Below are positions 1 through 64,000 of a DNA stretch of 64,000 bases, one piece after another. Source of the stretch: Planctomycetota bacterium (lineage in GTDB: Bacteria; Planctomycetota; Planctomycetia; Pirellulales; Pirellulaceae); the NCBI GenBank assembly GCA_017303505.1, contig JAFLCP010000005.1, forward strand, positions 1-64,000, in the 5' to 3' direction. Within the stretch, counting starts at the first letter, position 1. Each line of letters begins with the position of its first letter. Below the pieces are notes generated by a model. That model had not been told where the DNA came from. It saw nothing but the letters and a program-made list of their open reading frames with translations, and did no database searches. A program made the translations under genes and the position numbers.

Positions 1-245
1 ATGCGGAGGCTAGGTCTGCGTTGGGCTCGTCACCCTATGCTTGCTATCACCACATTAGATATTTCTGCAGACAGTGTTGTTCGTTTCACCGTCGGAGCAC
101 CGCCTCCCGCCCTGTGCGGGAGGTTCTCGCGCCTGCGTAGCTACCTCGCGACCATGCCAAACTCAAGTCAACAAGAGGATTTCGTTTAACCCGTAGCCGT
201 AGCGTATGCGGAGGCTAGGTCTGCGTTGGGCTCGTCACCCTATGC
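1..245. repeat. 40-bp direct repeat, two copies, in the left flank
   Basis: Positions 1-40 and 206-245 are identical (they start ATGCGGAGGCTAGG and end CACCCTATGC), and the following 35 bases are also similar. A 13-bp stretch, CGTTTAACCCGTA, occurs at 183-195 and again at 557-569. No convincing gene is seen in 1-600. These look like the dispersed intergenic repeats of a planctomycete chromosome and mark sequence outside the cassette array. Confidence 0.7.
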
Positions 246-616
246 GTGCAATTACGACTTTAGATATCCCTTCAGGTTTTGTTGTTAGCTTCGTTCGCTT
301 TTTCCGTGGCATATCGTTGTTTCCCACTGCGCATTTTGATGCGAAATGGTTGAATGACATCGGGTTCGGAGGGGTCGATTGGACCTTACACATCAGCGGT
401 GGGTTGGCAGAATTTGGTCGCATTTGAACCGGGCGAATTTTGGGATTGGTCTAACTGTTCCTTGCGCAAGTGTTTTTGGAGTTTCGGTGTTCTTTTTTAG
501 TATGGAGTGAGAGCATCCACGATACGGATTCGTGTCAGCGTCTTTTGAGAGTGAGTCGTTTAACCCGTACGCCGACGGCTAGGCGGGTTTTCGCTGGACG
601 TACCTATGCGTGTTAA

Positions 617-922
617 CTAGAGTTCGACAGCATTTCGCAACCGGCACTGCGTTCCAGCAACTGATTCAAGAGTCCGCAGGAATTGGGCTAGTTTTTGGTA
701 CCAGATCTGCGGCCAAATGGGGCTGCTTATCTTCTTGTTGGCAGTAAACAGGTAGCACATATACCAAAGAGTTCCTGTCACTAAATATACAGTGCCAGGA
801 AATCGATACATGATCTCTCGATAGTCAATGTTTTTCCATCGAAAACAGATCCTTTTTCGAGCCATTTTTAGTTTTACAGGTCCATCAGGCACGATTCGAA
901 TCGCTAGCAATTCACAACCCAA
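617..922 (-). CDS. possible hypothetical protein, 101 aa, minus strand
   Basis: Open frame of 101 codons in the flank left of the array. It has a basic N-terminal third (KLKMARKRICFRWKN) and one hydrophobic stretch near residues 44-60 (VYLVTGTLWYMCYLF). I recognise no family and it is certainly not a tyrosine-recombinase integrase. No strong ribosome binding site is visible. It may be a chance frame; it is the only substantial ORF between the flank repeats and the first cassette. Confidence 0.3.
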   Translation of the reverse strand: MGCELLAIRIVPDGPVKLKMARKRICFRWKNIDYREIMYRFPGTVYLVTGTLWYMCYLFTANKKISSPIWPQIWYQKLAQFLRTLESVAGTQCRLRNAVEL

Positions 923-1009
923 AATGCTGGCAATCGTGACTTCTCAGAAGGTTCATCGCGGTGAAGCTAACTTCTGGTGGTGATCGAGTGAGCCCGGTGT
1001 GGAAAGTTC

Positions 1010-1163
1010 AATCCGGCAATAACTGGTTACTGTCGGAAGGCGATTCCGACAATAATTTTCTCGACACGGTGTGCAAAAGCTGGAATAATCCAAGAGAACG
1101 GGCTGGGTAATGGTATTCCGGAATTATTGTCGGAACCCAGACCGGAATAATTATAAGTTCGTC
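1010..1163 (+). other. candidate attI / left boundary of the cassette array
   Basis: The first cassette opens with GTTCGTC at 1157-1163, and its own R'' (GACGAAC, 1756) pairs with it over 10 bases. The DNA to the left is not an attC but has its own structure: a perfect 14-bp inverted repeat (TTCCGACAATAATT at 1044-1057, its complement at 1122-1135) and near-direct CCGGAAT-AATTA units at about 1117 and 1142 just before the crossover. Repeated integrase-binding motifs beside a simple GTT site are how attI sites look, but no intI is nearby, so the assignment is tentative. Confidence 0.35.
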
Positions 1164-1174
1164 GCTAGGAGTGA

Positions 1175-1753
1175 TTGTTGGAACTTCCCCTGATAATTGA
1201 TGGCCGTCTGCATACGGGGCATTGCATCTACTTTCGCCGAGATCCACCACTATCGGATCAACAGATTCTAGCGCATTTCGGACTGCGAAACTATTTGCGG
1301 GCCGATTCTCTCCCAAAGACATGCACTTACGCGGTGCTCGCCGATATAGGTGACTGGGTTCTACTTGCTGACGACTTGTTGTATCGATTGTGGAATACAC
1401 CTACGACAGCGCTAGCAGTGGAGTCGCTTGCAGAGAGTCGTGATGTGTTTACTTGGTCTGTTGGTGACTGCGATATGTCTTTTGGATATCGCATTTTCAA
1501 GAACGGAGAATTGATCCGAGACTATGCTGTCGATTCCCCACACTTCGTCGACCAGCTCGTTCGAACCGATTTCGGTGTCGCCATGACATCGGAGCTTGAA
1601 CTTCTCGTGTCTGATCTACAGATCGAACTGAAAGTCGGCGGGATAGGGGAATTGTTGGGGATCAACCCATTTGTCTCACGCGAGATGCTGAGGCTATACT
1701 ACAAACCATGGAAATCTGAACTTGATCCTTCGGCGGGGATTCGTAACTTCTGA
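1175..1753 (+). CDS. hypothetical protein, 192 aa (first cassette)
   Basis: Only gene of the first cassette, directly right of the putative attI and therefore best placed to be read from an integron promoter. Start TTG at 1175 is preceded closely by AGGAG (1167-1171). The protein is acidic and probably soluble, with a Trp/Asp-rich middle (ADIGDWVLLADDLLYRLW) and no signal peptide. I recognise no family; size and composition resemble the immunity-type proteins elsewhere in the array. Confidence 0.75.
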   Translation: MLELPLIIDGRLHTGHCIYFRRDPPLSDQQILAHFGLRNYLRADSLPKTCTYAVLADIGDWVLLADDLLYRLWNTPTTALAVESLAESRDVFTWSVGDCDMSFGYRIFKNGELIRDYAVDSPHFVDQLVRTDFGVAMTSELELLVSDLQIELKVGGIGELLGINPFVSREMLRLYYKPWKSELDPSAGIRNF

Positions 1754-1755
1754 GC

Positions 1756-1845
1756 GACGAACAATCCGATGGACTGATGCGGTGGATCGGCCGCATCCTG
1801 ATGGAAAATTTAATTGCCACCGCTCGGTCATCGGGGGCGTTCTGT
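1756..1845 (+). other. attC 1
   Basis: R'' GACGAAC, R' GTTCTGT. Central part of the GGACCGGAGTCGCCGATC type in degenerate form; also like sites 31, 47 and 66. Confidence 0.85.
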
Positions 1846-1890
1846 CTGCAAGACCGATATCGTCAATACTAAGCTGCGAACCCAATTCAA

Positions 1891-2148
1891 ATGAACGCGG
1901 CAATTACCATTTCCATAGCCTGGTTTGCTGGCGCGGCGATGAGCGTTTTTGGTTTCTTGGCTTTTGTCGCATGGGACCGAACTAAGAACCAAACGCCCTG
2001 GAATCGGTTTACTGTTGCTTCACGGATTGGCCTAATCTGTATTTGGTGGCCTCTATTTCTGCCATTGTTGATGTGCTTCATGTTGCCAGCAATGTTGGGC
2101 TCCCGCAGAATTAGACAGAGCGATGCAGACGTTGGTGCCGACAGTTAA
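1891..2148 (+). CDS. small membrane protein, 85 aa
   Basis: Two predicted transmembrane helices, about residues 5-27 (AITISIAWFAGAAMSVFGFLAF) and 43-66 (GLICIWWPLFLPLLMCFML), joined by a basic loop, with a short acidic C-terminus. Probably an inner-membrane protein. No family recognised. ATG start about 45 bp inside the cassette; the stop lies 13 bp before R''. Confidence 0.75.
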   Translation: MNAAITISIAWFAGAAMSVFGFLAFVAWDRTKNQTPWNRFTVASRIGLICIWWPLFLPLLMCFMLPAMLGSRRIRQSDADVGADS

Positions 2149-2161
2149 CGAAGTGCGTTAG

Positions 2162-2251
2162 ACAGAACAATCACGTGCACCGAAGTCGCGGGTGGTGCTT
2201 TATGGTAATGGTACGTCACTCGCCGCGACTTGGTGACGTGGGCCGTTCGCC
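2162..2251 (+). other. attC 2
   Basis: R'' ACAGAAC (pairs with GTTCTGT at 1839), R' GTTCGCC. GTGCACCGAAGTCGCGG type, shared with sites 5, 40, 41, 43, 62. Confidence 0.9.
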
Positions 2252-2280
2252 TATCTGATTCACTCGCAACGGGACATCGC

Positions 2281-2649
2281 GTGAGTTATTGGCTTATCGC
2301 CGAAAACGACATCGAGGATCTCTACGTCAATGTTTGGTGTTGGGGGGCTACGATGCCGCTGATTCACCAAAGCAACATCCTGGAACCCGACGTTGAAGTG
2401 TTTGGCGAGCAAATGGTCATCGCCAAGGTGGATAGCTGCATCAAGCTGGCAGATTGGCTCGAACTAAACATCCTGACGAATCTCCCCGATGGCTCGCGCA
2501 TTAAGCAATCGGGGATGATCACCAATGAACCAGATGATGGTACGTTTCACCGTGACGATCTAGCTGAAAACTACAGCGTTGACCGAGAATGGCTGCTACA
2601 ATTTATTTCGTTTCTCAGAGAATGTGGTGGCTTTTATACCCTCGGTTGA
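2281..2649 (+). CDS. hypothetical protein, 122 aa
   Basis: GTG start at 2281 is chosen because the longer frame begins inside the preceding attC. The protein is acidic and soluble and begins VSYWLIAENDIEDLYVNVWC; its middle holds a KLADWLELNILTNLPDG stretch. This pattern is common to uncharacterised immunity-like proteins, but no named family is recognised. Single-gene cassette; the start codon is uncertain. Confidence 0.7.
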   Translation: MSYWLIAENDIEDLYVNVWCWGATMPLIHQSNILEPDVEVFGEQMVIAKVDSCIKLADWLELNILTNLPDGSRIKQSGMITNEPDDGTFHRDDLAENYSVDREWLLQFISFLRECGGFYTLG

Positions 2650-2658
2650 CGAATAAGA

Positions 2659-2747
2659 GGCGAACAAAAAGATGCAGCCGAGTTGGCGTCGGCGGTTTCA
2701 CACATGGCAAGTCAATCGCGCCAACCGGCTGATCTTGGTCGTTATGC
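2659..2747 (+). other. attC 3
   Basis: R'' GGCGAAC pairs with GTTCGCC at 2245; R' GTTATGC. Similar in the centre to sites 24 and 57 (GCAGCCGAGTTGCCGTCGGCGG). Confidence 0.9.
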
Positions 2748-2769
2748 GGCAAAGAGAGTATCAAACCCA

Positions 2770-3198
2770 ATGCAAATCCCACAATCAATCACCTTGTCCA
2801 AGTCAGCCTATCGGCTCGACGGTGGTACGATGACTCTTCATGCCGTCACTGAAGTGGGGACCAAGTGTACTATCCAACTGAATCAACGCGTATTCGACAG
2901 TTACGCAGATCCGGGGCGTCTCTACTTCAACGAAGAGCCGGTAGAGATTCGCTCCGATGCTGAAACGCAAATAATCAACTTGCTCAGAACGGCTTCAATC
3001 GCGGCAATCAAACGTCAGGCCGGACCACCTGAAAACCGAATATCGAAGAACGCATTGATACTCGGCGACGATATCAAAGAGGTCATGGGCAACTCACCTG
3101 AAGATAATCTGCGCAAATTCCGCGATGACATTATTGCCTTCGTCGAGTCTGATGAATATGTCCAGATTGCCAAGCATGGAATCCCAAAACGTAAATGA
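2770..3198 (+). CDS. hypothetical protein, 142 aa
   Basis: ATG at 2770 is the first start outside attC 3. The N-terminal half is beta-rich (SKSAYRLDGGTMTLHAVTEV), the C-terminal half helical with a charged tail ending HGIPKRK. No signal peptide or membrane segment. No family recognised. Only gene in its cassette. Confidence 0.75.
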   Translation: MQIPQSITLSKSAYRLDGGTMTLHAVTEVGTKCTIQLNQRVFDSYADPGRLYFNEEPVEIRSDAETQIINLLRTASIAAIKRQAGPPENRISKNALILGDDIKEVMGNSPEDNLRKFRDDIIAFVESDEYVQIAKHGIPKRK

Positions 3199-3242
3199 AG
3201 TTCGCTCGTGATTTCTCAATAATTGAGTGCCAAACAAGGGCC

Positions 3243-3333
3243 TCATAACAAGGCGGTCAACCCGAGCGGCGGATCGGGCGTTTTCACAAATCAAAGGTTC
3301 TTGGCCGCCGCCGGGTTACCTTGGCCGTTACCT
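3243..3333 (+). other. attC 4
   Basis: R'' TCATAAC (one mismatch to the complement of GTTATGC at 2741), R' GTTACCT. Confidence 0.85.
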
Positions 3334-3357
3334 GTTCACTGCGGAATTCCCAGATCA

Positions 3358-3768
3358 ATGCCGACTGCAGCAGACGAGTTCGAACCACCGACTGAGCTGC
3401 TTGAATTGCTGCTTGCATCCGAAGTGCTGCCACGACTTGCATCATTCGAGAACGATGGGTGTCCCAAGTTACTTGCTCGAACTTACATCGCGGTGCGAGA
3501 ATCCAAGATGCTGATCGGAGTATTCGGTTCCTGTGGCAAGCTCGACCTGCCGTCCAACGGTGAACTTCGAATGCGAACGCGAAGGACTTTTGACGAGAAT
3601 CGGATTGTCTGGCGAATAGAGTCGCTCTTCCCAAACATAATGCCATCGACAGGCTTCGTAGGTTTCACTTCTCGTGGTGACGCAAAGAGGCACGACGGCC
3701 AATGGACTGTTCGCCACGACGGCTGGGTTGGAAAGTACAATGCCAACGCATGGTACGGTTGGACGTAG
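3358..3768 (+). CDS. hypothetical protein, 136 aa
   Basis: ATG 3358 (MPTAADEFEPPTELLELLLA) is chosen over upstream starts that lie in attC 4. The amphipathic helical N-terminus is followed by a Gly/Trp-rich region ending GWVGKYNANAWYGWT. The NANAWYG string recurs in the cassette at 6706 (EANAWYG), so the two may be distant relatives or share a structural turn. Function unknown. Confidence 0.75.
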   Translation: MPTAADEFEPPTELLELLLASEVLPRLASFENDGCPKLLARTYIAVRESKMLIGVFGSCGKLDLPSNGELRMRTRRTFDENRIVWRIESLFPNIMPSTGFVGFTSRGDAKRHDGQWTVRHDGWVGKYNANAWYGWT

Positions 3769-3774
3769 AACTGC

Positions 3775-3864
3775 AGGTAACAATCACGTGCACCGAAGTC
3801 GCGGACGGTGCTTTATCGCAATGGCACGTCAACCGCCGCGACTCGGTGACGTGTGCCGTTACCC
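3775..3864 (+). other. attC 5
   Basis: R'' AGGTAAC pairs exactly with GTTACCT at 3327; R' GTTACCC. GTGCACCGAAGTCGCGG type. Confidence 0.92.
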
Positions 3865-3887
3865 GACTTGAGCGATGAACCATATCC

Positions 3888-4154
3888 ATGGGAATCGAAA
3901 CAGTGACCTGTCCGGTCTGCTCTGGATTCTTTGGCGGAGCTGTTACACGCTTACTCGTCAAGATCGGAGACTGGATCAACGTTGGAACCGAGGTGATCGA
4001 AGTCGAAGATGAAATGGCTGTTATTCTGATCCCATCCAACAAGACCGGGAGGGTCGTGAGAATTCATTTGCAACCTAATGATCGTATTGATTGGAAATCA
4101 CCGATTCTCGATGTCGCAAATGATACAATAAATCCACCCTCTGCATCCAATTAA
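3888..4154 (+). CDS. lipoyl/biotinyl-like single-domain protein, 88 aa
   Basis: The fold pattern of a biotin/lipoyl attachment domain is readable: residues about 20-40 (LLVKIGDWINVGTEVIEVED), then a turn, then GRVVRIHLQPNDRIDWKSPILDV, giving the two quasi-symmetric hammerhead halves with paired G-D and V-G positions. The modified lysine expected in the hairpin (E-x-M-K-M in biotinyl domains) is replaced; the string here is EVEDEMAVILI. It therefore probably cannot be biotinylated or lipoylated. An N-terminal CPVC pair could bind metal. Single-gene cassette. Confidence 0.75.
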   Translation: MGIETVTCPVCSGFFGGAVTRLLVKIGDWINVGTEVIEVEDEMAVILIPSNKTGRVVRIHLQPNDRIDWKSPILDVANDTINPPSASN

Positions 4155-4212
4155 CGCTCTCTCGTTTTGCAATTACCGAGTGCAAGGTTCTAGCTTGCTT
4201 CTTTGAAACGGC

Positions 4213-4304
4213 GGGTAACAATGGGTTGCAGACGAAGCCCTCGATCAGCCGTTTTGACTTGCGTCAGGTCAACTGCTCGGGCTCGCTGAACCCTGCCGTT
4301 ACGC
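4213..4304 (+). other. attC 6
   Basis: R'' GGGTAAC pairs with GTTACCC at 3858; R' GTTACGC. AGCCCTCGATC...TTTTGACTTGCG type with an internal loop palindrome. Confidence 0.92.
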
Positions 4305-4325
4305 CTCCAAAACCGTATTCACGCG

Positions 4326-4937
4326 ATGCGATACACCTTTCCACATTTCACTCCCAAGCCGGAATACGTCCAACCCGATTACGAGAAATGGGCGGCGGTT
4401 CAAATTGGAATGTCGCGTGATGAGGTCGTTGCGCAACTTGGGCCACCACTCGACGATGAATATAGCGGTGGCAAATCACGCTCGACCGATCCATACTACA
4501 CTTACGGTTACCTACAAATGCCAATGCTTCCGCATCCACGAACCTACGACTTTTTGATCGGCTTCGACGATGACGGAAAAGTGTTCGCAAAGATCGATCC
4601 ATTCAACGGCCGGTTTTCAACTGACGGTTCACCGACGTCGCCTGAGATAATCACCCCTGCGGATTGCGCGGTCTTCTCACACTATCCTCGTATCCTCGAT
4701 TGCCGTTGGTTTCCGAGTTCTGGGCTCTACCCGATGACGTACATCTTTGAGCTTGGTGCGGGACAGCCGTTTGGCCCGGAAAAATTCTACGACGAAGAGA
4801 TCGACTCCGATTTGCAAATTCCATTTTTCATGACTACGTTCGGTGGGGCTCAACCCGGCCGGTTCCGGGTCAAAGCTAAGAACAAGCTCGGCGAAAGCGA
4901 ATGGTCCCACTATCGATACTTCAGCTTCAACGTATAG
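4326..4937 (+). CDS. BamE/SmpA-like plus FnIII-like protein, 203 aa
   Basis: N-terminal part (residues about 20-40) carries the motif QIGMSRDEVVAQLGPPLDD, typical of the SmpA/OmlA (BamE-like) fold, in which a helix is followed by LG-P. The C-terminal 80 residues (DCRWFPSSGLYPMTYIFELG ... RFRVKAKNKLGESEW) read like a fibronectin type III module with its closing KAKN-LG-SEWS strand. No signal peptide is seen, so it is probably cytosolic. Single-gene cassette; function unknown. Confidence 0.78.
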   Translation: MRYTFPHFTPKPEYVQPDYEKWAAVQIGMSRDEVVAQLGPPLDDEYSGGKSRSTDPYYTYGYLQMPMLPHPRTYDFLIGFDDDGKVFAKIDPFNGRFSTDGSPTSPEIITPADCAVFSHYPRILDCRWFPSSGLYPMTYIFELGAGQPFGPEKFYDEEIDSDLQIPFFMTTFGGAQPGRFRVKAKNKLGESEWSHYRYFSFNV

Positions 4938-4951
4938 CCACGCAAAAACTG

Positions 4952-5043
4952 GCGTAACAATGCGGTGAACGGGAGCCGCCGATGATGCGTGTTTCGAAAT
5001 CATAGTTTTGTTGGCGGCGGCCCCGTTACCGCCGTCGTTCGTC
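4952..5043 (+). other. attC 7
   Basis: R'' GCGTAAC pairs with GTTACGC at 4298; R' GTTCGTC. GGGAGCCGCCGATGA...GGCGGCGGCCCCGTTACC type. Confidence 0.93.
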
Positions 5044-5062
5044 CGGTCGAAAGATCTAACTC

Positions 5063-5479
5063 GTGGCCAATTGGAAACAACGTCTCCGAGATATTGCGAG
5101 AAACAAGCCGGATGCGGTCCCCGAATGGCTGAAGCAGCCAACTAGTCAGGCATGGTATCGTGTGACTTGGCAAACAGATGGTGGAGTCGATAGGGCCAAC
5201 GCTCGACGACCATTGATCGTGGTATTGAAATGGCTCAGTACGAAATCTCTACTCACCCAGAACGGAATCGGAACATTGAACTTTATTCTCTCAAGCAAGG
5301 ATGTGGACGAATCACTTACAGCTTCCATGGTTAACCAATCGGCAGCACAATTCCTTGATCAATGTTGGGACTCGTGGTGGAACTCGTTCGGAATAAATCT
5401 CTGCACTGATTTGGCGAGTGACGAAGCACCCGCAACTGCCGAACTTGACCATCAATGGAAGATCTACTCAAATACATAA
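5063..5479 (+). CDS. hypothetical protein, 138 aa
   Basis: GTG start at 5063, 20 bp into the cassette. Basic helical N-terminus (WKQRLRDIARNKPDAVPEWLKQP), then an alternating beta/helix region with a Trp cluster (CWDSWWNSFG). Soluble. No family recognised. Confidence 0.75.
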   Translation: MANWKQRLRDIARNKPDAVPEWLKQPTSQAWYRVTWQTDGGVDRANARRPLIVVLKWLSTKSLLTQNGIGTLNFILSSKDVDESLTASMVNQSAAQFLDQCWDSWWNSFGINLCTDLASDEAPATAELDHQWKIYSNT

Positions 5480-5482
5480 TCG

Positions 5483-5574
5483 GACGAACAAAGCGATGAA
5501 CACGAAGCCCTCGAACAGCCGTTTTGACTTGTGTTGAGTCAACTGCTCGGGCTCGGTTATCGCGACCGTTCGTC
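5483..5574 (+). other. attC 8
   Basis: R'' GACGAAC pairs with GTTCGTC at 5037; R' GTTCGTC. AGCCCTCGA...TTTTGACTTGTGTTGAGTCA type. Confidence 0.92.
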
Positions 5575-5588
5575 CTTAGAGAAACACA

Positions 5589-5966
5589 TTGACACTAACC
5601 GCGAAGCGAAGTGAGAAAAGACGATTGCGGCGAGGGACCGGATTGGAAACCCTTGTTGATATGGTCGCCATCGCATTCCTGATTCTCGGAGCAATTGTCG
5701 GGCTCGGTCTCATGCTGACGTTCTCGATTTGGGGCCTGATAGCTTCTTTCTCTGCGATAATTTGCGCGTTCATAAACTGGCTCTTGCTGCGTTGCCTTGC
5801 AGAGCATATCCGGCTTCAAAAGAAGATCGCAGGACTTGACTATGAAGGTGCGATCACGGGCCCGCACGAGGAGACCATATGGGCATGTGGCAATTGTGGC
5901 CAAATGCTGTATTCGGAAAACCGTTGTGATTCTTGTGGTGCGCAGATAGAATCGGATGGCGTTTGA
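5589..5966 (+). CDS. membrane protein with C-terminal zinc ribbon, 125 aa
   Basis: Start TTG 5589 is inferred; there is no nearby ATG. A basic N-terminus (KRSEKRRLRRG) is followed by two transmembrane helices (about residues 24-70) and a cytosolic tail with CGNCGQMLYSENRCDSCGAQ, a four-cysteine zinc ribbon (C-x2-C ... C-x2-C). The cassette at 59128 has the same architecture with different sequence. Zinc-ribbon tails often act in protein-protein contacts; the partner is unknown. Confidence 0.78.
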   Translation: MTLTAKRSEKRRLRRGTGLETLVDMVAIAFLILGAIVGLGLMLTFSIWGLIASFSAIICAFINWLLLRCLAEHIRLQKKIAGLDYEGAITGPHEETIWACGNCGQMLYSENRCDSCGAQIESDGV

Positions 5967-5999
5967 TCGAATAACTGGCTAAATCAACTCTAGGATTCG

Positions 6000-6090
6000 G
6001 ACGAACAAAGGGTTGCAACGGAGCGGGCGAATGGTGCGGTTTGACTATGGAAGATCTTTCGCGCCCGCCCGCTGAACCCTGCCGTTATTT
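6000..6090 (+). other. attC 9
   Basis: R'' GACGAAC pairs with GTTCGTC at 5568; R' GTTATTT. Confidence 0.9.
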
Positions 6091-6116
6091 CAATTAGAAA
6101 TCCAATTGTGCTTAGC

Positions 6117-6611
6117 ATGGACAATTGCGCTATTCGTTTCGACGCACCTGCATCGTCAGATTTTCATGCGGAACTGCGGAGTACGGCATGGATGGGCGGC
6201 GGTCTGGTCGAGGGACGCTACCTGCTTGGGATGTTGCTGGGAACTAACCTGTTTCGGTTTGATACGGAGGGCTACTTGCGTGAACTACACATGTACATTT
6301 CTAGGACGATCTCCGAGCAGGCTGCAGCGGTCTTCTGCGATCTATCTGCCTTGGACGCGTTGATGCCCTATCTGCGTATGAAGTACGAACTCGAAACTGA
6401 CCTACCACGTCTTGCTTCGCGGGAGGAGCATGGCCCGCCGCGGAATGATCGACTTGAACGTGCAATCGACTACTTGCTACACAACTTGCACGCCAGCCTT
6501 CAGGAAATTGCAAATCACCTTGGCACAACTGAGCAGCAGGTTGTTCGGCTGACTGAAATCAAATGGGCGCGAGAAATCGTCGCGCGACACTCTGCAAAAT
6601 CGACGATGTAA
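6117..6611 (+). CDS. hypothetical protein with HTH-like C-terminus, 164 aa
   Basis: ATG at 6117 preferred; an in-frame GTG lies 9 bp upstream. The N-terminal two thirds are mixed alpha/beta. The last 45 residues (LHASLQEIANHLGTTEQQVV, then IKWAREIV) look like a helix-turn-helix of the LEIA-HLG-TEQQV kind, so DNA binding is possible. The stop codon overlaps the first base of R''. Confidence 0.72.
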   Translation: MDNCAIRFDAPASSDFHAELRSTAWMGGGLVEGRYLLGMLLGTNLFRFDTEGYLRELHMYISRTISEQAAAVFCDLSALDALMPYLRMKYELETDLPRLASREEHGPPRNDRLERAIDYLLHNLHASLQEIANHLGTTEQQVVRLTEIKWAREIVARHSAKSTM

Positions 6612-6701
6612 AATAACAATGCGTTGGACAGGGAGCCGCGGATCGGGCGGCTTCGAAATGGAAGCTCTATTGCCGCGGCCCGGTCAACGCTGGCGTTATG
6701 C
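6611..6701 (+). other. attC 10
   Basis: R'' AAATAAC pairs with GTTATTT at 6084; R' GTTATGC. GGAGCCGCGG...CCGCGGCCCGGTCAACGC type. Confidence 0.92.
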
Positions 6702-6705
6702 GGCA

Positions 6706-7098
6706 ATGAAAATCATTTACTCACCAGGCGCAGAGATTGAATTCCAGTTCTCCTGCGAACCGCATACGGCAGCGCACAAGGCTGCGATTGACGCCATACG
6801 CAATTGGCCCAACCTTAGTGATTTGGTTGCATTCGCCGAATCTCGACACGGGTACGAAAACACTGATGGGTACTTTGGCATCACCTACCCAGGCGATCTT
6901 GATGACTATGAACGTTCAAACGGCAATTCGATTCCAGACGGCTACGTCGAGGCGAACGCGTGGTATGGCGCGAGTGACGGTGAAACACACAAACTTCTAG
7001 AATCAGACTACCTCGAATTACTGCGTCAATTCTTGTCTCTCAAGAACCACAAAGAACAGGTGGAGCGAATTGACAAACTGCTGATGAAAATAGCATAA
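6706..7098 (+). CDS. hypothetical protein, 130 aa
   Basis: ATG at 6706, only 5 bp after R', so any Shine-Dalgarno would have to come from the preceding attC. Acidic soluble protein with a Tyr/Gly-rich middle (GYFGITYPGDLDDYERSNG, then EANAWYGASDG) and a helical charged C-terminus. Shares the NAWYG string with the protein at 3358. The stop overlaps R''. No named family. Confidence 0.75.
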   Translation: MKIIYSPGAEIEFQFSCEPHTAAHKAAIDAIRNWPNLSDLVAFAESRHGYENTDGYFGITYPGDLDDYERSNGNSIPDGYVEANAWYGASDGETHKLLESDYLELLRQFLSLKNHKEQVERIDKLLMKIA

Positions 7099-7183
7099 CA
7101 ATCGGTTCAACCGGAGCCGCGGGCCGCGCGGTTTCTGAAGTCAACGTTGGTTGGCCGCGGCCCGGTTAACCGTGGCGTTATGC
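7093..7183 (+). other. attC 11
   Basis: R'' GCATAAC pairs with GTTATGC at 6695; R' GTTATGC. CCGCGGGCCGCGCGGTTTC type, shared with sites 10, 25, 29. Confidence 0.93.
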
Positions 7184-7199
7184 CCTCGAGAGATGTCAG

Positions 7200-8552
7200 A
7201 TGTCGCAACGTAATTTCCAGAATCTCAGCTCCATGGCATTGCGGTGCAACGTCCTGTGGCGAGTCAACGTCTCTGGGGATCGTATGTCCACGAAGTCCAG
7301 CGCCGAAGCGCATCGGTTCGATACCGAGGCGACTACGTTTTACATTCCCGCCGAACCCGGGACAGATAGGATGCCACTCTACCGCATGTTTAATGGGCGG
7401 GACCACATGGACTCAATTAACGTTAACGAATCTCCTCACTATCAATGCGAATTAACGCTGGGCTATCCTTGGCGCGAGCATGCCGGCCCTAGGGGAACGA
7501 ATGTTGGTCATCTGAAACGACTCTACAACGAAGCAACTTACGATCACGCGCTTGTCAGCCGCGTAAACGAACCCTTGCGTGGATATCGCGCTGATTTCGA
7601 TATGCCAGTGCTTGGATATCCTCGATTGGGGGGTGCAAAACTGCTTCCGATTTCCAATGGTGAAATCGAAATCAAATCTAACGAAATGGCAGGTGGCCAG
7701 GTTTGGGAATGGCACTGGAATGGGCGTCAGTTTCTCGAGACGGCGGATTTTGGCCGCGGAATCCAGTCTTCTCTTTCTATCCCTATGCCCAGTTTAGCTG
7801 ATCCCGCCGTCAGCGACCCGAGCTTGCCAACAGAGGGCGGCGGCTTTTCGCGTCAATCTGTCGAGCCTCTGCATTTGCAGGGTTCACCAGTTGTCAATCT
7901 GCACAACGAAGGTTTTCGTCAGGTATCGCGAGCGGTGCCACTCGAATGGCAGAATCACCTATTTGGCTGCGAGACGGATCAAATCATAGCGTATCCCGAG
8001 TTTGTCATTGGCAAGAACTTGATATTCAATGATGAGCGTACTGTGCATCTCTCGACTGAGCATCGAAAACGGATAGTTACCTACGAGACTGTATTTTACT
8101 CACCTTTCGAAATGGACGATGTCGCGATTGAAATTCCGACTGCATACTTGAAACCTGACTTCAATTCGTTTTGGCGCTACGATGCAGAGAACGCAACGCT
8201 TACACGAATGCCATCACATTCCGAATACAGGGGTGCTGGCGGCGTAATCCTAGCCACACAGGAACCGCATGACTACGCGATGGGCGTATACGGAAGCCCT
8301 CCTTCGATGGGCGGTTCAGTGACTTACTTCAATTTGCTCGATTTCACCAATCATGGCTTGCCGACCGTCAAGTGGCGCGCAGCTTACTCGTTGGCGGACG
8401 GGGAACCCGGGACGTTCGGTTCGGGCGAACACGTCTTCTGCACTCAGATTGTAACCGGCACATTGGTAGAATGTGGCCAACATCATGGGAGAGTTGTTTC
8501 GCTTCGGTGTGCGTTAAGGCGAAATTGTATTGCATTTGAGATAAGGGCATAA
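7200..8552 (+). CDS. large uncharacterised beta-rich protein, 450 aa
   Basis: The longest cassette protein in the window, about three times the array average. It is Gly/Pro/aromatic-rich and predicted mostly beta, with strings such as GQVWEWHWNGRQFLETADFG and AYLKPDFNSFWRYD. No signal peptide, membrane helix or known catalytic motif is visible. Possible internal starts are the ATGs at 7233 and 7284. Its R'' GCATAAC overlaps the stop. Function unknown. Confidence 0.78.
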   Translation: MSQRNFQNLSSMALRCNVLWRVNVSGDRMSTKSSAEAHRFDTEATTFYIPAEPGTDRMPLYRMFNGRDHMDSINVNESPHYQCELTLGYPWREHAGPRGTNVGHLKRLYNEATYDHALVSRVNEPLRGYRADFDMPVLGYPRLGGAKLLPISNGEIEIKSNEMAGGQVWEWHWNGRQFLETADFGRGIQSSLSIPMPSLADPAVSDPSLPTEGGGFSRQSVEPLHLQGSPVVNLHNEGFRQVSRAVPLEWQNHLFGCETDQIIAYPEFVIGKNLIFNDERTVHLSTEHRKRIVTYETVFYSPFEMDDVAIEIPTAYLKPDFNSFWRYDAENATLTRMPSHSEYRGAGGVILATQEPHDYAMGVYGSPPSMGGSVTYFNLLDFTNHGLPTVKWRAAYSLADGEPGTFGSGEHVFCTQIVTGTLVECGQHHGRVVSLRCALRRNCIAFEIRA

Positions 8553-8637
8553 CAAGAAAATGCACCCGAGTCGCGAAGCCGGGCGTTTTGACAATGGACA
8601 ATTTCTCGTCGCGACCGGGTGATTTTGGTCGTTATGC
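8547..8637 (+). other. attC 12
   Basis: R'' GCATAAC pairs with GTTATGC at 7177; R' GTTATGC. CACCCGAGTCGCGAAG type, like site 63. Confidence 0.92.
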
Positions 8638-8682
8638 GGCAAGGTCATACCTCTCTATTCTTCGTAGCAAAAAGACACATCA

Positions 8683-9093
8683 ATGGGCGTGTGCTTGGGG
8701 TTGATGTTCGATACTGAAGTTCCGAATACTGGTGCGTTTGAAGAATGCATCGCTGATGGAAAAGACTTCGTGTATGAAATGGACTGGCTCGATTCGGTAT
8801 GTGATCGCCTCGACATTCTCCCATTCTCGCGATTTTGCCCCGACGATGATGAACTTGAGGCCGCCTATGAGGCGACACCGAAAGGCAAGAAGTTCGAAGG
8901 AATCTGGTTTGAGCCCGCAGATGGCTTGAAAACCGTCAATCGTCTAATGAAAGCGTTGAATTTAGAAATTAAGGACACTACCGGGCAACGCAAGAAGAAA
9001 CTCGAGTTTTGGATTGCAACATTGGCGGCGCTAGAAACCGACCTGAAGAAGGCGAGAAGGAAAATGGCACGGTTCGCGTTCTTCTACTACTAA
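8683..9093 (+). CDS. hypothetical protein, 136 aa
   Basis: Starts MGVCLGLMFDTEVPNTG. It contains an aspartate-rich central region (WLDSVCDRLDILPFSRFCPD) and a C-terminal helical, lysine-rich region. I think I have seen similar small proteins in planctomycetes and enterobacteria, but cannot name a family. Soluble; single-gene cassette. Confidence 0.75.
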   Translation: MGVCLGLMFDTEVPNTGAFEECIADGKDFVYEMDWLDSVCDRLDILPFSRFCPDDDELEAAYEATPKGKKFEGIWFEPADGLKTVNRLMKALNLEIKDTTGQRKKKLEFWIATLAALETDLKKARRKMARFAFFYY

Positions 9094-9107
9094 TGAAGAG
9101 CGCAGTC

Positions 9108-9195
9108 GCATAACCATCGGGTGGACCGAAGCGGCGTTCACGTCCAGCGGGATGGTTGATCGTCCTGTCGCCGCTCGGTCACCTTGTCGTTACCC
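9108..9195 (+). other. attC 13
   Basis: R'' GCATAAC pairs with GTTATGC at 8631; R' GTTACCC. Confidence 0.9.
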
Positions 9196-9212
9196 ATTCA
9201 ATTCAGAAACCG

Positions 9213-9791
9213 ATGGCTGCCCCGAAGAAAATTCGAATCGACGCCGGACGCATCACCCTTGACGACATGCGAGCTCATCCGTCGTGGGAGTTCTGCCTTG
9301 ACGAAGAAGGCGACGACGATCAGTCAGAATGCACAATAAGACCATATAAACCCTCGACGTCTACCCTTCGACTTGGCGACTACTGTTTGGTAGTTTGTGA
9401 TTTCGTCACACGCGACAACAAGTCATTCCTTGGATGGATATCGCTCGGAGAAACTACCCCGACGTCACCTTGGGACTTCTCACCTGAATTGTTAATTGAC
9501 GGTGTTGATGCGGCCGTTGCGTCACATCCAGATGTGAATGGTGTACCGAGCGTCGTAATAACCACCGAGGCGACAACACGCGTGGGTTTCTGTCTCCCAC
9601 AATCACGAGGTCACAGAACTGAAGCACTTCGCTCGAAAATAGACTTTGCGTATCATTTTTTAGACACAACCCCCGAGGCATTGTTTCCGATTCTCGTAAA
9701 TCCACATCAAGCTATCAAGAAATGGCCCGGTGAGTTTAGAATCGACGGCTTTTATCGGCCTACTGATGAAGGCTTGCCTCCAATAAGATGA
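9213..9791 (+). CDS. hypothetical protein, 192 aa
   Basis: ATG 9213 is chosen because the longer frame starts within attC 13. Acidic (DEEGDDDQSE near residue 30), beta-rich, no membrane segments. No family recognised. The cassette ends match over 12 bases (TGAATGGGTAAC against GTTACCCATTCA), the clearest example of end complementarity in the array. The IS110-family element sits directly downstream in its attC. Confidence 0.75.
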   Translation: MAAPKKIRIDAGRITLDDMRAHPSWEFCLDEEGDDDQSECTIRPYKPSTSTLRLGDYCLVVCDFVTRDNKSFLGWISLGETTPTSPWDFSPELLIDGVDAAVASHPDVNGVPSVVITTEATTRVGFCLPQSRGHRTEALRSKIDFAYHFLDTTPEALFPILVNPHQAIKKWPGEFRIDGFYRPTDEGLPPIR

Positions 9792-9793
9792 AT

Positions 9794-9877
9794 GGGTAAC
9801 CAAGCGTTGAACGCGAGCGGGCGATTACGCCGGTCCTGAAACCATAGTCCAACGCGCCCGCCGCGTTAACGCAGTCG
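9794..9877 (+). other. attC 14, interrupted at its crossover point by the IS element
   Basis: R'' GGGTAAC (9794-9800); arms AGCGTTGAACGC and CGTTAAC intact. The site runs to the G of R' at 9877 and resumes with TTCTCT at 12045 beyond the IS. Confidence 0.85.
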
Positions 9878-9883
9878 ACTATG

Positions 9884-9893
9884 AAGTCCTGGG
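9884..9893. repeat. left subterminal inverted repeat of the IS
   Basis: AAGTCCTGGG; exact complement of CCCAGGACTT at 12024-12033. Confidence 0.85.
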
Positions 9894-10563
9894 ATGTGTA
9901 AGTGGCAGTCACCACTGTTTTTGTTTTTCTTGTGTTTACATCGTTTGATTCACCGTGAGGTGCCTGTAGCTGTAAGCATCGAGTAGGTAAATGGGTTTTC
10001 TGTTACTTCGAGTTGTGGCAAGGATGTTTGATTAGACGACTATTCGAGGTATGAACGCATTTCACTCTAATTGAACCTGTTCTTATCAGGCTACGTTCCC
10101 TCAGTTATCCATGCACGGTTCAAAGCATCTTGGTTCGCACTTGGCTTCCTCGATGATTTTCCGTGTTGGCTCTAGTTCGCTTTAGGCTTCAGTGAGCAGC
10201 GAACTAGTTTCCGAGCGGCTGGCACATTCTTTAGGGCGACGTGTCGAACACTGCAGCGATTCTTGTGCTAATCGGTCCATAAAGTGTTCGTGTCATGGGT
10301 TGTCGGTGCGCAGGTCCGTTGGGTAGTTCTCGTCCTTGTCATTCTTCGTTGTATAAGTTAGTCCAGTCCTTCTGCTTGCTTAATGGTTAGGGATCTTCTC
10401 AAAACGCTTTAGGTAATTCAGTTCGTAAGGGTGCTATTTGTAAAAGGTGTTGAGGTCCGATTCGTTCTTCGATGTTGGTGCATCGGCTAGGCATACTGGT
10501 TGTCCTCTTCACCCAAGTTTAGGCACGGCGAGCAAGTCCGATTCGTTCGTCGATGTCCTAGCA
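9894..10563 (-). ncRNA. candidate bridge-RNA region, IS non-coding end
   Basis: About 670 bp downstream of the transposase stop without a convincing ORF. It contains a 20-bp near-direct repeat, GTCCGATTCGTTC-TCGATG, at about 10455 and 10536, and a perfect 13-bp inverted repeat, CACGGCGAGCAAG (10524-10536) with its complement at 10586-10598, which spans the transposase stop. In the IS1111 group the guide (bridge) RNA is encoded in the non-coding end downstream of the transposase, so this is the expected place. Exact RNA ends cannot be set by eye. Confidence 0.4.
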
Positions 10564-11910
10564 TCAGACAGCCGCTGCTGGCTCTCTTGCTCGCCGTGGT
10601 TTTCGGGGGGTTACGGACTTGTTCCGCATCGAATCTTTCGATTCAAGATGATTCTCGATTTGGGGCTTGTCAGGTCTTTCCTTTGAAGTGCTCTTTTTAG
10701 TTACTTTTTTGGCTACGGCAGTGGCCTTGCTCGACTCTGTGGAAGGATGAGCTTGTTTAGCTTCCCTTGCTTCCTTACGCAGTCTTTTTTTGCGTTGATC
10801 ACTGTTCTCCTTAGGCTTCATCGCATCCAAGACGTCTTGGATCGAGTTTGTTGTTTTGCTGAACGATTTTGTCACCTTGAGCATGTGTGATGGTTTCCAA
10901 TCAGTTTGATCCCGCAGCATGGCCCAAGCTAGAACGGCGAGTTTACGCGCTAAGGCGATAGCGGCTTTCTTCTTACGTGTTTTTTGTTTGCCACAGATAC
11001 GTTCATAAACAGCTTTGGCCCAAGGGTTGTAACGTAAAGACGCCCAAGCACACTCGACGAGGATCGTACGGGCCAATGGGTTGCCACGTTTGGTAATACG
11101 TCCATTGCGATCGGTTTCGCCTGATTGGAATTGACGGGGAACAAGACCGAAATAAGCGGAGACTTGTCTTCCATTTTTGAATCGATGTGGATCATCCAGG
11201 CAGGCGACGAGGATTTCAGCGGTTCGAGGTCCAACACCCGGAATCGTCTGAATCCGTTGGATACGTGAATCCTGTTTACCGGTGGCTTCGAGTTTTTTGA
11301 CAACCAAGTTAAGTTGTTCGCTTAAAGCATCGAGCTGTGTCAATTCGAGATCGAGTTCCCCTTTCCAAAGTTCGTGCGGCTCGCAATCGGCCAGAGATTT
11401 GCGGAAGGAGTTGATGCGTGCTCTTCCTGTGCACCAGGCTTTTTCTCCGGTGTCGATAGCAATTCCATGATTGACGAACCAAGCGCGAATGGTGCATTTC
11501 ATTTTATTGATGCGTTGATCGAGCGTCTTGCGATACTTGACAAGCGATCGAAACTCGCGGTGGGATTCGGAGGGCATGTGCACCGGTTTGAGTTCATCCA
11601 TTGAAGCCATACGAGCCAGCTTAAGCGCGTCGTCTTTGTCGGTTTTTCGTTTCACGTTGGACCATTTCCAGGCATCTTCATTGGTGGAACAAACGATCGT
11701 TTTATGCCCAGCGTTTTGAGCGAGATCGCAGATCCAGCCCGACGGTCCACAAGCTTCCATGACGACGAGATCAATTTTGTGTTTTTTGAAGAGGGTAGCG
11801 AGGAATTGTCGATCGGTGGCGGCGTTAAGGAAGGAGTGCTTTCGGGTTTTGGAGTCAAAGAAGCAGCACATGGTATTGAATTTTCCGAGATCGAGAGCGA
11901 GAATTTTCAT
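10564..11910 (-). CDS. IS110-family transposase (DEDD RuvC-like), 448 aa
   Basis: Start at 11910 (MKILALDLGKF). The longer frame to 12264 would cross the IS end and the next cassette gene. An N-terminal RuvC-like DEDD domain shows D7 (LALDLG), E52 (VVMEACGPSG) and D91/D94 (KTDKDDA). A C-terminal Transposase_20 domain carries the helix-hairpin-helix IPGVGPRTAE and the PRQFQSG serine expected for the Tnp-domain nucleophile. The last 100 residues are an unusual Lys/Arg-rich tail; typical IS110 enzymes are about 330-400 aa. The gene appears intact. Bridge RNA would guide target choice. Confidence 0.93.
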   Translation of the reverse strand: MKILALDLGKFNTMCCFFDSKTRKHSFLNAATDRQFLATLFKKHKIDLVVMEACGPSGWICDLAQNAGHKTIVCSTNEDAWKWSNVKRKTDKDDALKLARMASMDELKPVHMPSESHREFRSLVKYRKTLDQRINKMKCTIRAWFVNHGIAIDTGEKAWCTGRARINSFRKSLADCEPHELWKGELDLELTQLDALSEQLNLVVKKLEATGKQDSRIQRIQTIPGVGPRTAEILVACLDDPHRFKNGRQVSAYFGLVPRQFQSGETDRNGRITKRGNPLARTILVECAWASLRYNPWAKAVYERICGKQKTRKKKAAIALARKLAVLAWAMLRDQTDWKPSHMLKVTKSFSKTTNSIQDVLDAMKPKENSDQRKKRLRKEAREAKQAHPSTESSKATAVAKKVTKKSTSKERPDKPQIENHLESKDSMRNKSVTPRKPRRAREPAAAV

Positions 11911-12023
11911 AGACGTTGTTCCTTGGGTTTGGGGTTGGAATTTGTGACGCGTTGTGTTCCAAGCACAACGCACGATCACGGGTTCGAGTCGCCAGATTTT
12001 ATTCGAAAGACTCCCACCCCAAA

Positions 12024-12033
12024 CCCAGGACTT
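12024..12033. repeat. right subterminal inverted repeat of the IS
   Basis: CCCAGGACTT, complement of 9884-9893; 11 bp from the right boundary. Confidence 0.85.
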
Positions 12034-12095
12034 ACATGGATTCTTTCTCTGGTCCCGTATGTTCATAGCGTTCCGGGAGTTTAAATACACTCGCC

Positions 12096-12539
12096 ATGAT
12101 TGCCAAACATGAAGCCATTGAGATCGCTCGCCGATTTGCGGAGCAGAATTCATGGCCGTGGGATTCACGCGCCGCGACAGCAGTGCTGAATACAGATGCG
12201 TGGTGCGTCGCAACGCGCGTCGACGATTATTGGGTCGAGAACGTTTATGCTGATGTTGATGCAAACACAGGGAATGTCAGAACCGCTTCATTTCGCCCAG
12301 CTGTTTCGACTCCAATCTCACGGGAACGCGCGATGGAGATTGGTCGGGGTATCTGCGAACAAAATGGATGGGCATGGCGCGAGGTCGACATTGAGGAGGA
12401 CGAATTCGAGAGCGACGACGGCAAACGGCTAAACTGCTGGACGATTGGAACGAATCGTGACCGTCTGGGTGGAAACGCTACAATTTTTCTCGATGCAGAA
12501 ACTGGTGCAATTCTTCAGACTTTCTTCGCGTCACGATAA
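12096..12539 (+). CDS. PepSY-like two-repeat protein, 147 aa
   Basis: Two internal repeats are visible: residues 5-25 (HEAIEIARRFAEQNSWPW) and about 77-97 (ERAMEIGRGICEQNGWAW). They are followed by TNRDRLGGNATIFLDAETGA, matching the PepSY-type pattern (helix, strand, then DAETG-ILQ). No signal peptide, so it is unlike secreted peptidase propeptides. Its cassette start was separated from attC 14 by the IS. Confidence 0.75.
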   Translation: MIAKHEAIEIARRFAEQNSWPWDSRAATAVLNTDAWCVATRVDDYWVENVYADVDANTGNVRTASFRPAVSTPISRERAMEIGRGICEQNGWAWREVDIEEDEFESDDGKRLNCWTIGTNRDRLGGNATIFLDAETGAILQTFFASR

Positions 12540-12543
12540 AACC

Positions 12544-12633
12544 AGAGAACCAAGCGGTGAACCCAAGCCGCCGATAGCATGGTCCCTTACATCAATATCA
12601 ATCGCGGCGGCTGGGTTACGGCTGCCGTTCTGT
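12544..12633 (+). other. attC 15
   Basis: R'' AGAGAAC, extended CCAGAGAAC, pairs with TTCTCTGG at 12045 across the IS junction; R' GTTCTGT. Confidence 0.92.
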
Positions 12634-12655
12634 GCCCAAGCGAAATTGCTGAACC

Positions 12656-13150
12656 ATGCCAATTGGCTACGACTACCGATGTCCAAAATGTAACCATCAA
12701 TGGATTTTGTTCTCCAAACGATTCGCTATTGGTCCCAGTCAATGGGGCGAAACCAAATACACATGCTTTTCGTGCCAGACGTTTCTGTCCGTGGCCACGT
12801 CGTTGGACTCGAACTCTTGGGCAATGTGGTACCGTAACCACTACGATGATATGCACCAAAACTCAGTAACGGCTCAACTCGCGGGTACGATAAACGATAT
12901 CTTTTCAAAACAACGTGGGTTGACACCGATCACCTTGAATTTCTCTATGATTGGATGCCCAACATGTGGCGATTCGATGTCGACCGTCCCATTTGGGCAA
13001 CACTTGATGAAATGCCCGGAATGCAAACAATACACTGGGGAATTTGACGACGGCGACGGCATCAGCATCTACGCTTTTCCCGACGCCGAACACGGCACAG
13101 AACCAAGCGATGCCCCCAAGTCGCCGATCGGCCGCGAATTCGAATCATAG
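12656..13150 (+). CDS. zinc-ribbon protein with attC-encoded C-terminus, 164 aa
   Basis: An N-terminal zinc ribbon (YRCPKCNHQW ... YTCFSCQTF) and a second one near residue 105 (MIGCPTCGDSM ... LMKCPECKQY) make two C-x2-C pairs each. There is no stop before R'' (13097), so the last 18 residues (GTEPSDAPKSPIGREFES) are encoded by attC 16. The same tail type ends the proteins at 31640 and 43776. Function unknown. Confidence 0.8.
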   Translation: MPIGYDYRCPKCNHQWILFSKRFAIGPSQWGETKYTCFSCQTFLSVATSLDSNSWAMWYRNHYDDMHQNSVTAQLAGTINDIFSKQRGLTPITLNFSMIGCPTCGDSMSTVPFGQHLMKCPECKQYTGEFDDGDGISIYAFPDAEHGTEPSDAPKSPIGREFES

Positions 13151-13187
13151 TTTTTTGGCGGCGACTGGGTGATCGCCGACGTTCTGT
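13097..13187 (+). other. attC 16
   Basis: R'' ACAGAAC (9-base match to GTTCTGTGC at 12627), R' GTTCTGT. AAGTCGCCGATCGGCCGCGAAT type; its plus frame encodes a KSPIGREFES tail. Confidence 0.93.
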
Positions 13188-13193
13188 GCAAAC

Positions 13194-13454
13194 ATGAGCG
13201 AGTCGCTTAGTCGGTTCGTCGAACAACTTGAAGCTGTGCTCGACTCAAACCCAAGGGACGTGCTGCAATTTGCAATTGAATTGCGTGACTCGGGTGTTGC
13301 AAAAGATGAAATCACACTTGTATTCGATGCAGTTCGCTCTAGGCACTCAACCGATCAAGATAGTACCAAATGCGATGCAATTCTCGACACGATGGACCTA
13401 ATCACGGGCTGGTGTTCACCACAGAACGCTCTGTACCCAGAAGATAGCACATAA
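13194..13454 (+). CDS. small helical hypothetical protein, 86 aa
   Basis: ATG 13194, 7 bp after R'. All-helical, acidic pattern (SLSRFVEQLEAVLDSNPRDV ... GVAKDEITLVFDAVRSRHS). Size and helicity would suit an antitoxin or adaptor, but no family is recognised. Confidence 0.75.
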   Translation: MSESLSRFVEQLEAVLDSNPRDVLQFAIELRDSGVAKDEITLVFDAVRSRHSTDQDSTKCDAILDTMDLITGWCSPQNALYPEDST

Positions 13455-13539
13455 CAATGCGATGAATGCCAAGCCCTCGATGGAGCGTTTGAGCAATGGT
13501 TGCTCAACCACTCGGGCTGGGTTATCGCAACCGTTATGC
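13449..13539 (+). other. attC 17
   Basis: R'' ACATAAC (one mismatch to its cassette start GTTCTGT), R' GTTATGC. AGCCCTCGATGGAGCG type. Confidence 0.9.
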
Positions 13540-13555
13540 AGGAAGGCGACGCACT

Positions 13556-14044
13556 GTGAGATTCAACGAGATCTACAACGTTCACTGCGAGCTCATACTC
13601 GACCATGGACGCGTAATCTCACTGAGCACGTTACAGCAAAGTCGCACGTACGCGGGCTTGCAAGTTGGCGCACCGAATAAAGACTCAAACAATCACGCGA
13701 TTCAATGGCATCTCGAAGAAGCTCGGAAGTTACTAGGTTCAGTCGGCGAACCTTTCGTGATTCAGCCGGAACGACGTGAATACCACATCAAGCCAGGCGA
13801 CATGCAGGGCGTGCTGGATCGACAGAATGATCGTCCGCCTGAGATGCTGCATATTCCAGAATGGATCCCGGATATCTATTCAATCGGTGTGTTTCAATCT
13901 CTCTGCCCTGCCCGCGACAAAACGAAAGACTTCTCAATGCTTACAATTCTCTGGTATCAACCCGACTTTGGGCTGGACGCGAATGCCGCGAAGGCAATCT
14001 GTCTTGTAGACTGGGACTCGTTTGCAACGGATTTGGAGTGGTAG
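13556..14044 (+). CDS. duplicated-cassette protein, copy A, 162 aa
   Basis: GTG start at 13556 aligns with the ATG of copy B (33829). The proteins differ at only about 13 of 162 positions. Pattern: YNVHCELILDHGRVISL, then TYAGLQVGAPNK, PERREYHIKPGDMQ, IPEWIPDIYSIGVFQS and LTILWYQPDFG. Soluble; no family recognised. Near-identity of coding and flanking cassette DNA shows copying of a whole cassette within the array. Confidence 0.85.
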   Translation: MRFNEIYNVHCELILDHGRVISLSTLQQSRTYAGLQVGAPNKDSNNHAIQWHLEEARKLLGSVGEPFVIQPERREYHIKPGDMQGVLDRQNDRPPEMLHIPEWIPDIYSIGVFQSLCPARDKTKDFSMLTILWYQPDFGLDANAAKAICLVDWDSFATDLEW

Positions 14045-14061
14045 CTCAAACAAAGTCAACT

Positions 14062-14152
14062 GCATAACAAAGCGGTGAACCGAAGCCGCCGGTCACGCGG
14101 ATTCTGCAATCATACATTATTGGCGGCGGCTCGGTTACTGCCGTCGTTCTGT
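14062..14152 (+). other. attC 18
   Basis: R'' GCATAAC pairs with GTTATGC at 13533; R' GTTCTGT. Homologous to site 53, whose R'' has decayed. Confidence 0.92.
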
Positions 14153-14164
14153 CCTTGAGGCATC

Positions 14165-14848
14165 GTGTTTGACGCATTGACAAACGTCATCGGAAAAGTC
14201 GCTCGACATGGACGGTTTCTGTTCGTTCATATCATCGGCGACTTCACCTATGCCAATAAGATGCATGGAATACGAGACCTTCTCGTTGGGTTACCTTCAG
14301 ACTTCGAAGATGAACTATTTGGCTTAGAGTCGCTTTGGATTCGAGCTAGACTAATTGCAGTCTTTGGCGTCAATCAACCGACAGCGCATTGCATGCAAAC
14401 GATACTGAACTTTCAGATCGGTGCAATCGATTTGGAAGGTGATTCACCTGGTCTGAAGTTCATTCCTGTCCTGTTGTCCGACACGAGGAATGGCGTGATC
14501 GGTGACTATGGGTATGATGGTGAGCCTTCATTGATGTTTCCAAAAGGTTTGGACGAGAAAACGAGAAGCAATATTGTTGCTTCGGTTGTGGAATTGTTGA
14601 ATTCGCAACCTAGTACTCTCGGGGTCTTCCATGACTATTTGGCTTGTGATTACGATGGTTCTGTAGAAATCGTTGGTTGTGATGGACGAAAAGTACACCG
14701 TGAATTCTTGGGATACCTGTTTCCGCCTCATCCAGATGATTCATGCCACGACGAATTACTCGATGGATGGTGGCCTTTCGAACTCCCACGATTGAAATGC
14801 GGACAGAACAAAGCGGTGAACCGAAGCCGCCGATCACGCCGGTTTTGA
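14165..14848 (+). CDS. hypothetical protein reading into attC, 227 aa
   Basis: GTG start at 14165. Mixed alpha/beta soluble protein (FLFVHIIGDFTYANKMHG, VLLSDTRNGVIGDYGYDG). No stop precedes R'' (14803), so about 15 residues ending NRSRRSRRF come from attC 19 and give a strongly basic tail. No family recognised. Confidence 0.75.
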   Translation: MFDALTNVIGKVARHGRFLFVHIIGDFTYANKMHGIRDLLVGLPSDFEDELFGLESLWIRARLIAVFGVNQPTAHCMQTILNFQIGAIDLEGDSPGLKFIPVLLSDTRNGVIGDYGYDGEPSLMFPKGLDEKTRSNIVASVVELLNSQPSTLGVFHDYLACDYDGSVEIVGCDGRKVHREFLGYLFPPHPDDSCHDELLDGWWPFELPRLKCGQNKAVNRSRRSRRF

Positions 14849-14893
14849 AATCATAGTTTTTTCGCGGCGGCTCGGTTACCGCCCTCGTTCGTC
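14803..14893 (+). other. attC 19
   Basis: R'' ACAGAAC pairs with GTTCTGT at 14146; R' GTTCGTC. GAAGCCGCCGATCACGC type with GGCGGCTCGGTTACCGCC arm. Confidence 0.93.
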
Positions 14894-14910
14894 CTTCCAA
14901 CTAACCGGGC

Positions 14911-15519
14911 ATGAACAGTCAAATTTGCTTTGCTATGCATCCGACCGATGAACGTGAATTTGAAAGCGTTCTCCTTTGCGATAGTTCCATTCAATTCATA
15001 TCAGGCCCTCGTTGGAAAAATGAGATCCCGTCAACCTCGAGATCTCTGGCCGATATCGACTCGTATTGCATCGTTTGGTCCACCTCAGATACCGCTACTT
15101 TAAACGCCGATTACATCCCTTCGTGTAACGATTGGTACTGTCGCTCAGAATATGCCACCATTCAATTCCTTCGATCCGAGATGGATGACTTAGTCATCAC
15201 ACAAGGTCGCATTGCGGTTATCACAAACGAATGCGAGGGCTTTCCTCTTACAAGTGTCAAACAACTGGAAAAGCGTTTTCGCAAATTGCGCAACTTTATC
15301 AAAAAGAACTATCGGAATTCGATTGTGCAGTGGCGAAACCCGACAATCCCATATCGACCATCGCAACCCAATCGCTCGGGAAACCCAAGTTCACCAGATC
15401 CACAACTGTGGGTTGGACCACATGCTTTAGCATGGTTGAGACAAAATCCTTGCCGTCGCATTAAGCAATCACTTCATTGTATTGTGGAGGCGGTCCTAAT
15501 AGCGAACGTGAGTCAATAA
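14911..15519 (+). CDS. hypothetical protein, 202 aa
   Basis: ATG 14911. The first 130 residues are a mixed domain (LCDSSIQFISGPRW, DWYCRSEYATIQFLRSEMDD); the helical region SVKQLEKRFRKLRNFIKKNY is strongly basic; the C-terminal 60 residues are Pro/Ser-rich and low complexity. The basic helix could bind nucleic acid, but this is speculative. No family recognised. Confidence 0.72.
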   Translation: MNSQICFAMHPTDEREFESVLLCDSSIQFISGPRWKNEIPSTSRSLADIDSYCIVWSTSDTATLNADYIPSCNDWYCRSEYATIQFLRSEMDDLVITQGRIAVITNECEGFPLTSVKQLEKRFRKLRNFIKKNYRNSIVQWRNPTIPYRPSQPNRSGNPSSPDPQLWVGPHALAWLRQNPCRRIKQSLHCIVEAVLIANVSQ

Positions 15520-15541
15520 CATCGTCGATCCCAAGCAATCG

Positions 15542-15632
15542 GACGAACCAGAAAATGCACCCGAGTTGCCGATCGGGCATTTCCTCAAATCAAAGTCTCT
15601 TGGCCGCAACCGCGTGATTTCTACCGTTCGTC
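15542..15632 (+). other. attC 20
   Basis: R'' GACGAAC pairs with GTTCGTC at 14887; R' GTTCGTC. GCACCCGAGTTGCCGATCGGGC type. Confidence 0.92.
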
Positions 15633-15646
15633 CTTTAGGTCCATTC

Positions 15647-15991
15647 ATGGCCGACCAAGTTCCGGGTTTCCCAGAAATCAGCGAATGGCCTTTGTTTCCA
15701 TCAATGCCATTGAGTATCGGCAACTTTGGTATTTACCGAGATCCTGGTCCGCATTGTACGATGTACGTTGACCTCGTTGATTCAGACGGAACGGTGTTCA
15801 ATTTCTTTTTTGATCGCTTTCTTGGCCGCTTGTGTTTCGGAAGTATTGACAACGACCAAGAGTCTGCATTCCTCAAAAAAGGCAGCCGGATTCAGACAGA
15901 AGTATTCGCGATAATTAAAGAACTTTGCGACGGTCGGGATGAATACAAAGACATTCAATCTAGACTCGAGCTTGCACGGACTTACGTGTAG
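15647..15991 (+). CDS. hypothetical protein, 114 aa
   Basis: ATG 15647; earlier starts lie in attC 20. Beta-rich (SIGNFGIYRDPGPHCTMYVD, GTVFNFFFDRFLGRLCFGSI) followed by a C-terminal helix with charged residues. Soluble. No family recognised. Confidence 0.75.
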   Translation: MADQVPGFPEISEWPLFPSMPLSIGNFGIYRDPGPHCTMYVDLVDSDGTVFNFFFDRFLGRLCFGSIDNDQESAFLKKGSRIQTEVFAIIKELCDGRDEYKDIQSRLELARTYV

Positions 15992-16018
15992 CGAGACACT
16001 CATCAACGCAGAAAACAG

Positions 16019-16110
16019 GACGAACAACGGGATGCAACGAAGCGGCGGAATCTGGTTGTATCGTGAAGTCCGCATAAACTCCCGCCGCTCGCTGCCCCCT
16101 AACGTTATCG
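16019..16110 (+). other. attC 21
   Basis: R'' GACGAAC pairs with GTTCGTC at 15626; R' GTTATCG. Confidence 0.9.
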
Positions 16111-16148
16111 GATGAATACGATGTAGATGACTAACGAAGGACAACGGC

Positions 16149-16505
16149 TTGACTAACGACTCGAACGGCACAATTCCGACCACTTGTAACGATCCTGTAC
16201 TTTGGAAGCGCATTCACGAAGAACTTTCAATCGGCAACCACGTGATGGGCACAGTGATTTGCAGCCGTCCGTTCGGTGTGTTCCTTGATATCGGATATGG
16301 TGCTGGTGCCTTTGCTCTGCTGCTGGTTCCTGAGTTCAAAGACGCTAGAATACGACGATTAACGTTCGATGATTTCCCGTTGGTCGGTGACTCAGTTTCT
16401 GCGTGGGTAATCAACATCGACTTTGAAAATCGCAAAATCGCGTTGACCCAAAATCCGCCGTCTGCTGCCCTGCCCAACCAACACGAGGATGGCACGCCAA
16501 ACTGA
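16149..16505 (+). CDS. S1-type RNA-binding domain protein, 118 aa
   Basis: Residues about 25-100 match the S1 OB fold in order: SIGNHVMGTVICSRPFGVFL, then DIGYG, a LLLVPEF strand, and GDSVSAWVINIDFENRKIAL, the standard G-V-G-V---FGVFV ... GD-V-A-V--ID-E--KI-L-- S1 pattern. It is an isolated S1 module in one cassette, so it may bind RNA or the ribosome as an accessory or decoy. Start TTG 16149 is weak; a short overlapping ATG frame precedes it. Confidence 0.85.
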   Translation: MTNDSNGTIPTTCNDPVLWKRIHEELSIGNHVMGTVICSRPFGVFLDIGYGAGAFALLLVPEFKDARIRRLTFDDFPLVGDSVSAWVINIDFENRKIALTQNPPSAALPNQHEDGTPN

Positions 16506-16509
16506 ACTC

Positions 16510-16601
16510 CGATAACAAAACCGTGCACGGAAGCATCCGTTCGGGCGTTTGCTGCTTTAGAGACCTCACTTGCGGATGCTCGGTGACGGTTGCCGTTATC
16601 C
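16510..16601 (+). other. attC 22
   Basis: R'' CGATAAC (9-base match with GTTATCGGA at 16104); R' GTTATCC. Confidence 0.92.
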
Positions 16602-16623
16602 GACTCGGGTCTATGGTCCTTCT

Positions 16624-17082
16624 ATGTCTCTCAACTCCATGATTGACCTAACTCCAACGTACTGGCCATTCGATGTTCTTGGGCCGCTGGAACGCACGCC
16701 GCTCCATGATTCCATGCTACGATTCTTCAATGCAACTTACGATGCTGGCTTTCAACCGTTTATTACAAACGGCCACTCCGAGATTGGCTTCGGCTGCGCA
16801 AAGAAACACGATGCTCGATTCGTCCTTCGTGGCGGCCGCGGCAAACATTGGGAGCCATGGTTGACTGACTCCAACGTTGCCGTTCGGCTGGGGCCGATTT
16901 GGGGTCTGCCTGAATGCACCTGCATGGTATTCACCGAATTCGATTGCATTACGACCTTCTGCCTGCGTTGGCTTCGTGGTGATTCCCTTAGCGATTCACT
17001 TGCAAAGATCCCCGTTTACGCTAAACGAAATACAAACACACCGCTGTACTACCCTTGTCTCGATGCAAAAGACGTCGGATAA
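16624..17082 (+). CDS. hypothetical protein, 152 aa
   Basis: ATG 16624. Mixed alpha/beta with a Gly/Arg-rich turn (FVLRGGRGKHWEPWLTDSN) and a Cys/Trp region (CTCMVFTEFDCITTFCLRWL). The stop overlaps R''. No family recognised. Confidence 0.75.
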   Translation: MSLNSMIDLTPTYWPFDVLGPLERTPLHDSMLRFFNATYDAGFQPFITNGHSEIGFGCAKKHDARFVLRGGRGKHWEPWLTDSNVAVRLGPIWGLPECTCMVFTEFDCITTFCLRWLRGDSLSDSLAKIPVYAKRNTNTPLYYPCLDAKDVG

Positions 17083-17167
17083 CAACACGATGCACGCGGA
17101 GCCGCCGACAGCGCGTGTTTTGAATGGAGCGATCACTCCTGCGGCCCGGTGATCGTGAACGTTATCC
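17077..17167 (+). other. attC 23
   Basis: R'' GGATAAC pairs with GTTATCC at 16595; R' GTTATCC. Confidence 0.92.
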
Positions 17168-17189
17168 CGCTGAAAGAAGTAACAGCGAA

Positions 17190-17552
17190 ATGTCCTTTCC
17201 TCCTTGGCACAAGATGAAACAACAAGAAATGTCAATCTTGTCCAAAATGCGCGGAGGGCAAGAAGTTTCATTAACGGAAATTGAAAACCTCAGGTCGCTC
17301 TTTACTAAATGTGCTGAGATTGACGATGCCGCCGAGGCGATCTGTTACCACGGTGCCGCAGCAATACTTGCGGTAGTCGATGGCGACGAAAACAAAGCGA
17401 TCAGACACCGCGAAATTGAAATACGAAAGATAAAGGAACTCCATATCGAGGAGCAGCAAAATCCGACGGGCGGATATGCGACTCAGGATTACGGGAATGA
17501 CGAATTGCAATTCCGGATCGAACTCTTAGACAAACTCGCAAACGCGGGATAA
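17190..17552 (+). CDS. helical hypothetical protein, 120 aa
   Basis: ATG 17190. Almost all-helical and charged, with possible coiled coil (SLTEIENLRSLFTKCAEIDD; KAIRHREIEIRKIKELHIEE). The pattern resembles tetratricopeptide-like or structural helical hairpins but no family is clear. The stop overlaps R''. Confidence 0.75.
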   Translation: MSFPPWHKMKQQEMSILSKMRGGQEVSLTEIENLRSLFTKCAEIDDAAEAICYHGAAAILAVVDGDENKAIRHREIEIRKIKELHIEEQQNPTGGYATQDYGNDELQFRIELLDKLANAG

Positions 17553-17635
17553 CGATACGATGCAGCCGAGTTGCCGTCGGCGGTTTCTCAAACGGTACGT
17601 CAATCGCGGCGACAGGCTGATCTTGAACATTCGGC
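17547..17635 (+). other. attC 24 (R' G-to-A)
   Basis: R'' GGATAAC pairs with GTTATCC at 17161; R' reads ATTCGGC (17629-17635): the crossover G is A. Confidence 0.85.
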
Positions 17636-17652
17636 AGCAGGAGTTTCGCGGC

Positions 17653-18066
17653 GTGGCATTTGAGTTGAATCGTATTGATGGAACACTTTCACTGGCGTCT
17701 CTACGTCCGAGCAACTTCTCGTTCGATGACGACGGAGCGATGATCGAACTTCCCATTTCCGCGAATCACTTTATCGAGTTGTACCTCCCTGTTGTTAATG
17801 GAAGCATTGAGGCCAGGTGGCTTGAAGTCGCCAGAGATCTAATGACTCGCCTTACAGAAATGGATAATCAGATACAACGGGCCAGTGCAGAGGCATGGAA
17901 GGCAAGCGGACAGAAATTGCCCGGTTCATATTATGAAGGCGAGCTTGCATTGATCCGATTTACCGGAGCTGATGAGGCAGAGTTGCGGTACACCGTCATT
18001 GCATGCAACTCCGAGTGGGGAGAGCGGTTTGTCCGTACCGACGGCAGTTGGGTCCGAAAGACATAA
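17653..18066 (+). CDS. hypothetical protein, 137 aa
   Basis: GTG 17653 is chosen for its AGGAG at 17639-17643 (9-bp spacing), one of the clearest ribosome sites in the array. The in-frame extension would run through attC 24. Beta-rich N-terminus, central helix (ARDLMTRLTEMDNQIQRASA), C-terminal strands with GELALIRFTGADEAELRYTV. Resembles a small ligand- or immunity-type fold; unrecognised. Confidence 0.78.
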   Translation: MAFELNRIDGTLSLASLRPSNFSFDDDGAMIELPISANHFIELYLPVVNGSIEARWLEVARDLMTRLTEMDNQIQRASAEAWKASGQKLPGSYYEGELALIRFTGADEAELRYTVIACNSEWGERFVRTDGSWVRKT

Positions 18067-18069
18067 ACT

Positions 18070-18160
18070 GCCGAACAGTCCGTTGCGCACGGAGCCGCGG
18101 GCCGCGCGGTCTCTGAAATCAACGTCGTTCCCCGCGGCCCGGTGAACGGGGTCGTTATTT
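18070..18160 (+). other. attC 25
   Basis: R'' GCCGAAC pairs with (A)TTCGGC at 17629; R' GTTATTT. CCGCGGGCCGCGCGG type. Confidence 0.92.
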
Positions 18161-18172
18161 GGTAAAGAAGAC

Positions 18173-18886
18173 GTGACGGACCAGCTAGAGACCGACATTG
18201 CGACTGAACGATGCAAGCTTGATTCGTGGCTTAAAAGTTCATACGCGAACATGCCCGACACGCCATACTACGGCGAACATGACGCCAGCTATCCAGGTTG
18301 GTATGAGATAGAGGATCTCACTAGAAAGATCTTCGACAACCAGTTAACCACAAAACTGTCTGACAACTCTATTCGCTCTCTCTTGTTCTTCATCTCGCGA
18401 TCCGATGAACTCAGTCGGCTCATTGGATGGCTGTATCCGAACACGGGAACTCAGTTGTCTGGCGTAGGGAACCTTACATACAATGACTTCCTGTATCTTT
18501 GTGAACGAGCCATGATTGAGCCTGATGACTACTGCGACTACCAACTAGTCGCGTGCTTCCAAAAACTTCAGGTGCTCGCGGCCAATGACAAGTCAATTCT
18601 CAATGGCTTCTTCAATACAAAAACTTACTCCTATACCAGGCGATTAGTCGTCCATGCCTATGCTAAATTCCAACTTCCTGAGGCGGTTGAGCTGATTGAA
18701 CGACTCTGGGAGACGGATCAATGCGAGTTTGCGAAACTATCGTGCTTACATTCGCTTATGTCATTTCCTAGCCACATGGCACTGTTCAACCGCTATCTGT
18801 TACAGTATCAGGAACAGTTCCCGGTTTCAGAGGCAGACTATCGCGAATCACATTGGGAGCAGTTTCGGGCAATGCAAACCAAATAA
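18173..18886 (+). CDS. helical-repeat hypothetical protein, 237 aa
   Basis: GTG 18173. All-helical beyond residue 55, with paired helices (SIRSLLFFISRSDELSRLIG; LPEAVELIERLWETDQCEFA; AKLSCLHSLMSFPSHMALFN), consistent with a HEAT/ARM-like solenoid like that at 30261. Soluble; probable protein-binding scaffold. The last codon sits 3 bp inside R''. Confidence 0.75.
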   Translation: MTDQLETDIATERCKLDSWLKSSYANMPDTPYYGEHDASYPGWYEIEDLTRKIFDNQLTTKLSDNSIRSLLFFISRSDELSRLIGWLYPNTGTQLSGVGNLTYNDFLYLCERAMIEPDDYCDYQLVACFQKLQVLAANDKSILNGFFNTKTYSYTRRLVVHAYAKFQLPEAVELIERLWETDQCEFAKLSCLHSLMSFPSHMALFNRYLLQYQEQFPVSEADYRESHWEQFRAMQTK

Positions 18887-18971
18887 CAAAGCGGTGAACC
18901 AAAGCCGCCGTTCGCGCGATTTTTGAAATCATAGTTTTTTGGCGGCGGCTCGGTTACGGCACGCGTTCTGC
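18881..18971 (+). other. attC 26
   Basis: R'' AAATAAC pairs with GTTATTT at 18154; R' GTTCTGC. Confidence 0.93.
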
Positions 18972-18990
18972 CACTGAACCGCACACTCTC

Positions 18991-19272
18991 ATGATTCGCA
19001 AAATCACACAATACGTTGCATCGCAATGGCATGCGATGCTCCGCGAATCTGCAATTCCGGCGCCGCCTTTCAAGGCAAGCAAAAGAACCGCAACGATTAT
19101 GTACGGGCTCTGGTATGGACGGATGACGCCCAATCACGCTCGCAAGCTCGCACACGATTGGGGATATCCGAATGATCGAATTGAAGACATGATTGCTGAC
19201 GCGACTGCCGAACCGTCATACTGGAGCCGACACTCTCCGGCAGATGCAGACGAAGAATCATGTCGCAATTAA
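18991..19272 (+). CDS. hypothetical protein, 93 aa (first gene of a two-gene cassette)
   Basis: Basic helical protein (MIRKITQYVASQWHAMLRES) with a conserved-looking MYGLWYGRMTPNHARKLAHD helix, then an acidic tail. It overlaps the next ORF by 13 bp (19260-19272), implying translational coupling. Two small overlapping genes, the first basic and the second acidic, would suit a toxin-antitoxin pair; no family is recognised. Confidence 0.75.
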   Translation: MIRKITQYVASQWHAMLRESAIPAPPFKASKRTATIMYGLWYGRMTPNHARKLAHDWGYPNDRIEDMIADATAEPSYWSRHSPADADEESCRN

Positions 19273-19517
19273 CATATCAATCGGCTATTGAATTCATCCG
19301 AACTTGGCGCATTGATCCACAGAATCCGCCGTACGATTTCAATGGCGTCGTGCATTTGATGCTTGCGGCTTTGGACAACATGCGTGAACATGCAATGGAG
19401 AGTGAACTCGAAGATATCGGTCGTGCGATGACGGATGATCAGAGGTTGTACCTCAAAAAGATTGCCGATTTTGGTGGCCGACTAACTGATGCCGAGATTG
19501 AATCTGAAGATAATTGA
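19260..19517 (+). CDS. hypothetical protein, 85 aa (second gene of a two-gene cassette)
   Basis: ATG 19260 lies in the end of the preceding gene. Acidic, helical (EFIRTWRIDPQNPPYDFNG; HLMLAALDNMREHAMESELE), ending EIESEDN. Together with 18991 it forms one of few genuinely bicistronic cassettes. Function unknown. Confidence 0.75.
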   Translation: MSQLTYQSAIEFIRTWRIDPQNPPYDFNGVVHLMLAALDNMREHAMESELEDIGRAMTDDQRLYLKKIADFGGRLTDAEIESEDN

Positions 19518-19564
19518 ATGCGGTCGCTGCGCACGTTTGACCGCATATGGCCTAACGATACGTG

Positions 19565-19654
19565 GCAGAACCGAGCGTTGAACGCGAGCGGGCGATCATG
19601 CCGATTTTGAAATCAGAGTCCAACGCGCCCGCAGCGTTACCGCAGCCGTTCTGG
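19565..19654 (+). other. attC 27
   Basis: R'' GCAGAAC (9-base match with GTTCTGCCA at 18965), R' GTTCTGG. CGAGCGGGCGATCATGCC type, like site 14. Confidence 0.93.
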
Positions 19655-19815
19655 CATCCGGAATCCAATACGTCCACGACGTTCTGATCGCCCTGAAACG
19701 CGTTAACATTGAAGGGCATATTGACGTCGATCGAGATGTCGGTCGTGAATTTGAAGTGGTGAGTGGTTCGCATCGTCGAAACTTTCGCGATTTTCGTGAC
19801 TTTCGCGGTTCATAA
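19651..19815 (+). pseudogene. 5'-truncated ORF ending in an FRDFRDFRG repeat
   Basis: An open frame without start codon enters straight from R' (SGIQYVHDVLIALKRVNIEG ... REFEVVSGSHRRNFRDFRDF) and stops at 19813-19815. Codon pattern looks genuine, so this is likely the 3' end of a gene whose 5' part is lost. The 28-bp tail coding FRDFRDFRG is identical at 54152-54179. The rest of the cassette to 19940 has no ORF. Confidence 0.5.
19783..19810 (+). repeat. 28-bp repeat, copy 1
   Basis: TTTCGCGATTTTCGTGACTT... identical to 54152-54179. In both places it is followed by an AATGGGCTC-CTGTTGG-GTAA stretch and then an attC of the same unusual type about 150 bp later. Confidence 0.85.
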
Positions 19816-19940
19816 GGAATGGGCTCACTGTTGGCGTAAAACGTAAGGCGTTGGTCCTCTCGAAATAAGTGGCTTTACACTTTAAGATCTATCAGGTTAG
19901 CAGTGACGTCTGTTATGCTGAGCGGTACCATACACAAAAG

Positions 19941-20029
19941 CCAGAACTATGGCATGCATCAAAGTCGCCGTTGATGCTTTACCAGAATAACAGCATCACT
20001 CGGCGACTTGATGATGCCTAGCGTTAGGC
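19941..20029 (+). other. attC 28
   Basis: R'' CCAGAAC pairs with GTTCTGG at 19648; R' GTTAGGC. Core GGCATGCATCAAAGTCGCCG; same type as site 83 (54310). Confidence 0.9.
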
Positions 20030-20043
20030 GGCAAAGAAACACC

Positions 20044-20304
20044 ATGGCTGACGAGTGTCGAAGTTGCGGTGCTGGGATTGGCGAACTTCACGAACCATTC
20101 TGCAATCGTGAACTCTGCCCATTTTGCCGCGACTTCATCACGACCTGCGAGTGTATTTTTCAAGTTCTCAAACTTTCGCAAGAGGAACGCGAGATTATCG
20201 AGGCATTCGAGGACGATTCCGTTGACCCGCTTCGTTCCATTTGCGATCGTTGGTCGGCCGCAGTGGAAGCAAAGGGGCGAATCCCACACGACCGTCGAGC
20301 ATGA
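20044..20304 (+). CDS. Cys-rich zinc-binding-like protein, 86 aa
   Basis: ATG 20044. The N-terminal half has cysteines at CRSCGAG, FCNRELCPFC and TTCEC, enough for a zinc-binding site; the C-terminal half is a charged helix (LSQEEREIIEAFEDDSVDPL). Probably a small structural zinc protein. No family recognised. Confidence 0.78.
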   Translation: MADECRSCGAGIGELHEPFCNRELCPFCRDFITTCECIFQVLKLSQEEREIIEAFEDDSVDPLRSICDRWSAAVEAKGRIPHDRRA

Positions 20305-20309
20305 GTTTC

Positions 20310-20399
20310 GCCGAACAATCCGTTCCTCTGGAGCCGCGGGCCGCGCGGCCTCTTAAATCAACGTCGTTCGCCGCCGCCCGGTGAACGGTAGCGTTATAC
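20310..20399 (+). other. attC 29
   Basis: R'' GCCGAAC (one mismatch to GTTAGGC at 20023), R' GTTATAC. CCGCGGGCCGCGCGGCC type. Confidence 0.9.
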
Positions 20400-20407
20400 C
20401 AAACCAA

Positions 20408-20992
20408 ATGCTGACCGAGTTTGAATACCAATACCTACGACGCAACAAACGACGCTTCAAGATGACTCAAGCTGAAGCGGCGGCAGAGTTAGCCGCGGCT
20501 GGAATTCCGCAGCTTCCGGCTTTTATCGACTTTCAAACTACCTTTGGTGGGTATAGCCCTGATGAAGACGTCACATACGGAATCGTTGGGTTGAACGATG
20601 AAGGAGATGGCGAACCTAGATGGAGTGAACAGGATGAACTTCAGCTTGTAAGATGCGATCTGGAAAACCGGACACAAATCCGGCTGCGGCTAGACCAAAG
20701 TGGTGTACTTTACTATGAGTTCAATCCTGTCGCGGAATCATTCGAGTCATACATAGTGTTCAAAGCGTATTGCGATCAGACACTTTCGCCTCTCCAGTGG
20801 ACGTTCATCGATCACGAACGGCGAGCAACGAAACGCTTCAGATCATTTTTTGACAATCTTGATAATGCGCCACATGTGCGCAGCGCTACCGACCAATACC
20901 ATTCAATACACAAAAACAATCAATACTTTGAGATTTCTATTTGCGGCGATCGACGACTTTTCGTTCGGCCGGACTTGCTCAGGGGCGCGTAG
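20408..20992 (+). CDS. hypothetical protein, possibly SUKH-like, 194 aa
   Basis: ATG 20408. Residues 25-60 (AELAAAGIPQLPAFIDFQTT, then FGGY) resemble the start of SMI1/KNR4-type proteins (LP-FI-F---FGGY). The rest is alpha/beta with YYEFNPVAESFESYIVFKAY and a C-terminal FEISICGDRRLFVRPDLL. Assignment weak. Single-gene cassette. Confidence 0.7.
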   Translation: MLTEFEYQYLRRNKRRFKMTQAEAAAELAAAGIPQLPAFIDFQTTFGGYSPDEDVTYGIVGLNDEGDGEPRWSEQDELQLVRCDLENRTQIRLRLDQSGVLYYEFNPVAESFESYIVFKAYCDQTLSPLQWTFIDHERRATKRFRSFFDNLDNAPHVRSATDQYHSIHKNNQYFEISICGDRRLFVRPDLLRGA

Positions 20993-21009
20993 CTCTCACC
21001 AGATTTATG

Positions 21010-21099
21010 GCATAACAAGACGCTGAACCCGAGTTGCCGATCACGGGTTTCTGATATGGACGCTTACTCGCGGCAACCGGGTTAGCGTACTCGTTATGT
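21010..21099 (+). other. attC 30
   Basis: R'' GCATAAC (one mismatch to GTTATAC at 20393), R' GTTATGT. Confidence 0.9.
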
Positions 21100-21647
21100 C
21101 TGAGGATTGGAAACACGTGTGGTGCTTCGACTACAGATGTGATCGTTGTAATTTCCGAGCAACCGCTGTTCACGGTGCAATAGGCTATTACCGCTTCGAT
21201 GACGGATTTGAAATGCACGCGCTGACAGATTCTGCATGGTGCAACGTTTGCAATGACATCACTTCAGTCGAATCGCTACGGCCAATCGATGAAATTAGGG
21301 ACGAAATTGATCGCCTCCAAAAACGCGACTTCAATGACTGGGACGTTGAATGCGCCGAGGCATTTCACGAATCAATTGACGATATCGCAATCAGACGGAT
21401 TGAAATGCTGACACAACACCGGAATCGATTTGCGAACCGTCTACTTCCGAACCGCTGCATAGAATGTGGATTCTCTGACTTCGAAACACTACGGTCAATC
21501 GCGACTTCTGGTGATATGCCAGAAACGTTCTTCCACGCTAAATGTGGCGGTATACTCAGACAGACGGTAGCGTGCCATGCAATTCCCGCTACCTACTTTG
21601 TCCTTGACGCAGACGGTAACAGAGTTTCCGCCGCAAAAACGACGTAA
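21096..21647 (+). CDS. Cys-rich hypothetical protein, 183 aa, start codon inside R'
   Basis: ATG at 21096 is formed by the R' box itself (GTTATGT), leaving no room for a ribosome site within the cassette. N-terminal YRCDRCNFR ... WCNVCNDI gives two C-x2-C pairs; a middle helix follows, then CIECGFSDFET and a C-terminal KCGGILRQ. Same architecture and spacing as the protein at 40690 (WCRTCRNV ... CLDCFSTD ... VTGGHASM), so the two probably form one family. Confidence 0.78.
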   Translation: MSEDWKHVWCFDYRCDRCNFRATAVHGAIGYYRFDDGFEMHALTDSAWCNVCNDITSVESLRPIDEIRDEIDRLQKRDFNDWDVECAEAFHESIDDIAIRRIEMLTQHRNRFANRLLPNRCIECGFSDFETLRSIATSGDMPETFFHAKCGGILRQTVACHAIPATYFVLDADGNRVSAAKTT

Positions 21648-21732
21648 CCCTGCGATGGCCCGGAGTCGCCGAACGGGCGTTTTTACACTGGATGATCGCT
21701 CACGGCGACCTCGGTCATCACAACCGTTCGTC
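21642..21732 (+). other. attC 31
   Basis: R'' ACGTAAC (one mismatch to GTTATGT at 21093), R' GTTCGTC. GGAGTCGCCGAACGGGC type. Confidence 0.9.
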
Positions 21733-21751
21733 GCCTCGCTACACCCACACC

Positions 21752-22087
21752 ATGGCCAACACGCAACAGCCGTTTTTCATTCGCGGAATTCGCGTGGGCC
21801 TCGTCGATCAAATTGAATCGCATCCCGGTTTCAAACGCGGCGTCCTTCACCTCGACGATTGCCCTGAGCGTCCGATTTTCACAACCGTCGTATCGCTTGC
21901 TCGCGATGTCGATACGGCGACACCAAATGAATACCAAGCCCGCTGGGAGATATGGAACCGGGGCTGTGGCGAACTCCAAGACCTTCACCTTTGGATCGGT
22001 GATGGAGAATCACAGATTGAAGAATTCAGCATCCAATCCGACTGGTCGATTGAATGGCGCGAAATGGATGACACATGGCCAGATTGA
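21752..22087 (+). CDS. hypothetical protein, 111 aa
   Basis: ATG 21752. Beta-rich (QPFFIRGIRVGLVDQIESHP; FTTVVSLARDVDTATPNEYQ) with a Trp/Asp-rich C-terminus ending REMDDTWPD. Soluble, acidic; immunity-like composition but no family recognised. Confidence 0.75.
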   Translation: MANTQQPFFIRGIRVGLVDQIESHPGFKRGVLHLDDCPERPIFTTVVSLARDVDTATPNEYQARWEIWNRGCGELQDLHLWIGDGESQIEEFSIQSDWSIEWREMDDTWPD

Positions 22088-22183
22088 ACTACCAAACATT
22101 ATCAAGACTGCCAGCAACATCACAGAATGGCATGCCCGCCTGCGAACGATATAATGGAGACGTTCTCGGTGACGTGAAGCGCC

Positions 22184-22273
22184 GACGAACAAAGAAATGC
22201 ACGCGAGTTGCGGATCGCGCGTTTTCCAATGGTGAGATCATCGCCCGCAACCGCGTAATTTCCGGCGTCGTGC
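22184..22273 (+). other. attC 32 (R' with 1-base deletion)
   Basis: R'' GACGAAC pairs with GTTCGTC at 21726. R' reads GTCGTGC (22267-22273), one T short of GTTCGTGC predicted from the next R'' GCACGAAC. Confidence 0.85.
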
Positions 22274-22289
22274 ACCTAACGAAAAATCG

Positions 22290-22679
22290 ATGATGATCGC
22301 CCACGTCGGAAATGAATCGATTCCGATTCACACTGAAAGAGATCTACAAGACGTGATGAACCGCCGTGACCGCAAGAATGGCCTCGAGGTTTGGTTTACG
22401 GAACCGACCAATTCATTCCCTTGCATCGCTGTTCGTATCTCGCCGCCCTGGTGCGACATACATTTCTTTCCACAAGACGGGCATCCGGGATTCCGTTGCA
22501 TGTCCAACGAATTCCTCGACGAAGGTGAGCCAAGGTTTTTGTTTCAGGGATGTGACCCAGGAGATGGCGAACTCGTCCCGAATGAATTCGTGATCCCCGT
22601 CGGAGATATGCAGGCTATCGTCTGGCAATGTATGATGGATCGAGTTCCGGCCGCAACTCGCGAGTGGTATGAACTATGA
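22290..22679 (+). CDS. Imm1-like immunity protein, 129 aa
   Basis: Pattern of the Imm1 (deaminase-immunity) type: helical start with LQDVMNRRDRKNGLEVWF, then FPCIAVRISPPWCDIHFFPQ, DGHPGFRCMSNEF, and a LVPNEFVIPVGDMQAIVWQC segment near the end followed by WYEL. Imm1-type proteins bind and block nucleic-acid deaminase toxins; the partner here is unknown and there is no adjacent toxin gene. Family assignment by pattern only. Confidence 0.72.
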   Translation: MMIAHVGNESIPIHTERDLQDVMNRRDRKNGLEVWFTEPTNSFPCIAVRISPPWCDIHFFPQDGHPGFRCMSNEFLDEGEPRFLFQGCDPGDGELVPNEFVIPVGDMQAIVWQCMMDRVPAATREWYEL

Positions 22680-22707
22680 TTCATCAATGAGAAAGAAGAA
22701 CCAAAAG

Positions 22708-22798
22708 CACGAACAAAGCATTGGACCGAAGTGCTCGATCGGCGCGCTCTGACATGGTTACCTATATTGCTCGCACTCGGTCAATGCGGGCGTTATGC
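22708..22798 (+). other. attC 33
   Basis: R'' CACGAAC, R' GTTATGC. AAGTGCTCGATCGGCGCG type. Confidence 0.9.
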
Positions 22799-23274
22799 AC
22801 GAAAGCTTGAAACTCCGAAGCCAAAGAGACATGGACCAAATCTTCTCCGTTAATGCCACTGATCCGGAAATGCAACAGGCAATCCAAGAAGCGCGTGACC
22901 GCTTTTCCGAGTTCCTCAAAGTTGCCGATGCCGATATTGAGAGAATCATTCCCTGTCTGGACGACGTACTCATAAAGATATACCTATCGAATCCAGATTC
23001 TCCCGACTCAGGAGAACATGTTTGGGTGCGATATCTGGGCAGAGACGAGCGCGACAAAACACGCTTCCGCGGCGAACTCATCAGTTCCCCGAACAAGGTG
23101 AAGGTTTTGAAGAAGGGACAGGTTGCTAACTTCAAGTTAGAGCGGGTTTCCGACTGGCTGTACGTCGAGGATGATAAAGCGCACGGCGCATTTACGGTAC
23201 AACTGCTTCGGCGCCGCATGACTCCGAAGGAGCGAAAGAAGCACGATGCTGGGTATCCATTTAAATTCGACTGA
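22795..23274 (+). CDS. DUF2314-domain protein, 159 aa, start codon inside R'
   Basis: C-terminal half matches DUF2314: EHVWVRYLGRDERDKTRFRG, then ELISSPNKVKVLKKGQVANF, SDWLYVEDDKAHGAFTVQLL, R-MTPKER. The WLYV-D-K--G-FT-QLLR signature is clear. The N-terminal 70 residues are a helical region with a DPEMQQAIQEARDRFSEFL pattern also typical of these proteins. ATG is part of R' (GTTATGC). DUF2314 proteins are of unknown function; some sit beside toxins. Confidence 0.88.
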   Translation: MHESLKLRSQRDMDQIFSVNATDPEMQQAIQEARDRFSEFLKVADADIERIIPCLDDVLIKIYLSNPDSPDSGEHVWVRYLGRDERDKTRFRGELISSPNKVKVLKKGQVANFKLERVSDWLYVEDDKAHGAFTVQLLRRRMTPKERKKHDAGYPFKFD

Positions 23275-23286
23275 GAACGATACCGT

Positions 23287-23374
23287 GCAGAACCAAGCGG
23301 TGAACCGAAGCCGCCGATCACGCGGTTTTTGAAATCAATGTTTTCACGGCGGCTCGGTTACCGCCGTCGTCTGA
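23287..23374 (+). other. attC 34 (R' with 1-base deletion)
   Basis: R'' GCAGAAC; R' reads GTCTGA (23369-23374), one T short of GTTCTGA predicted by the next R'' TCAGAAC. Confidence 0.85.
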
Positions 23375-23398
23375 CATCGGCGTACGCAGTAATCAAGC

Positions 23399-23833
23399 AT
23401 GGCAATCATTCACTTCGATGGATTCTACTACTCGCGACCTATCGAATGGGAAGACTGGCATGCGGGAGTACGAATGCACGGTGAACACGTCCATTTTCGC
23501 CGCTTTTATCCGAACGGAATTTGGCTTGGTGCCTGCCGAGACAGTACATTTGACTTTTGGACCGATTCGGAACAGCTTGATTCGAATACCATTGGTATCC
23601 TCCAACGAGGACGCGGTCCAACGGACGGAGAGGCAAATCTATTGTGGATTGCGGGTACCTACGAAATTGCCAATGAAAGACTCATTCAATCTCTCGCCCC
23701 TGATTGCGGAGGCGGATACGTGTGGGTGACCAACTACTCCATTATGGATGATCGCATCGTCGGGCCGCTTGAAGGAGAGAATCCCCTGACGCTTCGATTT
23801 AAACCCACTCCAGCAAATATGACTATCCGTTAA
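23399..23833 (+). CDS. hypothetical protein, 144 aa
   Basis: ATG 23399 (MAIIHFDGFYYSRPIEWEDW). Beta-rich, with a FRRFYPNGIWLGACRDSTFD hairpin and GTYEIANERLIQSLA, then LTLRFKPTPANMTIR. The NGIW-GA--- ... GTY pattern suggests a beta-barrel of calycin type, but no family is recognised. Confidence 0.75.
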   Translation: MAIIHFDGFYYSRPIEWEDWHAGVRMHGEHVHFRRFYPNGIWLGACRDSTFDFWTDSEQLDSNTIGILQRGRGPTDGEANLLWIAGTYEIANERLIQSLAPDCGGGYVWVTNYSIMDDRIVGPLEGENPLTLRFKPTPANMTIR

Positions 23834-23837
23834 AATT

Positions 23838-23928
23838 TCAGAACAAAGCCATGCACACGGAGCACTCGAAAGCGCGGTTTGGCATTGGTTGCCTTACTCC
23901 TCGTGCCCGGTGATGGTCGCCGTTCTGT
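23838..23928 (+). other. attC 35
   Basis: R'' TCAGAAC, R' GTTCTGT. Core GCACACGGAGCACTCGAAAGCGC. Confidence 0.88.
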
Positions 23929-23942
23929 CCATGGATGTTGCA

Positions 23943-24128
23943 ATGAGAAAATCCGGTTTCCCTTTTGTAATGCTTGCCTTACTGACGTTTCAAGTTGGAT
24001 GTGAAACGAAGGTCGAGGGATACGGGGTTGGAAATGGGAGACAACCTCAGACACCTGGACTAAAGGAAGAAATACGAAAACTCAAAGCCGAGAGGCTAAA
24101 ATCTCGCACTATGGGCGATGGAAACTGA
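23943..24128 (+). CDS. small probable lipoprotein, 61 aa
   Basis: MRKSGFPFVMLALLTFQVGC is a lipoprotein-type signal peptide with a plausible but non-ideal lipobox (Q-V-G-C). The mature part is a charged helix (LKEEIRKLKAERLKSRTMGD). Another ATG lies 12 bp upstream. Function unknown; membrane-anchored short coiled coil. Confidence 0.65.
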   Translation: MRKSGFPFVMLALLTFQVGCETKVEGYGVGNGRQPQTPGLKEEIRKLKAERLKSRTMGDGN

Positions 24129-24166
24129 ACTCAGCTAATTACACCATTCAAAGTATTTAAAAACTG

Positions 24167-24257
24167 GAAGAACAAACGATTGCAACCAAGCCCTCGATCA
24201 GGCGTTTTGACTTGTGTGGAGTCAACTGCTCGGGCTAGCTGAATCAGGTCGTTCTGG
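24167..24257 (+). other. attC 36
   Basis: R'' GAAGAAC (diverged), R' GTTCTGG. AAGCCCTCGATCAGGCG...TTTTGACTTGTG type. Confidence 0.88.
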
Positions 24258-24296
24258 CATTGACGGAAGCCTTATCTTGCATCCCAAGGAAATGAA

Positions 24297-24593
24297 ATGA
24301 ACGGACTGGCCGAGATCGTCGTTGATTACCTGCTGACAATCATGTTCGCAGAAGGTGACGTAATCGATGCGGACTACCAAGTGCGACTTCAAGAATCGAT
24401 GTCCGAGCAGATAAATCCACTTTCAGATGCCGAGCGAATGGCGCTGTCACAAGCAGCGCAACGTCGACTGATTGAGATTGATTCGGGGCCGGACCAATAT
24501 GGTTACAATGCCGGTTTGTTGGTGTCGCCCGAACAACGTGCAGTCCTCACCGCACTCGCGACGGGAGAGCTGTACGACGGGCTTAATCCATGA
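24297..24593 (+). CDS. helical hypothetical protein, 98 aa
   Basis: ATG 24297 preceded by AAGGAAATGAA, a fair ribosome site. All-helical, acidic (EIVVDYLLTIMFAEGDVIDA; LSDAERMALSQAAQRRLIEI; SPEQRAVLTALATGELYDGL). Could be an adaptor or immunity protein; unrecognised. Confidence 0.78.
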   Translation: MNGLAEIVVDYLLTIMFAEGDVIDADYQVRLQESMSEQINPLSDAERMALSQAAQRRLIEIDSGPDQYGYNAGLLVSPEQRAVLTALATGELYDGLNP

Positions 24594-24609
24594 ACGGCCC
24601 CTATAACCG

Positions 24610-24701
24610 GCAAAACAAAGCGGTGAACGGGAGCCGCCGATGACACGGGCATTGAAACCATAGAAAGTTTGGCGGCGGCCCCGTTATCGCTGCCGTTATG
24701 C
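24610..24701 (+). other. attC 37
   Basis: R'' GCAAAAC (diverged), R' GTTATGC. GGGAGCCGCCGATGACACG type. Confidence 0.9.
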
Positions 24702-24734
24702 CAGAATCACTGTCGCATGCTGGAGATCAATGGA

Positions 24735-25283
24735 ATGACGAGGCCTGCTTTAAACCACTATCTTGTTTTCGCCCTGGGCATGTGCTTGTTCTGCAGCGCT
24801 CACGCACAAGAACCACGGAAACCGACTGGCTACGACTTTCGTGAGTCCGATCAGTATCGAGCCTTGGACGACATGTCTCGGTTGCAGCTTGAGGCTGCGG
24901 TGAATGATCTTGGAAGGCTTGAACGAGCGCTTGATGCATTCATGACAGACCACGAAGGAAAACCTCCCATAAAACTGGAAGAACTGGTTCCAGATTACAT
25001 CGAGAGTCTGCCCCAAGATCCATTTTCGACCACAGAGGACAACATCCCAGCCTATCTCAATCGACATCAGCGTTCACTTGATGGTCGGGGTTACCTATAT
25101 CTGCAAAAGCCAAACGGCTTTTCAATTAAATCATACAGTCCCTTGATGCTTGAGCCGTCACCGGGAGCGTGGCGGATTCAAAGTGTTGGACTGCTTGATT
25201 TTCCGCTTCGCTATCCGCGGTCTAATCCGGGACTTATCCGTACTCGCGGCTACTGGGGACGCATGAAGTTGGATGTCTTCTAG
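24735..25283 (+). CDS. secreted GspG/pseudopilin-core-like protein, 182 aa
   Basis: Signal peptide (NHYLVFALGMCLFCSAHAQE, cleavage near AHA-QE). The mature part matches the soluble core of type II secretion major pseudopilin: AVNDLGRLERALDAFMTDHE, LEELVPDYIESLPQDPF, GYLYL--PNGFSIKSYSP. It lacks the prepilin N-terminal helix and the G/FTLxE motif, so it is exported as a soluble core rather than assembled into a pilus. Confidence 0.78.
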   Translation: MTRPALNHYLVFALGMCLFCSAHAQEPRKPTGYDFRESDQYRALDDMSRLQLEAAVNDLGRLERALDAFMTDHEGKPPIKLEELVPDYIESLPQDPFSTTEDNIPAYLNRHQRSLDGRGYLYLQKPNGFSIKSYSPLMLEPSPGAWRIQSVGLLDFPLRYPRSNPGLIRTRGYWGRMKLDVF

Positions 25284-25292
25284 AGTATCATG

Positions 25293-25384
25293 ACATAACA
25301 ATGCGTTGGGCGCGGAGCCGCCGATCGCGTCGTTCCTGAAGTCAGTATTGATTGGCGGCGGCCCGGTCAACGCCAGCGTTATCA
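25293..25384 (+). other. attC 38
   Basis: R'' ACATAAC (one mismatch to GTTATGC at 24695), R' GTTATCA. GCGGAGCCGCCGATCGCGTCGTT type, shared with 49, 54, 67, 84. Confidence 0.92.
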
Positions 25385-25394
25385 GGCTAAGCCA

Positions 25395-25889
25395 ATGCAG
25401 CATGTGTCTAGCCTTGGAGGACCGCGTGTCCTGCTACCAACACAAGATGTGCCCCGCTGGATCGGCGAGCTTGGCAGCGAACCAACACCCGACGAGGGGT
25501 TGTACGCACTTGCGTGCTCTGTTGACGACTACTGTGGCATCATCCAGCCTTGGGGAACGCAGATCATTGTGTTCGGCGATGACCCGTCCGAGATGTACTG
25601 GTCGCCCGACAAAGACGGTGGATTGTTTGTTCGCTGGGTCGGCGCGGGTTCGCTCGAACCATTGATTGCCTTTGCCAAAGCTGTATCCGAAATGGACAAT
25701 TGGGCCGAACGGATTGAGTGGGACGCACAAGCGACGGACTACACACTGATGGACACATGCACGTTTGTCGGTGATACTGCGCCGAGAGTCGCGATCACCC
25801 TCCCATCCGGCAGGTACATCATTAAGTCCAAGTATGCCGAATCCGATCGTGTTATGGCGATCGTCCAGCGTCTCGAATACGCCCGATAA
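25395..25889 (+). CDS. Imm21-like immunity protein, 164 aa
   Basis: Follows the Imm21 pattern: SSLGGPRVLLPTQDVPRWIG at the start, ALACSVDDYCGII, a V-GDDPSEMYW segment and GGLFVRWVGAGSLE, then helices. Imm21-type proteins neutralise toxins of contact-dependent or secretion systems; no toxin lies nearby. Family call is from remembered patterns only. Confidence 0.75.
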   Translation: MQHVSSLGGPRVLLPTQDVPRWIGELGSEPTPDEGLYALACSVDDYCGIIQPWGTQIIVFGDDPSEMYWSPDKDGGLFVRWVGAGSLEPLIAFAKAVSEMDNWAERIEWDAQATDYTLMDTCTFVGDTAPRVAITLPSGRYIIKSKYAESDRVMAIVQRLEYAR

Positions 25890-25974
25890 CAAAGCGGTGA
25901 ACGGGAGCCGCCGACGACGCGGGGTTTGAATTCATAGTTTTTTGGCCGCGGCCCGGTTAACCGTGTCGTTGCAA
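25884..25974 (+). other. attC 39
   Basis: R'' CGATAAC (one mismatch to GTTATCA at 25378), R' GTTGCAA. Confidence 0.9.
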
Positions 25975-25986
25975 TAGGTTTAAGGT

Positions 25987-26340
25987 ATGTCACACAAGCG
26001 ACAGAAAAGGCAGCGTGCGAACGCAGGACCGACGCCCCTGAAAAAGCCCCGGGCACTAGCCGCCGATCTAACGAAGCAGGTCCCCAACAATTCATGGGGT
26101 GGCCCCGTCCTGGCATATGTTGACACACCATACATCTGCAGAGATTGTGGAAAAGAAGAGATTTGGACTGCAGATCAACAAAAATGGTACTATGAAGTTG
26201 CCAAAGGTTCACTTTATGCGAAGGCGGTACGGTGCAAGGCATGCAGGGCGCTCATCGCAGAACAGAAACGAATTCAACGTGAACAGATGGCAAACGGAGA
26301 TCCACGGCCTCCCCGCAAAGGGGCAAACGAAACCGGATGA
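25987..26340 (+). CDS. zinc-ribbon protein (zf_Tbcl-like), 117 aa
   Basis: Residues about 48-85 (YICRDCGKEEIWTADQQKWY, EVAKGSLYAKAVRCKACR) match the bacterial zinc-ribbon family with the C-x2-C ... EQ--WY ... RC--CR signature (PF13451-like). Both ends are Lys/Arg-rich, suggesting nucleic-acid contact. Soluble; single-gene cassette. Confidence 0.85.
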   Translation: MSHKRQKRQRANAGPTPLKKPRALAADLTKQVPNNSWGGPVLAYVDTPYICRDCGKEEIWTADQQKWYYEVAKGSLYAKAVRCKACRALIAEQKRIQREQMANGDPRPPRKGANETG

Positions 26341-26347
26341 CCACTCA

Positions 26348-26437
26348 ACAGAACAATCGCGTGCACCACAGCGGCGGACGGTGCTTTGTGGCAATCGTAC
26401 GTCAACTCCCGCCGCGAGGTGACACCTAGCGTACGTC
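26348..26437 (+). other. attC 40 (degenerate R')
   Basis: R'' ACAGAAC; R' GTACGTC (26431-26437) with T-to-A at the third position. GCACCACAGCGGCGGACGGTGC type. Confidence 0.8.
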
Positions 26438-26458
26438 GAACAGAAGGAGCATACTCCA

Positions 26459-26854
26459 ATGCTGGAGCAGGAAGTCGCAATACCGTTCGTCAAGGGAAAG
26501 GTTCCTGTCGTCGTCGATTTCAAAAATCACCCCGCCATCAAAACGATTGCGGAGTGGGGGCTGGAACTGAAGCGAAAAATTGAGGAGGCGTGTTTTCTCA
26601 GCTACCGCGAAAAAGTTGCCTCCATCGGTCCTGAGTCACTTCCACGCATCAGGCGTGCAAACGAGATCTGGAAGCACCTGGAGATTCGCCACATTCGGAT
26701 AGATCCGAGCGTAAAAGATGTTGTTGTGATATATGTCATTCCGGCTTGGGATGAGAGTGAGCACATGGAATGGTGTGTGCAAGGGACTGACAAGTTGATT
26801 TATGTCGGCCAATTTCTTGCGTATCCTGTGAACGGGTATCAAAATGTAAATTGA
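26459..26854 (+). CDS. hypothetical protein, 131 aa
   Basis: ATG 26459. Beta-rich start (VAIPFVKGKVPVVVDFKNHP), central helix, then VVVIYVIPAWDESEHMEWCV, reminiscent of DUF6985-type proteins (IP-WDEEH--E). Weak assignment. Acidic, soluble. Confidence 0.75.
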   Translation: MLEQEVAIPFVKGKVPVVVDFKNHPAIKTIAEWGLELKRKIEEACFLSYREKVASIGPESLPRIRRANEIWKHLEIRHIRIDPSVKDVVVIYVIPAWDESEHMEWCVQGTDKLIYVGQFLAYPVNGYQNVN

Positions 26855-26876
26855 ATTGCCGCAACAGCGATCTCGC

Positions 26877-26964
26877 CGAACAATCACATAAACCGAAGTC
26901 GCGGACGGTGCTTTATGGCAATGAAACGTCATCTCACGCGACTCGGTGACGTGTGGCGCTATCC
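26877..26964 (+). other. attC 41 (R' GC)
   Basis: R'' GCCGAAC; R' GCTATCC (26958-26964), one base from the GTTATCC expected from the next R'' GGATAAC. Confidence 0.85.
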
Positions 26965-26980
26965 AGCGTTAGCGATTGGT

Positions 26981-27385
26981 ATGCTGCTGACTGATCCCGA
27001 AATTGACCGATTCTTGGCCTCGATGTCGAGTGTGTCTTGCAAGCGATTCGTACAACGCTCGATTATGGACTTTAAAAGCATTACTGTCGCAATATTCGTT
27101 CTATTCCCGTCTCTTTTTGCGATTCCAATCGGCGTACGTGCTTCCTACATTCTAGACCTGTCTACCGCCGGAAGCGTTTTGATCGCTATTACTTGGTTGT
27201 GCGGATGGAGTTTCGTGTTCGCCTTGTTATTCGTTCGATACCAGAAATGGCGTTTGCGGAGGTATGTCCGATCAGTATTGGTGGCTGACATATTTCCCAA
27301 CTGCCCTCAATGTAATCAAAGCCAAGCTGAAAACGCCCTGGATACCTGTTGCTGCGGTTGTATAGTGCGACCGTTTGCTGGATAA
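26981..27385 (+). CDS. membrane protein with Cys-rich tail, 134 aa
   Basis: ATG 26981. Two transmembrane helices (about residues 33-53, SITVAIFVLFPSLFAIPIGV, and 64-86, VLIAITWLCGWSFVFALLFV) and a cytosolic tail with CPQCNQSQAENALDTCCCGC, a probable zinc knuckle. Similar plan to 5589 and 59128 with unrelated sequence. Confidence 0.75.
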   Translation: MLLTDPEIDRFLASMSSVSCKRFVQRSIMDFKSITVAIFVLFPSLFAIPIGVRASYILDLSTAGSVLIAITWLCGWSFVFALLFVRYQKWRLRRYVRSVLVADIFPNCPQCNQSQAENALDTCCCGCIVRPFAG

Positions 27386-27471
27386 CATTGGCATGCACAC
27401 GAAGCACTTGATCAGCCGTTTTGACTTGCGTTGAGTCACCCCCTCGTGCTCGGTGATGCGAGCCGTTATCC
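27380..27471 (+). other. attC 42
   Basis: R'' GGATAAC pairs with GCTATCC at 26958; R' GTTATCC. AGCACTTGATCAGCCG...TTTTGACTTGCG type. Confidence 0.92.
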
Positions 27472-27485
27472 GATTCAAGAGCATT

Positions 27486-27929
27486 ATGGGCACTTCGCTA
27501 TCATACCAATCTGACACGCCTATTCCCGAACCGATTCGATCAGAGATCGTAAGATACCTCACCGAAGAATCGGACAAACGGGACTGGTGGGCTGAGTCAT
27601 TGATTCTCTTTGACACCCCAAACTTGCCAGGCCACCTTGTCGGCGACACAAAACTCTTTTGCCTGATTGATGATGATCTCGCAGATTGTTTCATGGCAAT
27701 GACCGACGCAGTGTTCATCATTGAACTACTGGAAACCGTATCTGCAAAATACAAAATTGACTGGACGCTTTCCCTCGCAGGATCGCCCTGCGGTCAGGTG
27801 ATCAAGGGTGCGAGGGACGCCGAACTTACCAATAGCCTGGACTCCTTCGCGATGCTTGCGGATGAAGATCGTGGTGACTTCGGGAAATACGATCGTGTCC
27901 GTCTGCTCGCGGAAAATCCCGACCGCTAA
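27486..27929 (+). CDS. hypothetical protein, 147 aa
   Basis: ATG 27486. Helical N-terminus (EPIRSEIVRYLTEESDKRDW), then strands (KLFCLIDDDLADCFMAMTDA, DWTLSLAGSPCGQVIKG), helical acidic tail. Soluble; no family recognised. A GCTAAC lies after the stop, but the true R'' is 12 bp downstream. Confidence 0.75.
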   Translation: MGTSLSYQSDTPIPEPIRSEIVRYLTEESDKRDWWAESLILFDTPNLPGHLVGDTKLFCLIDDDLADCFMAMTDAVFIIELLETVSAKYKIDWTLSLAGSPCGQVIKGARDAELTNSLDSFAMLADEDRGDFGKYDRVRLLAENPDR

Positions 27930-27940
27930 CGAACATCATC

Positions 27941-28031
27941 GGACAACAATCACGTGCACCGAAATCGCGGACGGTGCTTTAGTTTAATGAAACGTCTCCT
28001 TGCCGCGACTCGGTGACGTGTTTCGCTCGTC
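27941..28031 (+). other. attC 43 (R' GC)
   Basis: R'' GGACAAC (one mismatch to GTTATCC at 27465); R' GCTCGTC (28025-28031). GTGCACCGAAATCGCGGACGG type. Confidence 0.87.
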
Positions 28032-28042
28032 CTTCAAATACC

Positions 28043-28582
28043 ATGCTCGTCACGATTGAACGAAAGAGACTTGATCCGCATCGGCTCTATGGCGTCATCG
28101 TCAATGAGTCTGAGCAACTACTTTGCCTTCACCGAGAAGTTGACTTTCAATTGGATGGCTACGTGTTCATTCGCAAAAAAGACATCACCAGTCGCATGTG
28201 TGATACACCATCTCACAAATACACAGAGGCGTTGATGCGAAAAGAAGGTTTCTGGTTAAAACCTGACCGATTCGTTCAGCGGTTGAACATCGAATCGTGG
28301 GAAACAACCGTGACCTCATTAATTGGCAAACCGGTCTTGTTGGAAAACGAGAATAAATCAGCTCATTGCTGGGTTGGAATCGTTGATGCTTGTACTCGAA
28401 CCATTGCCACCATACACTGCTTCGATGGTGTGGGAGTATTTGACGACGACGCCGATCGAATTCCTCTTCGGTCGTTAACATCGATCCAATACGGCGACAG
28501 ATACACGCAAACGCACTACAAGCACTTAAAAACGCGGACGAACCAAACGATGCACCGAAATCGCGGATCGGCCGTTTCCTGA
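28043..28582 (+). CDS. hypothetical protein, same family as 44877, 179 aa
   Basis: ATG 28043. YGVIVNESEQLLCLHREVDF, then LDGYVFIRKKDITSRMC, is a small beta-barrel pattern matched in the cassette at 44877 (YVLVRSSQLVVIREFDGFLP ... T-L). A second half holds a similar ADR-PLRSLTSIQYGDRY end. The frame runs on into attC 44 and ends MHRNRGSAVS. Two diverged members of one unnamed family in the array. Confidence 0.77.
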   Translation: MLVTIERKRLDPHRLYGVIVNESEQLLCLHREVDFQLDGYVFIRKKDITSRMCDTPSHKYTEALMRKEGFWLKPDRFVQRLNIESWETTVTSLIGKPVLLENENKSAHCWVGIVDACTRTIATIHCFDGVGVFDDDADRIPLRSLTSIQYGDRYTQTHYKHLKTRTNQTMHRNRGSAVS

Positions 28583-28627
28583 TGGCAAGTCAACTTGCCG
28601 CGACATCGGTGATCGCGGTCATTCTGC
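28537..28627 (+). other. attC 44 (R' G-to-A)
   Basis: R'' GACGAAC pairs with GCTCGTC at 28025; R' ATTCTGC (28621-28627). Confidence 0.87.
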
Positions 28628-28642
28628 CAAAGAGGAAATTTT

Positions 28643-29092
28643 ATGGGCAAGTACGATGGCCCACACTTCCAGTGTGAAGACCGTGACGTTGTCTCAATCT
28701 GGGTCGCCCATATGAACTTTGACGCGATTCCCGAGGATTACATGGAGCACAACCGCGACGACAACGATGACGCTCCGTGGAGCACGTTCACTCACAACTT
28801 TGGCTTCGGTTACTATGATGACGATTTCGTTGAATCGTACGTGCAACCCGACGAGCGAACGGCACCGCTCTACGAACAACTGAAGTATCTGTCGTACTCT
28901 GCGTCTTTCATTGATCTGGCAGTCGAAGAGGCTCGCAAGCGGAAACTGGATCAAACGACATTTGTCTTCCTGATGTACAATTTCGCGTACGATCCGAAGG
29001 TTACCAGAATCGTTCGAGATGATTACCTTGAATTCCTGGGCGTCTTTTTGTTCGATCAGGAATCAGGATCTGTTGAACAGTGGCAGGGCTGA
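28643..29092 (+). CDS. Imm22-like immunity protein, 149 aa
   Basis: Imm22 pattern: DRDVVSIWVAHMNFDAIPED, acidic region, then FTHNFGFGYYDDDFVESYVQ, matching VS-W-G--- ... F--DFGI-YYD-DF-E. A helical second half ends FLGVFLFDQES. Preceded by AGAGGAAATTTT, a good ribosome site. The Imm22 fold is associated with polymorphic-toxin immunity; no cognate toxin is seen. Confidence 0.8.
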   Translation: MGKYDGPHFQCEDRDVVSIWVAHMNFDAIPEDYMEHNRDDNDDAPWSTFTHNFGFGYYDDDFVESYVQPDERTAPLYEQLKYLSYSASFIDLAVEEARKRKLDQTTFVFLMYNFAYDPKVTRIVRDDYLEFLGVFLFDQESGSVEQWQG

Positions 29093-29108
29093 TGTGACCT
29101 GCGAAATG

Positions 29109-29199
29109 GCAGAACAAAGCAGTCAACCGGAGCCGTCGATCGTCTCGCTCCTCGCCTTAACATCAAACCCGGCGGCCACGGATACCGCAAACGTTCGTC
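29109..29199 (+). other. attC 45
   Basis: R'' GCAGAAC pairs with (A)TTCTGC at 28621; R' GTTCGTC. Confidence 0.9.
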
Positions 29200-29217
29200 G
29201 CTTCGGAGAGTCATGAC

Positions 29218-29700
29218 TTGAGTATTGAATTCCGCTACCAGCTTACCGGAGCCGGATGGTCGGAATGCACACTGATCGTCGATGATGCCCATGTGACGGT
29301 AACGGCATCATATCTGTCTGACGCACTGCGCAGCCTCATTTCCGCCGTTTGTCGCGTCCTTGAAGGAACTGACGAAGCGACAGCCGCGTTTGACGAGGAA
29401 CCCGGCGAATTTCGCTGGCGACTATTCCGGAATGACGACGAATTGGTTCGCGTAATGATTCTTGAATTCGATGACTTATGGTCAGACAAGCCGGACTCAG
29501 ACGGCAAACCGATTTTCGATGTTCGATGTCGGCTTCGCACATTTGCAGGCGCGGTCTACGACGGTTGTAAGCGATTGCTTGCGGAGCATGGGCACACAGG
29601 ATACAAAGAGCGATGGCACGAGCATGACTTCCCAGATTCCGAGTTCGAGGAACTGAAACGCTTGCTGGACGCCAAACAGACGCGACGAACAAAGCCGTGA
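29218..29700 (+). CDS. hypothetical protein, 160 aa
   Basis: TTG 29218 start inferred (no ATG nearby). Pattern YQLTGAGWSECTLIVDDAHV, then SYLSDALRSLISAVCRVLEG and DEEPGEFRWRLFRNDDELVR is reminiscent of an uncharacterised immunity-like family with SYLSDAL-- and EPGEYRW motifs. The C-terminus reads into attC 46 (TRRTKP). Soluble and acidic. Confidence 0.78.
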   Translation: MSIEFRYQLTGAGWSECTLIVDDAHVTVTASYLSDALRSLISAVCRVLEGTDEATAAFDEEPGEFRWRLFRNDDELVRVMILEFDDLWSDKPDSDGKPIFDVRCRLRTFAGAVYDGCKRLLAEHGHTGYKERWHEHDFPDSEFEELKRLLDAKQTRRTKP

Positions 29701-29774
29701 ACCGGAACTCGCGATCCGGCGATTTTCAAATGGAAGCCGTACTGGCGCGTGCCCGGTTACGGAAAGCGTTACGC
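29684..29774 (+). other. attC 46
   Basis: R'' GACGAAC pairs with GTTCGTC at 29193; R' GTTACGC. Confidence 0.92.
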
Positions 29775-29799
29775 CCTTCACAAGAAAGACGCATGGCCG

Positions 29800-30117
29800 A
29801 TGCGATCAATAGCAAATGCTCAGATTGAAAGCATCCTCGACTTTGATCACGGCGAAGGTTGGATCACGTTTTCATGGTTAGACGAAAATGGGATAAAGCG
29901 GTCGCTTACGATAGATACCGAGGGACACTGTAGTCGTGAAATGCCGATTCGATCGGGAGCGGGCGTATCGATTGTTTCGGTGCGACCCGATAAGGTGCAA
30001 CTGCGATTTACTGATGATCTTGCGTCCAAACTCGAACTTGATCATGAGATTGAATTTGCGGGCAACGTTTCAGAGAATGCGTATGCAGACCTGTTGCAAA
30101 TGACCGATTACTTATGA
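29800..30117 (+). CDS. hypothetical protein, 105 aa
   Basis: ATG 29800 chosen because the longer frame begins in attC 46. Beta-rich: SILDFDHGEGWITFSWLDEN, IKRSLTIDTEGHC, VSIVSVRPDKVQLRFTDDLA, then a short helical end. Might be a small immunity or beta-sandwich protein; unrecognised. Confidence 0.72.
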   Translation: MRSIANAQIESILDFDHGEGWITFSWLDENGIKRSLTIDTEGHCSREMPIRSGAGVSIVSVRPDKVQLRFTDDLASKLELDHEIEFAGNVSENAYADLLQMTDYL

Positions 30118-30156
30118 CCTTAGCCGACATATCGGATGGACCGCACCACAGCAGGG

Positions 30157-30248
30157 GCAGAACCAAGCGATGGACCGGAGTCGCCGATCCGGTCGTTTTC
30201 TGAATGGATGATCGCTCGCGGCGACCGCGGTCATCGCCAACGTTCTGC
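30157..30248 (+). other. attC 47
   Basis: R'' GCAGAAC, R' GTTCTGC. GGACCGGAGTCGCCGATCCGG type. Confidence 0.9.
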
Positions 30249-30260
30249 TAACGAGAATCT

Positions 30261-30950
30261 ATGATTGATCGCGGTCAACACGAACTGATTCAAATCACCA
30301 GGCGTTTGTTGCTCTCGCGCAATCGCCCAAAGCGTCAATGGCTGATCGAACGACTTGGGCACATCTGGTCGCCGCCTCACATTCATCATTGCTCATTCGT
30401 TGAGCGACACCGAAAATATCTAGTTCACGCGATTCCGACTGATGAGTCGATCTCTGCTGTCCAAACATTCATTGCTGATTCTCATGTCAATGTACGCATC
30501 GCGGTCGCGTTTGCGCTCGGTCAGCAAACGGTGCCAGATGAGATCGCTGTACGCCACCTAATGCAATTGATTTGCGACGATCATCCGCATGTCCGCTGCA
30601 CCGCTGTTCATAGACTCGCCTATTCACCTCGACTTAACCTCCTAGACGCCACCGACATCGAACGTGGACTCTCCTGTGATACATGGACCGTGCGATGGAC
30701 GGTCGCGTCCGCAATACACTCAACCGATTTCGCCAATGTCGAATGGGAAACGCTTGTTAATTCGATTCCGAGGACGGCTGACTTCATGCTTTTTCAATGG
30801 CTTCAATACTGCATGCCGTATAAGGCTCGCTTGCTGGATGATGCGACGCTATCATCGGACGTTGCGGAACGGGTGCGCGCGATCCCAGACACGGCCCCGT
30901 TTCGAGACCAAATCAAAGACATGGCCAATCGCTTGCTTGCACGCGCATAA
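30261..30950 (+). CDS. HEAT-repeat protein, 229 aa
   Basis: Tandem helical hairpins with the HEAT signature: AVQTFIADSHVNVRIAVAFA-LG and LMQLICDDHPHVRCTAVHRL, followed by CDTWTVRWTVASAIHSTDFA. The D--V-VR--A motif at each repeat is clear. Typical role is protein-protein scaffolding. Soluble; single-gene cassette. Confidence 0.85.
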   Translation: MIDRGQHELIQITRRLLLSRNRPKRQWLIERLGHIWSPPHIHHCSFVERHRKYLVHAIPTDESISAVQTFIADSHVNVRIAVAFALGQQTVPDEIAVRHLMQLICDDHPHVRCTAVHRLAYSPRLNLLDATDIERGLSCDTWTVRWTVASAIHSTDFANVEWETLVNSIPRTADFMLFQWLQYCMPYKARLLDDATLSSDVAERVRAIPDTAPFRDQIKDMANRLLARA

Positions 30951-30953
30951 AAG

Positions 30954-31044
30954 ACAGAACCATGTGGCGAACGGGAGCCGCCAATGACTCCATTTGCGAA
31001 GTCATAGTCGTTTGGCGGCGGCCCCGTTACCGCCGTTGTTATCA
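30954..31044 (+). other. attC 48
   Basis: R'' ACAGAAC (one mismatch to GTTCTGC at 30242), R' GTTATCA. GGGAGCCGCCAATGA type. Confidence 0.92.
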
Positions 31045-31064
31045 CCTAGAGAAGCGGGGCGTCG

Positions 31065-31574
31065 ATGCACAACGTGAAAATCTTCGTTTCCGTTACAGTC
31101 CTTTCGTTCGCGCTTGGATGTTCAACGGAGTCAGGCAAGGATACTGCGCAGCTCGAAGGAAGTATTCGCGAATCACTCGAACTCGATAATCGCATGGCCA
31201 ACGACAAGCTCACTTCATCTGAAATCACTGCCGCCGAGGAATTTATGGGACACGTGGAGGCCGCTTTTGAGAATAAGGATGCGAACTTGCTAGAACGATT
31301 GTCTCATGCCGGTGGGGATCCTCGTGGTATAAAGAACACAATTGAATACAATCAGAATCTGATGAATGGTGGAGATCGCGTAAAATCATGGACGGCAAAA
31401 CGTTACGAGAGGCCAGATTGGGATTACCTAAAGACAAACGATTTCTATCCTGAACCAACGGTATGGGTTGATGTTGTGCTAAACAACGGGTCGGGAGACT
31501 ATTTCATATTTTTCGCTCTTGCACCCAATGCAGAGGGAGACCTGCGCAGTTGTTACTACATCGATAAGAAGTAA
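31065..31574 (+). CDS. probable lipoprotein, 169 aa
   Basis: Signal peptide MHNVKIFVSVTVLSFALGCS with lipobox F-A-L-G-C (Cys19). The mature part starts with a charged helix (QLEGSIRESLELDNRMANDK), another helix (EEFMGHVEAAFENKDANLLE), then WVDVVLNNGSGDYFIFFALA strands, giving an NTF2- or SnoaL-like alpha+beta outline. Exported to the cell envelope. Confidence 0.78.
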   Translation: MHNVKIFVSVTVLSFALGCSTESGKDTAQLEGSIRESLELDNRMANDKLTSSEITAAEEFMGHVEAAFENKDANLLERLSHAGGDPRGIKNTIEYNQNLMNGGDRVKSWTAKRYERPDWDYLKTNDFYPEPTVWVDVVLNNGSGDYFIFFALAPNAEGDLRSCYYIDKK

Positions 31575-31587
31575 GCTGGTAATCATG

Positions 31588-31679
31588 GGATAACAACGGG
31601 TTGGACGCGGAACCGCCGATCGCGTCGTTCGTGAAGTCAATGTTGATTGGCGGCGGCCCCGTTACCGCCATCGTTCTGC
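31588..31679 (+). other. attC 49
   Basis: R'' GGATAAC, R' GTTCTGC. GCGGAACCGCCGATCGCGTCGTT type. Confidence 0.92.
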
Positions 31680-32215
31680 CACATAGCGAGACCGCGCCGA
31701 TTTCCAAACGAGACGCAATTACAGAGATACTCGACGAAAAGACGCAATCCATTTTGCGCTCCGTCACGTCGGCCACGTGCGTTCTGGTTGCCCCAGAGGA
31801 TTTTTCACGAAATGCTCGTCCCATATCGCCTTGCGTTGATGTTAGTGCAGATGATGTGAGGATGATTGCCACGCTATTACTTAACCGCGAATCCTGGTTC
31901 TTTGCATGCAAACGTTGCTTGCCAAAAAGCACGGCGATCCTAACTCTGGCCTCGCCCATCGAACGCATTACAATCCGGATCGGAATGTCGTGCGCAGATT
32001 GGGAGATTCAAACTTCTCATCGAAGAATTGGCGGCTTCTTTGATCCCGTGGCCGACCAGATTCGTGGTATGCTCAAACGAACATTTCCAGACATTGCATC
32101 TTCCAATTCCCAATCGTTGTGGAGAAACGGTGCGATTGCGAAACTGAGGCGTATCGAGGCGGCAGAAAAAAGCGATCCACCCAAGTCGCCGGTCAGCCGC
32201 GATTTTGAATCATAG
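31640..32215 (+). CDS. hypothetical protein with both ends in attC sequence, 191 aa
   Basis: No ATG, GTG or TTG suits after R' (31673), so the best start is the ATG inside attC 49 at 31640 (MLIGGGPVTAIVLPHSETAP). The end is also attC-encoded: KSDPPKSPVSRDFES from attC 50. The central domain is alpha/beta (EKTQSILRSVTSATCVLVAP; ESWFFACKRCLPKSTAILTL; SLWRNGAIAKLRRIEAAEK). If real, its translation depends on the neighbouring cassette's attC. Confidence 0.65.
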   Translation: MLIGGGPVTAIVLPHSETAPISKRDAITEILDEKTQSILRSVTSATCVLVAPEDFSRNARPISPCVDVSADDVRMIATLLLNRESWFFACKRCLPKSTAILTLASPIERITIRIGMSCADWEIQTSHRRIGGFFDPVADQIRGMLKRTFPDIASSNSQSLWRNGAIAKLRRIEAAEKSDPPKSPVSRDFES

Positions 32216-32251
32216 TTTTTTGCGGCGACGGCGTGATCGCCGCCGTTCGTC
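32162..32251 (+). other. attC 50 (R'' lacks final C)
   Basis: R'' GCAGAAA for expected GCAGAAC; R' GTTCGTC. AAGTCGCCGGTCAGCCGCGATTT type encoding a KSPVSRDFES tail. Confidence 0.87.
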
Positions 32252-32263
32252 AACAGAAATTAA

Positions 32264-33112
32264 ATGCCAACTGATCTACCGACTCTGAACGCAAAGCTAA
32301 AGTTCGTTGGCCTTAAACCAGTGCAACTAGTGCAACGCGATCCCAACGAAATATTTGCGGGCGCAGTCACCAAAAATATAACTTCCTCTGAGGACGAAGA
32401 CCTAGTCGAGTATTTTCTTGCTGACGGCTATCTTGGTTCCGCGGCGTTCAGGAAAGATGGTACGCTCAAATCCGTTAGCCCATGGTGTGATGGGCGACCT
32501 CACGGTACTTGGCAAGAGTTTAACTCAACAGGCCAGATCATTTCGCAATTTGATTACATCAATGGCGAGAAGGATGGGTTAATCCTACGCTGGCATGACA
32601 ATGGAGAATTGGCGTTCGCGAGCGAATGCAACGGAAGAAATGAAAAATCTACGACCGCCAGTTGGTGCGTAGACGGCGTGCTCAAGTCCTGGCAAATCAA
32701 AGAACCAGGAGGCGAATCCACTGCGTTTATATGTCTCGCTTGTCGGTACGCTACATATTGCGAAGGTTGGGACCATGCTGGTTTTTCTGAACGAGGATTT
32801 CTTTACAATGATGATGGAGATTTTGTGATTTCTTGGGATGCATGGGACCCTACGTACGTTGAGCTTGTCGGAGAGTTTACCTTTCCATGGTTGTTGACTT
32901 TAGAGCAGCAGGCTCGCATCGAAAGACAACTGCTTCCCGCGCCAATCGGAGGCAATTTTCTTTTCCGCAATCCTGCACGTTGTCTTTCGTGCAAACACCC
33001 GCTATCGCCACCTCTTCCGGACTGCATTTATCTGTGGGATACGAAACGGATGATACGTAGCGGAGTTGGAGAGAAGTATCCTGACGGACCACTTGAAAAT
33101 TACCTAAAATAA
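32264..33112 (+). CDS. MORN-type (YwqK-like) repeat protein, 282 aa
   Basis: Residues about 55-125 carry MORN-like units: GRPHGTWQEFNSTGQIISQF, then YINGEKDGLILRWHDNGELA and a third degenerate unit, as in YwqK-type proteins formerly labelled antitoxin components. The C-terminal 120 residues (YCEGWDHAGFSERGFLYNDD; RCLSCKHPLSPPLPDC) are different and include a Cys pair. Soluble; role unknown. Confidence 0.82.
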   Translation: MPTDLPTLNAKLKFVGLKPVQLVQRDPNEIFAGAVTKNITSSEDEDLVEYFLADGYLGSAAFRKDGTLKSVSPWCDGRPHGTWQEFNSTGQIISQFDYINGEKDGLILRWHDNGELAFASECNGRNEKSTTASWCVDGVLKSWQIKEPGGESTAFICLACRYATYCEGWDHAGFSERGFLYNDDGDFVISWDAWDPTYVELVGEFTFPWLLTLEQQARIERQLLPAPIGGNFLFRNPARCLSCKHPLSPPLPDCIYLWDTKRMIRSGVGEKYPDGPLENYLK

Positions 33113-33113
33113 C

Positions 33114-33202
33114 GACGAACCAAGCCGTGCACCAAAGCCCGCGAACGACTCCAACTAAATGGATGCTGTCATGAGCGAGCTTGATGACGGCAAGTATTCG
33201 TC
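33114..33202 (+). other. attC 51 (R' G-to-A, diverged arms)
   Basis: R'' GACGAAC pairs with GTTCGTC at 32245; R' ATTCGTC (33196-33202). Confidence 0.82.
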
Positions 33203-33227
33203 GAATAGAGCAAAGTAGTTGCAGTCA

Positions 33228-33713
33228 ATGGCCTCACGCGATTCGATAGCAAAACTTGTGAATGACTCACTTGTATTGACCGGTCAACCTGATCGGACAA
33301 CTGATCGCACACGCAAATCACTCGAACTGGCAGTATTAGCTGCGTGTGAATTTGCGTCGCCGGTGGTAGATTCGACTCACTTGCTTTGTGGATTGATTCG
33401 CGAAGGAAATGGGTTAGCTTTCCACATCTTGAATCAATTGGGTTTGACGCGAGAACGACTTGAACAAACGACGGCGCGTGGGCACAAGGCTGGAGAATCC
33501 TCTTCGCTTCGGCTTGACGACGACCTGACGGCAGCACTGAATGAATGCTGGACCTTGGCCACTTCTCTCAACCACAACTTCATCGGCACCGAACACTTGC
33601 TACTCGGAATCGTTGGCGCTCGGACCAGAGCACTCGAACTCCTGCAGCAACTTGGCGTCGACCGCTCCGCAGTGAACATTGAGATCCGAAAACTGATAGG
33701 TGCGCCCACTTAA
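33228..33713 (+). CDS. Clp N-terminal-domain protein without ATPase, 161 aa
   Basis: Two Clp_N repeats: residues about 35-70 (CEFASPVVDSTHLLCGLIRE, then GNGLAFHILNQLGL) and 110-145 (ATSLNHNFIGTEHLLLGIVG, ALELLQQLGVD). This is the substrate/adaptor-binding N-domain of ClpA/ClpC with no AAA+ module. Stand-alone N-domains can compete for or modulate Clp adaptors; here that is inference. ATG 33228 preferred. Confidence 0.9.
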   Translation: MASRDSIAKLVNDSLVLTGQPDRTTDRTRKSLELAVLAACEFASPVVDSTHLLCGLIREGNGLAFHILNQLGLTRERLEQTTARGHKAGESSSLRLDDDLTAALNECWTLATSLNHNFIGTEHLLLGIVGARTRALELLQQLGVDRSAVNIEIRKLIGAPT

Positions 33714-33722
33714 ACTGCAAGA

Positions 33723-33812
33723 GACGAACCAAGAAACGCACGCAAGTCGCCGAAGGCGTGTTGTGGCAATGGAGAATTACGCGCGGCGGCTGCGTGATTT
33801 CAGTCGTTATGA
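33723..33812 (+). other. attC 52
   Basis: R'' GACGAAC pairs with (A)TTCGTC at 33196; R' GTTATGA. GCACGCAAGTCGCCGAAGGCG type. Confidence 0.9.
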
Positions 33813-33828
33813 AGGAAGACGACGCAGC

Positions 33829-34317
33829 ATGAAATTCAATGAGATCTACAACGTCCACTGCGAGCTCATACTCGACAATGGACGCGCAATCACACTGAAC
33901 ACGTTACAGCAAGGTCGCACGTACGCGGGCTTGCAAGTTGGCGCACCGAATAAAGACTCAAACGATCACGCGATTCAATGGCATCTCGAAGAAGCTCGGA
34001 AGTTACTAGGTTCAGTCGGCGAACCTTTCGTGATTGAGCCGGAACGACGTGAATACCACATCAAGCCAGGCGACATGCAGGGCGTGCTGGATCGACAGAA
34101 TGATCGTCCGCCTGAGATGCAGCATATTCCAGAATGGGTCCCGGATATCTATTCGATCGGTGTGTTTCAATCTCTCTGCCCCGCCCGCGACAAAACGAAA
34201 GACTTTTCAATGCTTACAATTCTCTGGTATCAGCCCGACTTTGGGCTGGACGCGAATGCCACGAAGGCAATCTGTCATGTAGACTGGGATTCGTTTGCAA
34301 CGGATTTAGAGTGGTAG
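33829..34317 (+). CDS. duplicated-cassette protein, copy B, 162 aa
   Basis: ATG 33829 (MKFNEIYNVHCELILDNGRA). Differs from copy A (13556) by a few conservative changes such as VIS-to-AIT, IQPER-to-IEPER and IPEWIP-to-IPEWVP, with all other segments identical. Retention of the frame in both copies suggests selection or recent duplication. The attC of this copy has decayed. Confidence 0.87.
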   Translation: MKFNEIYNVHCELILDNGRAITLNTLQQGRTYAGLQVGAPNKDSNDHAIQWHLEEARKLLGSVGEPFVIEPERREYHIKPGDMQGVLDRQNDRPPEMQHIPEWVPDIYSIGVFQSLCPARDKTKDFSMLTILWYQPDFGLDANATKAICHVDWDSFATDLEW

Positions 34318-34334
34318 CTCAAACAAAGGCAACT

Positions 34335-34424
34335 GCGAAAGAAAGCGGTCAACCGAAGCCGCCGATCTACGGTTTCTTCAATCCTACATTATTGGCAGCG
34401 GCTCGGTTACCGCCGCCGTTTTTG
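34335..34424 (+). other. attC 53 (decayed R'')
   Basis: Homologous to site 18, but R'' reads GCGAAAG instead of GCATAAC; R' GTTTTTG. Confidence 0.82.
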
Positions 34425-34438
34425 GAAAAGACACTCGA

Positions 34439-34930
34439 ATGACACCTCTTGAGTCGCTGCTCGCAACAAAGTGTCCTCGCTGTCTGAATGGCGTCTCTGC
34501 TACGGCAACTTCCCCACTCGACGAACGCGACTGTGTGGTGACCGCATACTCACTTGCGCCTAAGTCCGGCGGCGACACCGCTTGCCGCGTCCTGGGTTAT
34601 CCTATCGCCGACTACAACTCGGAATGCAAAGACGATCCAGATTTTGTTGGTCCTATAAATCTACGATGGAATGACGATTCTGAATCATGTGTCTTTGATA
34701 GTGACATCCACGGCTATCACGGGGAAATGGATTCGTCGGCAAAGATCCGCGGTAATGGAAATGCCAAGATCTACAAATGTTCCAAGTGCTGCCATGACCA
34801 ATTCCGCGTTGCAGTACAGTTCGATTACTGGGACGTATGTGATGATTTGCTGGAAGACGAACCGGAAATGCCCGTGGAAGACTACTTTTGTAACGTGATC
34901 ATTGCGGGGGCTTGCACGAAGTGCGGCTAA
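34439..34930 (+). CDS. Cys-rich zinc-binding-like protein, 163 aa
   Basis: First C-x2-C at residues 12-15 (TKCPRCLNG), second near 112-116 (YKCSKCCHDQ) and a final C-TKC at the end, so probably a zinc-stabilised beta protein. Middle is acidic (ECKDDPDFVGPINLRWNDDS). No family recognised. Confidence 0.78.
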   Translation: MTPLESLLATKCPRCLNGVSATATSPLDERDCVVTAYSLAPKSGGDTACRVLGYPIADYNSECKDDPDFVGPINLRWNDDSESCVFDSDIHGYHGEMDSSAKIRGNGNAKIYKCSKCCHDQFRVAVQFDYWDVCDDLLEDEPEMPVEDYFCNVIIAGACTKCG

Positions 34931-34965
34931 AGCAATCGCATTTTAGACATGGACCTGTGAACGCC

Positions 34966-35057
34966 AAGTAACAAGGCGCTGGACGCGGAGCCGCCGATCG
35001 CGTCGTTCATGATGCCACTGTTGACTGGCGGCGGCCCCGTCAACGCCAACGTTATCG
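34966..35057 (+). other. attC 54
   Basis: R'' AAGTAAC (does not match GTTTTTG), R' GTTATCG. GCGGAGCCGCCGATCGCGTCGTT type. Confidence 0.9.
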
Positions 35058-35066
35058 GCTAAAGCA

Positions 35067-35468
35067 ATGCCCCGTGATTTCGAATGTACTACTTGCAAAC
35101 TCGGATTCTCTGTTGGTACCTACCACTATCATTCATTTGAGGGCGAATTCCTTGGATGCGATTTGCTCGTTTGTGCAAGTTGTGGACTCCAACATGCCGT
35201 GGAGGTTCCGCGAGCCGCTGCGCTACCCTACGCGCACGAATCGCTGATGCAACCATTGACCGATTGCCCAAAATTAGAGGGCAGTTGTCTCTTGTTCCCG
35301 GAAGATCAATGGGGACACAGAACTCTTGTTACCAATAGAAATCCCGAGTTTCTTCATTGTCACTACTGTGACCAAACCGGGCATATTACAATCAACATGG
35401 AATTAGGAAGTCGATGCCCTCGCTGCGACGAATTGCTTCCACGACCGATTGCGGACTGGATGACGTAA
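35067..35468 (+). CDS. zinc-ribbon protein, 133 aa
   Basis: Three cysteine pairs: FECTTCKLGF at the start, LVCASCGLQH near residue 37, and HCHYCDQTGH followed by RCPRCDELLP near the end. Likely two zinc ribbons. Soluble, single-gene cassette; a protein- or nucleic-acid-binding role cannot be told apart. Confidence 0.8.
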   Translation: MPRDFECTTCKLGFSVGTYHYHSFEGEFLGCDLLVCASCGLQHAVEVPRAAALPYAHESLMQPLTDCPKLEGSCLLFPEDQWGHRTLVTNRNPEFLHCHYCDQTGHITINMELGSRCPRCDELLPRPIADWMT

Positions 35469-35484
35469 CTGGGCAGCAGATTGC

Positions 35485-35573
35485 CAATAACAAAGAATGC
35501 ACACGAGTTGCGGATCGCGCGTTTACTGATGGTAAGTCACAAGGCCGCAACCGCGTGATCTTAGTCGTTCTAT
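35485..35573 (+). other. attC 55
   Basis: R'' CAATAAC (one mismatch to GTTATCG at 35051), R' GTTCTAT. GCACACGAGTTGCGGATCGCGC type. Confidence 0.9.
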
Positions 35574-35583
35574 CGTTGATATC

Positions 35584-36258
35584 ATGAAACTTGTCGCGGA
35601 CAATCCTTGCTGTCAACTGTGTGACCGTCCCGCGATCATTGAATTGCGTGATTCAATACAGGCATTGGACGCTTTACATTGCCAAGTCCATAAACCAGAC
35701 CTGTGGCCACGCAAGTTACCGCATTTAAGCATTCGTCGCTTTCGTTCAGACCCGGACAGCATCACGTGTCGTCTCATGGAAATGCCGGAAGACTCGCCCG
35801 AACACACATCTTTTCGTGAAGAGGTGTGCGATCTGCTAATCCTTGGTGGAGAAGGTGCCTGCCGATACTACTTGAGCAAACTGACAAACTCGAATCAGTT
35901 TGCGCTGTGGAACACTGAGTTTGAGGACAATGCATACGAGTACCTGCTAGCGGCCACAAACGGTGCCGCTAAATCCTTTGAAGTCCATTGCAATGTAGGT
36001 TTACTCAGGGCTGTATTCAAATTGGCATTCGAAGGATCTCGTCAATCGCGAGCGGCTACCACAAAGCAGGAACGCGCGGTTGTGTTGCTCGTTAACCATC
36101 TAACCTGGTCCGACGATGCAATCGCCGAAAAAGTTCCTACGACCGTGAAACAGCTCAAACGCAATTGTGACTACAACGCATTACGTGCTTCAATAAAAAC
36201 ACGACGTGACATTGGGTTGCAGACGGAGCCCTCGATCGGCCGTTTGGACTTGCGTTGA
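35584..36258 (+). CDS. hypothetical protein with N-terminal Cys/His motif, 224 aa
   Basis: Starts with CCQLCDRPAIIELRD and CQVHKP, a Cys2-His-type knuckle, followed by a helical C-terminal part (RAATTKQERAVVLLVNHLTW; DDAIAEKVPTTVKQLKRNCD) that looks like a helix-turn-helix. It may be a DNA-binding protein. No stop before attC 56, giving the tail GLQTEPSIGRLDLR. Confidence 0.75.
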   Translation: MKLVADNPCCQLCDRPAIIELRDSIQALDALHCQVHKPDLWPRKLPHLSIRRFRSDPDSITCRLMEMPEDSPEHTSFREEVCDLLILGGEGACRYYLSKLTNSNQFALWNTEFEDNAYEYLLAATNGAAKSFEVHCNVGLLRAVFKLAFEGSRQSRAATTKQERAVVLLVNHLTWSDDAIAEKVPTTVKQLKRNCDYNALRASIKTRRDIGLQTEPSIGRLDLR

Positions 36259-36295
36259 GTCAACTCCTCGGGCCTGCTGATGCGAGTCGTTATCC
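36204..36295 (+). other. attC 56 (R'' diverged)
   Basis: R'' ACGTGAC; R' GTTATCC. GAGCCCTCGATCGGCCGTTTGGACTTGCG type. Confidence 0.87.
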
Positions 36296-36322
36296 GAATG
36301 AGCTTTCTCGAATCAATAACCA

Positions 36323-36673
36323 ATGACTTCTGTTGACCCACACGCCGTAATGGAACTTCGTCGGTTGACGGGCTTTGGTGTGATGCAATGCAAACTCATC
36401 ATTGCGGAGGCTGGTTCCGTTGACATGGCACTCGAATGGATTCGATCACGGAAGGTACCACCAACGTTTATATCGTACAGCCGAATTTGTCCACAGTGTG
36501 GCGGCGGACTTCGAGGCGCAAATCAAATGGATTGTCCAAATTGTAACTGGCTCAGGGCACCGCCGAGGGATCGATCGAAATGGGGCAATGCAGGCAGATG
36601 TCCCAATTGCGGTTTCTCGTTTCGATGGGACGGGACGGTTTGCACTCATTGCGGAAACGGAGCTGAGACTTGA
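36323..36673 (+). CDS. EF-Ts-type UBA domain fused to zinc ribbons, 116 aa
   Basis: Residues 8-43 (AVMELRRLTGFGVMQCKLII, then AEAGSVDMALEWIRSRK) closely follow the N-terminal UBA/TS-N domain of elongation factor Ts (V--LR--TG-GMMDCKKAL-EA-GD---AIEWLR). It is followed by two or three zinc-ribbon knuckles: CPQCGGGLR, CPNCNWL, CPNCGFSFRW and CTHCGNG. It lacks the EF-Ts dimerisation domain. The fusion is unusual; it may target EF-Tu. Confidence 0.85.
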   Translation: MTSVDPHAVMELRRLTGFGVMQCKLIIAEAGSVDMALEWIRSRKVPPTFISYSRICPQCGGGLRGANQMDCPNCNWLRAPPRDRSKWGNAGRCPNCGFSFRWDGTVCTHCGNGAET

Positions 36674-36709
36674 CAACGCTATCGTGCGTCAACTCCATTA
36701 AATGAAATC

Positions 36710-36798
36710 GCCCAACGATCAAATGTAGCCGACAGCCGGATCCGCCGGTTAAAAATAGGAAGTCAGTCGCCGGCAGCGGCTGATTTTTGGTGTTCTGT
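36710..36798 (+). other. attC 57 (degenerate)
   Basis: R'' GCCCAAC; core CCGGATCCGCCGG; R' GTTCTGT. Confidence 0.75.
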
Positions 36799-36835
36799 GA
36801 CTACGGCAGTAAATTCACGCGAGAGACCTATCGTA

Positions 36836-37237
36836 ATGCCAATTGGACTACGTCAATTGCTCGAATCGATTACGACTTTGTTTGACTCGCCTGATGTTCT
36901 CGCAATAAACAAGCGTCCCTCGCTAACGGACGCTGACTTTTATCGAGAATATTATGCAAACACGGTAGTCACTCAAGAAACGTGCGCCAGAGTCCGACGT
37001 GTCCTAAGCGTGCAACTTCGACTTGCGAACACAAGACCGGAAGACAATGTTGCCAAACTATTTCCCGATATCGATCTTGCAGAGATATGCTTCGAGATCG
37101 GCGAAGAATTTGGTGTTTCGTTTCCGGACAGTTCGATTGAAAAATGGGATGGTTCTGTGGACTCGCTAATCCGGGAAGCGCAACGGTTGAACGACGAACT
37201 CCAGTCGACGTTACCAAATAGCTTCGGCGAATCTTGA
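36836..37237 (+). CDS. acyl-carrier-like protein lacking the Ser, 133 aa
   Basis: Residues about 55-125 read as an acyl-carrier four-helix domain: CARVRRVLSVQLRLA, then NVAKLFPDIDLAEICFEIGE, EFGVSFPDSSIEKWDGSVDS and LIREAQRL. The phosphopantetheine site (DSL) is replaced by FPDIDLAE, so it cannot carry a 4'-phosphopantetheine. ATG 36836 chosen; an upstream GTG overlaps R'. Another ACP-like cassette occurs at 56722. Confidence 0.8.
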   Translation: MPIGLRQLLESITTLFDSPDVLAINKRPSLTDADFYREYYANTVVTQETCARVRRVLSVQLRLANTRPEDNVAKLFPDIDLAEICFEIGEEFGVSFPDSSIEKWDGSVDSLIREAQRLNDELQSTLPNSFGES

Positions 37238-37327
37238 CAGAACAAAATGTTGAACCGAAGCGGTGGTCCGAGCGTGTCTTGATAGCTGACTTGGTTGGCC
37301 GCCGCTCGGTCATTGGCGACGTCGCTT
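37237..37327 (+). other. attC 58 (R' diverged)
   Basis: R'' ACAGAAC pairs with GTTCTGT at 36792; R' region GTCGCTT (37321). CTCGGTCATTGGCGAC arm. Confidence 0.78.
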
Positions 37328-37332
37328 TAATC

Positions 37333-37827
37333 ATGAGCCAGATGCAGTGCAAATGTGGACATATCATATCCGATGCTGTCTGTCCGTGCGTGACGGAAGC
37401 AGACGTCATCGGTGATGCTGCGTACGAACGTTTTGACCGTGACTTTACTCGTGACGTTACGGACTTCCTCGCTTCGGTACACGAAGGTAGACGGAATGAT
37501 TGGCTCGTTGAGAACTTTGGTGCGATTTATCCAAATGATCTGCCTGACGCCGAGATAATCTCCGACTTGTTAACGGCAAACTTCCGAAATATGCAGTTTC
37601 TATGGCCGAATGCGAAAAATGTGGACGCCTCTGGCTTCAGCGACGCGTTGGTGAAAATCATTACCGTTCATTCGCGCCTGATGAAGGTGGATACGAGTCG
37701 CATCTCGCGATCGTTGGTGCGGCCAATTGCGATCCCGGCGGCACATAACGCGACGAACAATCGGATGCTCCAAAGTTGCCGAATGGTGCGTTTTGCCAGT
37801 GGAAAGATCACCCCGGCAACTTGGTGA
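37333..37827 (+). CDS. hypothetical protein reading into attC, 164 aa
   Basis: ATG 37333; N-terminal MSQMQCKCGHIISDAVCPCV is Cys-rich (zinc knuckle). The middle is helical and acidic (RFDRDFTRDVTDFLASVHEG), followed by a YPNDLPDAEIISDLL segment. The frame passes through attC 59, so the last 25 residues (NNRMLQSCRMVRFASGKITP) are attC-encoded and may be spurious. Confidence 0.72.
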   Translation: MSQMQCKCGHIISDAVCPCVTEADVIGDAAYERFDRDFTRDVTDFLASVHEGRRNDWLVENFGAIYPNDLPDAEIISDLLTANFRNMQFLWPNAKNVDASGFSDALVKIITVHSRLMKVDTSRISRSLVRPIAIPAAHNATNNRMLQSCRMVRFASGKITPATW

Positions 37828-37842
37828 CCCGTAACGTAAGTC
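37752..37842 (+). other. attC 59 (R' diverged)
   Basis: R'' GACGAAC; R' GTAAGTC (37836-37842). Confidence 0.82.
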
Positions 37843-37848
37843 ATCAGC

Positions 37849-38340
37849 ATGGACAATACACCCCTTTCCATCTTCGCTGCGGCGGCGCAACACTTGGTTG
37901 TGGGCACGCCTACTTCGCGCTGCTGCACCTGGAGGACGACGCGCTGGGATGATGACTTTGATCTTTCATCCACACTGCGCTATCTCCGCGCAGAAGGAGA
38001 TGATCCGGATGAGTTGTTGCTTCAACGATACGCTGCCCTTCATGAACAACATATAACTATTGACCTTGCGGGAATTGGCAAACAGGCATCTTGGATTGAA
38101 CTGCTAGAAGACGAATTCGTCGATTACGCATCGTTTCGCCATATTCGCGAAACTAACGCCTACTCCACGATAGTAACATTTACGACGCCAGCGATTTCAG
38201 ATTCAAAAGATTTGGCGTTTCTGGAATTGTGGACGGAAGATGGCCGGTATGCTCAAATGGGTTGCTGGTGGTGGCTGCAAATGCGATTGACGAGCAGAGG
38301 CTGGAACGTCGATTGGAAAAACATGCACGCCATGTCCTGA
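37849..38340 (+). CDS. hypothetical protein, 163 aa
   Basis: ATG 37849, 7 bp after R'. Two-part protein: helical N-terminal half (SSTLRYLRAEGDDPDELLLQ; SWIELLEDEFVDYASFRHIR) and a beta-rich, Trp-rich end (LAFLELWTEDGRYAQMGCWW; WLQMRLTSRGWNVDW) with the closing pattern of an exported YLL---GW-V hairpin. No signal peptide. Unrecognised. Confidence 0.75.
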   Translation: MDNTPLSIFAAAAQHLVVGTPTSRCCTWRTTRWDDDFDLSSTLRYLRAEGDDPDELLLQRYAALHEQHITIDLAGIGKQASWIELLEDEFVDYASFRHIRETNAYSTIVTFTTPAISDSKDLAFLELWTEDGRYAQMGCWWWLQMRLTSRGWNVDWKNMHAMS

Positions 38341-38346
38341 TCGGCG

Positions 38347-38437
38347 GCTGAACCAAGAAATGCACGCGAGTTGCGGATCGGGCGTTTCCTAAAATCAACA
38401 TTTTTTGTCCGCCGCAGCGTTATCGGTGGCGTTATCG
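38347..38437 (+). other. attC 60
   Basis: R'' GCTGAAC, R' GTTATCG. GCACGCGAGTTGCGGATCGGGC type. Confidence 0.88.
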
Positions 38438-38460
38438 TGAATCCCCCTTTTGTGCAACAC

Positions 38461-38952
38461 ATGGCCTCTGCTGATCGCAAATCCATTCTAATCGCCAGTG
38501 CGACTTTCGCTGCAGCGACCATCGTGCTTTGCCTTACAGTCTTCAGCAATCCATTGGCCATTGCTTATCATCAGTGGCGAATGAATGTTGAGCACAATGC
38601 GGTCTTTGGCAATCCCACACCAATCGAAAATGGACTTGCATCCTTCGATGTAACTGGTGTTGACGTTGATGCCGCAATGGAAAGGTATTTCACACATCGC
38701 AAGGCATTGGTTGATTATGGTGTCCTCCGACATTTGTCTTCGACGTTTACCAACCTGAACTCTGACGGAACGCAAGAACAATCACAAGCTCGGTAGGCCT
38801 TCGTTAATCGAATGTGGAGTCGGTTTCCAGGCCACAGGCACTATTACTTGTCGGATGATGGATCATTCGAAACTTGGATACCCGTTGCTGATGAGACAGC
38901 GTGGATTGCCTTTATCGACGGCGAAACGATAATAAGCCAGAAATCACGATAA
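38461..38952 (+). pseudogene. hypothetical gene with an in-frame TAG, 163 codons
   Basis: ATG 38461 opens a protein with one N-terminal transmembrane segment (SILIASATFAAATIVLCLTV). It stops at TAG 38794-38796 after NLNSDGTQEQSQAR, but the same frame then continues open for 51 codons (AFVNRMWSRFPGHRHYYLSD, then DETAWIAFIDGETIISQKSR) to a TAA overlapping R''. The tail (W---P ... W-P--DET-WIAFIDG) looks coding. Either a nonsense mutation, a readthrough stop, or two ORFs. Confidence 0.7.
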
Positions 38953-39037
38953 CAAAAAACTGCAGCGAAGTGCTCGATCGGCCGTGCTGACTTGCGTTAA
39001 GTCTCACGCTTGCACTCCCTGAATCTTGGCGTTGTGC
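38947..39037 (+). other. attC 61
   Basis: R'' CGATAAC pairs with GTTATCG at 38431; R' GTTGTGC. Confidence 0.9.
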
Positions 39038-39043
39038 TATCAA

Positions 39044-39862
39044 ATGAATAAACCAATTTGGCTTATCGAAGCGAATGTTGAAGGACTTCCATCCGAGGCG
39101 CTTCAATCAGAGATTCGTCGCCAGGGTATGGAAGTACGTATCGTCAAGCCATTCCTTCACGCTCCTCGTCCACGTGACATCCTCGGTGCAGAGCAACTCC
39201 CGTTGGACGCGTTGGCTGTGTTCACTGGGTCGCTAACACTGATGCGTTATATCCAACAGAATCGCCGATGGAGACCGGGAGGTTGGTGTAGCTTCGACAA
39301 TCTAGCATGCTCCATTTACTACGCGTACTTCGGCTCGCATATGCTAAATCGAAACTATACCTTTCTTCCGATTGCAGAAGCGCTTCGACGACATGATAGG
39401 CTGTTCTCTACATTTGGTCGGCAAGATACGGTATTCGTTCGCCCCGACTCCGTTGACAAAAGTTTCTCTGGCAAACTGGTCGATCGCAATGCGTTTGTCG
39501 ACTTACTACAACCCCACGCGAATGATCCAACCTTATTGGTGATGGTTTCGGAGCCACAACCGATACGATTCGAATGGCGGCTTTTCGTTCAACGTGGAAG
39601 AGTGTTTGCCAGTAGTCAATACCGGCTGAATGGACAAACTAATGTCGCCTCAGATGTGCCTGTTACGGTAATCGACTTTGCTGAAAACGTGCTTGCACAA
39701 ACTACTTGGCGGCCCGATCCCTTATTCGTAGTCGATGTTTGCGATTCCAACGATGAACTGAAGATCGTTGAATTGAATAGCTTTAGCTGCTCAGGCCAAT
39801 GCGCGATTGACCTCCAGAAATACGTCTCTGTGGCAAGCGAATCCGCTATGATGTACGCTTAA
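39044..39862 (+). CDS. ATP-grasp protein, R2K clade, 272 aa
   Basis: ATG 39044. C-terminal half carries the R2K-clade ATP-grasp signature: DTVFVRPDSVDKSFSGKLVD, then RFEWRLFVQRGRVFASSQYR, VVDVCDSNDELKIVELNSFS and CSGQC. The R-P-D--K, E-WR--V--G-V-A-S-Y and E-NSFSCSG residues are as expected for ATP/Mg binding. R2K ligases add ribosome-independent amino acids or modify peptides in conflict systems. The N-terminal 100 residues form the pre-ATP-grasp domain. Apparently intact enzyme. Confidence 0.85.
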   Translation: MNKPIWLIEANVEGLPSEALQSEIRRQGMEVRIVKPFLHAPRPRDILGAEQLPLDALAVFTGSLTLMRYIQQNRRWRPGGWCSFDNLACSIYYAYFGSHMLNRNYTFLPIAEALRRHDRLFSTFGRQDTVFVRPDSVDKSFSGKLVDRNAFVDLLQPHANDPTLLVMVSEPQPIRFEWRLFVQRGRVFASSQYRLNGQTNVASDVPVTVIDFAENVLAQTTWRPDPLFVVDVCDSNDELKIVELNSFSCSGQCAIDLQKYVSVASESAMMYA

Positions 39863-39874
39863 AGTGACAAAGAA

Positions 39875-39963
39875 GCAGAATAATCGCGTGACCTTTGCGG
39901 CGGACGGTGCTTTCTGGCGATGGTGCGTCAACTCCCGCCGCGAGGTGACGCGTAGCATTATCC
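39875..39963 (+). other. attC 62 (R'' and R' mutated)
   Basis: R'' GCAGAAT, R' ATTATCC (39957-39963; G-to-A). GACCTTTGCGGCGGACGGTGC type. Confidence 0.82.
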
Positions 39964-39972
39964 AACTAAGAC

Positions 39973-40593
39973 ATGTCGATTGACCTTACAGCCATTATCA
40001 GACATCAGTTGAACGCGGAAGCAGTTCTTGGACTTCCAGATATGCTAAACCGTGACAAAGAGCTGGCTGACACGATGCGTCACTTGAACATTGCTGCATA
40101 CGGAAAGCTTCGTGGCAATACGAACTCAGTTCGATGGTCGTGGGACAAATACAGGCGTCCGGCCGATTCGACGGAGATTGGCCGCATTTGGGATGCTGGT
40201 GAACCCGTTGACATTAGCGGACCGGTCTGTTCGCTTTACGTGTCACGCTACCAGTTCCATGTATCTTCATTTTTTCGTGTCATGTATGTCGCGGATGACG
40301 TGCCCTTACAAGACTTGCTTTGGACGGCAATGAAACGCTTCCATTCCATCGTCAATCGTGACGTCGACGACTTGCGACTGCTTTACGCGCCAGACAACGC
40401 TTATGCCGAGTCCCGCATCACTGAGGAATATCAACGTTCGTACGCAGACCTGATAAACTGGGCTTCCAACGAATTTGGGCCGCCGCTCGCCGACGTGAAG
40501 TCAATGGTCGTGCAACGTGACGATGGCACGTATGATTTACGTGGATACGTTGTTTTGACGCTTGAAAACGAATCCGCCGAACAGGTCGGATAA
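39973..40593 (+). CDS. hypothetical protein, 206 aa
   Basis: ATG 39973. Helical N-terminus (AIIRHQLNAEAVLGLPDMLN), middle with a VRWSWDKYRRPADSTEIGRI stretch, helical LQDLLWTAMKRFHSIVNRDV and a beta C-terminus (MVVQRDDGTYDLRGYVVLTL). Soluble. The stop overlaps R''. No family recognised. Confidence 0.75.
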   Translation: MSIDLTAIIRHQLNAEAVLGLPDMLNRDKELADTMRHLNIAAYGKLRGNTNSVRWSWDKYRRPADSTEIGRIWDAGEPVDISGPVCSLYVSRYQFHVSSFFRVMYVADDVPLQDLLWTAMKRFHSIVNRDVDDLRLLYAPDNAYAESRITEEYQRSYADLINWASNEFGPPLADVKSMVVQRDDGTYDLRGYVVLTLENESAEQVG

Positions 40594-40680
40594 CATCAAA
40601 AAATGCACCCGAGTCGCGAAGTCGGGCGTTTTGCAAAGGGATAATCTCTCGTCGCGACCGGGCGATTGGTGTCGTTCGTG
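40588..40680 (+). other. attC 63
   Basis: R'' GGATAAC pairs with (A)TTATCC at 39957; R' GTTCGTG. CACCCGAGTCGCGAAGTCGGGC type, as site 12. Confidence 0.9.
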
Positions 40681-40689
40681 GAATGAAAC

Positions 40690-41196
40690 ATGGCTGCTTT
40701 CTCCGAGTTCATCATTAATGACGACTGGAAAGCTGAGGTCGTACTCTATTGGGATACGTCATATGTACTCGATAACGGCGAATTGCTACCAATCAAGCAA
40801 ATTGAGTCATGGTGTCGAACCTGTAGGAACGTCGTCGCTGGAGAACTTGTTCCCACAATCGATGACATCCAACGAAAAATCGCGATGCTGACTGATCCCT
40901 CCGACAAGATTCACAATTGCTTCGGACGATCTACAATCGAGAATTGGTTGGTACACGAGAAACTTCGGTTGCAATGGAGAGCGACACGAAGGGCGTCCTC
41001 ACATTGTCTCGACTGCTTCTCGACCGATATTGCTCATATTGTAACAGACAACTTTTTCGACCCTGAGTCACGTACGAAAATACATCGCGTCACTGGTGGG
41101 CACGCATCTATGGACCACGAGGTTTTTCGACGCTTGACGCCGGAAGGTGTCCTCATAGAAACGGACGATCCACTTCACGCGGTGAAGTTCCACTAG
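40690..41196 (+). CDS. Cys-rich hypothetical protein, same family as 21096, 168 aa
   Basis: ATG 40690 (MAAFSEFIINDDWKAEVVLY). WCRTCRNVVAGELVPTIDDI, then helix, then HCLDCFSTDIAHI and a C-terminal RVTGGHASMDHEVFRRLTPE. Cysteine spacing, order of elements and the G-G--- before the final strand match the protein at 21096, though sequence identity is low. Likely a zinc-supported immunity-like family. Confidence 0.78.
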   Translation: MAAFSEFIINDDWKAEVVLYWDTSYVLDNGELLPIKQIESWCRTCRNVVAGELVPTIDDIQRKIAMLTDPSDKIHNCFGRSTIENWLVHEKLRLQWRATRRASSHCLDCFSTDIAHIVTDNFFDPESRTKIHRVTGGHASMDHEVFRRLTPEGVLIETDDPLHAVKFH

Positions 41197-41216
41197 AAAC
41201 ATAAACAGAAACGCTA

Positions 41217-41307
41217 GACGAACCATCCGATGAAGCCAAGCGGCGGATCAGGCGTTTTCTAAAATCAACATTCTTTTTCCGCCGCAGAGTTATCGGTGGC
41301 ATTCGTC
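41217..41307 (+). other. attC 64 (R' G-to-A)
   Basis: R'' GACGAAC (one mismatch to GTTCGTG at 40674), R' ATTCGTC (41301-41307). Confidence 0.85.
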
Positions 41308-41314
41308 AAGCAAC

Positions 41315-41764
41315 ATGAAGACTAGTTCTGCCTACGATCGACGACTACGAATATGGGAAACCAACTACGGTCGGGACTGCGGATGGCAGATTGAACGCAA
41401 CGGGGAAGTTATCGCTGTTTTGTCCGAGCCTCGCTACGAGGAGATGTTCTGGGAAAGCTATCGGATGGAAATCGTCACGGAAGATCTGGAGCTTCGCGGC
41501 CGATTGCTCACGACTGAATTCTGGGTCGTCGCAGAGGCTGAAGGACTTCGATGGAAGAATTTGGAGTTTGGTGAGTTTGCGGAATTCGCATTTCCCTCAT
41601 TGTCGCCATTTCCCGAGCCTGGACGACTGACTATGCGAGGTCTGTACTTGCCCATTGATCCTCCAAAACTTTACGACAAAATGATGCTTGCGTATCGGCG
41701 ATGGCGGAGAAATCGAATGGCGAATAAGCCGTCGCAGCCAAGCAGCGGATCAACCGAGCCCTAA
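41315..41764 (+). CDS. hypothetical protein reading into attC, 149 aa
   Basis: ATG 41315. Beta-rich start (RRLRIWETNYGRDCGWQIER, NGEVIAVLSEPRYEEMFWES) with the RNG--IA-L--P---MFW pattern I associate with an uncharacterised cassette/immunity-like family, then helical. The tail SQPSSGSTEP comes from attC 65. Soluble. Confidence 0.78.
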   Translation: MKTSSAYDRRLRIWETNYGRDCGWQIERNGEVIAVLSEPRYEEMFWESYRMEIVTEDLELRGRLLTTEFWVVAEAEGLRWKNLEFGEFAEFAFPSLSPFPEPGRLTMRGLYLPIDPPKLYDKMMLAYRRWRRNRMANKPSQPSSGSTEP

Positions 41765-41808
41765 TGGAAACTTACCTTGCCCCCGCTGGCTTAGCGGCAG
41801 CGTTCGTC
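41719..41808 (+). other. attC 65
   Basis: R'' GGCGAAT, consistent with the complement of ATTCGTC at 41301; R' GTTCGTC. Confidence 0.82.
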
Positions 41809-41836
41809 GATCAAAGTAAACGGCAATCATAAATAT

Positions 41837-42712
41837 ATGCGAACGCAAATGCCGCCCGAGTTGTACGACTACCTTGGAACAGAGAATCGTAAATGGGACA
41901 TAGGAGAGGAGTATCTACCCTATGCGACGCTTTACACGGCAGAGGACGCCCCGGAAATCACTTGTACCATTCGCGGGCCGAACTACTTTGGTGAATGCCC
42001 TGCCATTGATCTTGTTTGTGACGTCGGACCGCATTACTTTTCACCAGTAGGAGCACTTGTTTGGGTCCCAAAGCTGTCTGAGTATGGCTATTGGAATGAT
42101 GCTCAACATATTTTGCTTCTACACCCCGGAATTACCCTGTCGGATATTCTGGATGATCCAGTTACCTATCTCATGCATTACGGTCTGAGCTCTGGTCGGG
42201 CCTTTCCATATTACCTAAAACCGTGGTGTGCAGAGTACCCCGACGATGAACGGTGCAGGTCCCTGGTTTGTTGTGCAAGGCAATTGCGAACTTCGGCGTT
42301 CACATTTCCCCGCGCGCTCAAGTCCGCCTTGTTGGCTGCCGAACCCGAGCTCAATGTTTCTCCCATGATGCGCAGAGTAGTTGACTACCTTGCTGGACAG
42401 TTGATTAACGATCTTGTCGACCGCAAAGATATAGGAGATGTCAAGCAAATCTGTGATTCAATGCTCGGTACGATTTCAATCGCTCCGAAGCCAGCAATGA
42501 GGCTCGAGGCTGCGGCGGCGAGACAAGACTTCAAAACTGGGAATTTGTCCGCAGGCATCAACCGTTATGAACTTGTATTGGCGAACGATTTCTACCGCGA
42601 GTATCATGAATGGTTCAGAGAACGGCTCCATCGCCTCAAGGAATGGATGCAACCAGACAACGAACCATGCGATGGACCGGAGTCGTCGAACCCGCCTTTT
42701 GACAATGGATGA
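41837..42712 (+). CDS. hypothetical protein reading into attC, 291 aa
   Basis: ATG 41837. N-terminal beta domain (YATLYTAEDAPEITCTIRGP, VGALVWVPKLSEYGYWNDAQ) and a long helical C-terminal half (MMRRVVDYLAGQLINDLVDR; MRLEAAAARQDFKTGNLSAG) that could be TPR-like. The last 18 residues (EPCDGPESSNPPFDNG) are encoded by attC 66. Unrecognised. Confidence 0.75.
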   Translation: MRTQMPPELYDYLGTENRKWDIGEEYLPYATLYTAEDAPEITCTIRGPNYFGECPAIDLVCDVGPHYFSPVGALVWVPKLSEYGYWNDAQHILLLHPGITLSDILDDPVTYLMHYGLSSGRAFPYYLKPWCAEYPDDERCRSLVCCARQLRTSAFTFPRALKSALLAAEPELNVSPMMRRVVDYLAGQLINDLVDRKDIGDVKQICDSMLGTISIAPKPAMRLEAAAARQDFKTGNLSAGINRYELVLANDFYREYHEWFRERLHRLKEWMQPDNEPCDGPESSNPPFDNG

Positions 42713-42749
42713 ACGCTCCCGGCGACCGCAGTCATCGCAGTCGTTGTCG
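42659..42749 (+). other. attC 66
   Basis: R'' AACGAAC (one mismatch to GTTCGTC at 41802), R' GTTGTCG. GGACCGGAGTCGTCGAACC type. Confidence 0.88.
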
Positions 42750-42762
42750 CATCGCACAAAAC

Positions 42763-43278
42763 ATGCCAACGATAAAGAACCAACTCGAAACGCTAGATTC
42801 TCTGTTGTCTCGCAACTACCCCGCTGTGCACGTCGATTTGCGAGATGGAGTCGCAGCGTATTCTTGGCGTTCATCGGAACTGAACGACTGGTTTGCTTGG
42901 CGTAACGGACAATCCCGAGAATCACGCGAAGTTCTGTTATGGCTATATCGGTTCATTGGTTACGAAGAGGGACGAGATTCATTGAGAATGCTTCGTCGTG
43001 AATTGATTGCCCATCCACTCAATGGATTGATTATTCTATTTCTGTCCACCCGCCTGCTTTACTCGGTTCCGTTGTTGATAGATCATGGTGGGAATGGCTT
43101 TTACTTCGACTGCATCAGGAATACGATCTTCCATCGGGAGCACGCAGAACGAGATCGTGTTTTCAGCGACTGGAATGGCTTTCTCGTGTTTCTCAATGAG
43201 TTACTTGAAACACGACCTAAAGGACAGAGTCAGATGTTTCAACGAATGGCTGATCTGATGAATCAGCACACTCGATAA
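42763..43278 (+). CDS. SUKH-like (SMI1/KNR4) hypothetical protein, 171 aa
   Basis: ATG 42763. Second half has the SUKH-type core: LNGLIILFLSTRLLYSVPLL, then DHGGNGFYFDCIRNTIFHRE and a closing DWNGFLVFLNELLET helix, matching the GNG-Y-D ... F-S---FL--LL signature. The first half is longer and less typical. SUKH proteins are common immunity proteins to nuclease and other polymorphic toxins. Assignment moderate. Confidence 0.72.
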   Translation: MPTIKNQLETLDSLLSRNYPAVHVDLRDGVAAYSWRSSELNDWFAWRNGQSRESREVLLWLYRFIGYEEGRDSLRMLRRELIAHPLNGLIILFLSTRLLYSVPLLIDHGGNGFYFDCIRNTIFHREHAERDRVFSDWNGFLVFLNELLETRPKGQSQMFQRMADLMNQHTR

Positions 43279-43281
43279 TAC

Positions 43282-43377
43282 CGATAACAAAGCGTTGGAC
43301 GCGGAGCCGCTACTCGCGTCGCTCATGAAGTCAATGTTGATTGGCAGCGGGCCCGTTACCGACGACGGTCGTTAACA
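43282..43377 (+). other. attC 67
   Basis: R'' CGATAAC (one mismatch to GTTGTCG at 42743), R' GTTAACA. Slightly longer right arm. Confidence 0.85.
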
Positions 43378-43459
43378 AAGCAATATAGATATCCGGTGTC
43401 ATGTACAATCGAACGCAACAACACCTTATCGTGGCCGTGGCTCCCGGGAGACTCGATGA

Positions 43460-43759
43460 ATGACGTACGAAGCCGTGTTCTGGATGATGCTTGCAACGTG
43501 GGCGGTTTCATTGTTGTATCCGTGGCACCCATCGTGGCCAAAAGCGAAATGGCTTGTCCATTTGCCTTGGGCACTCATTCCAATGTGGGCTTGGTATGAG
43601 TCGTTGATGCCGTCTGGCATGAACATCCGCATTGACCTGCTTTTGATAATTGGCGAAGTAGGACTTCTGTTTGTGGTCTACATCGTACGCTTGATTATGT
43701 TTCGGACGATATTTCGTTCAAACAACAAAAAACAGACAATAGGCAGTTCTCACACTTGA
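43460..43759 (+). CDS. small membrane protein, 99 aa (first gene of a two-gene cassette)
   Basis: Three predicted helices: AVFWMMLATWAVSLLYPW, LVHLPWALIPMWAWYESL and LLLIIGEVGLLFVVYIVR, ending with a basic, polar tail. No attC separates it from the next gene 16 bp on, so the two share one cassette and possibly a transcript. Function unknown. Confidence 0.75.
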   Translation: MTYEAVFWMMLATWAVSLLYPWHPSWPKAKWLVHLPWALIPMWAWYESLMPSGMNIRIDLLLIIGEVGLLFVVYIVRLIMFRTIFRSNNKKQTIGSSHT

Positions 43760-43775
43760 TCGACAAGATCGACTC

Positions 43776-44255
43776 ATGAAGCCAGAACTTGAAACGCTGA
43801 TCAGGCATTTTAGCGTAGCGCAAGATGTTGGCGTCGCGACCATCCGAGACACGTTCAAATTTCCGTTCCCCACATCCGGCCCAGATTGGGTGCACTATTG
43901 TTGCGCCCACGGGCTACAGAAGATCCATGAACTGAATGGCATTCCAATTTACGTTCACGGCTATAGTATTGAACTAAAGATTGGTGATCTGACCATAGAT
44001 TTCGATTGGGGGCCCAATGGCGAGCCCGACGGATTTGACGCATGGCGGCTCTACAATTTCTCACTACACAATGCTACTGGCGTACAATGCACGCACAAAG
44101 AGGTCATACAATGGATCGAAGCCGCGCTAGAAAAGGGTCAGCTTGAACGGATCGATTACACGTACTTTGCCCCGACACGCAGAGCTATTCGAAGCGAAGT
44201 CGACCAACCAAGCGTCGTACGTAAGTCGCCGGTCGGCCACGAATTTGAATCCTAG
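43776..44255 (+). CDS. DUF6896-like protein with attC-encoded tail, 159 aa
   Basis: MKPELETLIRHFSVAQDVGV, then YVHGYSIELKIGDLTIDFDW, GPNGEPDGFDAWRLYNF resembles the DUF6896 pattern (HG-G--V ... -IDFDFG--G---GFD-WRL--F). The end, PSVVRKSPVGHEFES, is encoded by attC 68 and matches the tails at 13150 and 32215. Second gene of its cassette. Confidence 0.78.
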   Translation: MKPELETLIRHFSVAQDVGVATIRDTFKFPFPTSGPDWVHYCCAHGLQKIHELNGIPIYVHGYSIELKIGDLTIDFDWGPNGEPDGFDAWRLYNFSLHNATGVQCTHKEVIQWIEAALEKGQLERIDYTYFAPTRRAIRSEVDQPSVVRKSPVGHEFES

Positions 44256-44292
44256 TTTATTTGCGACGACTACGTGACCGCTAACGTTTTGC
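44202..44292 (+). other. attC 68
   Basis: R'' GACCAAC (no match to GTTAACA at 43371), R' GTTTTGC. AAGTCGCCGGTCGGCCACGAAT type encoding KSPVGHEFES. Confidence 0.87.
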
Positions 44293-44320
44293 CACTGAGT
44301 TTCCGGGCAATTGAGACACA

Positions 44321-44755
44321 ATGAACATGGGTGTTGTCATTAAGCATATCGATGCTTCAAACGAATACGAAGACCGTCACTCTGCCACTATTTTGCATCA
44401 AGACCATCGCATCAATGCTGTCATCTTTGGCCCTTTTACTCGCGTCAGTTCGCTGGTCGGTACAAGCGTAACAGCAGAGTACGAATTGACGAAGATCGCG
44501 TCCGCTGAACTCGATCTACCAGCGCAAGATGAAGCGTCTGGCATATTTGAAGAAACGCCTGATACAATACTGATCGACGGGACCGTGCATTTATTGACAC
44601 ACGTCGACGATCACATGACTTGCATCGATATTTACATACAAAACGGAGCGGACTTCTTTGCAATTTCTAGTGATGACATCGAGCGCATACCCAAAACTGG
44701 AAGTCGAATTCGCATTCGAGGGCGCGGTCTAGTGGTGTATCCTACATACACCTAG
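44321..44755 (+). CDS. hypothetical protein, 144 aa
   Basis: ATG 44321 or 44327. Beta-rich: NAVIFGPFTRVSSLVGTSVT, AEYELTKIASAELDLPAQDE, ILIDGTVHLLTHVDDHMTCI and RIRIRGRGLVVYP. The order suggests a beta-barrel binding protein. Soluble, acidic; unrecognised. Confidence 0.75.
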   Translation: MNMGVVIKHIDASNEYEDRHSATILHQDHRINAVIFGPFTRVSSLVGTSVTAEYELTKIASAELDLPAQDEASGIFEETPDTILIDGTVHLLTHVDDHMTCIDIYIQNGADFFAISSDDIERIPKTGSRIRIRGRGLVVYPTYT

Positions 44756-44764
44756 CATAAAATG

Positions 44765-44856
44765 GCAGAACCCACCGATGCACGCCAAGCCCTCGATCCA
44801 CTGTTTAGACTTGCGTTGAGTCAACTGGTCGGGCTGGGTGATGCCCGCCGTTACCC
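44765..44856 (+). other. attC 69
   Basis: R'' GCAGAAC, extended TGGCAGAAC, against GTTTTGCCA at 44286 (one mismatch); R' GTTACCC. AAGCCCTCGATCCACTG...TTTAGACTTGCG type. Confidence 0.92.
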
Positions 44857-44876
44857 TTCTGAAGAATGCGTCGTCG

Positions 44877-45413
44877 ATGTCACTCCGTCCACCCCATATT
44901 GTTGATGTTCGACGATCTTTCGAAAGCGCAATCCGCGGTTATGTTCTCGTGCGCAGCTCACAGCTCGTGGTCATTCGCGAATTTGACGGCTTTTTGCCAG
45001 ATGGACTTACCGTGCTTCCCAGTAACACAGTGACAGAGTTGACAATAAATGAGCGCTGGACCGAGATGATCGCATGTGAGGGCCATGCTTCATTGGCTAA
45101 CGAAAAACCACCATTCTTGGCAGACAACATTCGAACCGTCCTGGATTACCTTATTTCTAACGAATTTTGTGCTAGGCTCGATTGCGAGAAGAGTGCCGAA
45201 GCTGAAGAATACGGTTCACATTTCGGACGCGTTATCAAGATGCATGAAGCGGATATCGATTTTGTTTTTTTCGATACCGCCGGTCGCTGGTCTGCTGCGC
45301 CATATTCGATTCCAATCCGATCGATCACGCAAATCGTCCTCCACTCGCGATACCTTGATACCTTCGCGAAATACCTCGGGCCATGTCCGAATGGAACTAG
45401 CCATAGCGGGTGA
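44877..45413 (+). CDS. hypothetical protein, same family as 28043, 178 aa
   Basis: ATG 44877. FESAIRGYVLVRSSQLVVIR, EFDGFLPDGLTVLPSNTVTE matches the domain layout of the cassette at 28043 (YGVIVNESEQLLCLHREVDF, LDGYVFIRKKDIT), including the closing SIPIRSITQIVLHSRYLD. About 45 residues longer in the centre. The TGA stop coincides with R''. Confidence 0.77.
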   Translation: MSLRPPHIVDVRRSFESAIRGYVLVRSSQLVVIREFDGFLPDGLTVLPSNTVTELTINERWTEMIACEGHASLANEKPPFLADNIRTVLDYLISNEFCARLDCEKSAEAEEYGSHFGRVIKMHEADIDFVFFDTAGRWSAAPYSIPIRSITQIVLHSRYLDTFAKYLGPCPNGTSHSG

Positions 45414-45497
45414 CCATCGCATGCAACTGAGCCGGCGGTCGGGCCGGTTTTGAAATCAACGCATCTCGCGCCGGCCCGAAGATCCGAAGCATTATCG
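45408..45497 (+). other. attC 70 (R' G-to-A)
   Basis: R'' GGGTGAC (one mismatch to GTTACCC at 44850), R' ATTATCG (45491-45497). GAGCCGGCGGTCGGGCCGG type. Confidence 0.82.
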
Positions 45498-45525
45498 CAC
45501 CATGAGCCCATACAACAGTTGACTT

Positions 45526-46281
45526 ATGAAAATCGCCGCCATACAGATCGCTGCATTCTTCTTTGTTGCATTGACACCATACGCAAGCCTAATCGCCTTC
45601 CCGTTGTATGTGATGGCAAACTTACTATTGGGTCCTGCCTCGATTCTTGCGCTACTTGTGACTTCTCGGCAAGTTGGCAACTCGCTTGATTTTCCCAAAG
45701 CTGGCTTCGCACATAGCATGTTTCAGACTTGGTATTGGAGCAATGTTGCCTTAGCAACTCCCTGCATTGCTGTCGCCCTGTACTGTTGCGTGTCTGGACT
45801 GCAACGAGGCGAGCATATTGTCGTACGGCGTGAAACACGGGAACTTAATGGAGGTGCTGGCAGAGTCGATCTTTTGCTGGGTCACTCAAAAAAAGATGCG
45901 AATCCAAATAAAACCAAAACATTGTTGGCATTCATATTGTTTGACCCGAATCGTTCCTACGAGAAAACCGACTTTTCGGGTGGGGATGGTCCGGAGGTAT
46001 CCGCGACAAACATTAACCTCCAAACACCGGGGGCCTCGACCTTCGGCTATGGCTCAATCTGGAACCGAACTAGTGACCTCTTGGAAATTCAGGGACGCGA
46101 ATTTGCTCGGAAGAATGGCAATGTCTTTCTGATCTTGCAGACAGACTCCTACCCGTGCGATATCATTCAATTGTCTGAAACATGCGACGCAGCAGGAATT
46201 GATCAGGTCATCGAGTTCGCCAAAGAGCAATGTGAAAAGATCGGTGAAACTCGTTTACGACAGCTCCGTGATACCAGATAG
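45526..46281 (+). CDS. membrane protein, 251 aa
   Basis: Three N-terminal transmembrane helices (about residues 4-22, 26-46, 72-92), then a soluble domain of 150 residues (AFILFDPNRSYEKTDFSGGD; VFLILQTDSYPCDIIQLSET; DQVIEFAKEQCEKIG). No transporter or enzyme motif recognised. Single-gene cassette and among the larger membrane proteins of the array. Confidence 0.77.
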   Translation: MKIAAIQIAAFFFVALTPYASLIAFPLYVMANLLLGPASILALLVTSRQVGNSLDFPKAGFAHSMFQTWYWSNVALATPCIAVALYCCVSGLQRGEHIVVRRETRELNGGAGRVDLLLGHSKKDANPNKTKTLLAFILFDPNRSYEKTDFSGGDGPEVSATNINLQTPGASTFGYGSIWNRTSDLLEIQGREFARKNGNVFLILQTDSYPCDIIQLSETCDAAGIDQVIEFAKEQCEKIGETRLRQLRDTR

Positions 46282-46283
46282 AG

Positions 46284-46373
46284 CACGAACCAAGAAATGC
46301 ACGCGAGTTGTGGGTCTCGAGTTGCCTGATTGTGAATCACTTGGCCGCAATCGCATGATTTCCGACGTGATGC
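46284..46373 (+). other. attC 71 (degenerate R')
   Basis: R'' CACGAAC, R' GTGATGC (T-to-G; 46367-46373). GCACGCGAGTTGTGGGTC type. Confidence 0.82.
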
Positions 46374-46386
46374 TCCCGAGGGAGAG

Positions 46387-46887
46387 ATGAGATCTGACTT
46401 TTGCCCTGGTATTGCATTCTTGCTTCGCGGCATTCCCATTCCGCAATTGGGTAGTACGATTCCATGGTGTGTGACTATGTCCGAGTTTGCAATTTTAACT
46501 GAGAGGCAGGAACTTAAGTACTCGATTGCACGTTGGCCGTTACTGGACTTTGAATTGCTTGGTTTGACTGTGAATTGGGGGTTTAATTTTGTCTCTGATC
46601 GAGCCAAACGGTTGACGTCAATCTCGTACCATACACTTGGTGAAAAAGAAGCCCATAGTTGCTATATTAGAACGCGAGATCATCTACGAGGTTTGCTTGG
46701 CGAGGAAAATTGTGGCAATAACTCGGAGCGTCAATACTGGCATCACATTGGCGTTTACGTCACCAACGAGATCTCGACAGGATATTATCCGTTGCTGCGT
46801 GAAAGCCTGACTAGCCACTGCCTCACCGTCGGCTTGACAAACGAACTGCAAGAAGAAATCCAGAAGACCAGCGGAACAAAGCGGTGA
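46387..46887 (+). CDS. hypothetical protein, 166 aa
   Basis: ATG 46387; internal ATG at 46477 is also possible and would remove a Pro/Gly-rich leader. LLDFELLGLTVNWGFNFVSD, then RAKRLTSISYHTLGEKEAHS is a beta-hairpin-rich domain; the C-terminus is helical. The last three codons lie in attC 72. Unrecognised. Confidence 0.72.
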   Translation: MRSDFCPGIAFLLRGIPIPQLGSTIPWCVTMSEFAILTERQELKYSIARWPLLDFELLGLTVNWGFNFVSDRAKRLTSISYHTLGEKEAHSCYIRTRDHLRGLLGEENCGNNSERQYWHHIGVYVTNEISTGYYPLLRESLTSHCLTVGLTNELQEEIQKTSGTKR

Positions 46888-46959
46888 CTCCAAACATCCG
46901 AAAGCATGGATACTTACATCAACATCAAACTCAGCGGTTGAGTTACACCATCGTTCTGC
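46871..46959 (+). other. attC 72
   Basis: R'' GCGGAAC, R' GTTCTGC. Diverged arms (CTCAGCGGTTGAGTTACACC). Confidence 0.82.
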
Positions 46960-46984
46960 GGACATAGCACATATCGGTGTATTC

Positions 46985-47788
46985 GTGGCAAAGAAATTCA
47001 AACTACCGCCAATTGAAAAACTTGCGACCGTCGACACTGCCGACTCCCAATATGGGAATAGCCTTGTTGAAATCACCGGCGTTGTGTCGCTGGCTGGTCA
47101 AGGCGGATGGGGTCACTCCGATGGATATGAGGTCCATTGCTTTGAATTCGCCGCGTGGCGTGCAACGGACAATTCGCTTATTGAACGCCCGCTGACGATT
47201 CTTCGTCCCGTCAGGAATTCCGCCGAGGCATTTGAAGACTTCGAAGAGGCTTCGGTCCATCGAGTCCAAGTCTTATTGTCGGCAAATCAGATGCGGGCAG
47301 TTTTCGCGAAATCGATCGGTTCAATAGCGGACGCCGACCTTGAGGAAATTGGTCGGCGACTGAAGGAACCGGTGATTGTAATCACAGATCGATTTGGCCC
47401 ATTAACTCTTGATCGAAGGATAAATTGGTTTAACGGGCAAGCTATTTGGAATGGCCAAGATGTAGCAATCAGCATTGAATCCGATGAGGACAAGGGACTT
47501 TCAAGCCAGCTCCAGACCGCTGAGGGCCTTTTTGGTAATTCAACGAAATGGGATGAATTGATTCGGCAATTCGCCGTGCAAGAGAAACTCGATTTGGCCA
47601 ATGACTGGCAAGAGGAAGAAGTGACTGCGGAGGAGTTTCTCGAACGAATGACCCTCGAATCAATCTCCATCAAACCCGACGGTCGCTTCGAATTCTGGCA
47701 CGACGATGGCGACTTGTTTTGGGGGCATTCAATTCGGATCAGTGGTTCTCTAAAAGAAGGGCTAACGCACGCCGATATCCAAGGGTAA
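46985..47788 (+). CDS. DUF2262-domain protein, 267 aa
   Basis: C-terminal 160 residues follow DUF2262: DRFGPLTLDRRINWFNGQAI, W-G-DVAISIE-, TAEGLFGNSTKWDELIRQFA, then SIKPDGRFEFWHDDGDLFWG and HSIRISGSLKEGLTHADIQG at the end (HSI---G---G---A-I-G). The N-terminal 100 residues are a second beta-rich domain. GTG start 46985. DUF2262 proteins are uncharacterised and frequent near toxin-immunity loci. Confidence 0.85.
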   Translation: MAKKFKLPPIEKLATVDTADSQYGNSLVEITGVVSLAGQGGWGHSDGYEVHCFEFAAWRATDNSLIERPLTILRPVRNSAEAFEDFEEASVHRVQVLLSANQMRAVFAKSIGSIADADLEEIGRRLKEPVIVITDRFGPLTLDRRINWFNGQAIWNGQDVAISIESDEDKGLSSQLQTAEGLFGNSTKWDELIRQFAVQEKLDLANDWQEEEVTAEEFLERMTLESISIKPDGRFEFWHDDGDLFWGHSIRISGSLKEGLTHADIQG

Positions 47789-47796
47789 ACTGAGCC

Positions 47797-47888
47797 GCCG
47801 AACATGGCGGTCAACCCGAGCCGGCGGATTGGCGTGTTTTCTGAATCCAAGGGCGGTGCCCGTCGCTGGGTTACTATTTGCGTTCCGT
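47797..47888 (+). other. attC 73
   Basis: R'' GCCGAAC; CCGCCGAAC against GTTCTGCGG at 46953 (one mismatch); R' GTTCCGT. Confidence 0.85.
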
Positions 47889-47962
47889 GAATAAAGCTTT
47901 ATGACAAAAACGTCGATTACGAATGTGACGAAGGCGAGTATCTTTGTGCGGCGCGTGGATTC

Positions 47963-48472
47963 GTGCGTGCTATGGTCGCAGAACTCAATGAAGCGTTGAT
48001 CGCAAATCGAATCTCTGCATCAAAACGTCGCGAAATCTGCACAGCGTTTGTCTACTCGCTTTGCAATACATTCGATCAACGATGGGTGCGCAACGAAGGA
48101 AAGACGTATTATCCGTTGCTTGCATTCACCAAGAAATTCTACGATATCGGCGACACATTAGACTCCGTTGCTCCAATTCAAATGCCTGATCACAGCGTGC
48201 CTTTCTACGAAGTGCTTGGGGACGAGGCGGACTGGCTTTTTGACGACTGCGGAGGCAAGAGTCCGCCAGATATTCTGGGCATCGTTGGCAGTGAACTACC
48301 GGATGCAGATTTGCAACCTGAAAGTGAAACACCAATGGTGCGACTTCCTTGTTCTGTTTGCCAAGGATCAGGAAAATGTTATTGCCTACGAAAAGGAACA
48401 GGAAACGCGGCAACCTGTCCGCGATGCGCCGGAACAGGAAAATGCAGTCATTGCAAGGGCATACAAACCTAA
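47963..48472 (+). CDS. protein with DnaJ-type CxxCxGxG motifs, 169 aa, start unclear
   Basis: The frame is open from 47891 (LYDKNVDYECDEGEYLCAAR before the GTG used here), so the true N-terminus may begin upstream with an unusual codon or may have been lost. C-terminus: CSVCQGSGKCYC, then CPRCAGTGKCSHCKG, two copies of the DnaJ zinc-finger unit. The rest is helical. It may be a co-chaperone-like zinc protein. Confidence 0.75.
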   Translation: MRAMVAELNEALIANRISASKRREICTAFVYSLCNTFDQRWVRNEGKTYYPLLAFTKKFYDIGDTLDSVAPIQMPDHSVPFYEVLGDEADWLFDDCGGKSPPDILGIVGSELPDADLQPESETPMVRLPCSVCQGSGKCYCLRKGTGNAATCPRCAGTGKCSHCKGIQT

Positions 48473-48478
48473 GCGACT

Positions 48479-48564
48479 GGGAAACAATCGGATACACCCA
48501 TGTCGCCCAACGGTGCGTTGTGACACAGGAGAGATCACTTCGGCGAAATGGCGATTCGTTCCGT
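48479..48564 (+). other. attC 74 (degenerate)
   Basis: R'' GGGAAAC, R' GTTCCGT; core GTCGCCCAACGG ... CGGCGAAATGGCGA. Confidence 0.68.
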
Positions 48565-48590
48565 TAAGCTTCAATCATGGATATACGACT

Positions 48591-48977
48591 GTGTCGGCTG
48601 ACCTATTCCTTTGGCCACTGGATGACGATACCGAGCGTCCAACTGTGGCCGAAATTCAACTCGCGCTATCCCGACTAGACGGTTATCGGGTTGTTTGCGA
48701 TCCACCCTGTTTGGGTCAATGGTGGTTTATCGAGGTTCATGCAAACAATGATGAATCGCAGAACACTTACTTGGCGATTCGGACCGGCGCGGACGGGGAT
48801 AATTGCAATATTTGCTTTGAAACCGGTGAGGTAATCACCATTGCATACGTGGCTTCGGTAATTGCCACCATTACCGGTCCTTTGGTGTTGTGTCATGCCT
48901 CTTCATCTGAACCGTTGGTGACACTTTATCCGAACATGACGTATAATGAAGTTCGTGAGGCCTTAGGAAACGTTTAG
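48591..48977 (+). CDS. hypothetical protein, 128 aa
   Basis: GTG 48591 taken as start; the frame is open far upstream through attC 74 and the previous gene, so the start is uncertain. VSADLFLWPLDDDTERPTVA, then EIQLALSRLDGYRVVCDPPC, QWWFIEVHANND; C-terminal VTLYPNMTYNEVREALGN resembles a helical docking end. Soluble. Unrecognised. Confidence 0.7.
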   Translation: MSADLFLWPLDDDTERPTVAEIQLALSRLDGYRVVCDPPCLGQWWFIEVHANNDESQNTYLAIRTGADGDNCNICFETGEVITIAYVASVIATITGPLVLCHASSSEPLVTLYPNMTYNEVREALGNV

Positions 48978-48990
48978 CCTGGCAACCAGA

Positions 48991-49080
48991 GCAGAACCGT
49001 CGTATGCACGAGAGCGGCGGTTGTCAGTCGAATTTGAAATCAAAGTCAACTTCGCCACCCTGCTACCGCTGCCGTTCTGG
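48991..49080 (+). other. attC 75
   Basis: R'' GCAGAAC, R' GTTCTGG. Confidence 0.85.
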
Positions 49081-49113
49081 CTTAGGAATCCTGAATTCGT
49101 GGCATCCCTGTAA

Positions 49114-49452
49114 ATGACTAATCCTTACACACCACCTCAAGATTCTGCGGGGTCTTATCAAGCCAAGGATCTCTGGCCTTACAGGTTGACGATAGGACTA
49201 TTTGCACTTCCAATCTTCGTCCACTTTTCCATGCTTGCTGTTCAAGCTAGTCGTTCAACCAACGATTACGACCGAAGAATTAACGCGATGGAGTCGCTGG
49301 CCCCACTTATACCAGGAATGGTACTTCTTCCGGCGATTGCGGTATCCACAATACGATTGACAAATTCCTCAACTCTCGCTCGAAGAATTGCGACCCTACT
49401 GTTCGTGGCAATATTGCTCCTTGATTTGTACATATGTATCGAACTTCTGTAG
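49114..49452 (+). CDS. NPYxPP-type membrane protein, 112 aa
   Basis: Starts MTNPYTPPQDSAGSY, a proline-rich cytosolic leader common in planctomycete membrane proteins, followed by three helices (about residues 25-44, 63-82, 90-110). No channel or enzyme motif. Supports a planctomycete origin. Confidence 0.8.
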   Translation: MTNPYTPPQDSAGSYQAKDLWPYRLTIGLFALPIFVHFSMLAVQASRSTNDYDRRINAMESLAPLIPGMVLLPAIAVSTIRLTNSSTLARRIATLLFVAILLLDLYICIELL

Positions 49453-49549
49453 GGGCCAGGACACGGCTTTTGATTAAAGTGCGCGCTTGAATGGTAGTTG
49501 TGATACAATTGAGGTATCTCTCTGGCGACATTCGGACAGTCGATGACCG

Positions 49550-49641
49550 CCGGAACAAAATGCTGGACCGAATCCCCCGTCGGTCCGCTTCGAACTTTAG
49601 AGATCGTGTTCGCGGGGACTCGGTTAACATTGTCGTTCTCC
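49550..49641 (+). other. attC 76
   Basis: R'' CCGGAAC (one mismatch to GTTCTGG at 49074), R' GTTCTCC. 49453-49549 between gene and site is empty. Confidence 0.85.
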
Positions 49642-49678
49642 TTTACCGAATTTTCCCGATATCTGAAAAGAGGTTCCC

Positions 49679-50143
49679 ATGCATTCGCGTTTCATGACTA
49701 TCGCCGGCGCTTTCGCTCTTAGCATACTCAGTATGTCGCTAGCTTCTGCCCAAGAGAAGCAAGACAAGCATGTCATGCTCGACAAGCTCCAGGGCTCATG
49801 GATTTTGGATTCCATGGAGATAGGAGGAGAAAAACGTCAAGGAGAAGAACTGCCTGCTCGATTTCAGGGAATGAAGCAGACGATCAAGGACGACAAGATG
49901 ATCGTTTCTCGCGTGGATGGGATGCAATTCGAATGTCGAATTGTCGTACGTGGTGAGGCTGAACCTTATGAGCTGGATATCATTCAGGAGGATCGTGAAG
50001 GGAAGAAGAAAACACTAAAGTGTATTTTTAAGATCGTTGATCAAGCGTTTGTTCTTGCTGAGGGTAAGGATGAAAGGCCAACCTCATTTGAAACCAGCCC
50101 GGACGTTAGAACAAAAGTATCGACATTTACTCTGAAACCATGA
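49679..50143 (+). CDS. TIGR03067-type secreted protein, 154 aa
   Basis: Signal peptide (TIAGAFALSILSMSLASAQE, cleavage near ASA-QE). Mature part: LDKLQGSWILDSMEIGGEKR opening, F-GMKQTIKDDKM, YELDIIQEDREGKKKTLKCI and the end AEGKDERPTSFETSP, which is the planctomycete/acidobacterial TIGR03067 lipocalin-like domain with its RPTSF motif. Preceded by AGAGGTTCCC. Secreted; function unknown. Confidence 0.9.
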   Translation: MHSRFMTIAGAFALSILSMSLASAQEKQDKHVMLDKLQGSWILDSMEIGGEKRQGEELPARFQGMKQTIKDDKMIVSRVDGMQFECRIVVRGEAEPYELDIIQEDREGKKKTLKCIFKIVDQAFVLAEGKDERPTSFETSPDVRTKVSTFTLKP

Positions 50144-50151
50144 TGCAGGCA

Positions 50152-50242
50152 GGATAACGAAGCTATGCACGTCGAGCACGTGTCCGGGCGTCTTCGCAAT
50201 GAAACATCTCTCGCGCGTGCCGGGTGATGGCTAGAGTCCTCC
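50152..50242 (+). other. attC 77 (degenerate R')
   Basis: R'' GGATAAC (one mismatch to GTTCTCC at 49635), R' GTCCTCC (50236-50242). Confidence 0.83.
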
Positions 50243-50258
50243 GACTGATACTGTCGTC

Positions 50259-50816
50259 ATGCCACATACATTGGACAACTCAAGCGTCGAACGATTGGCA
50301 CGTCTAGCTGGCGTCCAAGACTTCGACGAATGGAAACGCCAATGCGAAGATCAACCCCGCCGCATTCGCGAACTAATCGATGGTTCGATAGCGGTTGCTT
50401 GGTCAAATTGCCTACCTACATGGCTCGCGCTTGGACGGGTTCGCGATCTATCTCGCGCAGTTCGCATACCGAAATACTGGCCCTCGTTCGGCAATAACCT
50501 TGGACTCGCCTTTGCTGATTTACACCGAGAAGACTTTGGTTTCTTGATCGCCGTCTTACGTGAAACGCCAGTCGATTCACATGAATTTCTTTGTGCCCTC
50601 GACCTGCTTGATTTCATCGTCTCCGATTCTCGCTCATCCGACGCGAACATCGTTACTCGATTGGCTGCTGTTGATTGTCCGTTGCCGCCGGTGATTCGAC
50701 TGGAAACTGACGACGATGGACGTTACGCTGGCGTCACAACCGTCGGCCAGTACCTTAAACGGCGATACGTTATCGAAAATGCAGACGGCGTCGCAGAACC
50801 ATGCGGTGAACGGTAG
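50259..50816 (+). CDS. helical hypothetical protein, 185 aa
   Basis: ATG 50259. Helix-rich (SVERLARLAGVQDFDEWKRQ; RIRELIDGSIAVAWSNCLPT; REDFGFLIAVLRETPVDSHE) with repeat-like hairpins, then a beta-rich end with VIRLETDDDGRYAGVTTVGQ. The C-terminal 8 residues are attC-encoded (AEPCGER). Unrecognised. Confidence 0.75.
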   Translation: MPHTLDNSSVERLARLAGVQDFDEWKRQCEDQPRRIRELIDGSIAVAWSNCLPTWLALGRVRDLSRAVRIPKYWPSFGNNLGLAFADLHREDFGFLIAVLRETPVDSHEFLCALDLLDFIVSDSRSSDANIVTRLAAVDCPLPPVIRLETDDDGRYAGVTTVGQYLKRRYVIENADGVAEPCGER

Positions 50817-50883
50817 CAGCCGGCGACGCGGGATCTGAAACCATAGTCTATTGGCGGCGGTTCCGTTACCACCGTCGTAAAGG
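50793..50883 (+). other. attC 78 (degenerate R')
   Basis: R'' GCAGAAC, R' GTAAAGG. GGTAGCAGCCGGCGACGCGGG type. Confidence 0.83.
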
Positions 50884-50941
50884 CATGAATTGATCTTGAC
50901 CTGAGTGACACTACCACAAAGCAGTCGTAAAGAGCAGAAGC

Positions 50942-51259
50942 GTGCAATTGAAAGTTCGCGAATTGCGGCAAACCGCTTGTCCGGGTTATGTGGTTATGTA
51001 TGTCGCGGAGTTTGATACCGGGCAGACACCAAATGACTCATCAGCTTACGTCGTGAACACAATTCCAAGCGACGCGGACCCGTTACTCGCGGACTTGGCG
51101 CGACAGTGGATCGCCGAAGCATTCACCAGCGTATTGAAACCTCTTGGCCTTTCTGCCATTGTGGCGATAGGTGACCTTGTAATTCATGATGTCGACTTTT
51201 CCGAGTATGCATTTAAGAAATTCACAATGCTTAGGCTGAAAGAATTAATGGGCATATAA
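50942..51259 (+). CDS. hypothetical protein, 105 aa
   Basis: GTG 50942. Short alpha/beta protein: VRELRQTACPGYVVMYVAEF, then TPNDSSAYVVNTIPSDADPL, helix, LSAIVAIGDLVIHDVDFSEY. Compact fold, soluble. No family recognised. 51260-51326 is AT-rich and empty. Confidence 0.72.
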   Translation: MQLKVRELRQTACPGYVVMYVAEFDTGQTPNDSSAYVVNTIPSDADPLLADLARQWIAEAFTSVLKPLGLSAIVAIGDLVIHDVDFSEYAFKKFTMLRLKELMGI

Positions 51260-51326
51260 CGCCCTGCTCTCTCTATTACCAACCTATTGTATAGAATAAC
51301 CAATCTGTACTATCAATTCGAAAATG

Positions 51327-51419
51327 CCGTAACAATGAGCTGCGGGGGAAGCCCTCAATCAGCCATTTTTGACTTGCGTTGAATCAACTCCTTGGGCTCG
51401 TCGATCGCAAACGTTATTT
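51327..51419 (+). other. attC 79
   Basis: R'' CCGTAAC, R' GTTATTT. AAGCCCTCAATCAGCCA...TTTTTGACTTGCG type. Confidence 0.88.
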
Positions 51420-51432
51420 GCCATAGAAATCC

Positions 51433-51813
51433 ATGGTGCAACGATTCTCGCTACGGCTACTACTCTTATTAACCGCTATTTCAGCGGTGGCGTTGGCGTA
51501 CGCGACAAGCCCAAGTCCGCAACAGCGAATTCGGTTTATCCTGTCGTCCAGCATACCCGATGCGGAAAAGCTGCTTTTTGTATCTAAATACCTTAAGCTT
51601 GGAGACCAAGAATCTGTCATAAACGAGCGAATTGGTCCACCTTCTTCCTATTTGGGAGGCTCTGTTCAACACGATTGCGTCTATGCAGATTATACGCTGG
51701 TATTGTCGTATCGCTCGGACGGAACGCTGTTTAGAATCGGATACATTGCTGATCACAACGGCCCAATGCCGCCCGTTTTTCGCGAACTTGACGCTCTGCC
51801 GCTGGAACCATAA
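51433..51813 (+). CDS. secreted or membrane-anchored protein of RFSLRxLL type, 126 aa
   Basis: N-terminus MVQRFSLRLLLLLTAISAVA is the RFSLR-LL-LTA leader typical of planctomycete anchored proteins; a single helix to about residue 25. The mature part carries VINERIGPPSSYLGGSVQHD, a BamE/SmpA-like R-GPP turn, and VLSYRSDGTLFRIGYI strands. Envelope-associated, function unknown. Confidence 0.8.
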   Translation: MVQRFSLRLLLLLTAISAVALAYATSPSPQQRIRFILSSSIPDAEKLLFVSKYLKLGDQESVINERIGPPSSYLGGSVQHDCVYADYTLVLSYRSDGTLFRIGYIADHNGPMPPVFRELDALPLEP

Positions 51814-51819
51814 GAAAAT

Positions 51820-51912
51820 AAATAACAAAGGGTTGCAAACGAAGGCCCCGATCGATCGTTTTTGACTTGTGAAGAGTCAACTACTCAGGCTGGGTAATCG
51901 CAACCGTTATGC
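51820..51912 (+). other. attC 80
   Basis: R'' AAATAAC pairs with GTTATTT at 51413; R' GTTATGC. GGCCCCGATCGATCG...TTTTTGACTTGTG type. Last clearly regular site before the decayed zone. Confidence 0.92.
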
Positions 51913-51921
51913 GAGATAAAG

Positions 51922-52433
51922 ATGAGAGATAACGATTGGAGACTTCGTCTGCGGCAACTGCGAGACAAGCCCGCTGATGCAGAATTTCCGCTGCGTGTAT
52001 TCAAGTTTGGATTACCCAGCGCCCCCCCAGGCCGCCAGCATTACCTGCCAGTGCACTGATCAAGGAGTTCTACACCGTAATTGATGGTGGGTGGTTCGGC
52101 GTCGATTGCGACTGGTATTCGTTGGCGGAGCTCGAGAGAAAGAACGGTAAGTATCACAAGCTACTTGAAAACTGGAACATTGATAATACAACGCCGATTC
52201 AACCTGAACGCCATTTGGTCTTTGGGCACGATGCTGGGGGAAACCCCTATATTTGGAATGCGGCCGACGATTCCGTATCGATCTTCGGAATTGAGGGCGG
52301 AGGCTGGTGTAAACTGGCGCCTACATTCGAGCAGTTTTTATCGAATCTGCTTTTTCCCTTACGACCAGCGTCTGAGCATGATCTTTGGTACGATGCTCTC
52401 GCCCAACTCGATTCCCAAAACACATCACAATGA
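51922..52433 (+). pseudogene. SUKH/KNR4-like gene with a frameshift at a C7 run
   Basis: ATG 51922 opens MRDNDWRLRLRQLRDKPADA, then EFPLRVFKFGLPSAPPG, and runs to TGA at about 52060. A second frame, open from before the run, codes PALPASALIKEFYTVIDGGW and continues to 52433 with HLVFGHDAGGNPYIWNAADD and FEQFLSNLLF, a good SUKH pattern. The frames join at seven C's (52022-52028), so a one-base loss there splits the gene. Confidence 0.8.
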
Positions 52434-52502
52434 CCTCCACCGTTGTTTGGCGGAAGCCGTAGACTCTTGAATGTCCGAACCTGAAACGCGACAGATCACA
52501 GA

Positions 52503-52949
52503 ATGAAGTTTTTCACGCTTGACTGGTGGTGCGGCCTACAACACCTCGAGGATTACGATCCGTTACCAGACTATCAGAAGTATCTCGCAACGATCAGAGA
52601 GCGACTTCCAGAAGGGCTACTGGCACTTCAGGAAACTATTTCTCTACACGATGCCATTCTCCGTTCACTCGACTATTCGAATCAAAACAACTCGCTAACA
52701 CTTCAGTTTGACGCCGACGATGGTGCAGACGGTTACCGTCAATTCACGATTCGGTACATCGACATCGTCTCATTCAACACAGTTGCCGATTCAGAACACG
52801 GGCTTCGGGGACCTCATGGCTTTGGCCACCTTGGGTATGACGAGGCTGACATTTCTGCTGAGGGAAATTTTGAGCACCGGCTGCTATTCTCTACTGGGAT
52901 TGAAATGCAAATAGTCTTTCGGAATTTCGACCTGACGGGGAAAGACTGA
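52503..52949 (+). CDS. DUF4085-like hypothetical protein, 148 aa
   Basis: MKFFTLDWWCGLQHLEDYDP start, then IRERLPEGLLALQETISLHD, AILRSLDYSNQNNSLTLQFD resembles the DUF4085-type opening (M-FFT--WY) with its LHD-----L helix-strand. A beta-rich C-terminus ends EMQIVFRNFDLTGKD. No attC separates it from the frameshifted gene upstream, so both share one cassette or a site has been lost. Confidence 0.78.
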   Translation: MKFFTLDWWCGLQHLEDYDPLPDYQKYLATIRERLPEGLLALQETISLHDAILRSLDYSNQNNSLTLQFDADDGADGYRQFTIRYIDIVSFNTVADSEHGLRGPHGFGHLGYDEADISAEGNFEHRLLFSTGIEMQIVFRNFDLTGKD

Positions 52950-53024
52950 ACGCAACTCAAATCCGTGCCTTACCACATACGACCAACACAATCGTACAGT
53001 TCTGAGTGAATTGGGCGATTCATT

Positions 53025-53110
53025 CGCACCAATCACGTGCGCCGTAGTTGCGGAGCCGTCTTTTTAGAAAATTGAAAATCAATCGCCGCGTTTCCGAGAC
53101 GGCGGATGCA
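53025..53110 (+). other. attC 81 (strongly degenerate)
   Basis: CACCAATCACGTGCGCCGTAG ... CGCCGCGTTTCCGAGACGG matches the GTGCACCGAAGTCGCGG type, but no intact R'' or R' remains. Confidence 0.55.
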
Positions 53111-53434
53111 ATCTTCGGCTCATGTGTCGACGTTGCATTTTCCACAAATCACTTGATGATTGAGTCGTTCTCAGACTTTGGCGATAATCCGCACGCGGGA
53201 TTGACGTACCGCCGCCTAACGCCCTAACGTCCGCATGTGACAACTTATTCTGCCGCCAATTTGGACGGCTATTATGAAGGCGATCCGGAGGCCGAAACTG
53301 TATGTTGCGGCTGTCCCTTCACAGAGCGCAAGCGACCGGTGGAGGTTCGTCGACGAGCCCCGTTAACTCGATATGTCGACAGCGCTAGCCGGTGCTACAA
53401 TGGAGTAATGGAGATGAACGACGGAAGATGAACG

Positions 53435-53665
53435 ATGGAAATTGAGACCTTTATCGACATGTTGAACCCCGAGCAACAGCAGGCCGCCTTTGATCTCCTT
53501 TGGCAGCGTCTGGCCGCTCATCCACAAACATTAACTTCTCCGCTTTGGCACGGGGATGTGCTTGCACATCGCACCGCGAACCCAAGTGACCACCCCAATA
53601 TGTCGGTTGCTGAGGCTAGGCTTGCAGTAAAGCGGATTATCGATGAACGTCGAAGTTCGCAATGA
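53435..53665 (+). CDS. addiction-module antitoxin-like protein, 76 aa
   Basis: LNPEQQQAAFDLLWQRLAAH, then SPLWHGDVLAHRTANP and MSVAEARLAVKRIIDER follow the short addiction-module family (PF09720-like: L---E---L---LW--L ... W---L--R ... S-EEA---I). It overlaps by 23 bp the start of a ParE-like frame at 53643. 53111-53434 holds no convincing gene. Confidence 0.72.
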   Translation: MEIETFIDMLNPEQQQAAFDLLWQRLAAHPQTLTSPLWHGDVLAHRTANPSDHPNMSVAEARLAVKRIIDERRSSQ

Positions 53666-53750
53666 GGCGCATTGGGATATTGCCGATGGCGTAGCTTTCT
53701 ACAGCGTCTCTAACCTGGATGGCCAATCGTTCGACCGAAGTGTTCACTGA
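53643..53750 (+). pseudogene. truncated ParE/RelE-type toxin
   Basis: MNVEVRNEAHWDIADGVAFY, then SVSNLDGQSF, matches the N-terminal 25-30 residues of a ParE toxin (V----A--DI--G--FY). It breaks off at an attC-like sequence from about 53708, giving a 35-residue product. The toxin is presumably dead while the antitoxin remains. Confidence 0.7.
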
Positions 53751-53808
53751 AGCGGATTTCACGTGTGTTGACTCAACTCCTCGCACACAGTCGATGCGGC
53801 CGTACGGC
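53708..53808 (+). other. attC 82 (degenerate)
   Basis: CTCTAAC ... GAAGTGTTCACTGAAGCGG ... TGTTGACTCAACTCCTCGCACACAGTCGATGC; R' GTACGGC at 53802. A TTGACTTGCG-type relative. Confidence 0.5.
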
Positions 53809-53888
53809 GTTGAATCTAAATGAGATGGTCATGAAACTTGACGGACACAGGGACAAGAATCGAATTCGCAAGTAGGTTGTGCAATGCA

Positions 53889-54086
53889 TCAAGGATTACC
53901 CTCTTTAAGAACTATGGCCCCGAACTCGCATTGTGCTTTCGTCCCATCGGTGACATTTGCGATAGCTAAGGGCTGCAACGGAAAGGGCGAATCGTGCTCC
54001 CTGTCTACCGTGCTAAAGAAGTATGGATACTGCGGATAAACAATAACACTCTCTAATCTCTCGTTGGATTGCTCGCAATGAAGCAC
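53889..54086 (-). CDS. possible minus-strand ORF, 65 aa
   Basis: Reads MLHCEQSNERLESVIVYPQY, then FFSTVDREHDSPFPLQPLAI. A plus-strand ORF of 41 codons (53914-54039) lies opposite and would also be plausible, so coding in this 500-bp decayed stretch is undecided. The region 53809-54309 otherwise holds no gene. Confidence 0.28.
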   Translation of the reverse strand: MLHCEQSNERLESVIVYPQYPYFFSTVDREHDSPFPLQPLAIANVTDGTKAQCEFGAIVLKEGNP

Positions 54087-54151
54087 TTATGTGATAAGAA
54101 TCCAGATCGTTGTAGTAGATGGAAGTGGTAAGTGAGACGAATCGCCGAAAT

Positions 54152-54179
54152 TTTCGCGATTTTCGTGACTTTCGCGGTT
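54152..54179 (+). repeat. 28-bp repeat, copy 2
   Basis: Identical to 19783-19810. It lies in a short frame from ATG 54119 (MEVVSETNRRNFRDFRDFRG) whose sequence parallels the end of the truncated ORF at 19651 (EVVSGSHRRNFRDFRDFRG). Confidence 0.85.
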
Positions 54180-54309
54180 TACAAAAATGGGCTCGCTGTT
54201 GGTGTAATACTCAAGATTTCGATCATGCTCGAAATTAGCCGATTTACACTGTAGAATCTGTGGCGGTAAAAGTAATGGCCGTCATATCGAGCGATACCGG
54301 CCACAAGAG

Positions 54310-54398
54310 CCAGGACTATGGCATGCATCAAAGTCGCTGCTGATGCTTTAGCAGAATGACAGCATCACTCCGCAACTTGATGATGCAGAGGGTTCAAA
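54310..54398 (+). other. attC 83
   Basis: R'' CCAGGAC, core GGCATGCATCAAAGTCGCTG, R' GTTCAAA. Same type as site 28. Confidence 0.82.
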
Positions 54399-54404
54399 AA
54401 AGCT

Positions 54405-54968
54405 ATGTCTCCCACACACTCAAACAACTTCTTCGCAACTTGCCCGTGTGGGTACACATCTACACCTTTAAAAAAAGAAGGTTTGCATGAACCCGCGACT
54501 TGCCGCGAATGTCAATTGCTCGTGGTCGTCGAGCGAAAAGCGTTTCGCTACGATTACGAGCCGTGTTCAAACTGCGGAGCAGCACTGTACAAGTCGGATA
54601 CACTAGGCACAGAATGGTATGTTATCGATCGTCCAGCAAAAATCGTTTGTCCGAGTTGCAAGAAACTTGGAATGATATTGACTTCACTCCCGCGTACCCA
54701 AAGTGACGACCGTTATGTATTCCCGAAAGCGGGTGACATAATTCACGCGATGCTTGGTCGAAATGGTAGAATCACGATTCCGGACATACACACCTCGTCT
54801 GGTTCGGTCTGGTTCGAAAAGACGCCTAGCCTTCCAATCGGGACGGTAGTCGAGGCAATTGTTCTAATTGTTTCTACAATGGCCGTGAATCAAAACGAGC
54901 TTGAGAAACCTCAACGCGGCATCAGGGAACTACAACTTCGCTATAGTCGCGTGTGTGATTTCGAATAA
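54405..54968 (+). CDS. zinc-ribbon protein, 187 aa
   Basis: Three Cys pairs: CPCGYTS with ATCRECQLLV; PCSNCGAALY; VCPSCKKLG. Then a beta-rich domain (GDIIHAMLGRNGRITIPDIH; GTVVEAIVLIVSTM). ATG 54405 is 6 bp after R'. The last residues overlap R''. Protein- or nucleic-acid-binding zinc protein; unrecognised. Confidence 0.8.
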   Translation: MSPTHSNNFFATCPCGYTSTPLKKEGLHEPATCRECQLLVVVERKAFRYDYEPCSNCGAALYKSDTLGTEWYVIDRPAKIVCPSCKKLGMILTSLPRTQSDDRYVFPKAGDIIHAMLGRNGRITIPDIHTSSGSVWFEKTPSLPIGTVVEAIVLIVSTMAVNQNELEKPQRGIRELQLRYSRVCDFE

Positions 54969-55054
54969 CTTAGCATTGGACGCGGAGCCGCCGGTCGAGT
55001 TGTTACTGAATTCAATGTTGATTGGCGGCGGCCCCGTTACCGATAGCGTTCTGC
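54963..55054 (+). other. attC 84
   Basis: R'' GAATAAC, R' GTTCTGC. GCGGAGCCGCCGGTCGAGTTGTT type. Confidence 0.9.
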
Positions 55055-55189
55055 TTCAGAATCGTTCATTACAATACGTAAGGTTACAGTTCTTCCATGG
55101 CATCTATTGTTTCGACGCGCGAAGTAATCGACACAGGAGAGATTTCACTTCAATGATCCCACTGTCGATCGACGAATCAAACCGACGCA

Positions 55190-55573
55190 TTGCGTGTGAA
55201 AACAGTGGACCGACTTTATGGCCTTCTTCCAGTCTGGGTAACGCAAGAGACGGTTGTAAAATGCCCTGATTGTGAGACCACATTTACGACTCAAATCGCC
55301 GTGGCCGAACTACAAAGATTGCCTCCTGATGAGATCACCAAAGAATTTCGAGTTCGAGTAGGATTTGTTCAGAAGTGCATGGTTGCGATCGGTTGGTTGC
55401 TTTTTTGGCTATTTCCCGTAAGTACCATTTTGTTCGTCATCGCTCGATTCCTGATTCCCAAAACAGCGGTTCGGTGGCGTCGCGCTACGACGGCAGGCAT
55501 TATTGCGAGCATTGTTTCACCTGTTTTGTTTTTTGGTTCCTTGTTGATCTTGGACTTACTCACTGCGAAGTAG
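55190..55573 (+). CDS. membrane protein with N-terminal Cys pair, 127 aa
   Basis: TTG start 55190. CPDCETTFTTQIAVAELQRL zinc-type motif, then two helices (MVAIGWLLFWLFPVSTILFV and IIASIVSPVLFFGSLLILDL). The same frame upstream is open from ATG 55097 (MASIVSTREVIDTGEISLQ) but broken by TGA at 55154, so the annotated start may be the downstream remnant of a longer gene. Confidence 0.72.
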   Translation: MRVKTVDRLYGLLPVWVTQETVVKCPDCETTFTTQIAVAELQRLPPDEITKEFRVRVGFVQKCMVAIGWLLFWLFPVSTILFVIARFLIPKTAVRWRRATTAGIIASIVSPVLFFGSLLILDLLTAK

Positions 55574-55670
55574 AACAGATTGCAAAACCCAATATTAGCC
55601 TGTTGCCCTAGCGATCCGTTGCGAAAAGGGAAGCCTAGTTGACGGGGCTCGGCCAGCACCGCCGTTACAT
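55570..55670 (+). other. attC 85 (about 100 bp)
   Basis: R'' GTAGAAC, R' GTTACAT. Core TTAGCCTGTTGCCCTAGCGATC ... CTAGTTGACGGGGCTCGGCCAGC, shared only with site 86. Confidence 0.78.
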
Positions 55671-56133
55671 GAACAAATTCACTTCACTGCTCAAGTCGAT
55701 TCTGGATTCGCTAATACGCGGCGTCGTCGGGTTCGTCGCCGGAATAATCCTCGCATGGCTCGCACTTATGTTTCTCGGATTATTGCATGGTCACAACGAC
55801 CTCAACCAATCTGAACTCGATGAAGAACGTCGCGGGCAATGGCTTGCACTTTACATCGCTTGCGGCGCAGCCGCATTTGCAATGATTGGTGGCAGGCACC
55901 ACGTATCTAAATATTGGCTTTGGTTCACGATGGCATTCGGTGTAATCTCCATCATTCCATTTTGGCCGCACAAAGACGGCTCACTGTTGCCGTTTGCTAC
56001 GCCGTATGTCAACTCCGGTTTCCAAACCGCCAATGCGATCATCTTGGCTCTTCATGTTTCGATAGCGCTCGCGACTGCCGCTATGATACATTGGTCGTGG
56101 CCGATGTTACGGAAACATAAGAAACGCATATAA
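55669..56133 (+). CDS. membrane protein, 154 aa, start codon inside R'
   Basis: ATG 55669 overlaps the end of R' (GTTACATG). Four hydrophobic helices (about residues 17-40, 61-77, 84-103, 122-143), with short loops. No transporter family recognised. Confidence 0.77.
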   Translation: MNKFTSLLKSILDSLIRGVVGFVAGIILAWLALMFLGLLHGHNDLNQSELDEERRGQWLALYIACGAAAFAMIGGRHHVSKYWLWFTMAFGVISIIPFWPHKDGSLLPFATPYVNSGFQTANAIILALHVSIALATAAMIHWSWPMLRKHKKRI

Positions 56134-56389
56134 AGGAGAAATGCAGTCATCCAACACTTCCGTTCGAAACCGACGCGAGTAGCAATCGTTGGCGGCGTTA
56201 AAAACATTTCAACGGTGTAAATTTCGCTGACCTGAGCCTGAACACGCTCGCAGGTACGACGCTGGCTTTCCATGCTACAATGACCTTGATAGTTGGTACC
56301 CAGACATGACTGAGTTTAATGGTGCTGAGGTTGTTGTAGGATTACCAGCTGAAATCGCCTTGGCTTCGACGAGCCGGTATCATCATCGA

Positions 56390-56488
56390 GTGAACAAGAG
56401 CACGAGTCATATGTTAGCCTGTTGCCCCAGCGTCCGTTGCGAGAAGGGAAGCCTAGTTGACGGGGCTCGGCCAGCGCCGCCGTTCGGT
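56390..56488 (+). other. attC 86
   Basis: TTAGCCTGTTGCCCCAGCG ... CTAGTTGACGGGGCTCGGCCAGCGCC, R' GTTCGGT; R'' not clear. 56134-56389 has only a weak ORF (56306) that runs into this site. Confidence 0.75.
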
Positions 56489-56497
56489 CACAAAATC

Positions 56498-56638
56498 ATG
56501 AAGCCAATACATCGAGACGCAACCTACAGTGACGAAGTTCGGTTTATTGACTTGGTTTCGGCCCTCGCTTCGCACTACGCCAATTTGTATCCTCCTCCTC
56601 GATTGGTTGTCATTCACATCGATCGCTGGTTTGGTTGA
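56498..56638 (+). CDS. small ORF, 46 aa
   Basis: MKPIHRDATYSDEVRFIDLV, then SALASHYANLYPPPRLVVIH, IDRWFG. Follows R' by 10 bp. Composition is plausible for a real short protein, but the frame is also open upstream to 56306 through the attC. Low certainty. Confidence 0.45.
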   Translation: MKPIHRDATYSDEVRFIDLVSALASHYANLYPPPRLVVIHIDRWFG

Positions 56639-56664
56639 AAGTGGCTGAGATTCATGGGCATTTT

Positions 56665-56701
56665 GTGTGGTAGGGTGGGTGCTCATGCGGACGTACCACA
56701 C
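56665..56701. repeat. 8-bp inverted repeat (hairpin) in a cassette end
   Basis: GTGTGGTA (56665-56672) and TACCACAC (56694-56701), loop of 21 bases. No ordinary attC lies here although a cassette boundary (GTTGCCC at 56724) follows. Confidence 0.55.
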
Positions 56702-56721
56702 CCTGACCGGACGAATTAGCC

Positions 56722-57114
56722 GTGTTGCCCTTTATCGTTTTTGCAGTTCTGTTGATTGGGATTGTAACGTTGCTCGTTCTTCAGGACCTGCCATACTGGC
56801 GGTATTCGAAGGAGTTGAAGTCGCGTGAATCTTTGTCCGCGCTAGAACTACAGGAGAAACATCTACCGGACGTTCCAGTTCCTGTTGTGGAAGTTCTCGT
56901 TCGTATCGTTGAAGAGCAGTTTGGCGAAGACCCAAGACTGATTCGCCCCAATGACAACCACTGTTTAATCCATGACGATCTCGACTCTAGCGGGTTCATA
57001 AACGCAATTGAAACTGCATTCGATTTCAAATTCACGGAAGACGAGATGGAAAATCTTGACGGTTCATTTGGTAGCATTGCAAGGCACTGTGCCAAGCATG
57101 GTAAGATCGTGTAA
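56722..57114 (+). CDS. membrane-anchored acyl-carrier-like protein, 130 aa
   Basis: GTG/TTG start at 56722 overlaps GTTGCCC. One N-terminal helix (LPFIVFAVLLIGIVTLLVLQ), then an acyl-carrier-like domain: VPVVEVLVRIVEEQFGEDPR, LIHDDLDSSGFINAIETAFD, FKFTEDEMENLDGSFGSIAR. The D-L-D-S-S string sits where the carrier's DSL Ser would be, so a phosphopantetheine could be carried, unlike at 36836. An ACP-like domain on a membrane anchor is unusual. Confidence 0.78.
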   Translation: MLPFIVFAVLLIGIVTLLVLQDLPYWRYSKELKSRESLSALELQEKHLPDVPVPVVEVLVRIVEEQFGEDPRLIRPNDNHCLIHDDLDSSGFINAIETAFDFKFTEDEMENLDGSFGSIARHCAKHGKIV

Positions 57115-57209
57115 CATTGGCTGCGGACGAAACCCAATATTGGCCGTTTAGACTTGCGTTAAGTCCATTGCTTGGGCTCGTTGAAGGAAGAATCGGGAAA
57201 ACGTACCTA
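57109..57209 (+). other. attC 87
   Basis: R'' GTGTAAC, R' GTACCTA. CCCAATATTGGCCGTTTAGACTTGCG type, about 100 bp. Confidence 0.8.
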
Positions 57210-57721
57210 TGGCACGCTCGCCCTCCATTCTCATGACTCGTCAACGCGTAGACCGCTTGATGCTTTCATTAACGATTTTGGTTGTGATTGCTTCAGGAAC
57301 AACGTCTCTCATTACTCAAAATCTGCTGTACCTGCCGCATATTGCCATCCCGATACTGCTCTGGCTTAATCTTCGTCGTAAGATCCCATCGGACGGGACG
57401 CCATGCGCTACGATCGAAGGCAATTTTCACGTTATTCTATTATTGGTCTGGCTATTGCTCTGTTTGTCAGTCGCGATGCTGATGTTGGCATTGGACTATC
57501 TCATTATGGGACACAAAATCCGTGATCCGCTGCAACTCTACCATTGGGCCGCGTTTGTCATTCACTTTGCAATCATGCTGACGGGTGTCGCGTTGATCGA
57601 TCGCTACAAAAAGAGAGTTCCGATGCGCATTGCCGACGCACAAACTGATGTTGCTTTAGAAACCAGCGACATTGATGACCCGCGAGATTTCGCGCCGCGC
57701 GACACTGACTGGACACGATAA
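57209..57721 (+). CDS. membrane protein, 170 aa, start codon touching R'
   Basis: ATG 57209 begins at the last R' base. Four helices (about residues 16-37, 41-58, 75-96, 108-129), polar acidic tail ending RDTDWTR. A multipass inner-membrane protein without recognised family. Confidence 0.77.
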   Translation: MARSPSILMTRQRVDRLMLSLTILVVIASGTTSLITQNLLYLPHIAIPILLWLNLRRKIPSDGTPCATIEGNFHVILLLVWLLLCLSVAMLMLALDYLIMGHKIRDPLQLYHWAAFVIHFAIMLTGVALIDRYKKRVPMRIADAQTDVALETSDIDDPRDFAPRDTDWTR

Positions 57722-57736
57722 TCTCATTACAATACG

Positions 57737-57793
57737 GACGAACCAGGCACTGGATCGCGATTCCTCACACTGACCACAGTAAGCGACATATCA
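57737..57793 (+). other. attC 88, truncated
   Basis: R'' GACGAAC and the first arm only; no R' before the next ATG at 57794. Boundary of two cassettes fused by deletion. Confidence 0.5.
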
Positions 57794-58168
57794 ATGGAAA
57801 ATGAACTCGATCATCTTGGGAAACTGCTCATGGAACGCCTTCGTGATGTGGCGTTCGAGTGTGTTGAGGGTTTATGTGAGAACCGATTCGACTCGCCGGG
57901 GCATCGCGCGTTTCAGAAATTACTTGCATCAATGTCGCCGGAACAGAGAGAAATTGTACGAGATACCGTCCAGTATTGCGTTGATGGTGCTCTGAACGAT
58001 TTCCTATTTTACCTCGACAAAGAACTACGCCGAAAGAAGCCCACGCTGCGATTGGAGGCAGGTGGTATCAGCGTGACGGAGCAATCTGCAAATCTTCAGA
58101 AAGAACTTTATGGTGCAACGGGCTGGAAGGCAAAATTCAGCCATTTTAGGGAAATAACGGCAAAATAG
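57794..58168 (+). CDS. helical hypothetical protein, 124 aa
   Basis: MENELDHLGKLLMERLRDVA, then ECVEGLCENRFDSPGHRAFQ, LLASMSPEQREIVRDTVQYC: all-helical, acidic, with a lysine-rich tail (EITAK). Resembles a helical bundle that could bind a partner protein; unrecognised. Neither flank carries a full attC. Confidence 0.75.
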   Translation: MENELDHLGKLLMERLRDVAFECVEGLCENRFDSPGHRAFQKLLASMSPEQREIVRDTVQYCVDGALNDFLFYLDKELRRKKPTLRLEAGGISVTEQSANLQKELYGATGWKAKFSHFREITAK

Positions 58169-58200
58169 CGGAGAGTTACGCTTGCCGGGTGATGGACGTC
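58150..58200 (+). other. attC 89, truncated
   Basis: Only the right arm remains (TTACGCTTGCCGGGTGATGG then ACGTCGTCGC). R'' lost. Confidence 0.5.
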
Positions 58201-58214
58201 GTCGCGAGAGATCC

Positions 58215-58955
58215 ATGCGCATATATCGATGCAAAACGCTTCTTGATAGCGAGGCTGACTACTCCGCGTTCGCGAGACTTTTCGCAGACTCCATCCTAGA
58301 TGGTTCCTCAGTTTCATTTCTCCTCGTTCGCGATGATGATCAGCGATTACTTGTTGTCGCCAGCGAATCGGACATTTTGCTGAGTCTTGCGCGTGGCCCC
58401 AACGACTGTATGGTCAGCTGCGGCTCATCATACTCGGATGGGATGCGGACTTTTTTCGGGCTCTCTCGAGAACGCGTTGCCAAAGACTCATCGTTTGTGG
58501 ATGCCGCGTTTGCATTCCTGGCAATCAAGGCATTTTTCGAGACGAAACCGATGTCTCAGCATATAGACTTTCGGAATGGAACACCGGATGATGAGATCGT
58601 AGACTTTCCAACATCCATGATAGTTCAGCCGCGAGTTGAGCGAGTACTCGTTGAAATGCGAGTGAACGTAACGGAGGAACTACGCAGCGATATGAAGCAA
58701 GTCTGCGAGTACATTGATGGGATCGCTGACGACCCCGACGCCAATATTGACTTCGATGATGCTATACAAATCGCGTCTTTATGTGGTGGTCGGATAAACC
58801 GCAAACAGGATATCTACCTGTTCTCGTACTATCTCGACAACGGAGACGTATGGCAGTTCCGCGTTCAACGAACCATACTGGAAGCTATAGCTGACGGTGG
58901 GCTTCAAACTTTGAACGTTCTCGCCTCAGTCCCCAAAAATCGTTGCGAACATTGA
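58215..58955 (+). CDS. hypothetical protein, 246 aa
   Basis: ATG 58215. N-terminal mixed domain (RCKTLLDSEADYSAFARLFA; SVSFLLVRDDDQRLLVVASE), a central linker, and a C-terminal helix-strand region (LRSDMKQVCEYIDGIADDPD; KQDIYLFSYYLDNGDVWQF). Looks like two similar alpha/beta halves. Cytosolic; unrecognised. 58956-59024 is empty. Confidence 0.77.
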   Translation: MRIYRCKTLLDSEADYSAFARLFADSILDGSSVSFLLVRDDDQRLLVVASESDILLSLARGPNDCMVSCGSSYSDGMRTFFGLSRERVAKDSSFVDAAFAFLAIKAFFETKPMSQHIDFRNGTPDDEIVDFPTSMIVQPRVERVLVEMRVNVTEELRSDMKQVCEYIDGIADDPDANIDFDDAIQIASLCGGRINRKQDIYLFSYYLDNGDVWQFRVQRTILEAIADGGLQTLNVLASVPKNRCEH

Positions 58956-59024
58956 GATTGAGCCTACACAATGCCCATTTTGCATCCTAAAACTTAGGTT
59001 CCTCAAAAGACAGGAAAAAACGCG

Positions 59025-59115
59025 AGATAACTATCAAAGGCACCAAATTTGGCGAAAGGTGCGTTCCGAAAGTGGCGAGGTCACCTCGCCGACTTGGTGG
59101 TCCGTAACGTTAAGT
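59025..59115 (+). other. attC 90
   Basis: R'' AGATAAC, R' GTTAAGT. Arms GGTGCGTTCCG and CACCTCGCCGACTTGG, diverged. Confidence 0.78.
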
Positions 59116-59127
59116 GGAGAGGTCTGA

Positions 59128-59505
59128 ATGGAAGGGGGCTGCGGAGCATTTCTCAAGGGTGGTTGCGGTTGTCTCATCGCATTTGCATTTTTAGCACTTC
59201 TGGCAGTGATGGCAGGTGGGCGCGCGCACATCGATCTCGGTGGGGCATTATGTCTTTTCGTAATCGGTGGGCTGATTGGATTAGCACTGCTTCTCATTTA
59301 TAATAAAGGCCGTTCCGATGCGACGCCATCAAAAGTTGAGCCAATTTTGAGCGATGTCCAAAGCGATGAAATCGGGCCGCATGACGACGAGGGGTCGCTT
59401 GGTCCAGCCGAAGCCATACAATGTCTTGAATGCGGATATGCCATTTCCACAGACGTCGATCTCTGTCCTAAATGCGGTTGGTCTTGGAAGTCGAGCGAGA
59501 AATAG
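59128..59505 (+). CDS. membrane protein with zinc-ribbon tail, 125 aa
   Basis: ATG 59128. Two helices (about residues 14-33, 38-58) after a Gly/Cys-rich start (MEGGCGAFLKGGCGCL), an acidic linker, then CLECGYAISTDVDLCPKCGW, a zinc ribbon. Same layout as 5589 and 26981; no shared sequence beyond the motif. Confidence 0.78.
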   Translation: MEGGCGAFLKGGCGCLIAFAFLALLAVMAGGRAHIDLGGALCLFVIGGLIGLALLLIYNKGRSDATPSKVEPILSDVQSDEIGPHDDEGSLGPAEAIQCLECGYAISTDVDLCPKCGWSWKSSEK

Positions 59506-59509
59506 TTCC

Positions 59510-59604
59510 GCCTAACTACCACCACTACCTGCACCGAATCGCGGACGGTGCTTAATTGCAACGACACGTCACTTCCCGCGAATCGGCGAAGGATGTCGTT
59601 CGGC
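59510..59604 (+). other. attC 91
   Basis: R'' region GCCTAAC...ACCACTA; core GCACCGAATCGCGGACGGTGC; R' GTTCGGC. R'' position unsure. Confidence 0.78.
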
Positions 59605-59630
59605 CAAACTAAAGAAAACATTTGGAACCG

Positions 59631-60155
59631 ATGAATCCCGAAACGTATCGAATCCCGATCGAAATTGCACACAAGATTCTTGCGACGTTCGGAATCACTA
59701 GTCCAACTCGCGCCTATGAACGCTGGGTCAAGAACGATGGATTTGACTTGAAGGACTTCGACGAAGTTTTGTATGAAAGCCCCTTTATTTTCATCGTTGA
59801 TTGGCAAGCATGCCTTCAGGACGAACTGGAGTCCATTAGAGATTCGCTTGCCCGGCTAGACGTTCATCTGGATTTGGAACTTGATTCCGATGGGGAATCT
59901 GGACATGTTGTCGCCTATGGTCAGCGACTCGCAATCGCCTATCGTCCAAATGATGACTCTGATTTCGATAATGTGATTAGAAATTTGCAAACCGTTGTTC
60001 CCGACAATATTGAATTCCGAGCATCGCCGCACAATGGTGAAAGTGATACGGCATTGTATGCGGTACTTCCACAGGATGAATGGGCTGACCTTGAAAGCAT
60101 CGCACGCGAAGTTATCAAATACTTTTTTGCACCTCTATCGTCGAAGACCGGCTAA
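59631..60155 (+). CDS. hypothetical protein, 174 aa
   Basis: ATG 59631. Helical N-terminus (PIEIAHKILATFGITSPTRA), then FIFIVDWQACLQDELESIRD, a beta region (LDLELDSDGESGHVVAYGQR) and a helix ending REVIKYFFAPLSSKTG. An acidic protein of immunity-like size. Unrecognised. The stop overlaps R''. Confidence 0.75.
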   Translation: MNPETYRIPIEIAHKILATFGITSPTRAYERWVKNDGFDLKDFDEVLYESPFIFIVDWQACLQDELESIRDSLARLDVHLDLELDSDGESGHVVAYGQRLAIAYRPNDDSDFDNVIRNLQTVVPDNIEFRASPHNGESDTALYAVLPQDEWADLESIAREVIKYFFAPLSSKTG

Positions 60156-60241
60156 CGCTGGCATGTATACCAAGTCATCGATCGGCCGTTTTGACTTGCG
60201 TTGAGTCACCTGCCCGTCGACTGTGATGCCTGGCGTTCCGT
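60150..60241 (+). other. attC 92
   Basis: R'' GGCTAAC, R' GTTCCGT. AAGTCATCGATCGGCCGTTTTGACTTGCG type. Confidence 0.85.
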
Positions 60242-60262
60242 CACTGAGGAAGTACCCTGCTG

Positions 60263-60667
60263 ATGCCGTTTCCCGTTGAAGCAAAATGGATCACGCAAAC
60301 TGAAGAGAAACTCGGCGTGCGATTTCCCGCATCGTTCGTAACGGCAATGTCAAAAATGAATGGCGGAACCGTCCGCACGCGCGTTGACCAATTCAACTTA
60401 TTCCCATTTCTGGATGCGTCTGACCGTAAACGCATCCAACGGACATGCGGAAGCATTGATCGCGAGACAAACGCTGCACGGAAAGATTCGTTCGGCTTCC
60501 CACCAGCTGCCGTCGCAATCGGTTCAAATGGTGGGGGCGATTTATTGGTGCTAATTCCGGTACCCGATCATCCAGAAACACTTCAACATTCCGTATACTG
60601 GTGGGATCACGAAACCGGAGAGGTCGAACTTGTAGCCAACGACTTCAGCGATCTCACGAAAACGTGA
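60263..60667 (+). CDS. SMI1/KNR4 (SUKH) family protein, 134 aa
   Basis: Canonical SUKH order: WITQTEEKLGVRFPASFVTA, M---NGGTVR, FNLFPFLDASDRKRIQRTCG, FGFPPAAVAIGSNGGGDLLV, then VYWWDHETGEVELVANDF and SDLTKT. The LG-RFP-S-V--M---NGG and GNGGGD-L motifs are typical. SUKH proteins act as immunity proteins against varied toxins; here no toxin is adjacent. Confidence 0.88.
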   Translation: MPFPVEAKWITQTEEKLGVRFPASFVTAMSKMNGGTVRTRVDQFNLFPFLDASDRKRIQRTCGSIDRETNAARKDSFGFPPAAVAIGSNGGGDLLVLIPVPDHPETLQHSVYWWDHETGEVELVANDFSDLTKT

Positions 60668-60749
60668 CAGCACCAATGGGTTGGACTTGAAAGCGTCGTT
60701 ATGAAATGCCTGATTTTTCACATGGCCCCGTCCAACCCAACCGTTTGTA
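60662..60749 (+). other. attC 93
   Basis: R'' ACGTGAC, stem GGGTTGGAC / GTCCAACCC, R' GTTTGTA. Confidence 0.8.
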
Positions 60750-60780
60750 TTTTCGATAGACCATCACCGATAGGTGAAAC

Positions 60781-61269
60781 TTGCGTCCAAGGCATGTCTT
60801 TTTCTATATCTTTGTAGCCATCATCGCCACCGGCTGGGCATTACTCGCCGTACGTCGCAACGCCATCAACGCTCAATGTCCACGTGGATTGATTGAGGAA
60901 CGAGCGGCTTGGCCCAAATATTTGGTCGAGACAATAACGCCACTGCAACAGGAGGGCTTAATACCCAACCAGCTTGACGGTTTCCGTCTGTCTGCCTGGT
61001 CAAACGACTATTTCGCGTTGCGGTTCCCAGCGGAAGGTGTATCGACCGACCGATTGGTAAAAGCGATGGCGCTCACTCGAGATGATGACAATATTGGTGT
61101 ACGCGAATTTCGAAACCGCATGCCATCAGAATGGAACCTCGATGATCGGCCAACGGCGGAGTACTATGTTTCGGCGGCTTGGCTGACAGGAGACGAAGCT
61201 GACCGGTATGTGCTCCGATTTGATTTATCGGATGAGTTTGTTTACGTTTATTACTACTACAATTTCTGA
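60781..61269 (+). CDS. single-pass membrane protein, 162 aa
   Basis: TTG 60781 start; GATAGGTGAAAC precedes it. One N-terminal helix (VFFYIFVAIIATGWALLAVR), then an extracytoplasmic domain with helix and strands (ERAAWPKYLVETITPLQQEG; NDYFALRFPAEGVSTDRLVK). The C-terminus ends in a Tyr cluster (VYVYYYYNF). Unrecognised. Confidence 0.75.
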   Translation: MRPRHVFFYIFVAIIATGWALLAVRRNAINAQCPRGLIEERAAWPKYLVETITPLQQEGLIPNQLDGFRLSAWSNDYFALRFPAEGVSTDRLVKAMALTRDDDNIGVREFRNRMPSEWNLDDRPTAEYYVSAAWLTGDEADRYVLRFDLSDEFVYVYYYYNF

Positions 61270-61281
61270 CGATAGAGAAGG

Positions 61282-61370
61282 CAAGAACCAATCCGTGCAC
61301 CGAAGTCCGCGAACAGCTTAAACTTCATGGTTGCTCTCTCGCCCGGACTTGGCAATGGTCGCCGTTATGC
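61282..61370 (+). other. attC 94
   Basis: R'' CAAGAAC, R' GTTATGC. GCACCGAAGTCCGCGAACAGC type. Confidence 0.83.
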
Positions 61371-61386
61371 CGAAAGACTACCCTCA

Positions 61387-61821
61387 ATGATGTGGCCAAC
61401 CAAGAACTCGGTTATTCTGCTTTTCATCGCCGTGCTTGCCACTTCGTGTTCCGAGCAGACTTCACGCACCCAACCAATGACCGACTCTAAGGATTCCACT
61501 CGCACGAAAGTTGTTCTTGAAATCCCAGACGCTTTCACCTCCGATGCCGCCGATAAGAAATACGTTGATCCACTTCGCCAAGCCCTCATCAATGAACGTG
61601 TGGGCACGATCGAGACGTCCGAAAAAGGCAAACGAAAAACACCTGAAGAATTCTCACGGATCATTACTGTGCAACTAACGGATTATGATCGTGGCATGGA
61701 CGTCATCCAGCGAATCCTGGTTGAAACAAATGCGCCAGCAGGAACAATGATCGTGTCGTATAACGCTGATGGCAGCACTCGCGACATATTCGCGCTCGAT
61801 CCTACTGCTGACCACGAATGA
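61387..61821 (+). CDS. probable lipoprotein, 144 aa
   Basis: MMWPTKNSVILLFIAVLATSC: signal with lipobox L-A-T-S-C. The mature part has a Ser/Thr-rich linker, then KVVLEIPDAFTSDAADKKYV, a helix (VDPLRQALINERVGTIETSE) and a pattern of IITVQLTDYDRGMDVIQRIL, VETNAPAGTMIVSYN. Envelope protein, unknown function. 61822-61934 is non-coding. Confidence 0.77.
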   Translation: MMWPTKNSVILLFIAVLATSCSEQTSRTQPMTDSKDSTRTKVVLEIPDAFTSDAADKKYVDPLRQALINERVGTIETSEKGKRKTPEEFSRIITVQLTDYDRGMDVIQRILVETNAPAGTMIVSYNADGSTRDIFALDPTADHE

Positions 61822-61934
61822 GGATACGCGGCATTAGGCTCCGGTGCGACTAGACCGCGGACCACGTACGATTTGGACCCTTTCCAATCTCGCGATGCCG
61901 AGGGATTGGTACCGTTGTGCGATTGAAGAACCTT

Positions 61935-62027
61935 GCGTAACGAATCGTGAATACCTTGGCTGGAGCTTCTTTTCGTAGCTATGGTGGGCGCGCTAGATCG
62001 AGTACCCATGCGTGGCCGCCGTTCGCC
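61935..62027 (+). other. attC 95
   Basis: R'' GCGTAAC (one mismatch to GTTATGC at 61364), R' GTTCGCC. Arms diverged. Confidence 0.72.
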
Positions 62028-62035
62028 CTTACACC

Positions 62036-62488
62036 ATGAATCCCAACCTTCCCTCCGAGCGTGATTTTGATCCATATGGCGGAGATCTCGACGCGCAATG
62101 TGCGTGGAGGAATTTCGGTGGGCTTACACTCGAAGAAGCAATCCGTCGGTTCCGTGAACGCCCTGAACTTTATCAGGAAGACTTTATGCACATGGGAGGG
62201 CGCGCATTCGACTACTACTATGCGGTAATTGACCGCTTTCTGCGCGATACACTTTCGCTTTCCGGCGATGAAATTGATGATCGTCAATCCTGGATTCTAC
62301 CACAATGTATAAGAAACCAATTCGAGGGCAAGAATTTACCTTATGTACGTAACCGGAAACGGGAGGTACTTGAACTTTGCGAATTCATGCTTTCAAATCT
62401 TAAGGTCTTTGCTCGCGATTGGGATCCGCCAAGCGAGATCGAATCTCAATGGACACAACTTAGATCCCACTTGCAGAACCTCTGCTAA
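62036..62488 (+). CDS. hypothetical protein, 150 aa
   Basis: ATG 62036 (MNPNLPSERDFDPYGGDLDA). Helix-rich: TLEEAIRRFRERPELYQEDF, GRAFDYYYAVIDRFLRDTLS, VLELCEFMLSNLKVFARDWD. Aromatic and acidic; the size and helical make-up suit an immunity or adaptor protein. Unrecognised. Confidence 0.77.
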   Translation: MNPNLPSERDFDPYGGDLDAQCAWRNFGGLTLEEAIRRFRERPELYQEDFMHMGGRAFDYYYAVIDRFLRDTLSLSGDEIDDRQSWILPQCIRNQFEGKNLPYVRNRKREVLELCEFMLSNLKVFARDWDPPSEIESQWTQLRSHLQNLC

Positions 62489-62490
62489 AT

Positions 62491-62534
62491 TGTAACGATC
62501 GATAAAAGAAATCGACGCGAGTTGCGGATCGCAT
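62491..62534 (+). other. attC 96, left half only
   Basis: GTAACGATCGATAAAAGAAAT then GACGCGAGTTGCGGATCGCATG, the left half of the GCACGCGAGTTGCGGATCGCGC type, joined straight to the next ORF. Confidence 0.6.
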
Positions 62535-62851
62535 GCTCTCTGCCAGAGAACGGTTCGTTCCAATTTGATGACAAGTACTTCCGAAAAAGTAACAAGCTGC
62601 TCGAACAAGGATTTGATTGCGGACTATTGGACTACTTTGATGGCCAGACCCAGAAGTACGCGTTCGAAGCTCTAAAGCTGTTCGTTTATGGCGAACATTT
62701 TGTTGATGAGAAAAGTCGAGAAAAGATCGTTGTTGGAATCTGCTACTCAGGTGGTGACAACTCCGACGAGCAATTATTGGATTGGGCCAAAATGGTGAAT
62801 TCAAAGAAGGTAATTGATCGGCTTAAGAAAGAACTAAAGAAACGAGCATAA
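62522..62851 (+). CDS. hypothetical protein fused to attC remnant, 109 aa
   Basis: TTG 62522 lies within the attC half; MRIACSLP is attC-derived. The likely genuine part starts ENGSFQFDDKYFRKSNKLLE, then FDGQTQKYAFEALKLFVYGE and a helical lysine-rich end (KKVIDRLKKELKKRA). Probably 5'-truncated by the deletion that removed the attC right half. Function unknown. Confidence 0.65.
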   Translation: MRIACSLPENGSFQFDDKYFRKSNKLLEQGFDCGLLDYFDGQTQKYAFEALKLFVYGEHFVDEKSREKIVVGICYSGGDNSDEQLLDWAKMVNSKKVIDRLKKELKKRA

Positions 62852-62882
62852 CAACGCATCTCGATGAACGCGGGCGTTCGGC
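62846..62882 (+). other. attC 97, truncated to 37 bp
   Basis: R'' GCATAAC, then a short centre ACGCATCTCGATGAACGCGGG, and R' GTTCGGC. The whole central loop is missing. Confidence 0.7.
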
Positions 62883-62887
62883 CAAAT

Positions 62888-63466
62888 ATGAAACCAATTT
62901 TTGCCAACACGATCGAAGACGCAATGCAAGGACCATGGTTCTGGATGCGTTGCGTCGCGTGTGAACGTAGTGAAATATTGGCTCATCTCGGCGAACCTCA
63001 TTGGACCGTCTCGGAAGATGGCCTTCTCTTTGACTATCATCACTGGGTATTCCAAGCAGATTGCGGCTTCCGTGTCTGCTACTCGTTCTCCGCTGATGGA
63101 CCGCCTGAGGGAGCAATTCACACTAGTTTACCCGAAGACGACCACCTCCTGCGGCACGATCCTTGGTGTAAGAACAACTCACAGAGACGTGATGATGTCC
63201 ACTTCGAGACGGACATACGCCGACGGATCGAGTCTTATTCGGAGGCAGATCCCATCCTGGCTGATTTACACTCGTTTCAGGTATGGCGGATGGGAGATGA
63301 TGGTAACGAAATGAACGTCGGATATCCAACATCTGAAATTAACGCCCGCTGCCATGTCGCTGAGCTTGAATCACACAAACACAAACAGATTTATTGGTAT
63401 CGGCGATGCACCGATGCGGCAGAATTAAACGACGCACGCAAGTCGTCAGGGCGGCCAAGTCCGTGA
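62888..63466 (+). CDS. hypothetical protein reading into attC, 192 aa
   Basis: ATG 62888. Two Trp/Cys-rich stretches (GPWFWMRCVACERSEILAHL; HWVFQADCGFRVCYSFSADG) over mixed secondary structure; a BamE-like SEILAHLGEPHWTVS turn is present. The tail DARKSSGRPSP is encoded by attC 98. Soluble; unrecognised. Confidence 0.73.
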   Translation: MKPIFANTIEDAMQGPWFWMRCVACERSEILAHLGEPHWTVSEDGLLFDYHHWVFQADCGFRVCYSFSADGPPEGAIHTSLPEDDHLLRHDPWCKNNSQRRDDVHFETDIRRRIESYSEADPILADLHSFQVWRMGDDGNEMNVGYPTSEINARCHVAELESHKHKQIYWYRRCTDAAELNDARKSSGRPSP

Positions 63467-63510
63467 AGCATAACTTTTTCATGGCGACTGCGTGATCGCC
63501 AATGTTCACT
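63424..63510 (+). other. attC 98
   Basis: Core GCACGCAAGTCGTCAGGGCGG ... TTTTTCATGGCGACTGCGTGATCGCC; R' GTTCACT. R'' degenerate near 63424. Confidence 0.78.
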
Positions 63511-63523
63511 CAGAGAGAACAAT

Positions 63524-64000
63524 ATGGATGATATCTTTCCGTACGTTGTCCCCGCATCCTACACGACGAACTTTACACAAGAGCAATTAGCTCTTTGCAC
63601 TTCTCTTGGTCATGACGCATTTGTTCTGCCCGTCCGTGAGGTCGGTCGACTATGCACAAATATACAACCAGAGGAAATTCCTGCTGGTGTCTCGATCGAA
63701 CAACTCCATCAGATCGCGATTGGGAATTTGGATCGACTTGCCAAAGCAAAAGCTTTCTCGATCGCTCTTCACTCGGGTCCGGAGGGAATACCATTCATCG
63801 TTTGGACGGGCCACTGGCTTGCCGCGTCCTGCTGTATCCTGCCTGGACTTGTTCAATTGGCATCCAGAACACTGAACTCAACGAACAACTGCGTTAGCAT
63901 TCCACACAGAGAGACGATGATCATCTTTCCCAACAGCGCCCCAACGCACCTCAAGTTGATGCAAGATTTCATCTTTGAAAACGAATCAATGGAAACGAAA
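63524..64000 (+). CDS. hypothetical protein, DUF1444-like, runs off the window
   Basis: ATG 63524 opens a frame without stop for 159 codons to the window end: MDDIFPYVVPASYTTNFTQE, FVLPVREVGRLCTNIQPEEI, SIEQLHQIAIGNLDRLAKAK, WTGHWLAASCCILPGLVQLA, then IPHRETMIIFPNSAPTHL. The LPV-E, AL-NL and IPHR-----F features recall DUF1444-type proteins, common near contact toxins. Partial at the 3' end; likely the cassette continues. Confidence 0.78.
   Translation, partial: MDDIFPYVVPASYTTNFTQEQLALCTSLGHDAFVLPVREVGRLCTNIQPEEIPAGVSIEQLHQIAIGNLDRLAKAKAFSIALHSGPEGIPFIVWTGHWLAASCCILPGLVQLASRTLNSTNNCVSIPHRETMIIFPNSAPTHLKLMQDFIFENESMETK

What the first reader, a model, noticed from the sequence alone, without database searches (positions are those of the whole stretch)
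9878..12044. IS110-family element inserted exactly between G and TT of an attC
Seen: the attC reads intact to the G at 9877, and TTCTCTGG at 12045 pairs with the next R''. Subterminal 10-bp inverted repeats lie at both ends. Known: an IS1111-attC group targets attC sites. The precision matches the integrase crossover point. The insertion separates cassette 15 from anything upstream and blocks recombination at this attC.
Basis: partly seen in the sequence, partly recalled or inferred. Interest (0 to 1): 0.75.

Follow-up and report, generated by a model that had tools for sequence, protein, structure and literature searches.

The report
Jumping element at integron crossover point
A small jumping gene in planctomycete bacteria inserts at the exact base where the integron's own enzyme joins gene cassettes; it appears to have evolved this aim, probably with a guide RNA, separately from the known attC-targeting elements, which insert at a different spot.

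Summary
A 2,167-bp IS lies at 9878-12044 of a planctomycete integron array (about 90 attC matches in 64 kb, all on one strand). Its flanks rejoin into a normal attC with no base lost or gained, and an uninterrupted paralogous attC lies at 19566-19654. It is an IS1111-type element: IS110-family DEDD transposase on the minus strand, subterminal repeats ATG(T)AAGTCCTGGG with the family's 7/3-bp extensions, and a long downstream non-coding region holding a covarying RNA. Relatives in Pirellulaceae, and one in a cyanobacterium, show this is the rule: 34 of 34 left flanks end AA, 27 of 29 right flanks start CG, and 24 of 29 right flanks are attC sites cut exactly at G^TT. The interpretation needs correcting. 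The known IS1111-attC group (ISPa21, ISKpn4, ISPpu24, ISPa62, ISPa25) inserts elsewhere in attC, in the left-hand simple site. Those transposases form a separate clade, and grouping the two is rejected (p-AU about 1e-4). This is therefore a second, apparently independent attC-targeting lineage, aimed at the integrase crossover itself. Recognition by RNA is supported by family membership and RNA covariation; individual target-guide bases remain tentative. The block to cassette recombination is inferred, not shown.

The parts
9878..12044 (-). complete IS1111-type insertion sequence, 2,167 bp; transposase gene antisense to the cassettes
   Evidence: Ends identical in position to relatives at many other sites; rejoined flanks give a normal attC
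10564..11910 (-). transposase, 448 aa, DEDD_Tnp_IS110 + Transposase_20 domains, with a basic C-terminal tail (about residues 345-448)
   Evidence: NF033542 'IS110 family RNA-guided transposase', 254.5 bits against a cut-off of 140
12024..12044 (-). left end: AGAATCC (7-bp extension) + ATGTAAGTCCTGGG (left sTIR)
9878..9893 (-). right end: right sTIR CCCAGGACTTCAT + AGT (3-bp extension)
11911..12044 (-). left-end leader with a conserved RNA fold in which the left sTIR region pairs with the transposase ribosome-binding site
   Evidence: RNAalifold on left-end leaders of the relatives; positions
9878..10563 (-). 686-bp non-coding region downstream of the transposase (IS1111-type NCR)
10019..10131 (-). 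conserved, covarying RNA core (candidate seekRNA/bridge RNA); CCTCGAATAGTCG at 10037-10049 is identical to right end ATAGT plus the CG that follows the insertion
   Evidence: 12 of 28 pairs with compensatory changes, covariation score not reached by any of 500 shuffles; positions
10223..10243 (-). conserved hairpin loop CACGTCGCCCTAAAGAATGTG, tentative left-target guide (..TAA-AG-AAT)
   Evidence: guide role tentative
9795..9877 (+). interrupted attC, complete up to the G of the R' box
12045..12052 (+). TTCTCTGG: start of the next cassette, rest of the R' box
12545..12633 (+). intact attC of the cassette downstream of the IS
19566..19654 (+). uninterrupted paralog of the interrupted attC (stand-in for the empty site)

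Best explanation
This is an IS1111-type, probably RNA-guided insertion sequence of a Planctomycetota/Cyanobacteriota lineage whose usual target is the right-hand end of attC, read along the bottom strand as RYYYAA^CG(N)C(N)GCGATCACC. It joins at the same phosphodiester where IntI exchanges the bottom strand of attC (AA^C, i.e. G^TT on top), without target duplication. Shown: the exact junctions, their recurrence at many sites, the family features and a covarying RNA in the non-coding region. Inferred from the family: a circular form makes a junction promoter, the transposase binds an RNA cut from the downstream non-coding region, and that RNA pairs with the target and the IS ends. Also inferred: the insertion replaces TT of the R' box (GTT becomes GAC; bottom AAC becomes GTC) and so should stop IntI using this attC, fixing the upstream cassette in place. 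This lineage apparently reached attC independently of the known proteobacterial IS1111-attC group, which hits a different part of the site.
For: Family. sTIR with 7/3 extensions. Downstream NCR. No target duplication. Target rule: 34/34 left flanks ..AA, 27/29 right flanks CG.., 24/29 right flanks an attC cut at G^TT, with near-identical or identical copies at different attCs. Cyanobacterial relative L017 (Phormidium): its left flank GCATAA is the cassette start whose own attC lies at 3272-3357. Known group at another position. Separate clade, grouping rejected p-AU 9.7e-5. Structured RNA with compensatory changes. RNA segment identical to right end plus CG in nearly all relatives. Sequence rather than whole-hairpin recognition: L077, L079 and L096 sit in sites with GTGA-N8-CG|TT but no attC match.
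Against: The element is single-copy in its own genome although at least 150 attCs were scored, so recent activity there is unproven. Target-guide assignment is weak: the left-target match is strong in L098 only (1/2000 shuffles), modest in L045 (90/2000), not significant in the window element, and no consistent right-target guide was found. Loss of attC function was not tested. The tree joins deeply diverged proteins, so the independence test shares long-branch risk.
Confidence: 0.82

Rival explanations
1. It is simply a member of the known IS1111-attC group (ISPst6/ISKpn4 type) found in a new host.
For: Same superfamily, same general target (attC), same orientation (transposase antisense to cassettes), same 7/3 end rule.
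Against: Insertion point differs: left-hand simple site versus right-hand crossover G^TT. Transposase about 28% identical to ISPa21 over the aligned part; grouping all attC-targeting transposases together is rejected.
Confidence: 0.08
2. The IS entered as part of a gene cassette, or IntI itself joined it at the attC, so the precise position reflects integrase action rather than the transposase's aim.
For: The position equals the IntI crossover.
Against: Identical or near-identical copies are bare at several attCs, with no cassette DNA or attC of their own at either end; three relatives lie in sites with no attC match (L077, L079, L096) yet with the same AA^CG rule.
Confidence: 0.04
3. The element recognises the folded single-stranded attC hairpin rather than the sequence at its end.
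For: 24 of 29 testable sites are full attCs.
Against: L077, L079 and L096 keep GTGA-N8-CG|TT without an attC match; IS1111/IS110 targets are recognised by base pairing to short sequences (PMC11187229, PMC11208160).
Confidence: 0.15

Closest known systems
IS1111-attC group (ISPa21, ISKpn4, ISPpu24, ISPa62, ISPa25; Tetu & Holmes 2008, Post & Hall 2009)
   Same: IS1111 end structure, downstream NCR, attC target, transposase reads along the attC bottom strand, no target duplication
   Different: Insert in the R''/L'' simple site (CTTGAA^TGAATTGTTAG) instead of at G^TT; distant transposase clade
IS1111/IS110 RNA-guided insertion sequences (ISEc11, IS621; PMC11187229, PMC11208160)
   Same: DEDD transposase, non-coding RNA region, programmable-type targeting inferred
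   Different: Unrelated targets; those RNAs are experimentally proven, here only inferred; longer transposase with a basic tail
Group IIC-attC introns (from general knowledge, not tested here)
   Same: Another mobile element that uses attC as target
   Different: Retroelement with an intron RNA; no DEDD transposase

Membership tests
IS110/IS1111 superfamily | DEDD N-terminal and Transposase_20 C-terminal domains | tested here: met
   Pfam PF01548 52 bits, PF02371 100.9 bits; NF033542 254.5 bits over cut-off 140
IS1111 group | subterminal inverted repeats of 7-17 bp with 7-bp left and 3-bp right extensions | tested here: met
   AGAATCC-ATG(T)AAGTCCTGGG ... CCCAGGACTTCAT-AGT; the left copy carries one extra T
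IS1111 group | longer non-coding region downstream of tnp | tested here: met
   686 bp downstream versus 134 bp upstream
IS1111 group | no target duplication | tested here: met
IS1111 group | NCR-derived RNA bound by transposase; circular intermediate | not testable with these tools
   A covarying RNA is present; binding and circles need the bench
IS1111-attC group | target is an attC site | tested here: met
IS1111-attC group | insertion position in attC shared by the named members | tested here: not met
   left-hand simple site in five named IS, right-hand crossover here
IS1111-attC group | transposase belongs to the same clade | tested here: not met
   p-AU 9.7e-5 against one clade

The most novel reading that the evidence does not exclude
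A second, independently evolved lineage of RNA-guided insertion sequences has converged on the exact base pair used by the integron integrase, using an RNA that mimics the R box (RYYYAA-CG), and spans Planctomycetota and Cyanobacteriota, acting as a natural lock on cassette recombination.
Probability: 0.6. Interest if true: 0.72.

Novelty: new variant of a known kind. Interest (0 to 1): 0.6.

Why it matters
It shows two unrelated recombinases (tyrosine integrase and DEDD transposase) sharing one crossover point, extends attC-targeting elements beyond Proteobacteria to Planctomycetota and a cyanobacterium, and supplies a natural set of guide RNAs with a well-defined target rule, including siblings aimed elsewhere, that makes IS1111 guide decoding testable. 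Practically, it gives an element whose predicted effect is to freeze a cassette in place.

Tried and rejected
Core-dinucleotide duplication of AG at both ends: rejected for this family, because the excised site would lack the invariant GTT. Rfam scan: no hit. Right-target guide by position-weight scan: no consistent location across relatives. 'GGAACG' near the stem as a target guide: rejected, it covaries as a helix. Left-end leader loop as the target guide: variable in the L048/L090 subgroup although their target is constant. Integrase in the host genome: only XerC/D-like proteins and one other tyrosine recombinase found, none over the integron-integrase cut-off. The original Tetu & Holmes paper on the IS1111-attC group was not held and I found no full text giving its insertion position, so the position was re-derived from plasmid records.

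Full report
Observation. The window is part of a very large cassette array: a covariance model built from 27 of its attCs finds 92 matches at E up to 1 in 64 kb, all on the plus strand. The attC at 9795 is intact up to G9877, the element occupies 9878-12044, and the next cassette begins TTCTCTGG at 12045, complementary to CCAGAGAA in its own attC. All 27 aligned attCs share the ending GTnA..CGTT, almost always with seven bases between; the rejoined site obeys it, and an intact paralog in the same array at 19566-19654 aligns across the junction without gaps.

Anatomy. Read along the minus strand: 7-bp extension AGAATCC, sTIR ATGTAAGTCCTGGG, a 134-bp left end including these, transposase of 448 aa, a 686-bp non-coding region that ends in sTIR CCCAGGACTTCAT and the 3-bp extension AGT. 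These are the stated hallmarks of the IS1111 family: sTIR, 7/3 extensions, longer NCR downstream of tnp (PMC11187229). The transposase matches both IS110 domains and NCBIfam's RNA-guided IS110 model.

Target rule. Relatives came from species genomes and from 397 genomes of the order, 18 with a strong match. Both ends were located in more than 20 copies. All 34 left flanks listed end AA; 27 of 29 right flanks begin CG; beyond this the consensus is CG-N-C-N-GCGATCACC. The attC model ends exactly at the junction (G^TT) in 24 of 29 sites with enough sequence (L081 and L086 are counted although their junctions are one base short and three bases long). The remainder are L077, L079 and L096 (no attC match, but GTGA-N8-CG|TT), L084 (attC-like right flank not scored by the model) and L021. 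L048 and L049 lie in near-identical attCs of one genome and are not fully independent. One genome has 100% identical copies at two attCs (L082, L083) and a third, 99.7%-identical copy (L084); another has 99.8% identical copies at two attCs and one off-site. The Phormidium relative L017 (about 50% identical) has the same left junction, at a cassette start with its own attC; its right end is no longer present, with other transposase-like sequence following (the identity of that sequence was judged by eye). An Acaryochloris sibling, L045, carries the same ends but lies at GAAACC^CGAGATATGG, apparently inside another transposase gene.

Known group compared. ISPa21, ISKpn4, ISPpu24, ISPa62 and ISPa25 were taken from annotated plasmids. 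With 7/3 ends applied, all are inserted at CTTGA(A/G)^(T/C)GA(A/G/C)TTGTTAG, that is AATTCA^TTCAAG on the attC top strand, in the left-hand simple site. The planctomycete elements use the right-hand end, at the integrase crossover. A protein tree separates the two with full support and rejects holding the attC-targeters together; the caveat is long branches. The simplest reading is independent acquisition of attC as a target.

RNA. The NCR of the relatives holds a conserved fold: on 15 distinct sequences 95% of cells pair, 12 of 28 pairs show changes on both sides, and no shuffle of 500 reaches the covariation score. Its 3' loop, CTCGAATAGT-CG, is identical to the right end plus the CG that follows, as the equivalent segment ATATACG is in ISPa21-type RNAs. 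A second conserved hairpin loop reads ..TAA-AG-AAT in this lineage; L098 carries CGTGATAA-CG, ten bases identical to its own left flank (1 of 2000 shuffles), and L045 carries AAACC-CG, matching its different target (90 of 2000). For the window element the match is short and not significant, and no right-target guide could be assigned. Guide assignment is therefore tentative.

Mechanism. Most likely the element moves like ISEc11 or ISKpn4: circle, junction promoter, RNA-bound transposase, insertion without duplication. These steps are inferred from the family. Sites without an attC match suggest that sequence, not the hairpin, is recognised. The consequence for the integron (GTT of R' becomes GAC, bottom-strand AAC becomes GTC) should be loss of IntI recombination at this attC; this too is inference. 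The whole block between the intact attCs at 9109 and 12545 could still move as one unit.

Verdict. A real, precise and recurrent insertion; a new variant of IS1111-type elements rather than a member of the described IS1111-attC group.

Noticed in passing
window 11911-12044 (minus strand): The left-end leader of the planctomycete relatives folds so that the left sTIR region (GTCC..GGGTTTGGGG) pairs with CCCCAAACCC..GGA, the transposase ribosome-binding site; ISPa21, ISKpn4 and ISPa25 leaders could do the same (e.g. GACTCTCCC with GGGAGAGT), which may silence read-through translation.
   Followed up: partly
window 1-64000 and other contigs of the same genome: Very large integron array: about 90 attC matches in the window and a capped 150 scored in the genome across many contigs, yet no integron integrase over the curated cut-off was found in the assembly.
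   Followed up: partly
window 10564-10880 (minus strand): Planctomycete members carry a 60-100 aa lysine/arginine-rich C-terminal tail absent from the cyanobacterial and proteobacterial transposases compared.
   Followed up: no
L084 (G246), right end: The right end is partly duplicated in tandem (..CATAGTCGCCTGCAAACCCAGGACTTCATAGTCGCC..), possibly the scar of a second insertion or an excision.
   Followed up: no
L045 2408-3891: A sibling IS in an Acaryochloris plasmid has the same ends but a non-attC target, apparently inside another transposase gene: a natural case of changed targeting.
   Followed up: partly
window 11911-12044, leader motif CCCGTGATC: A conserved leader motif GTGATC is complementary to the conserved GATCAC of the target's right side; in L090-L092 the match is nine bases (CGGTGATCG). 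Meaning unknown; it is also part of a hairpin.
   Followed up: no
P0001 residues 193-342: Weak match below cut-off to the TIGR-Tas RNA-guided endonuclease model, also seen in the cyanobacterial sibling.
   Followed up: no

What the first reader, a model, noticed from the sequence alone, without database searches (positions are those of the whole stretch)
9894..10598. Possible bridge RNA of an attC-targeting IS, with internal repeats
Seen: about 670 bp of non-coding DNA downstream of the transposase gene contains a near-direct repeat (GTCCGATTCGTTC-TCGATG at about 10455 and 10536) and a 13-bp perfect inverted repeat (10524-10536, 10586-10598) spanning the stop codon. Known: in IS1111-type elements the guide RNA is in this position and its target loop base-pairs with the insertion site. 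Prediction: a loop complementary to GCAGTCG or flanking attC bases exists here.
Basis: partly seen in the sequence, partly recalled or inferred. Interest (0 to 1): 0.7.

Follow-up and report, generated by a model that had tools for sequence, protein, structure and literature searches.

The report
Self-guided jumping gene targeting integron sites
A planctomycete jumping gene appears to carry a guide RNA with two side-by-side target-reading loops that steer it to the exact joint where integrons splice in gene cassettes; this is inferred from sequence comparison and has not been tested in cells.

Summary
The region is the 3' half of a 2,167-bp IS1111-type (IS110 superfamily) insertion sequence, window 9878-12044, inserted in an integron cassette array (87 plus-strand attC-model hits in the window at E<=1). 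Multi-copy relatives fix its ends (7-bp and 3-bp extensions beyond subterminal inverted repeats). In 26 of 29 copies with a right flank an attC abuts the right end, in one orientation, cut at CG|TT, the integron crossover; a re-targeted sister subgroup confirms the end model with 13 intact empty sites. Helices are supported by compensatory changes. A third domain (10016-10133) looks like the donor-reading loop. Class-level relatives with other targets carry correspondingly changed guides (own versus permuted targets: T 0/20,000, B 1/20,000). Not shown: transcription, transposition, or use of both loops; the window's own guides fit attC sites in general, not its own site specifically. New variant of a known kind: an attC-directed bridge/seekRNA with apparently duplicated target-binding loops.

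The parts
9878..12044 (-). Complete IS1111-type insertion sequence, 2,167 bp
   Evidence: Identical copies at different sites in relatives lose identity at these ends; flanks read; end positions
10564..11910 (-). Transposase gene, 448 aa, DEDD/IS110 family, with GLVPRQFQSG motif at aa 255 and a poorly conserved C-terminal tail after about aa 372
   Evidence: Pfam PF01548 + PF02371; NCBIfam NF033542 IS110 RNA-guided transposase; IS621 and ISCro4 transposase chains match by sequence
9878..9893 (-). Right end: 3-bp extension AGT (9878-9880) plus subterminal inverted repeat
12024..12044 (-). Left end: 7-bp extension AGAATCC (12038-12044) plus subterminal inverted repeat
10527..10595 (-). Target-binding loop 1 (TBL1): closing stem, internal loop with guides T1 (10567-10577) and B1 (10544-10552), apical stem GATG/CATC; overlaps the tnp stop codon
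   Evidence: Alignment A5 of 15 elements; 98.5% of cells paired vs 95.3 shuffled, 5 pairs with both-side changes
10444..10517 (-). Target-binding loop 2 (TBL2): same architecture, guides T2 (10486-10496) and B2 (10463-10471)
   Evidence: Alignment A6 of 14 elements; 96.4% of cells paired vs 80.3 shuffled, 10 of 16 pairs with both-side changes
10223..10240 (-). Almost invariant loop GTCGCCCTAAAGAATGTG; possibly a third, altered copy of the B-guide segment; role unknown
   Evidence: Alignment A3 of 20 sequences
10172..10207 (-). Conserved hairpin between the invariant loop and the donor domain
   Evidence: Fold of A3: 9 of 19 pairs with both-side changes
10016..10133 (-). Proposed donor-binding domain: internal loop with CATGGATAACT (10103-10113, complementary to the left-end bases ATCCATG) and GAATAGTCG (10037-10045, containing the right-end bases ATAGT)
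   Evidence: Alignment A2 of 19 sequences; 96.8% of cells paired vs 87.5 shuffled, slides 30-42%; covariance search
9794..9877 (+). attC site cut by the IS at CG|TT; its missing right terminus is on the far side, from 12045
   Evidence: Covariance model R1 built from 14 window attC sites: hit 9794-9883, 62.8 bits

Best explanation
An IS1111-type element whose downstream RNA guides its DEDD transposase to attC sites. Shown by comparison: the ends, the insertion point at the attC crossover (CG|TT), the orientation, and the conserved RNA domains. Inferred: transcription from tnp into the 3' region; the transposase binds this RNA; either of two tandem target-binding loops pairs with the attC site (5' T segment with the right half from +2 outwards, 3' B segment '..AACG' with the left half and core); the 3' domain pairs with the joined IS ends in the circle; strand exchange without duplicated bases follows, as published for IS1111/IS110 elements. 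Two loops with different guides may widen the range of attC sequences accepted.
For: Ends and site: (26 of 29 copies with a right flank abut an attC, same point and orientation). Empty sites: 13 intact TCTGC|CGCTCGCC-type sites in G105, reversed-pattern control 0. RNA structure. Guides follow targets in relatives: 17 elements, T own 6.71 vs 5.56, 0/20,000; B own 6.47 vs 5.18, 1/20,000; without the five attC-type elements n=12, T 2/20,000, B 63/20,000; e.g. L179 T 11 nt and B 7 nt, L177 B 10 and T 9, L220 B 11, L223 T 9 and B 8. Window-type T guides fit the attC consensus: 31 guides, mean 2.94 vs -4.89 permuted, 0/5,000; 4.69 vs 3.39 of 9, 0/300. Base -3 of guide and target agree, 12:1 vs 4:9, Fisher p 0.0036. 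Membership features.
Against: The window's own element does not match its own site better than other sites (row 1: B 6, T 5). Among 22 window-type insertions T own over permuted is modest (131/20,000) and B is not significant (2,693/20,000). A position-weight scan of the 3' region alone found no T guide; the guides were recognised afterwards by eye from structure, so one search is post hoc and its guides share ancestry. Three copies (L085, L087, L101), and L172 in a later set, sit at AA|CG sites without a scored attC. Single-sequence folding of the donor domain is ordinary (z -0.87). The agreement of donor loop and right end fails in L110, L182, L214 and L227. No RNA or transposition data.
Confidence: 0.84

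Rival explanations
1. Only one of the two hairpins works as target loop; the other is a decaying duplicate.
For: L086 and L004 keep loop 1 but have a degenerate second copy; L112-type and class-level relatives show one such loop.
Against: Loop 2 shows the stronger compensatory changes (10 of 16 pairs); 13 of the 15 elements in A5 also stand in A6, with guides intact.
Confidence: 0.4
2. The transposase recognises the folded attC (or IntI-bound attC) and the RNA adds little target information.
For: Window-type copies hit very diverse attC sites and share only AA|CG; copy-specific guide matching is weak. attC sites form hairpins (recalled).
Against: Guides fit attC right halves well above shuffled targets; relatives with non-attC targets have re-written guides; off-target copies keep AA|CG.
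Confidence: 0.2
3. The conserved hairpins are transcription or translation control signals (terminator, attenuator) of the transposase gene.
For: Loop 1 straddles the stop codon and has a 13-bp perfect stem.
Against: The loops, not only the stems, are conserved and change with the target; the place downstream of tnp is that of the published guide RNAs (PMC11187229).
Confidence: 0.06

Closest known systems
IS1111 family elements with seekRNA (ISEc11, ISKpn4, ISPst6, ISPa11; PMC11187229, parts 1-5 of 9 of the text read)
   Same: Downstream non-coding region, subterminal inverted repeats with 7- and 3-bp extensions, GL-P----SG motif, T segment 5' of B segment, one orientation, no duplicated target bases; ISKpn4 and ISPst6 also use attC sites
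   Different: Transposase 448 aa instead of 330-350; 3' region about 680 bp; two tandem target loops, the first overlapping the tnp stop codon; different host phylum. The exact insertion base of the published attC elements was not visible to me
IS110/IS621 bridge RNA (PMC11208160, passages read)
   Same: RNA with a target-binding internal loop and a donor-binding internal loop carrying guides for both strands
   Different: RNA downstream of the gene, T before B, two target loops, long subterminal repeats
IS1111-attC group (Tetu & Holmes 2008; Post & Hall 2009; known to me from citations in PMC11187229 and recall, not held in the library)
   Same: Targets integron attC sites in one orientation
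   Different: Described from proteobacterial integrons (recalled); relation by sequence to this planctomycete clade not tested
Group IIC-attC introns (recalled)
   Same: Also lie in attC sites; group II intron models hit beside four element copies (L009, L091, L099, L104)
   Different: Unrelated RNA and mechanism

Membership tests
IS1111 family (IS110 superfamily) | DEDD (RuvC-like) N-terminal domain and Transposase_20 C-terminal domain | tested here: met
   PF01548 52 bits, PF02371 100.9 bits; NF033542 254.5 bits vs cut-off 140
IS1111 family (IS110 superfamily) | GL-P----S(T)G motif in the C-terminal domain | tested here: met
   GLVPRQFQSG at aa 255; motif definition from PMC11187229
IS1111 family (IS110 superfamily) | Subterminal inverted repeats, usually 11-13 bp, with 7-bp and 3-bp extensions | tested here: met
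   7/3 extensions in the window and relatives; the window's repeat is ATG(T)AAGTCCTGGG, 10 contiguous bp after a 1-bp offset; 17 bp perfect in L112
IS1111 family (IS110 superfamily) | Long non-coding region downstream of tnp | tested here: met
   686 nt from stop to right end
IS1111 family (IS110 superfamily) | Compact transposase of 330-350 aa (typical, not defining) | tested here: not met
   448 aa; window-type relatives 440-463 aa where intact
IS1111 family (IS110 superfamily) | No duplication of target bases on insertion | tested here: met
   13 intact empty sites for the G105-type subgroup equal left flank plus right flank; for attC copies inferred from uninterrupted attC sites
IS1111 family (IS110 superfamily) | RNA co-purifies with the transposase and is needed for movement | not testable with these tools
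   Needs an experiment
IS1111-attC group | Insertion at one fixed position and orientation in attC sites | tested here: met
   26 of 29 copies
IS1111-attC group | Same position in attC as the published elements, and common descent with them | not tested
   Defining papers not held; no sequence of those elements compared
IS110 bridge RNA | Internal loops with guides to both strands of target and of donor | tested here: met
   Target loops. Donor loop: consistent in most, with exceptions
IS110 bridge RNA | One target-binding loop per RNA (as described so far, not a stated requirement) | tested here: not met
   Two tandem loops in 13 of the 15 elements of A5

The most novel reading that the evidence does not exclude
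A multiplexed guide RNA: two independently readable target-binding loops in tandem, with different guides, let one transposase accept a whole family of divergent attC sites, in effect recognising a class of recombination site rather than one sequence, exactly at the integron crossover base.
Probability: 0.5. Interest if true: 0.83.

Novelty: new variant of a known kind. Interest (0 to 1): 0.74.

Why it matters
In the papers I read, guide RNAs of IS110/IS1111 elements have one target loop. A natural RNA with two would be a ready-made model for multi-target programmable insertion. The set of relatives found here, with changed targets and changed guides, is a natural experiment on what each guide position reads. 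An element that lands exactly at the base where integrons recombine also ties RNA-guided transposition to cassette traffic in large planctomycete arrays.

Tried and rejected
Tried and set aside: (1) the loop GTCGCCCTAAAGAATGTG (10223-10240) as the main target loop: first favoured because the G105 subgroup has TACCG there, but the homologous T/B architecture lies in the direct repeat. (2) The 3' loop AGTCGTTTAATC as a target guide: it varies (TT, CC, TC, CG) without target change. (3) Position-weight scan of the 3' region alone for a T guide: negative. (4) Single-sequence folding as evidence: z -0.87 for the donor domain, -1.00 for 10016-10267. (5) Ends at TCCATGT/CAT: this would make conserved bases part of every target and does not rebuild attC or the G105 empty sites. 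(6) Rfam: no family in the window. (7) Own genome: one copy only, so no paralogues.

Counting choices: one search dropped L230 (near-copy of L220) and L189 (left flank cut), and the 3'-region lengths were set by hand; two guides (L087 and L101 second copies) were mis-parsed by the pattern and kept in the mean; the Fisher counts were typed from the table, leaving out three copies without the motif (L094, L095, L103) and two with base A at -3. The 26 of 29 count leaves out L004, L088, L105 and L118, whose right flank is absent or 2 nt, and takes L099 and L104 with partial attC hits (attC broken by further sequence) as attC. The 87 window attC hits were counted by hand from the table; of the 79 strongest of them the IS-bearing one was left aside and 62 could be read by the pattern.

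Full report
What was checked. The direct repeat (10455-10484, 10536-10565; 83% over 30 nt) and the 13-bp inverted repeat (10524-10536, 10586-10598) are in the sequence. They lie at and behind the stop codon of a minus-strand transposase gene (11910-10564, 448 aa) with the DEDD and Transposase_20 domains and the NCBIfam model 'IS110 family RNA-guided transposase'.

Setting. The window belongs to a 7.76-Mb assembly; the element is single-copy there. Relatives found by protein search are mostly MAGs named Pirellula, Planctomycetaceae or Planctomycetales, plus Phormidium tenue, so the host is probably of the Pirellulaceae (inference). A covariance model of attC sites built from 14 sites of the window finds 87 plus-strand hits at E<=1 in the window, 84 of them below 0.01 (counted by hand from the table): the window is a cassette array. 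No integron integrase above the family cut-off was found in this assembly (6 of 9 genomes searched have one).

Ends and target. Identical copies at different sites in single genomes (G006, G081, G206, G147) lose identity at the same points. In tnp orientation the element runs AGAATCC-ATG(T)AAGTCC...GGACTTCAT-AGT, that is 7 bp and 3 bp beyond subterminal inverted repeats, the geometry given for IS1111 in PMC11187229. Of 29 copies with a usable right flank, 26 abut an attC hit, always with attC on the strand opposite to tnp. The right flank starts with CG and the left flank ends with AA: the site is AA|CG, top strand CG|TT, the G^TT crossover of integrons (crossover position recalled). Invariant CGTT in the 14 aligned intact attC sites is seen, GTT in all 62. 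Exceptions: L085, L087, L101 (no scored attC at the end), and L172 in a later set; all are AA|CG. A sister subgroup in G105 and G106 is inserted at CTGC|CGCTCGCC; the uninterrupted sequence occurs 13 times in G105 and not in G106, with 0 for the reversed control, which confirms the end model and the absence of a duplication.

The RNA. The 3' region of 25 distinct elements was aligned. Domain 10016-10133 keeps 96.8% of cells paired (shuffled 87.5, slid 30-42), 9 of 18 pairs with changes on both sides. Its covariance model hits 33 of 241 genomes of the family, 20 of 396 sampled in the order, all in the same family; a broader model built later hits 36 of 241, the Phormidium element, and L216, L212 and L229 in other families of the class. 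Around the stop codon and behind it stand two hairpins of one architecture: closing stem, internal loop, apical stem GATG/CATC. Loop 1: 15 elements, 98.5% of cells paired, 5 pairs with both-side changes. Loop 2: 14 elements, 96.4% against 80.3 shuffled, 10 of 16 pairs with both-side changes, 39 such cells against 9.9.

Guides. In class-level relatives (18 of 397 genomes) with shorter RNAs and other targets, the segment 5' of the apical hairpin is complementary to the right target and the segment 3' of it repeats the left target plus two bases (by eye). A permutation test over 17 elements: T own mean 6.71 against 5.56 (0 of 20,000), B own 6.47 against 5.18 (1 of 20,000); with the five attC-type elements removed, 12 elements, T 2, B 63, both together 0 of 20,000. 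Strong single cases: L179 T 11 and B 7 nt; L177 B 10 and T 9; L220 B 11; L223 T 9 and B 8; L222 T 7 and B 7, where the target core AG (elsewhere CG) goes with AG in the RNA and the right end CATAGG with GAATAGG. T precedes B, the order reported for IS1111 (PMC11187229).

In window-type elements the T segment resembles the right half of attC (consensus ATCGCTGTC from 62 window sites): 31 guides score 2.94 against -4.89 permuted, 0 of 5,000, and 0 of 5,000 with the last base fixed. Against the right flanks of 22 insertions the best guide of each element agrees at 4.69 of 9 positions, 3.39 for shuffled flanks, 0 of 300; own over permuted flanks is 5.18 against 4.69, 131 of 20,000; B alone is not significant (2,693 of 20,000). 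At position -3 guide and target agree 12:1 against 4:9, Fisher p 0.0036. These guides are related by descent and the pattern was seen before it was tested, so the figures are supportive, not decisive. An earlier scan that left out the end of the gene found nothing. The window's own two guides differ (T1 GCGGCTGTC, T2 ATGCCTAGC), and the window's 3' region matches its own site no better than other sites.

Donor loop. 10037-10045 (GAATAGTCG) contains the right-end bases ATAGT and 10103-10113 (CATGGATAACT) begins with the complement of ATCCATG of the left end. L222 and L018 keep the agreement with changed right ends; L110, L182, L214 and L227 do not.

Comparison. By its ends, motif, downstream RNA and T-B order it is an IS1111-type element; its transposase is longer (448 aa against 330-350). 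ISKpn4 and ISPst6 are published attC-directed members with seekRNAs (PMC11187229, parts 1-5 of 9 read). Searches 'bridge RNA + attC + integron' (1 paper, PMC11208160), 'IS1111 + attC' (32 papers), 'seekRNA' (9 papers), two or more of 'bridge RNA / target-binding loop / IS110' (24 papers), three or more of 'insertion sequence / attC / Planctomyc / IS110' (37 papers) and 'integron + Planctomycetes + attC' (13 papers) listed no title or abstract start describing a tandem target loop or planctomycete attC elements. Only listings (at most 20 rows each) and parts of two papers were looked at, so this is not proof of absence.

Verdict. The element, its target and the conserved RNA are well supported by comparison; that the RNA guides insertion is very likely by homology and by the guide-target agreement in relatives; that both loops are used is a reasonable but untested reading.

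Noticed in passing
L009, L091, L099, L104 next to the right-end attC: Group II intron domains (RF02001, RF01998, RF00029) lie beside the element copies, apparently in the same attC sites.
   Followed up: partly
L195-L207 (G105): The target of the re-directed subgroup, TCTGCCGCTCGCCTWA, is the end of a dispersed repeat with varied upstream sequence; its nature was not determined.
   Followed up: partly
L093 right end: The right end with CGCCTGC is present twice in tandem, 26 bp apart, as after a small duplication or a second event at the same site.
   Followed up: no
window 11924-11939 and 12012-12027: A 16-nt, 94% complementary inverted repeat inside the left end, upstream of tnp; possible regulatory hairpin.
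   Followed up: no
window 10223-10240: The loop GTCGCCCTAAAGAATGTG is nearly invariant in window-type elements and resembles the B segment with AG in place of CG; role unexplained.
   Followed up: partly
window 13496-14044 and 33700-34317: Two cassettes of the window encode nearly the same protein, about 20 kb apart.
   Followed up: no
window ORFs ending at 13150, 32215 and 44255: Otherwise different cassette proteins share a tail KSP....FES, apparently because their frames run into the attC site.
   Followed up: no
L177 (G120): An attC-located copy with guides that match its own site over 10 and 9 nt, far more specific than the window type.
   Followed up: partly
L012 (Phormidium tenue), 2930-4363: A cyanobacterial relative with a near-identical left end after ..GCATAA and the same RNA 3' domain; no right end found, other sequence follows.
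   Followed up: partly
G000 (the window's assembly): No integron integrase above the family cut-off in the assembly that holds this large array.
   Followed up: partly
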